Shown: one piece after another, positions 1 through 34,659 of the stretch
Position numbering within the stretch: the stretch's first letter is position 1
Layout of the letters: each line of letters opens with the position of its first letter
Source of the DNA: Candidatus Eisenbacteria bacterium
GTDB lineage: Bacteria > Eisenbacteria > RBG-16-71-46 > SZUA-252
Assembly (NCBI GenBank): GCA_005893305.1
Contig: VBOZ01000034.1
Span: 13,858-48,516, forward strand
Direction of reading: 5' to 3'
Length of the DNA stretch: 34,659 nt
The notes under the pieces: generated by a model
What the model was told of the DNA's origin: nothing
Databases searched by the model: none
Seen by the model: the letters and a program-made list of their open reading frames with translations, nothing else
Made by a program: the position numbers and the translations under genes

Positions 1-705
1 CGCCGGACGATTCAGGGCATCTCGCCCGGGCAGCTCGACGTCGTCGGCCAGTGGAAGTCCCGGGACAGCGTGGTCCCGATCTGCCTCACCGCCCAGGTTC
101 CATGCGACGTGCAGAACTTCGTCTTCACCGGCGCCGGCCTATTCTTCAAGGGATTCCGGAACAACCAGCGCCCGGACGGGACCTTCATCCTCCCGTACCC
201 CCCCGGGAACCCCGCCGATCAGGACAGCACGGCGCGCCTCTATGTGGACGCGTCCTCCCTGGCAGGCTTTCCGACCCAATACGCGGTGACATCGATCGAT
301 ACGGTTCGGCAGGTGAACGCCGACTTCTATGAGAGCCCCATCGACCCCACGCAGATCGTCCTGGTCGTCCCGTCGACGCCCCCGGCGAGCAACCTGGAAA
401 CGGTGGGCGTGGTGCCGAATCCATACAAGGAATCCGCGCAGTGGGACCCGGCGCCGAATCAGAGGCGGGTGCACTTCATCCATCTTCCGCCAGGCTCCAC
501 GGTCCGGATCTACACGTCCTCCGGGGAGCTGCTCCGGACGCTCATTCAGGACCCCAACGCCAATCCAGGCGGCGCGAGCGGGGATTTGGCGTGGGATCTA
601 CGAAATGACAAGGGAAGACCGGTCGTTTCCGGAATCTATATGTACACGGTTCATCCGCCCGACGGACGCACCCCCCGGAAGGGCCATTTTGTCATAATCA
701 AGTAG
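1..705 (+). CDS. C-terminal part of a secreted protein with a FlgD-like/T9SS-like C-terminal domain (5' truncated)
   Basis: The frame is open from the first base of the window, so the start of the gene lies outside it; 234 residues remain. The last ~95 residues begin with the motif VVPNPYKES and continue through [14 protein letters not shown], then [20 protein letters not shown]. This is the typical order of the Ig-like FlgD-like C-terminal domain found at the end of many exported proteins in FCB-type bacteria, where it serves as a sorting or anchoring module. The upstream ~135 residues match no family I recognise. The protein is presumably exported, but its signal peptide is not in view. A GC-rich hairpin starts at the stop codon. 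Identity of the tail domain is fairly sure; the function of the whole protein is unknown. Confidence 0.75.
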
Positions 706-739
706 GCCGCCCGTCCTCGGCGAGGCCCACCGGGCGGCC
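705..739 (+). terminator. GC-rich hairpin between the secreted protein and the aldehyde dehydrogenase
   Basis: A perfect 9-bp inverted repeat (GGCCGCCCG at 705-713, CGGGCGGCC at 731-739) encloses a second small stem (CCTC 715-718 with GAGG 722-725). It begins on the last base of the upstream stop codon. There is no T run after it, and the Shine-Dalgarno sequence of the next gene (GGAGGTG, 740-746) follows directly. It may slow or end transcription of the first gene, or shape access to the next ribosome site. Confidence 0.4.
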
Positions 740-749
740 CGGAGGTGTC

Positions 750-2297
750 ATGAACCCCCAGACCGTTCCTGCCCCGGCCGAGAGCGCTGAGCGCTCTCCC
801 GGCGCCGATCCCGCGTCCCGCGCCTACCTGAACCTGATCGGCGGGAAATGGGTCCCCGCGCGTTCCGGACGTACCTTCGAGAACCGAAATCCCGCGCGCT
901 CCTCCGATCTGGTCGGAACGTTTCCCGAATCCGGGTCCGAGGACGTGGACGAGGCGGTTCGGGCGGCGAAGATGGCCTTTCCGGCCTGGCGCCTGACCCC
1001 GGCCCCGCGCCGGGCTGAGATCATCTACCGCGCCGCCGAGATCCTCCGCGACCGCAAGGAGGCCTTGGCGCGCGCCATGACGCGCGAAATGGGGAAGGTC
1101 CTCGCCGAGACCCGCGGCGATGTCCAGGAAGCGATCGACATGGCGTACTACATCGCCGCGGAGGGGAGGCGCCTCTTCGGCGTCACCGCCCCGTCCGAGC
1201 TGCCCAACAAGTTCGCGATGTCGGTCCGGCAGCCTTTGGGCGTCTGCGGGCTCATCACGCCGTGGAATTTCCCGATGGCCATTCCTTCGTGGAAGATCTT
1301 CCCGGCCCTGGTCTCGGGCAACACCGTCGTGATCAAGCCGGCCACCGACACGCCGGCCTCGGCCCACCACCTGGTCGAGGCGCTTCTCGAGGCCGGCGTG
1401 CCCGCGGGAGTCCTCAACATCGTCCACGGCGGGGGCACCGCGGTCGGGGTCCCGCTCACGGCGCACCCCGACGTGAACATGATCTCGTTCACCGGATCCT
1501 CCGAGGTCGGGAAGGGGATCGCGGAGCGCACCGCGCGGTCGTTGAAGCGCCTGTCGCTCGAGCTGGGCGGGAAGAACGCGCAGATCGTCATGGACGACGC
1601 CGACCTCGACCTCGCGACGGAGGGCGCGCTCTGGGGCGCGTTCGGCACGACGGGCCAGCGGTGCACGGCGACGAGCCGCCTCATCGTGATGAAGCAGGTT
1701 CACGACGAAATGGTCCGGCGCTTGAGCGAGCGCGCGTCGAAGCTCCGCCTGGGCGACGGGCTCGACCCCGCCAGCGAGGTGGGCCCCCTGGTCAACCGCG
1801 CGCAGCGGGACAAGGTCCACTCGTACGTCGAGATCGGAAAGAAAGAGGGCGCCAAGCTGGTCGCGGGGGGAAGCCCCGCCGAGGAAGGGCCGCTCCGCGA
1901 GGGCAATTTCTACCGGCCGACCGTCTTCGACGGCGTCACGCCCACGATGCGGATCGCGGTCGAGGAGATCTTCGGTCCGGTCCTCTCGATCCTGACGGTC
2001 TCGTCCTTCGAAGAGGCGGTCCAGGTCCAGAACGCCACGCCGTACGGGTTGAGCTCCTCGATCTACACGCGGGACGTGAATCGCGCCATGCGGGCGATCC
2101 GCGACATCGAGGCGGGGATCACCTACGTGAACGGACCGACAATCGGCGCCGAGGTGCAGCTCCCCTTCGGCGGTGTGAAGGAGACCGGGAACGGTCATCG
2201 CGAGGGCGGTCCGACCGTCATCGACGCGTTCACCGAGTGGAAGTCGGTCTACATCGACTATAGCGGCAAGCTGCAAAAGGCCCAGATCGACCGGTAG
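750..2297 (+). CDS. NAD(P)-dependent aldehyde dehydrogenase
   Basis: A full-length (515 residue) member of the aldehyde dehydrogenase superfamily, which oxidises an aldehyde to the acid with NAD(P)+ in the cytoplasm. All catalytic landmarks are present: PWNFP with the oxyanion Asn173, the nucleotide-binding stretch [18 protein letters not shown] with general base Glu271, and GQRC with the nucleophile Cys305. The end ([15 protein letters not shown], then [13 protein letters not shown]) resembles the branch containing alpha-ketoglutaric semialdehyde and other semialdehyde dehydrogenases, so a semialdehyde substrate is likely but not proven. The ATG has a good GGAGGTG site 3-4 bases upstream. 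About 30 residues precede the conserved fold. The next gene begins 38 bases after the stop, so co-transcription is plausible. Confidence 0.93.
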
Positions 2298-2335
2298 GAC
2301 GGGCGCTGCGCCCGCGCCGCCGCGCGAAATCGACG

Positions 2336-3400
2336 GTGTCCACGACCGAGAGAGAGGCTTTGGTGATCGCTCCTGGGGCCACGGCGCGCGCGGCGCCGCT
2401 CGCACACGTGCTGCGCGGGGGACACGTCGAAAGCGTCCACCGCGGCCACGTCGCGGTGGTGGACGATCGCGGCCGGCTCCTCGCCTGGGCCGGCGAGCCC
2501 CGGTCGATGATCTTCCCGCGCTCCGCCTTCAAGCCGTTTCAAGCGCTGCCGTTGGTCGAATCGGGCGCCTTCGCGCGCTCGGGATTGGGCGCGGACGCGC
2601 TCGCCCTGATCGCTGGCTCCCATAGCGGGACCGACCGGCACGCGGCCCTCGCGCGGACGATCCTCGCCGCGGCCGGCGCCGACGAGTCGGCGCTCCGCTG
2701 CGGGTCCCATCCGCCCTACGATGACGCGACCGCGGAGGCGCTCCGGGCGCGGGGAGAGGCCCCGACCCCGATCCGCCACAACTGCTCGGGGAAGCATGCC
2801 GGGATGCTCCTTCTCGCGCGTTTCCTCGGGACGCCGCTCGCCGGCTACACCGATCCGGATCACCCGGTGCAGCGCCGCATCTTCGATCGCTTCGCGACCC
2901 TCGTCGCGGAGCCGTTCGTGGATGCGACGCCAGCGATCGACGGCTGCAGCGCGCCGACCCCTCGAATCCCGATCCAGACGCTTGCCCATGCCTTCGCGCT
3001 CCTCGCGCGCGGGCGGGACGCCGCGGGCGCGGAGGTCCCGGCGCTCGACGAGATTCGCGAGGCCATGCGGGCGCACCCCGATCTCGTCGCGGGCGAGGGC
3101 CGCCTCGATACGCTGCTGATGCGAGCGGCGCCCGGCATTGTGGCGAAGGCGGGCGCCGAGGGCGTGCACGCCGTTGGGGTCCCGGAGCGCGGCATCGGCA
3201 TCGCGATCAAGATCGAGGACGGGTCGCGCCGGGCGCTGGGGCCCGCCGTCGTCTCCACGCTGGAGTACCTCGGCGTGATCGGCGCGGCCGAGCGCACGTC
3301 GCTGGCCCAGCACGCGGGCGAGCGCCTCAAGAACTTCGCCGGCATCGAGGTCGGCGAGATCCGGGGCGTCGCGCGCCTCGAGCGTGCGGAAGCGGGATGA
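2336..3400 (+). CDS. L-asparaginase of the Ser/Lys (Rhizobium etli type II) family
   Basis: Predicted to hydrolyse L-asparagine to aspartate and ammonia. It belongs to the zinc-containing R. etli-type family (Asparaginase_II), unrelated to the E. coli AnsA/AnsB fold. The two Ser-x-x-Lys-type tandems known from that family are visible: SAFKPFQ near residue 63 and NCSGKHAG near residue 150. The metal-site signature IDGCSAPT follows near residue 201. The length of 354 residues is usual. The start given is GTG 2336, which lacks a clear ribosome site; GTG 2363 has GAGAGAGG five bases upstream and may be the real start, removing nine residues. The stop overlaps the start of the dikinase gene (ATGA), suggesting translational coupling. 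Confidence 0.9.
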   Translation: MSTTEREALVIAPGATARAAPLAHVLRGGHVESVHRGHVAVVDDRGRLLAWAGEPRSMIFPRSAFKPFQALPLVESGAFARSGLGADALALIAGSHSGTDRHAALARTILAAAGADESALRCGSHPPYDDATAEALRARGEAPTPIRHNCSGKHAGMLLLARFLGTPLAGYTDPDHPVQRRIFDRFATLVAEPFVDATPAIDGCSAPTPRIPIQTLAHAFALLARGRDAAGAEVPALDEIREAMRAHPDLVAGEGRLDTLLMRAAPGIVAKAGAEGVHAVGVPERGIGIAIKIEDGSRRALGPAVVSTLEYLGVIGAAERTSLAQHAGERLKNFAGIEVGEIRGVARLERAEAG

Positions 3401-6282
3401 GCGCGAGGACGGAGGCGGCGACCAAGAGCCGGCGCGCGGCCGAGAGCGCCGCGGGGAACGAGCGCCCGAAGAGTGTCTACTTCTTCGGCGACGGGCGCGC
3501 GGAGGGGAACGCGCGGATGCGCGATGTGCTCGGCGGCAAGGGAGCCGGGCTCGCGGAGATGACCAACGCGGGGATCCCGGTGCCGCCCGGATACACGATC
3601 ACCACCGCGGCCTGCCGCCAATTCTTCGAGGCGGGCGGCCGCCTCCTCGACTCGATCATTCAGGAAGAGGAGCACGCGCTCCGGCGCCTCGAGCGCTACC
3701 TGGGCCGCCGGCTGGGCGACCCCGAGAACCCGCTCCTGGTCTCCGTCCGCTCCGGCGCGCCGATGTCGATGCCGGGAATGATGGACACGGTTCTCAACCT
3801 GGGTCTGAACGACCAGACCGTGCTGGGGATCGAGGGACGGAGCCAGAGCCCTCGCTTCGCGCTGGACAGCTACCGGCGGTTCATCCAGATGTACTCCGAC
3901 GTCGTACTCGGCATCCCCCGCGCGCTCCTCGAGCGCGAGCTCAGGCGCACCAAGGCGCGCGCGCGGGTCGAGCACGACGTCGACCTCACGCCCGAGCATC
4001 TTCGCGGGCTCGTCGATCGCTTCAAGGCGATCGTCCGCTCGGAGATCGGGGTGGATTTTCCCCAGGACGCGCGCGCCCAGCTGGCCGGCGCGCGGGACGC
4101 GGTCTTCCGCTCGTGGAACACGGAGCGGGCGGTCCACTACCGCCGCATCCACTCGATCGCCGATGACGTGGGGACCGCGGTCACGGTCCAGGCGATGGTC
4201 TTCGGGAACCTCGGCGCCACGTCGGCGACCGGCGTCGGCTTCACGCGCGATCCGTCCACCGGCGAGCCCCGGTTCTACGGGGAGTACCTCCTGAACGCGC
4301 AGGGCGAGGACGTGGTGGCCGGCATCCGGACGCCGCGCCCGATCGAGGAGATGGAGCGCGAGCTGCCCGAGGCGTACGCCCAGCTCCGGGAGATCACGTC
4401 ACGCCTGGAGCGGCACTACAGGGACGTCCAGGACTTCGAGTTCACGGTCGAAGAGGGCCGCCTCTTCATGCTCCAGACGCGGCGCGCGGCGCGCACCGGA
4501 ATCGCCGCGCTCCGGATCGCCGTCGACATGGTGGAGGAGGGGCTCCTGACCAAGCGGGAGGCGATCGAGCGCGTCGAGCCCGACCACCTGGACCAGGTGC
4601 TCCACCCGGTGCTCGACCCGGCCGCGAGGCGCCGGCACGAGCGGATCGCGACCGGGCTCCCGGCCTCGCCCGGCGCGGCGGCGGGCGCGATCGTCTTCAC
4701 CTCCGAGGAGGCCGCGCGGCGCGGCGCACGGGAGCGCGTCATCCTCCTCCGCGCGGAGACCTCTCCCGACGACATCGCCGGGATGCACGCGGCGCAGGGA
4801 ATCTTGACGGCGACCGGCGGGATGACCTCGCACGCCGCCGTCGTGGCGCGCGGCATGGGGAAGTGCTGCGTCGCCGGCTGCTCGGCGCTCCTGATCGACG
4901 AGAGCGCGCGGACCGTTCGCGTCGGCGGACGGACGCTCCGCGAGGGCACCTTCCTCTCGCTCGACGGCTCGAAGGGCGACGTGCTCCTGGGGGACGTGCC
5001 GACGTCCGATTCCGAGGTGGTGCGGGTCTTGACCGGCCGCTTGAAGCCCGAACAGGCGCCCCTCTACCAGCGCTTCGAGCGGCTCACCGCGTGGTGCGAC
5101 GAGGAGCGGCGCCTCCGCGTGCGCGCGAACGCCGACGTCCCGCGCGACGCCAAGATCGCGAGGCAGCTGGGCGCGGAGGGGATCGGGCTCTGCCGCACCG
5201 AGCACATGTTCTTCGCGCCGGAGCGGATCCCGCACGTCGTGACGATGATCCTGAACGCGCAGCAGGCGCGCGACGCAGGGATCCGGATCGCGCGGCTCAA
5301 GGCCGAGCTGGCAGAGGCGCCGCGCTCCGAGCGGCCCCGGATCCGAAAGGAGCTGGAGCGGGAGCAGCGAGAAGGGCGGGAGCCGATCCGCGCGTTCCAC
5401 GGCGCGCTCGCCAAGCTCCTTCCGCTCCAGCGAGCCGACTTCAAGGGGCTCTTCCTGGCGATGGAGGGCTGCCCGGTCACGATCCGCACCCTCGACCCGC
5501 CGCTCCACGAATTCCTCCCGAAGCGGGATCAGCTCGAGAGAGAGATCGCCGCGCTCGGCCGCGCGCGGAAGGACGATCCCCGGCGCCGCCGGCTGGAGCG
5601 GACCCTCGCGAAGGTCGAGGAGCTCCACGAGTTCAACCCGATGCTCGGGTTCCGCGGATGCAGGCTCGGGATTCTCCACCCGGAGATCACGCGCATGCAG
5701 GCGCGCGCGATCTTCGAGGCGGCGGCGCAGGTGCAAAAGGCGGGGAAGCGGGTGATCCCCGAGATCATGATTCCGCTCGTCGGGGACCCCGAGGAGCTGC
5801 GCCGCCAGCGCGCCGAGGTCGAGGCGGTGGCGCAGGAGGTGATGCGGCGGCTCGGGATCACGGTCCCCTACACCATCGGCACGATGATCGAGGTGCCCCG
5901 CGCCGCGATGCTGGCGGACGAGATCGCGCAGCACGCCGACTTCTTCTCCTTCGGGACCAACGATCTGACGCAGATGACGTTCGGCTACTCGCGGGACGAC
6001 TCGGGGCGTTTCCTGCCCGAGTACGTCGGGTCGGGCATCCTGCGCCACGATCCCTTCGTCTCGATCGATACGCGCGGCGTGGGAACGCTGCTCCAGCGCG
6101 CCGCCTTCGCCGGCCGCCGTGCGAAACCGGGGCTCAAGATCGGAGTCTGCGGCGAGCACGGCGGCGATCCCGCCTCGATCGAGTTCTTCGAGGTGGTGGG
6201 GCTCGACTACGTTTCGTGCAGCCCCTTCCGGATCCCGCTCGCCCGTCTCGCGGCCGCGCGGGCCGCGCTTCGCCGGGCGTGA
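3397..6282 (+). CDS. ppdK: Pyruvate, phosphate dikinase
   Basis: Interconverts pyruvate + ATP + phosphate and phosphoenolpyruvate + AMP + pyrophosphate; a cytoplasmic enzyme of glycolysis/gluconeogenesis. The N-terminal ATP-grasp half shows GGKGAGLAEM and SVRSGAPMSMPGMMDTVLNL. The swivelling domain has TGGMTSHAAVVARGMGK, with His479 as the phosphohistidine. The PEP-binding barrel shows GLCRTEHMFF, MLGFRGCRLGI, FFSFGTNDLTQMTFGYSRDD and CGEHGGDP with catalytic Cys918. At 961 residues it is longer than the usual 870-900: about 25 extra residues at the N-terminus and a charged, Arg/Glu-rich insert at about residues 627-670, before LLPLQRADF. Its ATG overlaps the asparaginase stop, and its stop overlaps the GTG of the glycosyltransferase, so it lies inside a coupled operon. 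Confidence 0.96.
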   Translation: MSARTEAATKSRRAAESAAGNERPKSVYFFGDGRAEGNARMRDVLGGKGAGLAEMTNAGIPVPPGYTITTAACRQFFEAGGRLLDSIIQEEEHALRRLERYLGRRLGDPENPLLVSVRSGAPMSMPGMMDTVLNLGLNDQTVLGIEGRSQSPRFALDSYRRFIQMYSDVVLGIPRALLERELRRTKARARVEHDVDLTPEHLRGLVDRFKAIVRSEIGVDFPQDARAQLAGARDAVFRSWNTERAVHYRRIHSIADDVGTAVTVQAMVFGNLGATSATGVGFTRDPSTGEPRFYGEYLLNAQGEDVVAGIRTPRPIEEMERELPEAYAQLREITSRLERHYRDVQDFEFTVEEGRLFMLQTRRAARTGIAALRIAVDMVEEGLLTKREAIERVEPDHLDQVLHPVLDPAARRRHERIATGLPASPGAAAGAIVFTSEEAARRGARERVILLRAETSPDDIAGMHAAQGILTATGGMTSHAAVVARGMGKCCVAGCSALLIDESARTVRVGGRTLREGTFLSLDGSKGDVLLGDVPTSDSEVVRVLTGRLKPEQAPLYQRFERLTAWCDEERRLRVRANADVPRDAKIARQLGAEGIGLCRTEHMFFAPERIPHVVTMILNAQQARDAGIRIARLKAELAEAPRSERPRIRKELEREQREGREPIRAFHGALAKLLPLQRADFKGLFLAMEGCPVTIRTLDPPLHEFLPKRDQLEREIAALGRARKDDPRRRRLERTLAKVEELHEFNPMLGFRGCRLGILHPEITRMQARAIFEAAAQVQKAGKRVIPEIMIPLVGDPEELRRQRAEVEAVAQEVMRRLGITVPYTIGTMIEVPRAAMLADEIAQHADFFSFGTNDLTQMTFGYSRDDSGRFLPEYVGSGILRHDPFVSIDTRGVGTLLQRAAFAGRRAKPGLKIGVCGEHGGDPASIEFFEVVGLDYVSCSPFRIPLARLAAARAALRRA

Positions 6283-7085
6283 GCCGAGGCGTCGCGACGG
6301 CCGATGTCGTGGCCGCCGCGGAGACGGGCGCCGTGAAAGCGGGCGCCATCCGCGTCGACGCGGTCATTCCCGCCTGGAACGAAGCCGAAGCGATCGCGCT
6401 CGTCCTGGACGCGCTTCCGCGGCCGCTCGTGCGGCGGATCGTCGTTTGCGACAACGGCTCGACCGACGGGACCGCCGAGATCGCGCGGGCCCACGGGGCG
6501 GTCGTGGTCCACGAGCCGCGGCGCGGCTACGGCGCCGCGTGCCTCCGGGCGCTCGCCGCGCTCGAGGCCGACCCGCCCGACGTGGTGCTCTTCCTGGACG
6601 CGGACATGAGCGACGATCCGGCCGAGGCAGCGCAGATCCTCGAGCCGATCCTCACCGGTCGCGCGGATCTTGTGATCGGTTCCCGGACGCTCGGAGAGCG
6701 GGAGCCCGGCGCGCTCACGCCGCAGGCCCGGTTCGGCAACTGGCTCGCCACCCGGCTTCTGCTCGCGCTCTACGGCGCCCGGTTCACCGACCTCGGGCCG
6801 TTCCGCGCGATCCGATTCCGCTCGCTCCGGGACCTCGGCATGCGCGACCGGGATTTCGGCTGGACGGTGGAGATGCAGATCAAGGCCGCGCGCGCCGGTC
6901 TTCGCACCGCGGAGGTTCCGGCCCGTTATCGGAGGCGGATCGGGCGGTCCAAGATATCGGGCACCGTCTCCGGATCCGTGCGGGCCGGGATCAAGATCCT
7001 CGGCACGATCGCGGCGGACTTCGCGCGCCGGGGTCCGCCGCGCCGCCCGCGCCCGAGCGGCCGCCGCGGCGGTGGGGCGCCTTGA
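6279..7085 (+). CDS. Family 2 glycosyltransferase (polyprenyl-phosphate sugar transferase-like)
   Basis: A 268-residue GT-A fold glycosyltransferase. It has the entry motif VIPAWNEAEAI (about residues 29-39), DNGSTDGTAEIA and the metal/nucleotide-sugar motif FLDADMSDDP (Asp107 and Asp109). The acceptor region follows, with GSRTLGE, FTDLGPFRAIR and FGWTVEMQIKAA. This layout resembles DPM1-like synthases that move a sugar from a nucleotide to a polyprenyl phosphate; the exact sugar cannot be read. The tail is Arg/Pro-rich, with no trailing membrane helices. The GTG start overlaps the TGA of the dikinase gene (GTGA). The frame stays open far upstream, but that part is antiparallel noise within the dikinase gene. 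Its own stop overlaps the TTG of the cytochrome gene. Confidence 0.88.
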   Translation: MSRGVATADVVAAAETGAVKAGAIRVDAVIPAWNEAEAIALVLDALPRPLVRRIVVCDNGSTDGTAEIARAHGAVVVHEPRRGYGAACLRALAALEADPPDVVLFLDADMSDDPAEAAQILEPILTGRADLVIGSRTLGEREPGALTPQARFGNWLATRLLLALYGARFTDLGPFRAIRFRSLRDLGMRDRDFGWTVEMQIKAARAGLRTAEVPARYRRRIGRSKISGTVSGSVRAGIKILGTIAADFARRGPPRRPRPSGRRGGGAP

Positions 7086-8314
7086 CCCGTCTCCCCGGCG
7101 CGCGGTACCATCCGCGAATCTTGCGACCAAACGGCGGCATCCCAACCCTTTTGGGCCTTACCCTCTTGGTCCTGGCGCCGGCGGCCGCCGCGTACACGCC
7201 TCCCCCCCTTTTCCGCAACACGGCCAATATCCAGGATTCGGATGTCTGCAAGACGTGCCACCTCGACATCACCGAGCAGTGGCAGCGGTCGAGCCATTCC
7301 CGGGCCGATCGGAACAAGAATCTCCTCTTCGGACGGATGTACTTCCAATCCCTGAAGCTGACGCGCGGCGAGACGTGGCTCAAATGCGGCCCCTGCCACG
7401 AGACCGTCCAGTTCGTGAACCAGGACTTCAACAATCTCCGCCCCGTGAGCGGGGAGGGCGTCACCTGCGCCTACTGCCACGCGGTCGATAGCCCGGGAAA
7501 TCGCGACGGGATTCCTCCGTTCACCCTCGATCTGGCCCACTATTCCGGCACGATTCGGATGCCGGTCGCCACGCCCGCCCACGGATCGCAATACAGCGCC
7601 TACATTCACACGTCGGAGTACTGCGGCGGCTGCCACACGTACAAGAACCAGCGCGGCGTGCCGATCAGCGATACCTACGGCGAATGGAAGCGCTCCAAGT
7701 ACGCCAAGCTGGGGATTACCTGCCAGACTTGCCATATGCCGGGCGGACCGGGCCGGATCTCCTACCTGGGACCGGCGCGGCCGAAGGTGCCGGATCACAC
7801 GTTCAGCCCCGAGGCGGTCGAGCGCGCGCGGCCGGGCAAGTCCGTCGGCTTCACGCTCCGCGCCGAGAAGATCCGGTCGGGCGATTCGCTCCGCGTCTTC
7901 GCGATGGTCTCGAACCTGGGCTGGGGCCACTCACTCCCGACCGGCAACGATCAGAAGATCGTGTTGATCCGGCTCCGCGTTCTCACCAAGTCCGGCAGCA
8001 TCGTCTGGGAGAACGATCCGTTCACCGAGTGGAACACGTCGGTCTTCGGCGTCATCCTCGCCGACGAGCTTGGATTGTGGCCGGCGGACACCTGGACGGC
8101 GCACTCCGTCCTCACCGATCGGAGGATCAAGGCGGGGCAGAGCGCGATCGTTCGCTACGACGCCCCGCTCGGAGATCAGAAGGGCCCGTACAAAGTCGAA
8201 GCGCAGCTCCTCTATCGCGGCGCGCGACCGAACACCGTCGAGACGTACAACCTTCCCGATGACGTCTACGGCGTCGAGCGCGAGCTCGCCGAGACGTCAA
8301 TCCAGGTCCCCTAG
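7082..8314 (+). CDS. Exported pentahaem c-type cytochrome (cytochrome c554-like)
   Basis: Five CxxCH haem sites are present: CKTCH (Cys56), CGPCH (Cys102), CAYCH (Cys129), CGGCH (Cys181) and CQTCH (Cys214). The spacing and the SDVCKTCHLDITEQWQRSSH context resemble the cytochrome c554 family of periplasmic electron carriers. Residues ~250-410 form a haem-free, beta-rich C-terminal domain, including GWGHSLPTGNDQK. A hydrophobic stretch (TLLGLTLLVLAPAAAA) is a likely signal peptide. The start is taken as TTG 7082, which overlaps the previous stop (TTGA); TTG 7121 would give a more compact signal peptide and is a real alternative. The electron partner cannot be named from context. The family call is good; the physiological role is open. 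Confidence 0.85.
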   Translation: MTRLPGARYHPRILRPNGGIPTLLGLTLLVLAPAAAAYTPPPLFRNTANIQDSDVCKTCHLDITEQWQRSSHSRADRNKNLLFGRMYFQSLKLTRGETWLKCGPCHETVQFVNQDFNNLRPVSGEGVTCAYCHAVDSPGNRDGIPPFTLDLAHYSGTIRMPVATPAHGSQYSAYIHTSEYCGGCHTYKNQRGVPISDTYGEWKRSKYAKLGITCQTCHMPGGPGRISYLGPARPKVPDHTFSPEAVERARPGKSVGFTLRAEKIRSGDSLRVFAMVSNLGWGHSLPTGNDQKIVLIRLRVLTKSGSIVWENDPFTEWNTSVFGVILADELGLWPADTWTAHSVLTDRRIKAGQSAIVRYDAPLGDQKGPYKVEAQLLYRGARPNTVETYNLPDDVYGVERELAETSIQVP

Positions 8315-8317
8315 GCC

Positions 8318-9253
8318 GTGTTCGCCGAGGACCTGCTCCGCGACGTGAGGCGCGCGGGCTTCGCGCCCACCGCGATCGCGACGTACGTGCGGAGGATCGG
8401 CGCCCGCGCCGTGGGCCGGCTGCCCCGGAACGTGGAGCTCGTCCGCTCGGTCGCCGCGACCGCCCTGGTCCTCTTCGCGATCCAATTCTGCGGCGCGCTC
8501 CTCCTCTCGTGGGCGTTCGGCAGGAGGACCGGCGTCTCGTACCTGATCTCCTCGAGCGCGGTCCTGCTCTTTGTTTCGTTCTGGATCCTGACCCATCTCG
8601 GGCTGATGCACGCGACGCGGGACGACCGGCCGATGCGCCGGATTCCGTTCCCGGTGGCGCTGACCATGCTCCGGTTGGTGTCGATTCCGGCGATCGTGCT
8701 CTTGATCCGCGACGGCGCCTGGCCCGTCGTCGTGTGGCTCTACGCCGCGAGCGCCTCGACGGACGTCATCGACGGCGTGATGGCGCGCGCGTTCGGATCG
8801 GAGTCCCGAATCGGATCGGTCCTCGACCCGCTCGTCGACATCGCCTTCAACTCGTCGGTCTTCGTCGCGCTCGCCTCCGCGCGCGAGCTCCCGTGGTGGG
8901 TCGCGGGGCTGATGCTCGGCCGCTACGCGCTGCTCGTCGCCGGCACGTTCTATCTCTACGTCTTCCGCGGCCCGGTACGCATCCAGCCGACCGCGTTCGG
9001 AAAACTGACGGGCGTGCTGACGACGGTGCTGCTCGGGCTCCTCCTCCTCGGGCTCGCGTCCTGGAGTGACGCGACGCGGGGCCGCCTGAAGGAGGTCTTC
9101 GACGTGGGCTTGGGGGTTCTGGCGTTCGCCACCATCATCCAGGTCGTCTTCATCGGGCTCGCGAACCAGAAGGCGCTCGAGCGGGAGCCGGCCGCGGAGG
9201 AAGCGCCCCGAGCCGGTAAGGTCGTCGGGGACGTGCGCTGGCCAAGAGGGTAA
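8318..9253 (+). CDS. CDP-alcohol phosphatidyltransferase family membrane protein
   Basis: Carries the complete family signature D-x2-DG-x2-AR-x8-G-x3-D-x3-D: Asp149, Asp152-Gly153, Ala156-Arg157, Gly166, Asp170 and Asp174. These enzymes swap CMP of a CDP-alcohol for another alcohol to make phospholipid headgroups in the inner membrane. The 311 residues contain several hydrophobic helices. The length exceeds the usual ~180-200 because of an extra N-terminal segment (~residues 1-110) with two hydrophobic stretches and a short hydrophilic C-terminal tail. The headgroup (glycerol phosphate, inositol, serine) cannot be decided. The GTG start lies 3 bases after the cytochrome stop, with no clear ribosome site, so translation probably depends on coupling. 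It is the last gene of the run that starts at the asparaginase. Confidence 0.87.
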   Translation: MFAEDLLRDVRRAGFAPTAIATYVRRIGARAVGRLPRNVELVRSVAATALVLFAIQFCGALLLSWAFGRRTGVSYLISSSAVLLFVSFWILTHLGLMHATRDDRPMRRIPFPVALTMLRLVSIPAIVLLIRDGAWPVVVWLYAASASTDVIDGVMARAFGSESRIGSVLDPLVDIAFNSSVFVALASARELPWWVAGLMLGRYALLVAGTFYLYVFRGPVRIQPTAFGKLTGVLTTVLLGLLLLGLASWSDATRGRLKEVFDVGLGVLAFATIIQVVFIGLANQKALEREPAAEEAPRAGKVVGDVRWPRG

Positions 9254-9325
9254 TTCCCGTCCTGCCGGTCCGACATCTCCCGCCTCACTCCTGACCCTCC
9301 CCAGACGCCGCCCGGTCTGCCCTTC

Positions 9326-9344
9326 GCATTGCATCCTGCAATGC
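9326..9344. promoter_or_regulatory. Perfect palindrome upstream of the sigma-54 promoter (candidate activator site)
   Basis: GCATTGCA-TCC-TGCAATGC: two perfect 8-base arms around 3 bases. It lies about 155 bases upstream of the predicted transcription start, the usual place for enhancer-binding activators of sigma-54 promoters. It could instead be a weak hairpin ending the phosphatidyltransferase transcript, but no T run follows. Confidence 0.45.
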
Positions 9345-9390
9345 CAGCGTATGCCGGACGCCCGTCCCCGGAAGCTGTTCCCCACTAGTC

Positions 9391-9402
9391 GCTTGCAAGC
9401 AA
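9391..9402. promoter_or_regulatory. Second palindrome with TTGCA/TGCAA half-sites
   Basis: GCTTGCAAGC (9391-9400) is a perfect 10-base palindrome; TTGC-AA-GCAA (9393-9402) overlaps it. It shares the TTGCA/TGCAA core with the palindrome at 9326-9344 and lies about 90 bases upstream of the predicted start. Two related sites suggest a dimeric regulator; which one is unknown. Confidence 0.35.
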
Positions 9403-9456
9403 AGCCCGGACACGCGATTGGACCCAGCCGGGCCTGACGCGCCGGCGTGCCCTCCG

Positions 9457-9472
9457 TGGCATGTCTCTTGCG
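9457..9472 (+). promoter_or_regulatory. Sigma-54 (-24/-12) promoter of the giant surface-protein operon
   Basis: TGGCATG-TCTC-TTGC (9457-9471) differs from the sigma-54 consensus TGGCACG-N4-TTGC at one base and has exact GG/GC spacing. Transcription would start near 9483, leaving a leader of about 57 bases before ATG 9540. No comparably good -35/-10 pair was noticed in the gap. Confidence 0.6.
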
Positions 9473-9539
9473 CTCCGGAGCACCGGTAAATCCCTGGGGC
9501 ACAACGATCGACCCTCTTTCACGGAGCTGATTCCTGCTG

Positions 9540-12500
9540 ATGCGGCTCACGGCGGGCCTCGTGTTCGCTCGATTCTGTCGACACCGCTCGGGCGTTGCTT
9601 GCCTCGTCGCGGCCGCGTTGGGCCTCGCCTTCTCTTCGGCCCCCGCGATCGCGGGCCCGGGAAGCGGGACCGCCACGATCGCGGGATCGTCGGCGGTGGT
9701 GGCGGGCGCGAGCGGCACCTGGGCGATCACCTACGTCGCGGCCGAGAACTTCGGCGCGCTGTTAGGCGGCCAGATCACGATCGAGATCCCGTCCGGATGG
9801 ACGGCCCCTCAATCGAGCGATTCCAGCTCCGCCGGCTATGTCCGGCCGGAGCCGCCCGACCATGTCACCCTGCTCTCCACGTCGGGCCAGACCATCACGG
9901 TCCAGCTGGGCGCCCTGCCGGCGACGCCGTTCCTGGCGGGCGACTCGGTCACCGTGGTCTACGGCTGGGGCGGAGGCGCCGCCGCGGCCGTGGCCGACAG
10001 CGTGGCGCCTGCCACCGCGACGTTCACCGTCACCAGCGACCCGCTTCAATCGGGCTCTCCGGCGCCGATCGCGTCGTCGCCGACGCTCGCGGTGGCTCCC
10101 GATTCCGTGACTCACGTGCGCGTGGTCGATCCCGCGATGACTCCCGTCGGGGTCTTCACGCGGAGCGCCGACGAGGACACGACCCGCCTCCTTCTCCTCG
10201 GCTACGACCGCTTCGATAACCCGGCGCGCCTCGTCACGGGCGTCTGGACCGTGACCGGTGGCATCGGGACCGCGTCACCCGCCACCGGAACCGGAACGGT
10301 CCTCACGCTGACCGGCGCCGCGACGGGCTATGCGGTGGGGGACAGCGGCGTATGGGCCGACTCGACCGGGCTCATCACCGTGACGCACGGCGCGTACGCC
10401 GGGCTCCTCATGAACGCCGACGTCATCGCGACCGCGGGGGCGCCGCTCGGCGGGAATGTGACCGCGGTCGACGCCGACGGGAACGGGATCACGACCGGCC
10501 CCGGCTCGAGCGCGTCGATTCTCTTCGCTGCGTACGCCGACTCCTTGGGCGGAGCCGCGGCGGACCCGAATTTCGTCTCGTCGGCCGCGACCCTCTCCGG
10601 CGGCACGTGGAACTCCACCTTGACGGCGCGCCGCGCGGGGACGTTCTGGCTCGCCGCGCGCGACACGACCGCGGGGTTCGAGACCTCGCCCCGCCGGCGG
10701 ATCGACGTCGCGCCGGCCGCGGCCGACCACATCACGGCCCGCCCCGACACGCTCCATCTCGTCGCGGGCGTCATGGACACCGTGACGGTCCTCGTCTTCG
10801 ACCTCTACGGAAACCGCGCGCCCGTGCCGGCGAACGAGACGCTGACGCTCTGGACCGACCGCATCGTCGGACGCTTCTACGATTCGTTCGGCTCGATCGT
10901 CTACGAGGGCATCCTCGCCGCGGGGGCCGACTCGGTCGACTTCCGGTACCGGGACACGCAGGCGGGCGCGGGGGTCGGCCGCCTCCGGGCCATCGACGCG
11001 AACGGCTCGGGCCCCTCGCTCGGCGCCGCGGCCGCGAGCGTCGTCACCTCGCCGAACGTGCCTCTGGGATTCTTCACGGTCCAGGCCGCGCCGGACACCC
11101 TAGTCGCGGACGGCGTCGACTCCTCCCTTGTGACCTCGGAGGCCGTGCGCGACGGGTACGGAAACGTGGTCGCTGCGGGCGAGCGGTTCACCGCGTTCGG
11201 CACGCTCGTGGCGCCGATCACGGACGTCGATCCCGGCACTCCGGGCGCGCAGTGGGTCGCGGCCGCGGACGGCACGGTGAGCGGCTGGGTGGGCGCCGGG
11301 CTCGTGAAGGGCGCGGGCCTCGACTCGATCGCGTCCGAGCGCGGCGGCGCGAACGGCAAGGTCGCGATCCGGCTGATCGCCGGCGCTCCGGCGGGCGCGA
11401 TCGCGCTGGTCGCCTCTCCCGACTCGCTCGCGGCCGACAGCGTGGCGACCCGCGCCCTGGGCGCGGCCGGGCTCCACGACGCGAACGGGAGCGCGGTCGA
11501 GAACGGCGAGCCGTTCACGGTTTCGACGACCCTCGGCTCGATCGCGTCGCCCGATCAGGATGGGGCGACCCCGGGGATCCAGGTCCGCGCCTCGGGCGGA
11601 GCGATCTCGTTCACGCTCTTCGGCGGCGACTCGATCGGGACCGCGACCGTTTCCGCCGCTTCCGCGCGGGGGACCGCGGCGGGGAGCGTCAACGTCCGCC
11701 TCGTCCCGGGCGCTACGAGCGCGGCCAAGTCCTCGGTGGCCGCGACGACGCCCGCGCCGGTCGGTGGCGTCGGCAGCACGGTCGCCGTCACGCTCCACGA
11801 TTCGCAGGGCCATCCGATCGCGGGCGTTCCGTCCGACTCGATCTCGGTCGGCGTCTCCGGCGTCTCGGCGACCGTCACGCCGCAGGGCGCCTCGACCGAC
11901 GGTGCGGGGCTGATCGAGCTCCGCGCCACCGCGACGGTCGCGGCGCCCGGCACCGTCTCCGTGACCGTGCGCGGCGTGACGCTCGCCGATTCGCCCACGA
12001 TCGTCTTCCAGCCGGGGCCGCTCGACCACTACGCGCTTGCGGGACCGGCGGGGCCGTTGACCGCGGGCACCGCGGACGCGCTCCAGGTCGGCGCCCGCGA
12101 TTCCTTCAACAACTCGATCCCGGGCCTCTCGGGCGTCGTCCTCCGTCCCACCGTGCTCGGCGGCGGCGCGACCGTGCCCGACTCGGCCACGATCGCCGGC
12201 GGTCTCGCCGCGGTCCCGTTCACGCCGACGGCGGCCGCGCCGCTCACGATCCAGGTGCGGGACGACGCGTCCCGAACGGTCACCTACGGGCCGGTTCCGG
12301 TCACGCCGGGTCCGTCCTTCCGCGTGATCGCGGTCGCGCCCTCGGCCGACACCCTCGCCGCGGGCGACTCGGTCGCGGTTCGCGCGCGGCTCTTCGACGC
12401 GTGGGGGAACACGGTGGCGGGCGGCCAGGTCGTAGCCTCGGTCGTGGCCGGAGGGGGAACCGTCGCGCCCGCGGCCGACGCGGCCGACGCCTCTGGATTT

Positions 12501-15500
12501 GCCGACTTCATGCTTCACGCCGGCTCCACGCTGGGCACGCTCGGGCTTCGATTCCTCGCGGCGGGAAGCGCGGCCGAGGACTCGGTCCGCGCCGACACGC
12601 TTCAAGTCACCGTGATCCCGGCGGGGGCCGTCTCGCTCCGCGTCCTCCCCGACTCGCTCGGCTGGATCGCGGGCGCCCCGGTGCGCGTGCGGGTGGAGCC
12701 GCTCGACGCGTTCGGGAACGTCGTGCTCGCCGACACCGCCACGATCGTAATGCGCCCCAGCGGCGCGCTCCGGTGGGCGCCGGCGTTCGGCGCGCTCTCG
12801 GGCGGCGCGTTCGTGACGTTCGCGAGCGATACGATCGCGGAGTCGGTCTCGCTCGCCGCGGACCGCGTGGGCGGGGGCACGGGGAGCGCGGGCCCGGCCG
12901 TCGTGGCGCCGGCCGCGGCGGCTTCGGTCGCCATCGCCTCGGGGGACGGTCAGACCGCGATCGTCGCCCGCGAGGTCGCGTCGCCCCTTCGAGTCCGCGT
13001 GCGCGACGCGTACGGAAACCTGACCCCGGGCGCCTCGATCGTCTTTGGGGTCGCCGCGGGGAACGGATCCGTGGACGCGATTCGGGGAGGCGCGGCCGAT
13101 TCCGTCGGGGTGAGCGACGGGTCCGCGGTGGCGGCATGCGAGGTCGCGCGTCTCGGGACGGTCGCCGGCGTGGGGAGCGACGCGTTCCGCGCCCGGCTCC
13201 TCATCGCCCCCGCGGCGCAGGTGCTCTTCACCGCCAGCGCGAGCCCGGACACGGCGGCCTCGCTCTCGCTCTCGCCACCGTCGCTCTCGCTCGCCGCGGG
13301 CGGCGTGGCGAACGTCACCGCGACGGCGCGCGACCTCTTCGGAAATCTCGCGCCCGGCGCAGCCGTTACGTTCTACGTCGGCGCCCCTTCCGCGGGCACG
13401 CTCGAGTCGCTTGGGTCGACGTCGGGCGGAAGCGGCTCGCAGAGCGGCACGACCGGGGGCGCGGGCGCGCTCGCCGTTCGATACCGCGCGCCCGCCACGA
13501 CACCCGCCGCCGACTCGATCTTCGCCCGCGGCGCGTCGATCGCCCCGGTCGGCATCCGCGCGACCGTCGGCGCGGCCACGACGGCGTCGCTCCAAGTATT
13601 GCCCGATTCGCTCGGATGGATCGCCGGCGACCCGGTGCGGGTGCGGGTGCGCGCGATCGACGCGTTCGGGAATCCGGTTCCGGCCGACACCGCGACGGTC
13701 GGTCTGTCATCGGGCGGGAGCGCGACCTTCACGCCCGCGTTCGGCGCGATGACGGCCGGCGAGTTCGTGACCTTCGCGCGCGACACGCTCGCGGAGTCCG
13801 TCCCGAGCCTCGATGCCTCCCGGGTGGGTGGAGGGACCGGCAGCGCGGGTCCCGTGACGGTGCGGCCGGCGTCGCCCGCGGGCGCGATCGCGATCGCCGC
13901 ACCGCGCGACACCCTGACCGCCGATGGCCGGAGCTCCGTGACGGTGGCGCTTGGGCCGGTCCGCGACGCGTTCGGAAACTTAGTAACGACGGGCTCGCTC
14001 GTTCTCGTGAGCGCTACCGCCGCGTCGCTCCTGGCGCCGGATGCCTCTCCGCTCCCGGGGCTCGATCTGGCGACCGCGTCCGACGGCCGCGCGTCGCTGG
14101 TCCTGACCGCCCCGGCCTCGGCGGGGGCCGACACGCTCCGCGCGTGGACGCGGGTGGGGGCCGCCGCCGGGCAGCACGCGTTCGTCTACGAGCCGCCGCC
14201 GTCCCTCGCCTACACGCCGGGCACGATCGCGCCGCAGGTCGTCGTTCCAGGATCGACGTACTCATTCCGCGTGCGCGTGACCAACACGGGGACCGGGACG
14301 ATCCAAATCGGGACGGGGACGACGATCTCGTTCGGAGCGGGGGCGATGGCGTACACCGCCGCGCTCGCCGCGCCGGTCCCGCTGGTCGCGGGGCAGTCCG
14401 ATACGCTCCGGTTCGCCGCGGGCGGGGTCTCATCGATGCTGACGCCGGGGACCTACGCCCCCGCGCTCCGCGCGGTCGGGACCGACGGGACGGGCGACGC
14501 GTTCGACTTCTACCTGAGCCTCGCGGGCGGTCAGGTCCACGCAGCGGGGGTGAGCGCCGCCGGGGTCAGCGCCTCGCCGTCCCCGGTGCCGCTCGGCTAC
14601 GGCGCCCTGGCCCTGGTCTTCGACGTCACGAACCCCACGACCCTCGCGGCGACAATCGACGCGGCGAGCCTTGGCTACACGATCGGCGCGTTCACCACGG
14701 TCGGCGTGGCGCCGTCGCTCCCGGCCGCGCTCCCCGCGGGGGGAACGACGCGCCTCACGGTCACGGTGAGCGTCCCGCCGAGCGGGATCCCCGACGGCAC
14801 CGTCGTTGGCGCCACCCTCACCGCGACCGCCGGCTTCGGCGGGTCCTCGGTCGTCGGGTCGAACCTGACGCGGCTCTCCTTCCAGGTCCAGTCCGCGGCC
14901 CGCATCGTCGCGACGACGGGTGTCGCGCTCCCCTCGCGCTATCTTCGCGCGCGGACGTTCGGTCCCACCGTGCGCGTAAGCAATACGGGTACCTCGACAG
15001 TCACGCTCGCGCGCGGCACGACGCGCCTCGTGCTCGAGCACCCGGGCGGAGACCTCCTCTCGACCGGGCTTAACGCCGCGACGGCGGTCCTCGGGAGCGA
15101 CTCCGCGTCGCTCGTCTTCGACTCGCTCGCGGTGCCCGCTTCCGTCGCGCGCGGGCGCTACGCCGCGCGGCTCTATCTGAACGGCACGGAATCGGGACAG
15201 GCCTTCGCCGACACGATCCCGCTCGATCCCGACAGCGTCTCGGTGCTCGAGCCGCCGCTTCTCTCCGTGGTCGGACCGCTCTCGCCCGATTCCGTGAGCG
15301 CGGGGCAGACGCGCCCGCTTCGACTTCGCCTCGCGAACGGCGGCGACGTGGCCTTCGACCTGGATCCCGGGACGATGCTCCGGCTGGGCTCGCCGCTCTT
15401 CACCGATCTCTCGCTCGGCGTGGCGGCGGCGCTTGGGCCCGGCGCGGCGATCGATCTCGACTTCGCCGGCGCGCCGCTCGGGTCGCCGCTCTCGCCGGGG

Positions 15501-16733
15501 AGCGCCGCGGCCACGCTCGAGGCGCGCGGAACCGAGGACGGCCGCTTCCGCGAGGAGGCGATCGCCGCGGGCCTGCTCGAGGCGCGTCCGCCGGCCGCGA
15601 TCGCGTTCGTCGCGGGCTCGACCGTTCCCGACACCGTTCGCGCGGGGCAGTCGTACGACCTCTCGGTCGCGGTGCGGAACAGCGGGGGCTCCCCGATCAC
15701 GCTCGATCCCGCGTCATCGCGAATCCTGCTTACGGACGGTGTCGAGCAGGTGGTCGCGTTGGGCTCGGGAGCGCCCGTGGCTCTCGGCCCTGGCGGCCAG
15801 GCGACGCTCTCCTTCCCCAGCGCCGCGTTCCCGGCCGCGCTCGCGAGCCAGCCGTACCCCGTGACGCTCTTCCTCTACGGGAGCGAGTGGGGCCAGGCGG
15901 AGAGCACGCAGGTCGCGTCGCCCCAATCCGAGATTCTGGTGATCGAGCCGGCGGCCGCGGTCCAGATCCGCCCCGTGGCTGCCGCCGCGCCGATCCAGGC
16001 AGCCGCCGGCATGGCCTCGGTACGGACCTGGGGGCTCGAGCTCATGGCGCTTGTTCCTCCCGGCGGCGTCACCGCCGTCCACCTGACGACGCTCCGGCTC
16101 ACGGTGCTCACCGACGGGAGCGCCGCCGGCGCCCCTTCGGCTGCTCTCGGCACGATCGCGGTCCGCTCGACGACGGGCGCGCTCCTCGCGCAATCGGCCG
16201 TCGGGGGCGCCAATCCGGTTACGCTCACGCTCTCCACGCCCCTCGCGATTACCGCGGGGGCCGAGTCGCTCTACGTGGAGGTCGGGATCGCCGGCTCGGG
16301 CGCGGCCCGCGCGGTGGCGCTCCGCGTCGCGGCGGACACCGACGTTCTGGTGCTGGAGGACCTGACGGCGACCCCCGTGCCGGTGCGCGGGGGAGGCGGG
16401 GTCGCGTTCTCGCCGCTCACGTCACCGACGCTCACGCTCTTCGATCGGGCGCACGGCTACCCGAATCCGTTTCGCGCGGGTCGGGAAGACGTGCGTCTCT
16501 CCTACCTCCTGACCCAGGACGGCGCGGTGCGCGTGAAGATCTACACGCTCCTCGGCGACCTCGTGCGGGAGATCGCGCTCGCCGCGGGTGCTACAGGGGG
16601 CACGCGGGGGCTGAACGAGGTCCCGTGGGACGGGCGGAACGGGAAGGGCGAGCTGGTGCGGCCCGGCCTCTACGTCGCGCGGATCGAGGGCTCCGGCGCG
16701 AGCGAGCAGATCAAGGTGGGGGTGCTCCGATGA
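9540..16733 (+). CDS. Giant (2397-residue) exported surface protein with many Ig-like repeats and a FlgD-like C-terminal domain
   Basis: An uninterrupted 2397-residue frame. The N-terminus has an Arg/His-rich stretch, a hydrophobic core and AIA-G (cleavage after about residue 38), a Sec signal peptide. The mature protein is rich in Ala, Gly, Thr, Val and Ser and has almost no Cys. Residues ~40-1550 look like successive beta-sandwich domains of invasin/Big type, with recurring phrases such as RDxFGN and ADSVxxA. Residues ~1550-2140 form about five units of ~115 residues (see repeat entries). Residues 2307-2397 form a FlgD-like sorting domain, from YPNPFRAG through VRVKIYTLLGDLVREI to PGLYVARIEGSG. 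No enzyme motif was seen, so a structural or adhesive role outside the cell is inferred. ATG 9540 has GGAG about 13 bases upstream. Its stop overlaps the barrel gene (ATGA). Confidence 0.88.
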   Translation: MRLTAGLVFARFCRHRSGVACLVAAALGLAFSSAPAIAGPGSGTATIAGSSAVVAGASGTWAITYVAAENFGALLGGQITIEIPSGWTAPQSSDSSSAGYVRPEPPDHVTLLSTSGQTITVQLGALPATPFLAGDSVTVVYGWGGGAAAAVADSVAPATATFTVTSDPLQSGSPAPIASSPTLAVAPDSVTHVRVVDPAMTPVGVFTRSADEDTTRLLLLGYDRFDNPARLVTGVWTVTGGIGTASPATGTGTVLTLTGAATGYAVGDSGVWADSTGLITVTHGAYAGLLMNADVIATAGAPLGGNVTAVDADGNGITTGPGSSASILFAAYADSLGGAAADPNFVSSAATLSGGTWNSTLTARRAGTFWLAARDTTAGFETSPRRRIDVAPAAADHITARPDTLHLVAGVMDTVTVLVFDLYGNRAPVPANETLTLWTDRIVGRFYDSFGSIVYEGILAAGADSVDFRYRDTQAGAGVGRLRAIDANGSGPSLGAAAASVVTSPNVPLGFFTVQAAPDTLVADGVDSSLVTSEAVRDGYGNVVAAGERFTAFGTLVAPITDVDPGTPGAQWVAAADGTVSGWVGAGLVKGAGLDSIASERGGANGKVAIRLIAGAPAGAIALVASPDSLAADSVATRALGAAGLHDANGSAVENGEPFTVSTTLGSIASPDQDGATPGIQVRASGGAISFTLFGGDSIGTATVSAASARGTAAGSVNVRLVPGATSAAKSSVAATTPAPVGGVGSTVAVTLHDSQGHPIAGVPSDSISVGVSGVSATVTPQGASTDGAGLIELRATATVAAPGTVSVTVRGVTLADSPTIVFQPGPLDHYALAGPAGPLTAGTADALQVGARDSFNNSIPGLSGVVLRPTVLGGGATVPDSATIAGGLAAVPFTPTAAAPLTIQVRDDASRTVTYGPVPVTPGPSFRVIAVAPSADTLAAGDSVAVRARLFDAWGNTVAGGQVVASVVAGGGTVAPAADAADASGFADFMLHAGSTLGTLGLRFLAAGSAAEDSVRADTLQVTVIPAGAVSLRVLPDSLGWIAGAPVRVRVEPLDAFGNVVLADTATIVMRPSGALRWAPAFGALSGGAFVTFASDTIAESVSLAADRVGGGTGSAGPAVVAPAAAASVAIASGDGQTAIVAREVASPLRVRVRDAYGNLTPGASIVFGVAAGNGSVDAIRGGAADSVGVSDGSAVAACEVARLGTVAGVGSDAFRARLLIAPAAQVLFTASASPDTAASLSLSPPSLSLAAGGVANVTATARDLFGNLAPGAAVTFYVGAPSAGTLESLGSTSGGSGSQSGTTGGAGALAVRYRAPATTPAADSIFARGASIAPVGIRATVGAATTASLQVLPDSLGWIAGDPVRVRVRAIDAFGNPVPADTATVGLSSGGSATFTPAFGAMTAGEFVTFARDTLAESVPSLDASRVGGGTGSAGPVTVRPASPAGAIAIAAPRDTLTADGRSSVTVALGPVRDAFGNLVTTGSLVLVSATAASLLAPDASPLPGLDLATASDGRASLVLTAPASAGADTLRAWTRVGAAAGQHAFVYEPPPSLAYTPGTIAPQVVVPGSTYSFRVRVTNTGTGTIQIGTGTTISFGAGAMAYTAALAAPVPLVAGQSDTLRFAAGGVSSMLTPGTYAPALRAVGTDGTGDAFDFYLSLAGGQVHAAGVSAAGVSASPSPVPLGYGALALVFDVTNPTTLAATIDAASLGYTIGAFTTVGVAPSLPAALPAGGTTRLTVTVSVPPSGIPDGTVVGATLTATAGFGGSSVVGSNLTRLSFQVQSAARIVATTGVALPSRYLRARTFGPTVRVSNTGTSTVTLARGTTRLVLEHPGGDLLSTGLNAATAVLGSDSASLVFDSLAVPASVARGRYAARLYLNGTESGQAFADTIPLDPDSVSVLEPPLLSVVGPLSPDSVSAGQTRPLRLRLANGGDVAFDLDPGTMLRLGSPLFTDLSLGVAAALGPGAAIDLDFAGAPLGSPLSPGSAAATLEARGTEDGRFREEAIAAGLLEARPPAAIAFVAGSTVPDTVRAGQSYDLSVAVRNSGGSPITLDPASSRILLTDGVEQVVALGSGAPVALGPGGQATLSFPSAAFPAALASQPYPVTLFLYGSEWGQAESTQVASPQSEILVIEPAAAVQIRPVAAAAPIQAAAGMASVRTWGLELMALVPPGGVTAVHLTTLRLTVLTDGSAAGAPSAALGTIAVRSTTGALLAQSAVGGANPVTLTLSTPLAITAGAESLYVEVGIAGSGAARAVALRVAADTDVLVLEDLTATPVPVRGGGGVAFSPLTSPTLTLFDRAHGYPNPFRAGREDVRLSYLLTQDGAVRVKIYTLLGDLVREIALAAGATGGTRGLNEVPWDGRNGKGELVRPGLYVARIEGSGASEQIKVGVLR
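12631..12903 (+). repeat. Internal duplication, copy A, in the giant surface-protein gene
   Basis: Encodes about residues 1031-1122. It begins with LRVLPDSLGWIAG and ends with RVGGGTGSAGP. The same order of motifs returns about 950 bases downstream (copy B), with clear similarity at both DNA and protein level. Confidence 0.8.
13585..13863 (+). repeat. Internal duplication, copy B, in the giant surface-protein gene
   Basis: Encodes about residues 1349-1442. It begins LQVLPDSLGWIAGDPVRVRV, continues through DAFGNPVPADTATV and ends RVGGGTGSAGP. It matches copy A at 12631-12903 throughout, with scattered changes, indicating an older segmental duplication rather than a recent one. Confidence 0.8.
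14191..15950 (+). repeat. About five tandem ~115-residue Ig/CARDB-like units in the giant surface protein
   Basis: Units start near residues 1550, 1670, 1787, 1907 and 2020. Each runs: a strand with P-x-S-x-x-x-G, then V-R-V-x-N-x-G, then an acidic or Thr-rich turn, then L/G-P-G-x-x-x-x-L-x-F and a closing Y-x-x-x-L strand, often with G-T-E/D. The second unit is the most divergent. The pattern resembles CARDB-like domains that build stalks. The DNA copies have diverged, so this is seen at protein level. Confidence 0.65.
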
Positions 16734-18616
16734 AGGCGCTCCGCTCGGTCTCGCTCCTGCTGCTCCTCGTCGCTACCCAGGCGATCGGGCCCGCCGCCCA
16801 TGCGTACGCGCAGTCTTCGGGCGCCGCGGGAACGTCGAACCTGCTCGCGTCGCCCGGGAGCTGGCCGACCACGGGCGCCTTGAGCGGAACCACCGCGCTC
16901 GGCCTCGATCCCTCGGCGGTCTACTTGAACCCCGCGGGACTCGCGGACCAGGACGAGCGCACCTTCCTCGTTCACCATGGACTCCTGCAGTTCGACACCT
17001 CCTGGGATCTGGCCGCGGTCGCCTATCCGATCCCCGGACTCGGCGCCGCGGGGCTCGGCCTCGCGCGAATCGGCTCCTCCGGCATCGAGGCATACGACTC
17101 CGCGAACCAGCCCCTCGGCACGATCGGCTACAGCGAGACCTCGATCGCGGTGAGCGTGGCCCGGCGCGTCTACGGCCCCATCGGCGCCGGGATCTCGTTC
17201 AAGGTATTGAGCCAGTCGCTCGGCGCCGTATCGGCCGCCGCGCCCTCGATGGACCTGGGCGCCGTCTATCGTCCGGAGCTGCTCCGCGGCGGACAGGTCG
17301 GTTTCTCGGTCCAGAACGTCGTGGCCGGATCGCTCGATCTGGGCGGGGCGACGTCGAGCCTCTCCCGCTCCTTCCGCCTCGGGCTCGCGAGCCCCGAGTG
17401 GCGCTTCGGACGCCTCATGGCGGGGCGGGCCGTCGCCGACCTCGCGCGCGAAGGGGTCATGAAGACGCGGCTCGGCGTCGAGGCGACCCGGCTTGGGATC
17501 GGCTCCCTCCGCGTGGGGCTCGACCGCGGGCGTCCGCTCTTCGGATTCGGCATCAACTGGCGCCGGTACGGGCTGGACTTCGCCCTGGCGCAGGGGGAGA
17601 TCGAGGCCACCAAGCAGCTCGCGCTCCACGTCGCGTGGGGCGAGCCGCTGAGCCAGTACGAGGAGCGCCGCCGCGCCGAGTACGCGAGGGCCGCGGAGGA
17701 CTCGGTGCGGGCGCGCCGCGCGGGGCTCGTGGCCCGCGATCGCGCGAAGGCCGAGCAAGCGGAGTCGATCGGCGACTGGGAGCGCGCGCTTCTCCTCTGG
17801 GAGATCCTCGTTCGCGAGCGGCCCGACGACAAGACCTACGAAGCGCGCGCGGCGGCGGCCCGGGTCGAGATCCAGGCGACCGCGAAGCGGGAGGTCGAGG
17901 CGGAGAGCGGCCGGAGGGTCGCGTCCACGATCGCTTCCATGACGCGCGCGTCGCTTCGGCGCGGGGACGTCGAGGAGGCGACCTGGATCTGGCGCGGCTT
18001 CGCTCCTCCGGGACACCCACCCACGGGGGTCGCGCCCGAGAGCCTCGCGGCGGTCGAGGCCGAGCTCCTGGTCGCGCGTGAGCGCGCCGCGGGGCGCGCC
18101 GTCGCGCGCGCCGACTCGCTCCGGCTGGCGGGGCGGGTGTTCGACGCCGCCGAACAGGCGGCTCTCGCGCTCCGGCTGAAGCCCGACGACCCGCAGGCGC
18201 AGGCCGTCTGGGCCTCGCTCCAGGTCCTGGTCCACAAGAGCGCGGACACGGCGGCGACGCTGGGTAGGAAGCTCGAGACCCTGACCGCGGTGCACGAAGC
18301 GTCGCAGGCATTCAACGAGGGGCGGTACACGGACGCGCAGGTCGCCGTCCGCCGCGCGCTCGCGCTCGAGCCCTCGAACATGGAAGCGCGCGCCTGGCGC
18401 GACCGCATCGAGCGGCGGCTCTCGACGCCGAAGCCCGAGGTCGATGCCCGGATCAAGCAGCTCTACATCAAGGGGATGGAGGCCTTCTCCTCGGGCGACT
18501 ACCGCGAGGCGCTCAGGAACTGGGAGCAGATCCTCGTGCTCGACCCGCTCAACGAGAGCGCCCGTAGGAACGTGCTCGAAGCGCGCGATCGGATGAAGTC
18601 GGAGGCGAGGCGGTGA
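16730..18616 (+). CDS. PorV/PorQ-like outer-membrane barrel protein with C-terminal TPR domain
   Basis: 628 residues. A signal peptide (SVSLLLLLVATQAIG, end near AYA-Q) is followed by a PorV/PorQ (UPF0164)-type barrel at about residues 35-305, with the family motif AVYLNPAGLAD (Asn67-Pro68) and alternating amphipathic strands. Residues ~310-628 are helical and charged. They contain TPR-like pairs such as AFSSGDYREALRNWEQIL and YTDAQVAVRRALALEPSN, and probably face the periplasm. PorV-type barrels help deliver or hold proteins with C-terminal sorting domains on the surface, which fits its position directly after the giant protein that carries such a domain. The ATG overlaps the upstream stop and its own stop overlaps the next start (GTGA). 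The partner relationship is inferred. Confidence 0.83.
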   Translation: MKALRSVSLLLLLVATQAIGPAAHAYAQSSGAAGTSNLLASPGSWPTTGALSGTTALGLDPSAVYLNPAGLADQDERTFLVHHGLLQFDTSWDLAAVAYPIPGLGAAGLGLARIGSSGIEAYDSANQPLGTIGYSETSIAVSVARRVYGPIGAGISFKVLSQSLGAVSAAAPSMDLGAVYRPELLRGGQVGFSVQNVVAGSLDLGGATSSLSRSFRLGLASPEWRFGRLMAGRAVADLAREGVMKTRLGVEATRLGIGSLRVGLDRGRPLFGFGINWRRYGLDFALAQGEIEATKQLALHVAWGEPLSQYEERRRAEYARAAEDSVRARRAGLVARDRAKAEQAESIGDWERALLLWEILVRERPDDKTYEARAAAARVEIQATAKREVEAESGRRVASTIASMTRASLRRGDVEEATWIWRGFAPPGHPPTGVAPESLAAVEAELLVARERAAGRAVARADSLRLAGRVFDAAEQAALALRLKPDDPQAQAVWASLQVLVHKSADTAATLGRKLETLTAVHEASQAFNEGRYTDAQVAVRRALALEPSNMEARAWRDRIERRLSTPKPEVDARIKQLYIKGMEAFSSGDYREALRNWEQILVLDPLNESARRNVLEARDRMKSEARR

Positions 18617-21093
18617 AGCTCGCGAACCGCCCGATGGCCCCGCGCCGGTTCCACCTCCGCGTGGCCGCCGAGGAGCAGCACCTGGCCGAGATCCGCGACT
18701 TCCTCCAGGAAGTCGGCGAGAAGCTCCTCATCCCCGGCCGGGTCCTCGCGAACACCAAGCTGGCGGTCGACGAGGCGTGCACGAACATCGTGAAGCACGG
18801 CTATCGGGGGGTGGCCGGCTTCATCGAGGTCGTGGTGACCGGGAACGGACGCGAGTTCTCGATCGCGATCCACGACCAGGGAAAGAGCTTCGACCTCCGG
18901 AACGTCAAGAGCCCGGATCTCAAGATGTACGTCGAGACGAGGAAACGCGGCGGCCTCGGCGTCTTCCTGATGAACCAGCTCATGGACGAGGTGCGCTACC
19001 GCGCGGGCGACGACGGCAACGTTCTCACCATGTCGAAGCGGCTGGGACGCTCCCGCCGCCGGCGCCCCGGGAAGGATCAACCGCGCCGCACGCTTCGCTT
19101 CACCTACACGGTCCAGGCCTTTGGCGCGATCACGCTGATCGTCGCCCTGGCCTTCGGCGCGATCCACCTGCGGCAGATCGGCGGTCTGGAGGAGGAGGTG
19201 CTGGCCCAGGCGCGCGCCTCGGCCGCGAGCCTCGCGGGATCGGGCCTCGACGTCCTGTTGCGGAAGGAGCCGATGTCGGTGGAGCAGACCCTTCTGAATC
19301 AATCGATCCGCACGCTCCTTCGCTTCCGGCCCGAGTACGCGGCGGCCCGCGTGATCGACGCGGCGGGCCGGGTCTGGGGATCGGACCGATTCGAGGAGCT
19401 CTTCTCGACGCGGACGCTCCCGCAGGGCGCGCAGGCGGTCACGCCGGGAGCCCGACCGGGTGGCAGGCCGGGCCCGCCCGTCGCCATGGTCGAGCCCGCG
19501 AACGGAAAAACGCGCGAGGTCTATTATCCGATCCTCGAGCCGTCGGCAAGAACGCAGCGGGCGCTCGGCTGGATCCAGATCGTGGTGCGCGAATCGGCGA
19601 TCGCCGAGCGGATCAGCGGCGCGCGCATCGAGCTGGCGACGATCGCGCTCTTCACGCTCCTCCTCGGCTACATGCTCTCGGCCATCCTGATCACGATCTT
19701 CGTCCAGCCGATCCAGGCGCTCTCCGACAGCGTGCGGGCCATCGGAGAGGGCACGATGGTCGCCGACATCGGCGCGTCGGGGAACGACCAGATCGACGAC
19801 ATCGCGCGCGCGTTCAACGAGGTGACGGCCAAGTTCCGCGCCGCCCAGGGCCACCTGATGGAGCAGGAGCGGATGCAGCAGGAAATGCAGGTGGCGCAGG
19901 AAATCCAGCAGATGCTCCTCCCGCGCAAGGTGCCCGAGCTGGAAGGGTTCGAGCTCGGCTACCTCTACCGCGCCGCGAAGGAGGTGGGGGGCGATTACTT
20001 CGACTTCTTGACGGTCGACGAGCGCACGGTCGGCGTCGTGGTCGCGGACGTCTCGGGAAAGGGCGTCCCGGGCTCGCTGGTCATGACCATGATCCGCACC
20101 GCGCTCCGGATGGAAGCCCGCGGGAACCGGTCGGCGTCGGACGTGATGGCCAGGATGAACGCCTTCGTGACCGAGGACATGAAGAAGGGGATGTTCGTGA
20201 CCATGTTCTACGTCGTGCTGGATTCGGTGAACCGCGTGGTCACCTACGCGAGCGCCGGACACAACCCGATGATCCTCTACCGCGGGGAGGAGGACTCGAC
20301 CTACTTCCTGAAGCCGAAGGGGATCCCGGTCGGGATCAACGTGCCGGACGAGGAATTGTTCCGGAAGACGATCAGCGTGGAGAAGCTGTCGCTTCGCGAG
20401 GGGGACATGCTCGTGATCTACACCGACGGCATCACTGAGGCGATGAACCCCGATCGGGACCAGTTCGGCGAAGCGAGGCTCCTCTCCGCGATCAAGCGGT
20501 ACGGCCACATGACGTCGCAGGAGTTCGCCGAGGCGCTGAATCTCGAGATTCAGGAGTTTACGGGCGGCGCGCCGCAGAACGACGACATCACGCTCGTGGC
20601 CATCAAGGAGAAGGTGCCGGTCGAGGCGCGGCTCGAGGAGAACCGGCGCGAGCTCTTCCGGTTGATCGAGGAGGAGGGGATGCCGGTGGCCGAGGCGTGC
20701 GCCAAGCTCCAGGTCGCCTCCTCCACTTATTACAAGTACAAGCGCCGCGTGGAGGTCATGGGAGGGGAAGAGGGCCTGAAGCCGACCCGGCCCCAGGCGC
20801 CGCTGGCGCGAGCAAGCGTTGAGGAGGAGGCGGCGATCTTGGAGATCGTCCGGGCCGAGCCGTCGCTGGGGGCCAAGCGAGTCTGGGAGATCCTCAGGGC
20901 CACAAATCGCTGCCGCGCCGACCTTTCCGAGAGGGCGATTTACGAGATGTTTCGCAGGAAGGGCCTCAACACGAGGGAAAAAAGGCTCGAGTTCAGCCGC
21001 AACGGAACCGATAAACGAATGGCGAGGCTCGCTCGGGCATTGTCGGAGGGCCCGGCGCCGACCCCGACCGAGCAAGGAGGAGGGGAAGCATGA
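18613..21093 (+). CDS. Membrane partner-switch protein: RsbW-like kinase, HAMP, SpoIIE/PP2C phosphatase and transposase-type HTH tail
   Basis: 826 residues in order: (a) residues ~10-150, RsbW/SpoIIAB-like ATPase/kinase with DEACTNIVKHGY (Asn58), IHDQGKSFD and GGLGVFLMNQLMDEV; (b) TM1 ~163-183; (c) periplasmic sensor ~184-340; (d) TM2 ~341-363; (e) HAMP and coiled segment to ~435; (f) SpoIIE/RsbU phosphatase with GGDYFDF (Asp461), VADVSGKGVPGSLVM, SAGHNPM, YTDGITEAM and NDDITLV (Asp657-Asp658); (g) residues ~677-795, an HTH (PVAEACAKLQVASSTYYKYK) and a second helical unit (GAKRVWEIL, SERAIYEMFRRKGLNTREKR). Part g resembles the DNA-binding end of IS481/IS3 transposases; no DDE core follows. 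The kinase and phosphatase parts should both be cytoplasmic and would act in opposite ways on a STAS protein, here the next gene. GTG start with GGAGGC upstream. Confidence 0.88.
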   Translation: MKLANRPMAPRRFHLRVAAEEQHLAEIRDFLQEVGEKLLIPGRVLANTKLAVDEACTNIVKHGYRGVAGFIEVVVTGNGREFSIAIHDQGKSFDLRNVKSPDLKMYVETRKRGGLGVFLMNQLMDEVRYRAGDDGNVLTMSKRLGRSRRRRPGKDQPRRTLRFTYTVQAFGAITLIVALAFGAIHLRQIGGLEEEVLAQARASAASLAGSGLDVLLRKEPMSVEQTLLNQSIRTLLRFRPEYAAARVIDAAGRVWGSDRFEELFSTRTLPQGAQAVTPGARPGGRPGPPVAMVEPANGKTREVYYPILEPSARTQRALGWIQIVVRESAIAERISGARIELATIALFTLLLGYMLSAILITIFVQPIQALSDSVRAIGEGTMVADIGASGNDQIDDIARAFNEVTAKFRAAQGHLMEQERMQQEMQVAQEIQQMLLPRKVPELEGFELGYLYRAAKEVGGDYFDFLTVDERTVGVVVADVSGKGVPGSLVMTMIRTALRMEARGNRSASDVMARMNAFVTEDMKKGMFVTMFYVVLDSVNRVVTYASAGHNPMILYRGEEDSTYFLKPKGIPVGINVPDEELFRKTISVEKLSLREGDMLVIYTDGITEAMNPDRDQFGEARLLSAIKRYGHMTSQEFAEALNLEIQEFTGGAPQNDDITLVAIKEKVPVEARLEENRRELFRLIEEEGMPVAEACAKLQVASSTYYKYKRRVEVMGGEEGLKPTRPQAPLARASVEEEAAILEIVRAEPSLGAKRVWEILRATNRCRADLSERAIYEMFRRKGLNTREKRLEFSRNGTDKRMARLARALSEGPAPTPTEQGGGEA
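21076..21083 (+). promoter_or_regulatory. Strong ribosome binding site of the STAS gene
   Basis: GGAGGAGG, 6 bases before ATG 21090, inside the 3' end of the phosphatase gene. Together with the ATGA overlap it suggests the STAS protein is made efficiently by both reinitiation and direct entry. Confidence 0.6.
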
Positions 21094-21752
21094 AGGGAAT
21101 CGACGTTTACGTCGAGGAAGCAGCCCAGAACCGAGGCGTATCGGTGCTGCGAGTTTCGGGCTACGTCGATACGACGACCAGCCCCGACCTCGAGCGCAGG
21201 CTTCAGGCGCTTCTGCGCGACAAGCGCTTCCACATCGTGGTCGACCTTTCCGGCGTCGAGTACATCTCGAGCGCGGGGTGGGGGATCTTCATCAGCGAGA
21301 TCCGAGAGATCCGCGAGCAGGGCGGCGATCTGAAGCTCGCGGGGATGATCCCCGACGTCCGCGAGGTATTCGACCTCCTCGAATTCGAGAACATCCTGAA
21401 ATCCTACGCCGACGCCGATCTGGCCATCGCCTCGTTCGGCCAGATCACGCCCGCGCCCCAGGCGTCTTCGGCGAGCGCGGCCGATGCCTCCGGCTCCGCG
21501 CAGTCCGCGGCGAGCAAAGGCCCGCAGCGCTCCGAGACGGTCCTCTCCGACGAGGACCTGATCCGCGAGATCGCGCGGCAGCACCCCGAGTTCGGCCTCA
21601 TGCGCATCCAGAAGGAGCTTCGCCGGCCGGAGCGCGGGGGGCGCGACTTGAATCCGGTCCAGATCTACGTCCTCCTCCGCAAGCTCGACCTCGACACGCG
21701 CGAGCGGCGCGTGGCCCTCGCAAAGGAAAATCAAACTTCGACGCGGCGCTAA
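21090..21752 (+). CDS. STAS anti-anti-sigma factor with a transposase-type helix-turn-helix tail
   Basis: 220 residues. Residues 1-~112 form a STAS domain of SpoIIAA/RsbV type: VLRVSGYVDTTTSPDLE, then VVDLSGVEYISSAGWGIF with Ser60/Ser61 at the usual phosphorylation site, then LAGMIPDVREVFDLLEF. An Ala/Ser/Pro linker (~116-150) leads to a helical tail at ~153-211: LIREIARQHPEFG, RIQKELRRPERGG, PVQIYVLLRKLDLDTRERR. The tail aligns with residues ~737-795 of the preceding phosphatase (shared E-I-x-R, P-x-x-G, R-I/V, I-Y, L-x-TRE-x-R). It should be the substrate of the kinase and phosphatase parts of the upstream protein. The tail could bind DNA or pair with the matching tail. The STAS call is firm; the role of the tail is inferred. 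Confidence 0.9.
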   Translation: MKGIDVYVEEAAQNRGVSVLRVSGYVDTTTSPDLERRLQALLRDKRFHIVVDLSGVEYISSAGWGIFISEIREIREQGGDLKLAGMIPDVREVFDLLEFENILKSYADADLAIASFGQITPAPQASSASAADASGSAQSAASKGPQRSETVLSDEDLIREIARQHPEFGLMRIQKELRRPERGGRDLNPVQIYVLLRKLDLDTRERRVALAKENQTSTRR

Positions 21753-21770
21753 ATCAAATCCGCTTGACCG

Positions 21771-21821
21771 GCGGGGGAGCGCGCGCTTATCGTTCGGCGC
21801 ACGATCCCCCGCGATGCTTTT
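21771..21821 (+). terminator. Probable terminator of the surface-protein/partner-switch operon
   Basis: A GC-rich 8-bp stem (GCGGGGGA 21771-21778 with TCCCCCGC 21805-21812) encloses a 26-base loop that can pair further (GCGC with GCGC). TTTT at 21818-21821 follows five bases later. It starts 19 bases after the STAS stop. Confidence 0.5.
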
Positions 21822-21901
21822 CCGCCTTCCTCCGATCGCCCCGCCCCGAGTAGAGCTATTTTCGCGCAGGCAGAAACCGTGATTTCGGGGTACTTACGGC
21901 G

Positions 21902-24067
21902 ATGAAGATCGAAATCGAAGCGGTACCACAGGCTGCTGCAATCCTGCTAATCGCGGCCGCGTTGGGCCTGGGCCTCTGGGCCTACCTGACCCGCTATCCG
22001 GCCCTCGCGCCGAAGCGCCGCTGGATTCTCCTCGCGGCGCGGCTCACCGCGCTGCTGGCGCTCCTCCTTGCCTCGCTCGCTCCGGTCCTTCGCTATCCCG
22101 AGGCGTCCCGCGCGCGAAACCGCCTCCTGGTGCTCCTCGACCACTCGGGGAGCATGGGTGTGCGCGATGCCTCCGGGGGACGGAGCCGGAAGAGCGCCGC
22201 CGACAGCGCGGCCGCGGCCATCGCGCGCGAGCTGAGCGGACGCTACGACGTCCGCGTTGCCGCCTTCGACGCCGCCCTCGGCACGTTCGGGAAGGACGTT
22301 CGACATGCCGCGGAATCGTTCCCGGGAGGCGGAGAGACCGCTCTCGGCGACGCGATCCGCGGCGCGGTAACGCGCCTCGATCCCGATTCCGTCGCGGCCA
22401 TCCTCGTGCTGAGCGACGGCGAGGTGAACCGAGGCGAGGATCCCGAGCGCGCGCTCGACTCGACCCTGCCCGCGTTCGGCCTGGTGGTCGGGAGCCCGTC
22501 CGACCCGCCGACGGTCGGAATCGCGGGGGTCGAGGCGCCGCCCGAGATGATCGTCGCGCGCGCCACGCCCCTGACCGTGACCGTACGCCAGGGCGGGCGT
22601 CCCGCCTCGCGCGGCATCGTGCGCGTGAGCGAGGACGGACGAGAGCTGGGCCGCGCGCCGTTCAAGCTCGACGGCTCCGGCGCCTCCGCTCGCGTATCGA
22701 TCCCGGTGACGCTGACCGCCCGCGGGAAGCGGTTCCTCGCGGTCGAGCTCCTCGACGTCCCCGACGACCCGATGCGCGAGAACAAGCGGCGTCTTGTCGC
22801 GGTGACCGCGAGGCCGGCCAAGCGGTCGGTCCCGTTGCTCGCCGCCTCGTGGGACTGGGACCTCCGCTCGCTCGCCCGAGGCGTCGAGGAGGACACCACC
22901 TGGGGCATCGTCCGATTGTCGCCGAGCGGAGCGTCCCAAGTTTCGCGGCTCGGAGGCCCCCCGGGTCCGTTCGATAGCTACCTCGAGGACGCCGAGGCCG
23001 TCGTCGCTCGATTCGACGCGTCGACCATCACGCTGGAGCGCGCCGCGGCGCTGATGCGTTATCTGGAGCGTGGCGGCGGCGTGCTTCTTTGGGTCGATCC
23101 GTATCCGCGTCCTCCCGTCGAGTCCCCGCTCACGCGGGCCGTCGGCCTGGCATGGCGCTTCTCGGGGCAGCCGGTCGGCCCCGTCGCGACCGCCGAGCTG
23201 GCGCCCGGGGGTCACACGCACGAAATCGCACTTCTCGGCGGAGATGCCGCGAGCGCGGCCGCGACGTGGAAGGATCTGCCCCCGGTCGAGCCGCTGGTGG
23301 CGTTCGACCCCACGGGGAGCCCGCTCCAGCCGGTCGTCCTGGGCCGCGTCAGCAGCGGCGCCGTTCCGCTCGTGCTCGCGGGCACCGTGGGAAAAGGGCG
23401 GGTCGTGGTCCTGAACGCCGCCGGCGTCTACCGATGGGGGCTCACCGCCTCGGGGATCGCGGGGCGCGCCGGGGTCGAGACGGCGTTTTTCGGCGGAATC
23501 TGCCGCTGGCTCGCGGGCGGATCGGAGGACCATCCGGTCCAGATCGAGGCGCCTGAGATCACGCCGGAAGGGCGCCCGGTCCCGATTCGGATCGTGGCGT
23601 CGCTGCCCGGTCCGCAGGGAGCCGAGGCGCGCGTGACCGCGAGGGCGGTCGGCGGAAAACCCGCGGCCGGCGCCCAGGTGGAAGCCAAGCTGACGCCCAC
23701 GGCCGGAGGGGAATTCTCAGGGTCCCTCCCGCTGGGGCCAGGCACCTACCTGCTTCGTGGGAGCGTGACTCGGGGGGGCCGGTCCGTCGGGAGCGACAGC
23801 ATCCGCATCGCGGTCGGAGTCCAGGGAATCGAATTCGAGACGCTCGCCGCCGATCCGTCGTCGCTTCGCCGCCTCGCGGAAAGCTCGGGGGGATTGGCGG
23901 CGCCCATCGACAGCGCCGGCCCGGTGATCGAACGGCTTCGTTCTCCCGATCTCTCCCGCGTCCGCATGGCGGAGATCGACCTCTTCCACAATCCTCTCCT
24001 CTTCACGATCCTGATCGTCGCCCTAGCGTTGGAATGGGCGATGCGGCGGAGGTTCCATCTGATGTAG
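21902..24067 (+). CDS. Membrane protein with von Willebrand A domain
   Basis: 721 residues. Two N-terminal membrane helices (about residues 9-28 and 40-60) are followed by a von Willebrand A domain with a complete metal site: D80-x-S82-x-S84 in LLDHSGSMG, Thr146 in GGETALGD and Asp172 in LSDGEVNRG. A long soluble part then includes a stretch (residues ~310-540) resembling glutamine-amidotransferase-like domains of BatA/BatB-type and related vWA membrane proteins (MRYLERGGGVLLWVD, GKGRVVVLNAAGVYRWG). One membrane helix (LFTILIVALALEW) closes the protein. Such proteins usually act in envelope stress or complex assembly, often beside a MoxR ATPase, which is not present here. ATG start without a clear ribosome site, 149 bases after the STAS gene and beyond its terminator, so it is probably transcribed separately. 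Confidence 0.82.
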   Translation: MKIEIEAVPQAAAILLIAAALGLGLWAYLTRYPALAPKRRWILLAARLTALLALLLASLAPVLRYPEASRARNRLLVLLDHSGSMGVRDASGGRSRKSAADSAAAAIARELSGRYDVRVAAFDAALGTFGKDVRHAAESFPGGGETALGDAIRGAVTRLDPDSVAAILVLSDGEVNRGEDPERALDSTLPAFGLVVGSPSDPPTVGIAGVEAPPEMIVARATPLTVTVRQGGRPASRGIVRVSEDGRELGRAPFKLDGSGASARVSIPVTLTARGKRFLAVELLDVPDDPMRENKRRLVAVTARPAKRSVPLLAASWDWDLRSLARGVEEDTTWGIVRLSPSGASQVSRLGGPPGPFDSYLEDAEAVVARFDASTITLERAAALMRYLERGGGVLLWVDPYPRPPVESPLTRAVGLAWRFSGQPVGPVATAELAPGGHTHEIALLGGDAASAAATWKDLPPVEPLVAFDPTGSPLQPVVLGRVSSGAVPLVLAGTVGKGRVVVLNAAGVYRWGLTASGIAGRAGVETAFFGGICRWLAGGSEDHPVQIEAPEITPEGRPVPIRIVASLPGPQGAEARVTARAVGGKPAAGAQVEAKLTPTAGGEFSGSLPLGPGTYLLRGSVTRGGRSVGSDSIRIAVGVQGIEFETLAADPSSLRRLAESSGGLAAPIDSAGPVIERLRSPDLSRVRMAEIDLFHNPLLFTILIVALALEWAMRRRFHLM

Positions 24068-24090
24068 AAAGCCGAGCCGCAGCGCCGCGT

Positions 24091-24128
24091 GGCGCCCGAG
24101 CCCGTCCCCGGCGCCCGAGCCCGTCCCC
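24091..24128. repeat. Two-copy 19-bp perfect tandem repeat in the gap before the lamin-tail gene
   Basis: GGCGCCCGAGCCCGTCCCC occurs at 24091-24109 and again at 24110-24128 without a base between. A small stem (GCGCC 82-86 / GGCGC 91-95 of 24000) overlaps the first copy. The gap (24068-24190) otherwise shows only the GGGAGGAC ribosome site near 24177-24184. Confidence 0.85.
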
Positions 24129-24190
24129 GAATCCCCCGCGCCTCGAACAACCGCTTCCCCTGCCTCCTCCTGATCCGGGAGGACTGATTC

Positions 24191-25927
24191 ATGTCACGAC
24201 TCGTCCACCGCGCCCCACGCGCGGCCGCTCTCGCGCTCGCGTGCGCGTCCTGCCTCTCGTGCGTGTCGCGCGCGGGGGGCGATCTCCTGCTCAACGAGAT
24301 CCTCTACGACCCGCTGGGCCCCGACGAGCAGCACGAGTTCGTCGAGCTCTGGAATCCCGACTCCACGGTGGTTCCGCTCGAAGGCGTGGCCCTGGAGGCC
24401 GGGGACGGGGCCCGCCCCGATTCCTGGACCGTCGTTTGGCGCGGCGGTGCCGGGGGCGTCGCGGCGCCCGGAGTCGCGTTTCTCGTCGCCGGCGATGCGC
24501 TGCTCGGAGCGCTGCAAAACGGGCCGGACGCGGTGCGGCTCGTGCGGAACGGCGCTGTGCTCGATCTCCTGGGCTATGGCGACCTCGCGGCGCCCGCGCT
24601 CTACGAGGGCGCCCCCGCGCCGGACGCCGGATCGGGGCAGAGCCTGGCGCGCGTGCGGGACGGCGCGGATACCGGCGTCAACCGGGACGACTGGGCCGTC
24701 GAGAGCGAGCCGACGCCGGGCGCCGCGAATCATCCCGACGTGAGGCTTCGCATTTCCCGCTCCGGCGCCGTCACCACGCCGGAGGTCGCGTGGCCAGGCG
24801 AGGAGGTCGAGCTTCGCGCCTGGGTCAGGAACTCGGGAAGGCTTCCGATCGGCGAAGGCAAGTGGGCGGCGCGAGCGGAAGTCCGCGATGCCGCGGATAC
24901 GGTTTGGTCTTTGGTGGCATCGGTTCGTGGTGCCCTGGTCCTGCCCGCGGAGAGCGTGTCGGTCGCGCTCTCCTTCCCGGCGCCTCCGCCAGGAGCACAT
25001 ACCGCGCGGGTTCGCCTCGGCGATGCCGGTGGGTCGGCCGGCGGGCCGCTTGAGGGCGCGGCCATCACCGACACGGCGGCGGTGGCGCTCCGCACGGTCG
25101 CGGGCCCCGCGATCGTCAGTGAAATCGCCTTCCGCGATGCCGGTGCCGGAGAGTGGATCGAGATCTGGTTTCGCGACCGGGTCGAGGACGTCGGGGCGAT
25201 CTCGATCGCCGACGCGGCGAGCGGCCCGCGGCCCATCGACCGCGGTCCCTTGCCGCGAGCCGTCGATTCGGGCTCCTTCCTCGTGGTCGCGAAGGATCCC
25301 GCATTGGTGCGCGCGTCGTTCGGCCTCGCCGACAGCTTGGTTGTCGGCGTGATCGGGGGCTGGCCCTCGCTCAACGACGCCGGGACGGACGGGGCGCCCG
25401 CCGACCGAGTGCGTTTGCTCGACGCGGATGGGACGCCGTGCGACGCCGTTCCGTATCGCGGCGAATCGAGCGCCCGGGGCGGAAGCTTGGAGCGGCTCTC
25501 CGTCGACCTCCCCAGCGACGCGGCCGGAACGTGGGCCGAATCGGTCGACCCAGGCCGAGGCACTCCCGGACGCGATAATTCGATGAAGGCGCCCGGCTCG
25601 GTGGCGGCGGCGCGGGGCGCGCTCTTGGTCGCGGGCGCCCGCGTTCTCCGCCGCCGCGAAGGCGAAGCGCGGCCCGTGGTCCTTCGATTGACCGCCGCGG
25701 CGCGAGGACGGCGGCTCACGGTGCGCGTTCACGATCTCCTGGGCCGCCCGCTCCGCACATTGGTGGAAGGCCAGCGGTTCGATTCCGAGGGGGCCTTCCT
25801 CTGGGACGGACGCGACGATCACGGCGCGCCGGTCCCACCCGGCCTCTACGTGATCCGCGCCGACGCGTTGCCGGAGGAGGGCGCCGCCGCGCGGGCAACG
25901 AGCGTTCCGATGGCGGTGGCGCGATGA
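24191..25927 (+). CDS. Exported protein with two lamin-tail domains and a FlgD-like C-terminal domain
   Basis: 578 residues. A hydrophobic N-terminus rich in Ala, Leu and Cys (ALALACASCLSC) points to export; a lipoprotein is possible but the lipobox is poor. The first lamin-tail domain (~residues 30-180) has LLLNEILYDPLGPDEQHEFV and ELWNPD. A CARDB-like middle region (~185-300) follows. A second lamin-tail domain (~305-460) has IVSEIAFRDAGAGEWIEIW. The end (~490-578) is FlgD-like: LTVRVHDLLGRPLRTLVEG, FLWDGRDDHGAPVPPGLYVI. Lamin-tail domains in bacteria occur in exported, often nuclease- or surface-associated proteins; no catalytic motif was seen here. ATG with GGGAGGAC 7 bases upstream. The stop overlaps the next ATG (ATGA). 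Confidence 0.85.
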   Translation: MSRLVHRAPRAAALALACASCLSCVSRAGGDLLLNEILYDPLGPDEQHEFVELWNPDSTVVPLEGVALEAGDGARPDSWTVVWRGGAGGVAAPGVAFLVAGDALLGALQNGPDAVRLVRNGAVLDLLGYGDLAAPALYEGAPAPDAGSGQSLARVRDGADTGVNRDDWAVESEPTPGAANHPDVRLRISRSGAVTTPEVAWPGEEVELRAWVRNSGRLPIGEGKWAARAEVRDAADTVWSLVASVRGALVLPAESVSVALSFPAPPPGAHTARVRLGDAGGSAGGPLEGAAITDTAAVALRTVAGPAIVSEIAFRDAGAGEWIEIWFRDRVEDVGAISIADAASGPRPIDRGPLPRAVDSGSFLVVAKDPALVRASFGLADSLVVGVIGGWPSLNDAGTDGAPADRVRLLDADGTPCDAVPYRGESSARGGSLERLSVDLPSDAAGTWAESVDPGRGTPGRDNSMKAPGSVAAARGALLVAGARVLRRREGEARPVVLRLTAAARGRRLTVRVHDLLGRPLRTLVEGQRFDSEGAFLWDGRDDHGAPVPPGLYVIRADALPEEGAAARATSVPMAVAR

Positions 25928-26778
25928 CGCTCATAGGGATATCGCTCCTTCGCGTCATCGCCGCGGTCCTGATGGTGTTCGCGGCATTCGTCGCGGGCCC
26001 CGCCATGCCCGCGCGGGCGGCGTTCGAGCTTCGCGATGCGTCGCCCGCGGCGCTTGGGGCCGTGTCGATCGATCTGGATTCCCAATCGCTGTTCGACGAG
26101 GCGGAGCCGGGTCGCGGTGGGATCCGGTTGGGAGCGAGCCACGCCTCGCTCTACCAGGTCGATGGCCTCGTCCAGGACCGGGCCTGGGCCGCAATCGAGG
26201 GGCGCAGGGGCTCGGTCTCGCTCGCCTGCGCGAGGGTGGGAGTGCCGGGGACCACGGAATCGAGCGCGCGCCTCACGCTCCGAGAGTCGGGGGCGAGATT
26301 GGTCGGGCTCGAGCTCAACGCCGAGCGCCTCGACTTGGCGCTCGACGGAGAGCCGCACGAAGGGGGCTGGGCGTTCGGGGGCGCGGCGCGGGCGCGCGTC
26401 TCCCTGCCGCAGCTCGACCTCGAGGTTGCCGTTGCCGCGGACCGGGTCCTCCGGAGCGCCGGTCTCGATCGCCTCGGCGTCCCTCCCTCCGTCCCGTTCT
26501 CCATCCGGCTCCGCACGGGAGGCGCCGCCGCGGCCTGGGTGGACCGCTGGGACGGAACCGGTCGGCGAAGCCCCAGGCTCGTCCTCGACCTGCCTGTGGG
26601 CGGGGCCGCGAGGCTCCGGCTGGGACGGGGCGAGGCTCCCGGGAGGATCGGCGCGGCCCTTGCCATCCGATGGCGTCGCATCGAGGTATCCGCGGGCCGC
26701 ATGGACCAGTCCGCCGGCGGCGTGATCACGGGCGCGGCGCTCGGCATGGCCCCTCCCGCCGCATTCGGGAGCCGGTAA
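25924..26778 (+). CDS. Exported protein of unknown function (beta-rich, possible outer-membrane component)
   Basis: 284 residues. The signal peptide is clear (LLRVIAAVLMVFAAFVAG, end near ARA-A). The mature part has alternating polar and hydrophobic residues, many Arg and Glu, and strand-like runs such as ARVSLPQLDLEVAVAADR and GAALAIRWRRIEVSAGRM, as in periplasmic or outer-membrane beta proteins. No family is recognised. Its ATG overlaps the stop of the lamin-tail protein and the next gene begins 4 bases after its stop, so the three are almost certainly one transcript and may form one envelope assembly. The function is unknown. Confidence 0.7.
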   Translation: MTLIGISLLRVIAAVLMVFAAFVAGPAMPARAAFELRDASPAALGAVSIDLDSQSLFDEAEPGRGGIRLGASHASLYQVDGLVQDRAWAAIEGRRGSVSLACARVGVPGTTESSARLTLRESGARLVGLELNAERLDLALDGEPHEGGWAFGGAARARVSLPQLDLEVAVAADRVLRSAGLDRLGVPPSVPFSIRLRTGGAAAAWVDRWDGTGRRSPRLVLDLPVGGAARLRLGRGEAPGRIGAALAIRWRRIEVSAGRMDQSAGGVITGAALGMAPPAAFGSR

Positions 26779-26782
26779 AGCG

Positions 26783-28255
26783 ATGCGGAGAATCGGAAAC
26801 GCATTTGATATCATGCGGCTGCGGGGTGTCGCGGCATCCGTTTCGGCGCGCCTCTGCTGCGCCCTGGGCCTTGCTGTCTCGGCGCTTGGCCTGGCCCCGG
26901 CCGGGGGCCTAGCCGAGACCTACTGGCTCCCGATCCCCGTCGAGGAGATCGAGGCTCCCGAGGCGCTCGACGACGCGCCGGGACAAGCGTCCGGCTTCTT
27001 GATGCGGGCGACCGTCCGGGACGGGGTGGCGACGATACATCGCGTGGCGGCCGCGCGATCCGGACGATCGCGCCTCGTGGAGCTCTCGCTCTTGGGAGAG
27101 GGCGCCGCGGCCCACGCGGGCACGCTCGCGATCCGAGGCGCACATTCGGGGCCGGATCTCGTCGCCGGGCGCGTGAAGGTGAGCGGCTCGGGGTCGCTCT
27201 TTCTGGAGGCCGTGGGTCTCTCGAGGCGCACGTCGCGCGTCCCGAGAGTCAATACGGCTCCGCCGAGACTCGAGGCGCCGACGAGCGCGACATCGCCCTC
27301 GATCGAGGGGATCGGCTTCGGCCGCTCTTCTGAACCGGGCACCAAGCTCCCCGGCATCTGGGTTGTCGCGGGGAGACGCTTCGAGGATGGCGCGCGGATC
27401 GCGTCCCTGGGCATGGGCCACGCGCTCGGCCAAGGATCGTGGAGCGTCGCCGCCGGAACGATCGGCCGCGCCGCCACGGGAGCGATCGCGGCGGAGGTCC
27501 GATCCGCCGGGACCGCCGCGGCTGGGGAAGCGGCCATCACGCCCGGAGGCGTCGCGACGCTCCTATCGGCGGAGAGCGCCGCGGGCCCGCTGCGAGTAAG
27601 CGGCCGCTGGCGGTATCGCGCCGCGGAAACACGGCATGGGGCGTGCGAGCTGAGCGTCGAAGGGGGCCCACGAGCCGCGCGGGCGAGAATCCACGCAAGC
27701 GGCGGGCCCTCGGGCCCGAGCGGGGCGATCGGGCGCATCGAGCTGGAGTGCCGGCTCGGCGCGCGCGGGCTCGGCCCGATCACGATCCGCGCGGGGAGAA
27801 GCCGGACGGACGGTTTTTCCACGGCTTCGGGCGCGACGGTCCGGACAGAACGGTACGCGGTCCTCGACGCCTCGATCGCGCGATTCGCGGGCCGGGGCCT
27901 CTCGCTCCTCGCGACCCGCCGCGAGCGTGAGACCGCGGAAGGCATCCGTCTGGGCTCGAGTCTCGGCGGCCGCGTCGATCTGACCTGGCGGCGCCGGGGG
28001 AGGCTCGAGGTGTTCGTCGAGGCCGCGCGTGCGGACCAAGGCGGCGCGGCGTGGGGGAGCGGCCTCTTCGCGGGCGGTTCGACCGCGCTCCGATCCCGCA
28101 CGCGGCCGGGAGTGGCCGCCTCCGCGCGAGGAGCGCTGCGTCTAGGCCGGTGGCAGCTCGGCGGCTTGGTCGAAGGACGGGAAGATGAGCGCGGGCGGCA
28201 GGCTTCCGCCGCCACGATCTGGATTCAACGAGCGATGCCTGCGATCGCGCCCTGA
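26783..28255 (+). CDS. Exported beta-rich protein of unknown function (possible outer-membrane barrel)
   Basis: 490 residues. The N-terminus has a hydrophobic segment (LCCALGLAVSALGLAPAGGLA) after Arg-rich residues, with a likely cut before ETYW. The rest is Gly/Ala/Arg-rich, with many short alternating strands such as GPLRVSGRWRYRAAE, GPITIRAGRSRTDG, GRVDLTWRRRGRLEVFVEAA and GRWQLGGLVEGRED. This resembles outer-membrane barrels, and the C-terminus is strand-like but not a textbook aromatic end. ATG 26783 lies 4 bases after the previous stop; ATG 26813 is an alternative that keeps the signal peptide. No known family is recognised. Co-transcription with the two upstream genes is inferred from spacing. 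Confidence 0.68.
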   Translation: MRRIGNAFDIMRLRGVAASVSARLCCALGLAVSALGLAPAGGLAETYWLPIPVEEIEAPEALDDAPGQASGFLMRATVRDGVATIHRVAAARSGRSRLVELSLLGEGAAAHAGTLAIRGAHSGPDLVAGRVKVSGSGSLFLEAVGLSRRTSRVPRVNTAPPRLEAPTSATSPSIEGIGFGRSSEPGTKLPGIWVVAGRRFEDGARIASLGMGHALGQGSWSVAAGTIGRAATGAIAAEVRSAGTAAAGEAAITPGGVATLLSAESAAGPLRVSGRWRYRAAETRHGACELSVEGGPRAARARIHASGGPSGPSGAIGRIELECRLGARGLGPITIRAGRSRTDGFSTASGATVRTERYAVLDASIARFAGRGLSLLATRRERETAEGIRLGSSLGGRVDLTWRRRGRLEVFVEAARADQGGAAWGSGLFAGGSTALRSRTRPGVAASARGALRLGRWQLGGLVEGREDERGRQASAATIWIQRAMPAIAP

Positions 28256-28297
28256 GGCGCGGGGCGGCGACGCGACGAAACAACGGGGGTGAATCGA

Positions 28298-29476
28298 ATG
28301 CGCTACGCGGATCGCATGAGGGATCTCGGCACCGAAACCGCCTTCGAGGTGCTCGCGAAGGCGAGAGCCCTCGAGGCGAAGGGGCGCACGATCGTGCATC
28401 TAGAGATCGGGGAGCCAGACTTCGACACGCCCGCCAACATCCGGGCAGCCGCGGCGCGCGCCCTCGAAGGCGGCTTTACCCACTACGGCCCCTCGGCCGG
28501 TCTTCCCGAGGTGCGCGAGGCGATCGCCGCCTTCATCTCGAAGGATCGCGGTCTTCCGACGGCGCCCGATCAGGTCGTTGTGACCCCGGGCGGAAAGCCG
28601 GTCTTAACCTTCGCCGTCCTCGCCTGCGTCAATCCGGGCGACGAGGTGATCGTCCCGAATCCGGGCTTTCCGATCTACGAATCGGCGGTCCGTTTCGCGG
28701 GCGGAAAGCCGGTTTCCCTGGCGCTCCGCGAGGATCGCGGCTTCCGTTTCGGCGCGGCCGACATCGAGCCGCTCCTGACGCCGCGCACGCGCATGTTGAT
28801 CCTGAACTCCCCGCACAACCCGACCGGATCGGTCCTGGCGCCGCGCGATCTCGACGACATCGCTTCCCTCATCAGGAATCGCGAGATCTTCGTGCTCTCG
28901 GACGAGATCTACGGAAAGATCCTTTACGAGGGAACGCACGAGACGATCGCCACGCGGCCGGATGTGGCGGAGCGGACGATCCTCCTCGACGGTTTCTCCA
29001 AGACCTACGCCATGACGGGCTGGAGGCTGGGCTACGGCGTGATGAACGCCACCCTCGCCAAGCACGTCGCGCGCCTCGCGACGAACGTCTACTCGTGCGC
29101 GACCTCGTTCGTCCAGCGCGCGGCCCCGGAGGCTCTCAATGGCCCGCAGGACGAAGTGCGTGCCATGGTGGCCGAGTTCCGTCGCCGCCGCGATGTCATC
29201 GTCGACGGATTGAACGCGATCCCCGGCGTGCGATGCGCGAAGCCGGCCGGCGCGTTCTACGTGTTTCCCAACGTCACTGGCCTGGGCATGAAGAGCGCCG
29301 ATCTGGAGCAGGCGCTCTTGAACGACGCCGGGGTCGCCGTTCTCTCGGGCACGGCGTTCGGCTCCCAGGGCGAGGGCTACCTGCGCTTCTCCTACGCCAA
29401 CTCGATCGAGAACATCCGCGAGGGGATCCGCCGGTTCGAGGCCTTCGCCCAGAGCCACGTCAAAGCGGCCCGCTGA
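28298..29476 (+). CDS. Class I/II pyridoxal-phosphate aminotransferase (aspartate aminotransferase-like)
   Basis: A 392-residue cytoplasmic transaminase. The substrate-side N-terminus has HLEIGEPDFDTP; the cofactor pocket shows TPGGKPVL, NSPHNPTGSVL and LSDEIYGKILYEG; DGFSKTYAMTGWRLGYG contains the cofactor Lys (residue 235 from this start). The C-terminus has LRFSYANSIENI, with the carboxylate-binding Arg. This fits aspartate/alanine-type aminotransferases; the donor amino acid is not certain. ATG 28298 is chosen because GGGGGTG (28285-28291) lies 6 bases upstream. The frame also allows GTG 28289, but that would put the start inside the ribosome site. It is followed 5 bases later by the carbamate kinase. 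Confidence 0.92.
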   Translation: MRYADRMRDLGTETAFEVLAKARALEAKGRTIVHLEIGEPDFDTPANIRAAAARALEGGFTHYGPSAGLPEVREAIAAFISKDRGLPTAPDQVVVTPGGKPVLTFAVLACVNPGDEVIVPNPGFPIYESAVRFAGGKPVSLALREDRGFRFGAADIEPLLTPRTRMLILNSPHNPTGSVLAPRDLDDIASLIRNREIFVLSDEIYGKILYEGTHETIATRPDVAERTILLDGFSKTYAMTGWRLGYGVMNATLAKHVARLATNVYSCATSFVQRAAPEALNGPQDEVRAMVAEFRRRRDVIVDGLNAIPGVRCAKPAGAFYVFPNVTGLGMKSADLEQALLNDAGVAVLSGTAFGSQGEGYLRFSYANSIENIREGIRRFEAFAQSHVKAAR

Positions 29477-29481
29477 GTCGG

Positions 29482-30435
29482 TTGAGCGGTCTCCCGAAGA
29501 GCATCCTCATCACCCTCGGCGGCAACGCCATTCTGCCCGCGCGCGGCACGGGCACGTTCGACGAGCAGTCCGCGATCACGCGGCTGACCATGCAGCCGAT
29601 CGCTGAGCTGATCCGCGACGGCGTGCAGGTGGTGTTGAGCCACGGCAACGGGCCGATCGTCGGGAACATCCTGATCCGGAACGAGGCCGCGCGCGATCAG
29701 ATCCCCCCGATGCCGCTCGACGTCTGCGGCGCCGACTCCCAGGGCGGGATCGGATTCATGATGCAGCAGGCGCTTCAGAACGAGCTCCGGCGCGTGTCCG
29801 TCGACCGGACCGTCGTGACCCTGGTCACGCAGGTCGTCGTCGACGAGCGCGATCCGGCGTTCCGGCGCCCGACCAAGCCGATCGGGCCCTTTTACTCGCA
29901 GGACCGGGCGCGCCTCCTCGCGAAGGAGAAGGGATGGACGGTCGTGGAAGACGCCGGCCGCGGCTGGCGGCGCGTCGTTGCATCGCCGCGGCCGCTCGAG
30001 GTCGTGGAGATCGCCGCGATCCGAAAGCTCGTGGCGGACGGCGTGATCGCGATCGCCGCGGGCGGGGGCGGAATCCCGGTCGCGCGGCAGTGGGACGGCT
30101 CCCTCCACGGCGTCGAGGCTGTGATCGACAAGGATCTCGCGTCGAGCCTCCTGGCGCGGCTCCTCGGCTGCGAGATGCTCTGCATCGTGACCGGGGTCGA
30201 TCGCGTGGCGCTGAATTACGGCAAGCCCGATCAGCGCGATCTGGATTGCGCGACGGCCGAGGAGCTTTCGCGGTATGCTGCCGAGGGTCACTTCCCCTCG
30301 GGGAGCATGGGACCCAAGATCCAAGCTGCGATTGAGTTCGTTCGAGGGGGCGGACGCGAAGTCGTGATCACCTCGCCGGCGAAAGTTCTGGAGGCGCTCC
30401 AAGGGAAGGGCGGGACTCGAATCCGAAGGGAGTAG
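29482..30435 (+). CDS. arcC: Carbamate kinase
   Basis: Transfers phosphate between carbamoyl phosphate and ADP, giving ATP and carbamate; usually the last, energy-yielding step of arginine, agmatine or purine/allantoin breakdown. Motifs of the amino-acid kinase fold are present: ITLGGNAI, SHGNGPIVGNIL, AAGGGGIPVAR, AVIDKDLASSLLA, CIVTGVDRVALNYGKP and GSMGPKIQAAIEF. The 317 residues match the usual ~310. TTG 29482 lies 5 bases after the aminotransferase stop; CTG 29473 is less likely. No arginine deiminase or transcarbamylase is in view, so the source of carbamoyl phosphate cannot be decided. The neighbouring ABC genes may supply a nitrogen compound. Confidence 0.93.
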   Translation: MSGLPKSILITLGGNAILPARGTGTFDEQSAITRLTMQPIAELIRDGVQVVLSHGNGPIVGNILIRNEAARDQIPPMPLDVCGADSQGGIGFMMQQALQNELRRVSVDRTVVTLVTQVVVDERDPAFRRPTKPIGPFYSQDRARLLAKEKGWTVVEDAGRGWRRVVASPRPLEVVEIAAIRKLVADGVIAIAAGGGGIPVARQWDGSLHGVEAVIDKDLASSLLARLLGCEMLCIVTGVDRVALNYGKPDQRDLDCATAEELSRYAAEGHFPSGSMGPKIQAAIEFVRGGGREVVITSPAKVLEALQGKGGTRIRRE

Positions 30436-30503
30436 CACGCGGGAAGCGCCGCGATCGGCGCGGGCTGTGGGAGCAGCGGGAGTGCGGGCGCGGGAGGACT
30501 CGG

Positions 30504-31982
30504 GTGGGCGACAAGGACGTCGGTCTCAAGGTAAAGGGGATCTCGATCGCGGACGGGGAACCCCCGGCCGTTGATGATCTGACCTTCTCGGTCGCTCGCG
30601 GCTCGCTCCACATGATCCTCGGCGAGCGCGGCACCGGAAAGACGGCTCTCTTGGAGGCGCTCGCCGGACGGCGGCCCCTCGACGAAGGGTCGATCGATTC
30701 CGGGGGCGCGGCGGCCCTCGTCTCAGGTTCGACCACACCCGCCCACATTCGGGTGCTCGATCGGCTGCTCCTCCACCGGCAGTCGCGGTACCTCGGGATG
30801 GGAATCCACTGGAAGCGGGCGCGACGGGAAGCGCGCGAGCTGGCGGCGCGGTTCGGGTTGGAGGCGATCCTCGACGTGCCTGTCGAGGCGCTCCGGCCCC
30901 TCGAGCGCCGGCTCCTCGAGCTCGCGGCGGCCTCGGTCGAATCGCCCGGACTCTTGCTGCTCGACGAGCCTACCTCCGATCTCGGGCCGCATGAAGCGCG
31001 GCAGTTTCTCGCGGGGGTCAAGTCCGTCGCCTCCGAGCAGAAGATCCCGGCGGTCTTCACCAGCACCTGGCCGCGCGACGCCTACCCTGAGGCGGAAGGC
31101 GTGACGATTCTCTGGCGCGGGGCCGCGCCAGCGACGGTGACGACGCGCGAGTGCAGCGAGGGAGCGCTCGTCGAGCGCTGGACGGGCGGCGTCGGAATTC
31201 GCAGGGCACCGACCGGTCCCCATCTGCCGGGCGACCCGCTCCTTCGCGCGGAAGGATTGGTATCGCAAGGGCGCGGGCGCGAGACCTCCCTGGCCGGGCT
31301 CGATTTCGAGGTCAAATCGGGCGAGGTGCTTGCGGTGGTCGGCGCTCCGGCGGACGGGCTCACCTTGCTCCACGACGCCCTCCTCGGAAGCAGGATCCCG
31401 GAGCGCGGAACGATGCAGTTCCTGGGCAAGGAAATGACCCGCTCGTCCCGGCGCCACCGCGTGGAATCGGGGATCAGCTTCGTCAACCCGCCCCACTCGC
31501 GCGACCAGGCGATCGCAGAATTCACGATCGAGGAGAACCTGATTCTGGGCCAGACCGGCGGGCCGCCCTTCGCGCGCGGTGGATTCCTACGCCCGGAATC
31601 GATCCGAGGGAACGCGGTCCGGACGCTCCGGGACTTCGAGATCCCCGGCGCGTCGCCGGGCGATCGCTTCCGGGACCTGAGCCAGGGCGACCGGCAGCGG
31701 ATCATCGTCGCCCGTGAGGTGATTCGAAATCCTGTCCTCCTCGTCGTGCGTTCCCCCGCGCAGGGGTTGTCGCTGGCCGCGCAGGAGTACGTGAGGCGGG
31801 CGCTGGTCCTCCAGTGCGAGCGGGGGAGCGGCCTCCTCTGGCTCACGGAGGAGCCTGAAGAAGCGATGCGCGTCGCCGATCGTCTGGCCGTGCTCGCCGC
31901 GGGGCGCTTCGTGTGGATTCCCGTTACCGAGACGCTGACGCGCGAGATGATCATCGACGAGATGTCGGGGGCCGCGGCGTGA
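30504..31982 (+). CDS. Double-domain ABC ATPase of the nucleoside/sugar importer type, with one composite active site
   Basis: 492 residues with two ABC modules in one chain, as in RbsA/BmpA-type importers. Module 1 has Walker A GERGTGKT (Lys46) and Walker B LLLLDEPTSD (Asp154-Glu155), but where the signature should be it reads ALRPLERRLLEL. Module 2 has an intact-looking signature DLSQGDRQR (Ser393-Gly395), but its Walker A reads GAPADGLT (Leu286 in place of Lys) and its Walker B reads LLVVRSPAQGL (Arg416-Ser417 in place of Asp-Glu). In the folded dimer, module 1 Walker motifs face the module 2 signature, so one working site would remain. GTG start with GGGAGGA five bases upstream. The stop overlaps the permease start (GTGA). 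Confidence 0.86.
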   Translation: MGDKDVGLKVKGISIADGEPPAVDDLTFSVARGSLHMILGERGTGKTALLEALAGRRPLDEGSIDSGGAAALVSGSTTPAHIRVLDRLLLHRQSRYLGMGIHWKRARREARELAARFGLEAILDVPVEALRPLERRLLELAAASVESPGLLLLDEPTSDLGPHEARQFLAGVKSVASEQKIPAVFTSTWPRDAYPEAEGVTILWRGAAPATVTTRECSEGALVERWTGGVGIRRAPTGPHLPGDPLLRAEGLVSQGRGRETSLAGLDFEVKSGEVLAVVGAPADGLTLLHDALLGSRIPERGTMQFLGKEMTRSSRRHRVESGISFVNPPHSRDQAIAEFTIEENLILGQTGGPPFARGGFLRPESIRGNAVRTLRDFEIPGASPGDRFRDLSQGDRQRIIVAREVIRNPVLLVVRSPAQGLSLAAQEYVRRALVLQCERGSGLLWLTEEPEEAMRVADRLAVLAAGRFVWIPVTETLTREMIIDEMSGAAA

Positions 31983-33034
31983 TTCCGGGGCGCTGCCGCG
32001 GCGGGGTCTGGCCGATCGTCGCGAATGTCCTCGTCCTCGCCGCCCTCGTCGTCGGCACGCAACTCCTGTCGAGAGAGCTCGGGGCCGCGCCGGCCTCGGC
32101 GTCCACCGCGCCCTGGAGCGGAGACGTCATTCTCGTCGCCTCGGGGCTCCTCTTCCTGGGTCTGGCGTTTCTCCTCCCGCTCCACGCCGGGCTCCTCAAT
32201 CTCGCGATCCACGCCCAGTTTCTCGCGGGCTTCGCCGCGGGGTCGCTGATTCCGCGCTACCTCGATCTCCCGCCAGGCGGCGAGGCGCCGCTCGCGCTGG
32301 CCGTGGGGGCTCTCGCCGGGGCCGCGGTGGGCGTCATCGTTGCGTGGCTCAAGAGACGGTTCGCGATCCACGAGATCCTGAGCGGCCTTCTTCTCGGCGC
32401 CGCGATGATGTTCGTGCCCCGCGGCGCGGGAGTGGGGCCGGTGGCCCCGCCGGCGCTGACGATCGGGCTGGGCTCCCTCACAGGCGCTCTGCCGTGGGCA
32501 GCCGGCCTGAAGCTCCCTCCAAACCTCGTTCTTGCGTTCGGGATCCTGCTCCTCGCGCTCGGGTTGATCCTCGGGTTCCTCGCCGCCCACTTCCTGCGGG
32601 TGTCGGTACGGGGTTTCGATCTCCGCGCCGTCGGCTCGAACCCGCTGGCCGCCGTCGCGTCCGGCGTCGACGTGGATGGAGTGCAGTCATCGATGATGGT
32701 GCTGGGCGGCGCGTGCGCGGGACTGACGGGGGCGCTCCAGCTCTGGTCCCAGCCCGCCGTCGCGCTCGAGCGCTGGCCGTTTCCCTTGGGATTCGCAGGC
32801 ATGGCGATCGTGTTCCTGGGCGCCGGTTATTTGCGCGGTGCTTTGCTGGTCGCGCTCGCCCTCGCGGTCTGGCTCAACTTGCCCGGCTCGAACGAAGTGC
32901 TCGGAAGCCCCGAATGGGGCGCCGCGATTACGCTGCTCCTGGTTCTCCCGTCGCTCTGGGTCCTGCCTCGGCTTCTCCCCGACCAGGGCGCGCCGCGCGC
33001 GATCTGGCGCACGCGACATCGCGAGTCGATTTAG
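31979..33034 (+). CDS. ABC transporter permease of the nucleoside/branched-chain type (BPD_transp_2)
   Basis: 351 residues with about eight to ten membrane helices. The family hallmark lies on the third quarter: FDLRAVGSNPLAAVASGVDV followed by GACAGLTGAL, as in YufP/YufQ-like and RbsC-like permeases. The cytoplasmic loop WLKRRFAIHEILSGLLLGA carries the part that contacts the ATPase. GTG 31979 overlaps the TGA of the ATPase gene, so the two are coupled. Related importers often have two permeases and a binding protein; neither a second permease nor a binding protein follows here, so they must be elsewhere or the transporter is a homodimer. The substrate is inferred as a nucleoside or sugar by family only. 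Confidence 0.85.
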   Translation: MIPGRCRGGVWPIVANVLVLAALVVGTQLLSRELGAAPASASTAPWSGDVILVASGLLFLGLAFLLPLHAGLLNLAIHAQFLAGFAAGSLIPRYLDLPPGGEAPLALAVGALAGAAVGVIVAWLKRRFAIHEILSGLLLGAAMMFVPRGAGVGPVAPPALTIGLGSLTGALPWAAGLKLPPNLVLAFGILLLALGLILGFLAAHFLRVSVRGFDLRAVGSNPLAAVASGVDVDGVQSSMMVLGGACAGLTGALQLWSQPAVALERWPFPLGFAGMAIVFLGAGYLRGALLVALALAVWLNLPGSNEVLGSPEWGAAITLLLVLPSLWVLPRLLPDQGAPRAIWRTRHRESI

Positions 33035-33122
33035 GACGCGGCGCCGTCCCCTGAAGTTTCGTCACCCCGACTAGCTGGATTCGTTCTCCCCCGAAAACAG
33101 GGTTCCCCCGACGTCACCGGTA

Positions 33123-33135
33123 CTCCTGAAAGGAG
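33123..33135 (+). promoter_or_regulatory. Small hairpin covering the ribosome site of the lamin-tail gene
   Basis: CTCCT (33123-33127) pairs fully with AGGAG (33131-33135) across a GAA loop. AGGAG is the Shine-Dalgarno core 6 bases before ATG 33142. Local folding could lower or tune translation. The stem is short, so this is weak evidence. Confidence 0.35.
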
Positions 33136-33141
33136 AAGGTC

Positions 33142-33795
33142 ATGGGACGTTCGTGGGAAATCGTGGTTTGGCTTCTTGTGTTCGCGGCGGCGGCTGCGGT
33201 GGTGATCGGAATCGTTCGAAGTGAGGCTGCCGTGACGGCGGATGATCTGAGATTGAGCGAAATACTCGCAGGCCCCGCGCGCGACTGGGACGGCGACGGG
33301 GTGTTCGATTCCCGAAAGGACGAGTGGCTCGAGCTTCAGAATTACGGCGCGGCCGCAGTCGACCTGAGCGCCTATCGGGTCTCGGACGCCGACTCCACGA
33401 TCCGCTTCGCCTTCTCGGGTTCCCTCGCGCCCGGCGCCGTGGTGCTCGTCACCGGCCGGCAGGCGGAGGATTGGCAGCGCTCGGTCGGCCGCACCGTGAG
33501 CGGCCTCAGTCTCAACAACGCCGGCGATACGGTGATTTTGTTTCGGATCGACGCGACCGACACGACCGCGGTCGACACCAAGACGTACAACAGCATCGAG
33601 GGCGCGAGCGACCGGTCGACCGGCCGATTCGGGGCCGGCGGGACCGTCTGGACGTTGTTCGATGGGCTCAACAAGTACACGGGATCGGGCCAGCCGCGAG
33701 GGACAGGCTGCCTGCCGACCCCGGCGAGTGAAAACGGATGCCCCACGCCGGTCAGCACCACGACGTGGGGCAAGATCAAAGCGCGATTTCGGTGA
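33142..33795 (+). CDS. Small exported or membrane-anchored lamin-tail domain protein
   Basis: 217 residues. One hydrophobic segment (about residues 6-24, IVVWLLVFAAAAAVVIGIV) acts as signal or anchor. The rest is a single lamin-tail domain with LRLSEILAG, an acidic DWDGDGVFDSRKDEW stretch that may bind calcium, then LELQNYGAAAVDLSAYRV and LAPGAVVLVTG. The last ~40 residues contain two Cys that could pair (TGCLPTPASENGCPTP). It lacks the FlgD-like end seen on the larger lamin-tail protein at 24191. AGGAG lies 6 bases before the ATG. A hairpin terminator follows, so it is probably a single-gene transcript or the end of the ABC unit. Confidence 0.85.
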   Translation: MGRSWEIVVWLLVFAAAAAVVIGIVRSEAAVTADDLRLSEILAGPARDWDGDGVFDSRKDEWLELQNYGAAAVDLSAYRVSDADSTIRFAFSGSLAPGAVVLVTGRQAEDWQRSVGRTVSGLSLNNAGDTVILFRIDATDTTAVDTKTYNSIEGASDRSTGRFGAGGTVWTLFDGLNKYTGSGQPRGTGCLPTPASENGCPTPVSTTTWGKIKARFR

Positions 33796-33806
33796 TGCGA
33801 GGGGTG

Positions 33807-33836
33807 CGCGGGGCGTCGCGCGCGGCACGCCCCGCG
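33807..33836. terminator. Bidirectional hairpin between convergent genes
   Basis: Perfect 10-bp stem CGCGGGGCGT (33807-33816) / ACGCCCCGCG (33827-33836) with a 10-base loop, lying exactly between the ends of the lamin-tail gene (+) and the VOC gene (-). No T run on either side. Confidence 0.6.
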
Positions 33837-33848
33837 TCCCACGACGAT

Positions 33849-34322
33849 TTACCGGGCGCCCGCCACCTGCTTCATGAACTCTTCCTGGCCCTTCTTCATC
33901 TCTTCGGGCGTGACGTCCTTGACGTGCGATGCGATGTTCCAGCCGTAGCCGAACGGGTCCGTGATGTGGCCCATGCGGTCGCCCCAGAACATGTCCGTCA
34001 CCGGCATCATCGGCTTCGCGCCCGCCGCCACGGCCTTCTTGTATGCCGCGTCGGCGTCCTCGAAGTAGAGGTAGAAGGTGACCGGCGTGGCGCCGATCGT
34101 CTCGGCGGAGCGTTGGCCCATGACCTCGTCCGAGAGCATCACGATCGAGCTGCCGATCTGGATCTCCGCGTGCATGATCTTTCCGTCGGGCCCGAGGGCG
34201 CGCGCCCGCTCCGTAGCGCCGAACGCCTTCTTGTAGAACTCGATCGCCTTCGGGGCATCTCGGAAGATCATGGATGCCGTGACGGTTGTGTAGCCCTTGG
34301 GGATTGGATCTGGCTTTGCCAT
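33849..34322 (-). CDS. VOC-family (glyoxalase/PhnB-like) protein
   Basis: 157 residues of the vicinal-oxygen-chelate fold, PhnB/YdhR-like branch. The N-terminus is IPKGYTTVTASMIFRDAPKAIEFYKKAFGA; then HAEIQIGSSIVMLSDEV; the second half has FYLYFEDADAAYKKAVAAGA; and WGDRMGHITDPFGYGWNIASH closes the fold. Members of this branch are often of unknown substrate; the glyoxalase-type metal ligands cannot be assigned safely. The frame is open further upstream to 34520, but GGAGGAGGAG just before the ATG at 34322 and the start of similarity mark the real start. It runs against the rest of the window and diverges from the methyltransferase gene. Confidence 0.88.
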   Translation of the reverse strand: MAKPDPIPKGYTTVTASMIFRDAPKAIEFYKKAFGATERARALGPDGKIMHAEIQIGSSIVMLSDEVMGQRSAETIGATPVTFYLYFEDADAAYKKAVAAGAKPMMPVTDMFWGDRMGHITDPFGYGWNIASHVKDVTPEEMKKGQEEFMKQVAGAR

Positions 34323-34385
34323 CTTCGTTCTCCTCCTCCACCGGTTGGGGGTTTGGGGGACCAATGGTGGCACACCCCGGCCCGT

Positions 34386-34400
34386 GTTGGAAGTTCCGAC
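34386..34400. promoter_or_regulatory. Near-palindrome in the divergent gap (candidate operator)
   Basis: GTTGGAAGTTCCGAC has a 7-base half on each side of a central G, with one T/G mismatch. It lies between the divergent VOC and methyltransferase starts, about 30 bases upstream of the -35 element at 34429. Confidence 0.3.
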
Positions 34401-34428
34401 CGCACCGAGTCGACTGCACCGCGCCGCG

Positions 34429-34457
34429 TTGACGGGGTAGGACGTCGAGCGTAGAGT
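34429..34457 (+). promoter_or_regulatory. Sigma-70-type promoter of the methyltransferase gene
   Basis: TTGACG (34429-34434), 17 bases, TAGAGT (34452-34457): five and four matches of six to the two consensus boxes with the best spacing. A start near 34464 would leave a leader of about 37 bases before ATG 34501. Confidence 0.5.
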
Positions 34458-34500
34458 CTCGGCCTCTTGCCCGCGCCAGGCATCCATTTCCGCGAGAGCC

Positions 34501-34659
34501 ATGAAGACTAAGACCGACACCGGCTACAACGACAGGCTCTTCGCTTCCGGGTTCCGGAAACGCCTCCACCTGGCGAGATTTCTCTGGCTTCATCGAAAGC
34601 TGAAAGAGCTGGGGTGCCCCTGCACCCGGGTCGTGGAGCTGGGGTGCTTCGACGGCAAG
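34501..34659 (+). CDS. N-terminal part of a SAM-dependent methyltransferase (3' end beyond the window)
   Basis: 53 residues are visible before the window ends. They begin with a basic helical region (FRKRLHLARFLWLHRKL) and reach VVELGCFDGK, the glycine-rich SAM-binding motif I (E-x-G-x-x-x-G) of class I methyltransferases. The acceptor cannot be known from this piece. It sits opposite the VOC gene, behind its own promoter candidate. No strong Shine-Dalgarno is visible (GAGAG at about 34493). Confidence 0.7.
   Translation, partial: MKTKTDTGYNDRLFASGFRKRLHLARFLWLHRKLKELGCPCTRVVELGCFDGK

Follow-up and report, generated by a model that had tools for sequence, protein, structure and literature searches.

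What starts transcription of an operon that joins a giant secreted-looking protein to a SpoIIE/STAS partner switch? The operon lies in a 34,659-nt stretch of Candidatus Eisenbacteria DNA (the window). The initial annotation, made from the sequence alone, had placed a near-consensus sigma-54 promoter at 9457–9472, in front of the operon, and proposed control by an ATP-driven enhancer-binding activator; it called for a search of the genome for rpoN and enhancer-binding protein genes and for a comparison of the gap across relatives. The features that bear on the question are listed below.

8318–9253: CDP-alcohol phosphatidyltransferase gene, in front of the gap
9326–9344 (no strand): candidate enhancer (UAS), perfect palindrome GCATTGCATCCTGCAATGC, i.e., GCATTGCA-TCC-TGCAATGC; centre at about -148 relative to the predicted start
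9391–9400 (no strand): possible second activator or architectural site GCTTGCAAGC at about -90, with weaker evidence
9457–9471 (+): -24/-12 site TGGCATGTCTCTTGC with exact 7-4-4 layout, read from the sequence
9457–9463 (+): -24 element TGGCATG; TGGCA unvarying in 8/8 orthologous gaps
9468–9471 (+): -12 element TTGC, unvarying in 8/8 orthologous gaps
9483 (+): predicted transcription start, 12 nt past the C of the -12 element, from standard sigma-54 geometry
9487–9505 (+): conserved block TAAATCCCTGGGGCACAAC just past the predicted start, from the family gap alignment; 5' leader or operator
9540–16733 (+): first gene, 2397 aa, with a signal-peptide-like N-terminus, Ig-like domains, and a C-terminal FlgD_ig-like stretch; orthologous, with order kept in relatives
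16730–18616 (+): second gene, secreted-looking TPR protein; order kept in relatives
18613–21093 (+): third gene, partner-switch protein by domain content (HATPase_c_2, HAMP, SpoIIE phosphatase, HTH)
21090–21752 (+): fourth gene, partner-switch antagonist type by domain content (STAS and an HTH-like domain)

The promoter-bearing gap spans 286 bp, from the end of the phosphatidyltransferase gene (9253) to the start of the giant ORF (9540). The four genes of the operon overlap head to tail (e.g., the ATG of the second, at 16730, overlaps the stop of the giant gene), and therefore they are probably transcribed as one unit, from 9483 to about 21752. The 149-bp gap that follows (21753–21901), before a VWA-domain gene, contains a weak sigma-70-like match at 21764–21793. 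Hence, the VWA-domain gene may have its own promoter, and together with the genes downstream it may belong to a separate transcript.

The -24/-12 site and its conservation

The site at 9457–9471 combines the features by which sigma-54 promoters are recognized: GG and GC dinucleotides, TGGCAC-like and TTGC elements, and fixed spacing. Compared with TGGCACG-N4-TTGC, the sequence TGGCATG-TCTC-TTGC has a single mismatch: position 6 has T in place of C, still a pyrimidine. The initial annotation was thus correct about the motif, its spacing, and the single mismatch, but the site ends at 9471, base 9472 being merely the next G. Its argument from the motif match alone is insufficient: sites with at most one mismatch to TGGCACGN4TTGC number 53 in the 2.75-Mb genome vs. 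57 for the reversed control pattern, so that the motif match by itself is at chance level genome-wide. A narrower pattern, TGGCAYGNNNYTTGC, which was picked after the site was seen, has five sites in the genome and none for the control.

What lifts the promoter reading far above chance is that orthologous gaps keep the site. In all eight readable orthologous gaps, the coding strand carries a -24/-12 site with one mismatch ahead of the giant gene; these are the gaps of the window's own genome, G001, G002, G004, G005, G006, and G007, as well as G019 from another family; the named relatives compared are Candidatus Eisenbacteria. Across the seven family genomes, conservation over 15 columns anchored on the site reaches 0.914 vs. 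0.544 ± 0.053 at other positions of the gap (maximum 0.657), and the bases between the -24 and -12 elements vary more than TGGCA and TTGC do. The comparison that the initial annotation had called for therefore comes out in favor of its promoter, and the aligned gaps make the site a clear phylogenetic footprint. The order of the operon genes and the gene preceding them is kept in relatives; in G001 the giant gene is orthologous, but the gene preceding the gap differs within the stretch examined. Orthologs of the third (SpoIIE) gene are 67–79% identical within the family.

An alternative explanation is that the match arose by chance and has no function, the operon being read from another promoter. 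It agrees with the observation that one-mismatch sites are no commoner than matches to the reversed control, but at the level of sequence it is already contradicted by conservation, as the site is kept in every readable gap amid diverged surroundings. Besides, no sigma-70-like promoter was found within the 286-bp gap, and we give this explanation practically no credence. It is also very improbable that the conserved element is the site of some other protein, or a feature of an RNA leader, that merely resembles a -24/-12 site. A further block after 9487 is likewise conserved and unexplained, which would suit such an explanation; against it, the invariant positions are exactly those that sigma-54 needs (TGGCA, TTGC, and the fixed spacing), with the bases between the elements freer, rpoN co-occurs, and an Rfam search of the gap matched no family. 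In our assessment, the segment 9457–9471 is very likely a genuine sigma-54 (RpoN) promoter.

The block at 9487–9505 reads CTAAGTCCCTGGGACGCAA in close relatives and has no Rfam match. Interpretation of the TCCCTGGGA block as an RNA hairpin or a strict palindrome was rejected, since visual inspection shows that the arms are not preserved among relatives.

The pairing of a HATPase/SpoIIE/HTH protein with an upstream TPR gene is also conserved in Krumholzibacteriota, Zixibacteria, KSB1, and other FCB-type lineages (L094–L173), where resemblance to the giant gene upstream is mostly partial or confined to the C-terminus. The strict sigma-54 site was absent from the upstream stretches examined for distant SpoIIE relatives (Krumholzibacteria, Zixibacteria, KSB1, and others), and hence the sigma-54 wiring appears, from these sequences, to be restricted to the Eisenbacteria side.

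An upstream palindrome shared with pilus genes

The gene for sigma-54, rpoN, was found in the window's own genome and in 55 of the 59 genomes searched, including every family member except the draft genome G007. The own genome also encodes about 19 full-length sigma-54 activator domains, and several of these activators have Fis-type helices ending in similar TLYRK/TLWRK residues. Both kinds of genes that the initial annotation wanted sought are thus present. In G007 the promoter and the enhancer of the operon are kept, yet neither rpoN nor a close PilR was detected; this draft is 91% complete, and the two absences are probably assembly gaps.

The palindrome at 9326–9344 had not been part of the initial annotation. 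Its core, TTGC-N5-GCAA, is kept in the seven family gaps at about the same distance, with divergence in G001 and G002 (2 mismatches); in G019, with its short gap, no copy was detected upstream. The mismatches of the best palindromes summed over the seven giant-operon gaps amount to 8 vs. 26.3 ± 1.8 in dinucleotide shuffles (0/300 as low), and five other palindromes gave no signal of comparable size in the same shuffle test. Since the motif was first read from these very gaps, the fair test is provided by other loci. Within the own genome only, enhancer-like elements near sigma-54 sites show a small excess, 6 upstream vs. 3 downstream (control), and the case for the enhancer draws its strength from orthologs rather than from this genome alone. 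At the possible second site, TTGCAA at -88 to -90 occurs only in the window, G006, and G007.

Exact TTGCANNNTGCAA is found at only two sites in the whole genome. The other one, L174:1501-1513 (G000:C8:112264-112276), has a one-mismatch sigma-54 site about 175 bp upstream of it and an ORF that begins about 20 bp further on; it is possibly a leader or operator site.

The pilA locus served as such a test. In the own genome, a gene for a PilR-type activator (receiver, sigma-54 AAA+, and Fis-type HTH domains; G000:C8:194378-195757) is located directly upstream of pilA, and the pilR-pilA gaps contain conserved sigma-54 sites with TTGC-N5-GCAA elements upstream of them. Summed over 15 pilA gaps, the best palindromes have 25 mismatches vs. 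52.2 ± 2.7 in shuffles (0/300 as low). PilR orthologs are 87–92% identical in six family relatives, and the PilR gene adjoins the pilA enhancer across the class. A close PilR is present in G000, G001, G003–G006, and G008, and a more distant one in G013 and G019 (in two pieces in the latter); none close was found in the draft genomes G002 and G007. The giant operon has the same enhancer element as pilA beside pilR, as expected of a member of the PilR regulon, and in some genomes the element has diverged.

A blind search of the 59 genomes for the composite enhancer-spacer-promoter pattern TTGCN5GCAA-N94..124-TGGCAYN5TTGC yielded 9 matches vs. 1 for the reversed pattern used as a control. The matches are as follows.

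Giant operon, two matches: own genome and G004
pilA, two matches: G013 and G016
GspH/FimT-like pseudopilin gene: G016
pilM: G026
Response-regulator/GGDEF genes, three matches: G019, G013, and G009

No functional class beyond pilus genes, a c-di-GMP-type regulator, and the giant operon is represented among them. A one-mismatch sigma-54 site also lies in front of each of the following genes of the own genome: pilA, pilM, three MshEN/T2SSE ATPase genes, a gene for a GspH-type pseudopilin, and a CheW gene.

The GGDEF response-regulator genes of three relatives (L226:476-1435, L228:1691-2680, and L229:1713-2693) have the same enhancer-promoter module as pilA and may link c-di-GMP to pili. In the own genome, sigma-54-like sites are present at the MshEN-domain ATPase genes of the pili as well.

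Candidate activator and proposed mechanism

The promoter motif, its conservation, the presence of rpoN and activator genes, and the sharing of the enhancer element were all established computationally. The ATP-driven enhancer-binding activator invoked by the initial annotation is supported by rpoN, the AAA+ activator genes, and the conserved palindrome at about -148, i.e., by what a sigma-54 promoter activated from upstream would use. In the mechanism that we infer, with actual sigma-54 transcription, PilR binding, and co-expression with pili, sigma-54 polymerase would begin to transcribe the giant surface-protein/partner-switch operon near 9483. An enhancer-binding protein of the NtrC family would bind the palindrome about 148 bp upstream and spend ATP to open the polymerase. 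The response regulator of PilR type whose gene lies beside pilA is the most likely activator, because pilA, pilM, and a pseudopilin gene also have TTGC-N5-GCAA ahead of their sigma-54 promoters; on that view, expression of the giant operon would go along with that of type IV pili.

LuxO of Vibrio, for which a TTGCAW3TGCAA site upstream of sigma-54 promoters is documented (PMC11443567), shows that such an element can serve an NtrC-family protein; this makes TTGC-N5-GCAA plausible as an activator site. The arrangement resembles LuxO/sigma-54 at the Vibrio qrr genes in its NtrC-family activator and type of site. In contrast, the V. fluvialis LuxO sites described there fall at roughly -89 to -119 and control small RNAs, whereas here the site is at about -148, in front of a protein operon, and in a different phylum.

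The layout of the pilA locus matches that of the PilS-PilR/sigma-54 systems of Pseudomonas, Geobacter, and Myxococcus, with a sigma-54 pilA promoter directly downstream of a gene for a receiver/AAA+/Fis-type HTH PilR (for the pilA/pilR layout in Geobacter, see PMC2725144). It differs in the element, which is TTGC-N5-GCAA here, and in the additional target, an operon for a giant secreted protein and a SpoIIE/STAS partner switch. The hallmarks described for PilR of P. aeruginosa are TGT-N11-AGA and GTCT (PMC6058289), and for this reason PilR is an activator that we infer; provided that the promoter is real, we regard its role as likely.

A different enhancer-binding protein might instead act at the real sigma-54 promoter through a TTGC-N5-GCAA-like site, in which case the overlap with pilus promoters would reflect similar DNA-binding domains and no shared regulon. 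The abundance of full-length activators with similar helix ends speaks for this possibility, as does LuxO, a protein other than PilR that uses this kind of site (PMC11443567). On the other hand, it does not sit well with the narrow range of genes returned by the blind composite search or with the adjacency of PilR to the pilA enhancer throughout the class, and we consider it rather unlikely. Taken together, a real sigma-54 promoter, PilR-type activation through the upstream enhancer, and membership of the operon in the type IV pilus regulon are the probable interpretation.

Regulatory context and implications

Control of pili by sigma-54 and PilR, as well as control of surface functions by sigma-54, is already established, and PilR regulons are known to extend to surface genes beyond pilA (PMC6058289). 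In the scheme of sigma-54 as a controller of the bacterial exterior (Francke et al. 2011, PMC3162934), targets are likewise secreted or surface proteins, with a promoter type common to pilus genes; the present case does not differ in kind and is an instance in Candidatus Eisenbacteria. New are the target, the lineage, and a LuxO-like enhancer in a pilus setting. Our literature searches returned no papers that combine upstream activating sequences of PilR with sigma-54, and none that combine partner switching with sigma-54, SpoIIE, and STAS.

As the initial annotation proposed, sigma-54 control might form a second layer over the partner switch of the operon itself. More tentatively, one may picture the giant Ig-like secreted protein and the HTH-fused SpoIIE/STAS partner switch as part of a PilR pilus regulon with a LuxO-type enhancer, in which pili, a c-di-GMP-type regulator, and the partner switch are co-activated and the block at 9487–9505 may serve as a feedback operator for the HTH-bearing partner-switch proteins.

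The TTGC-N5-GCAA element is a candidate activator site for finding the remaining regulon in the class. In a lineage represented here solely by metagenome-assembled genomes, the prediction is that type IV pili and a conserved giant-secreted-protein/partner-switch operon are activated together; this hints at a role of the operon's products at the cell surface, alongside the pili.
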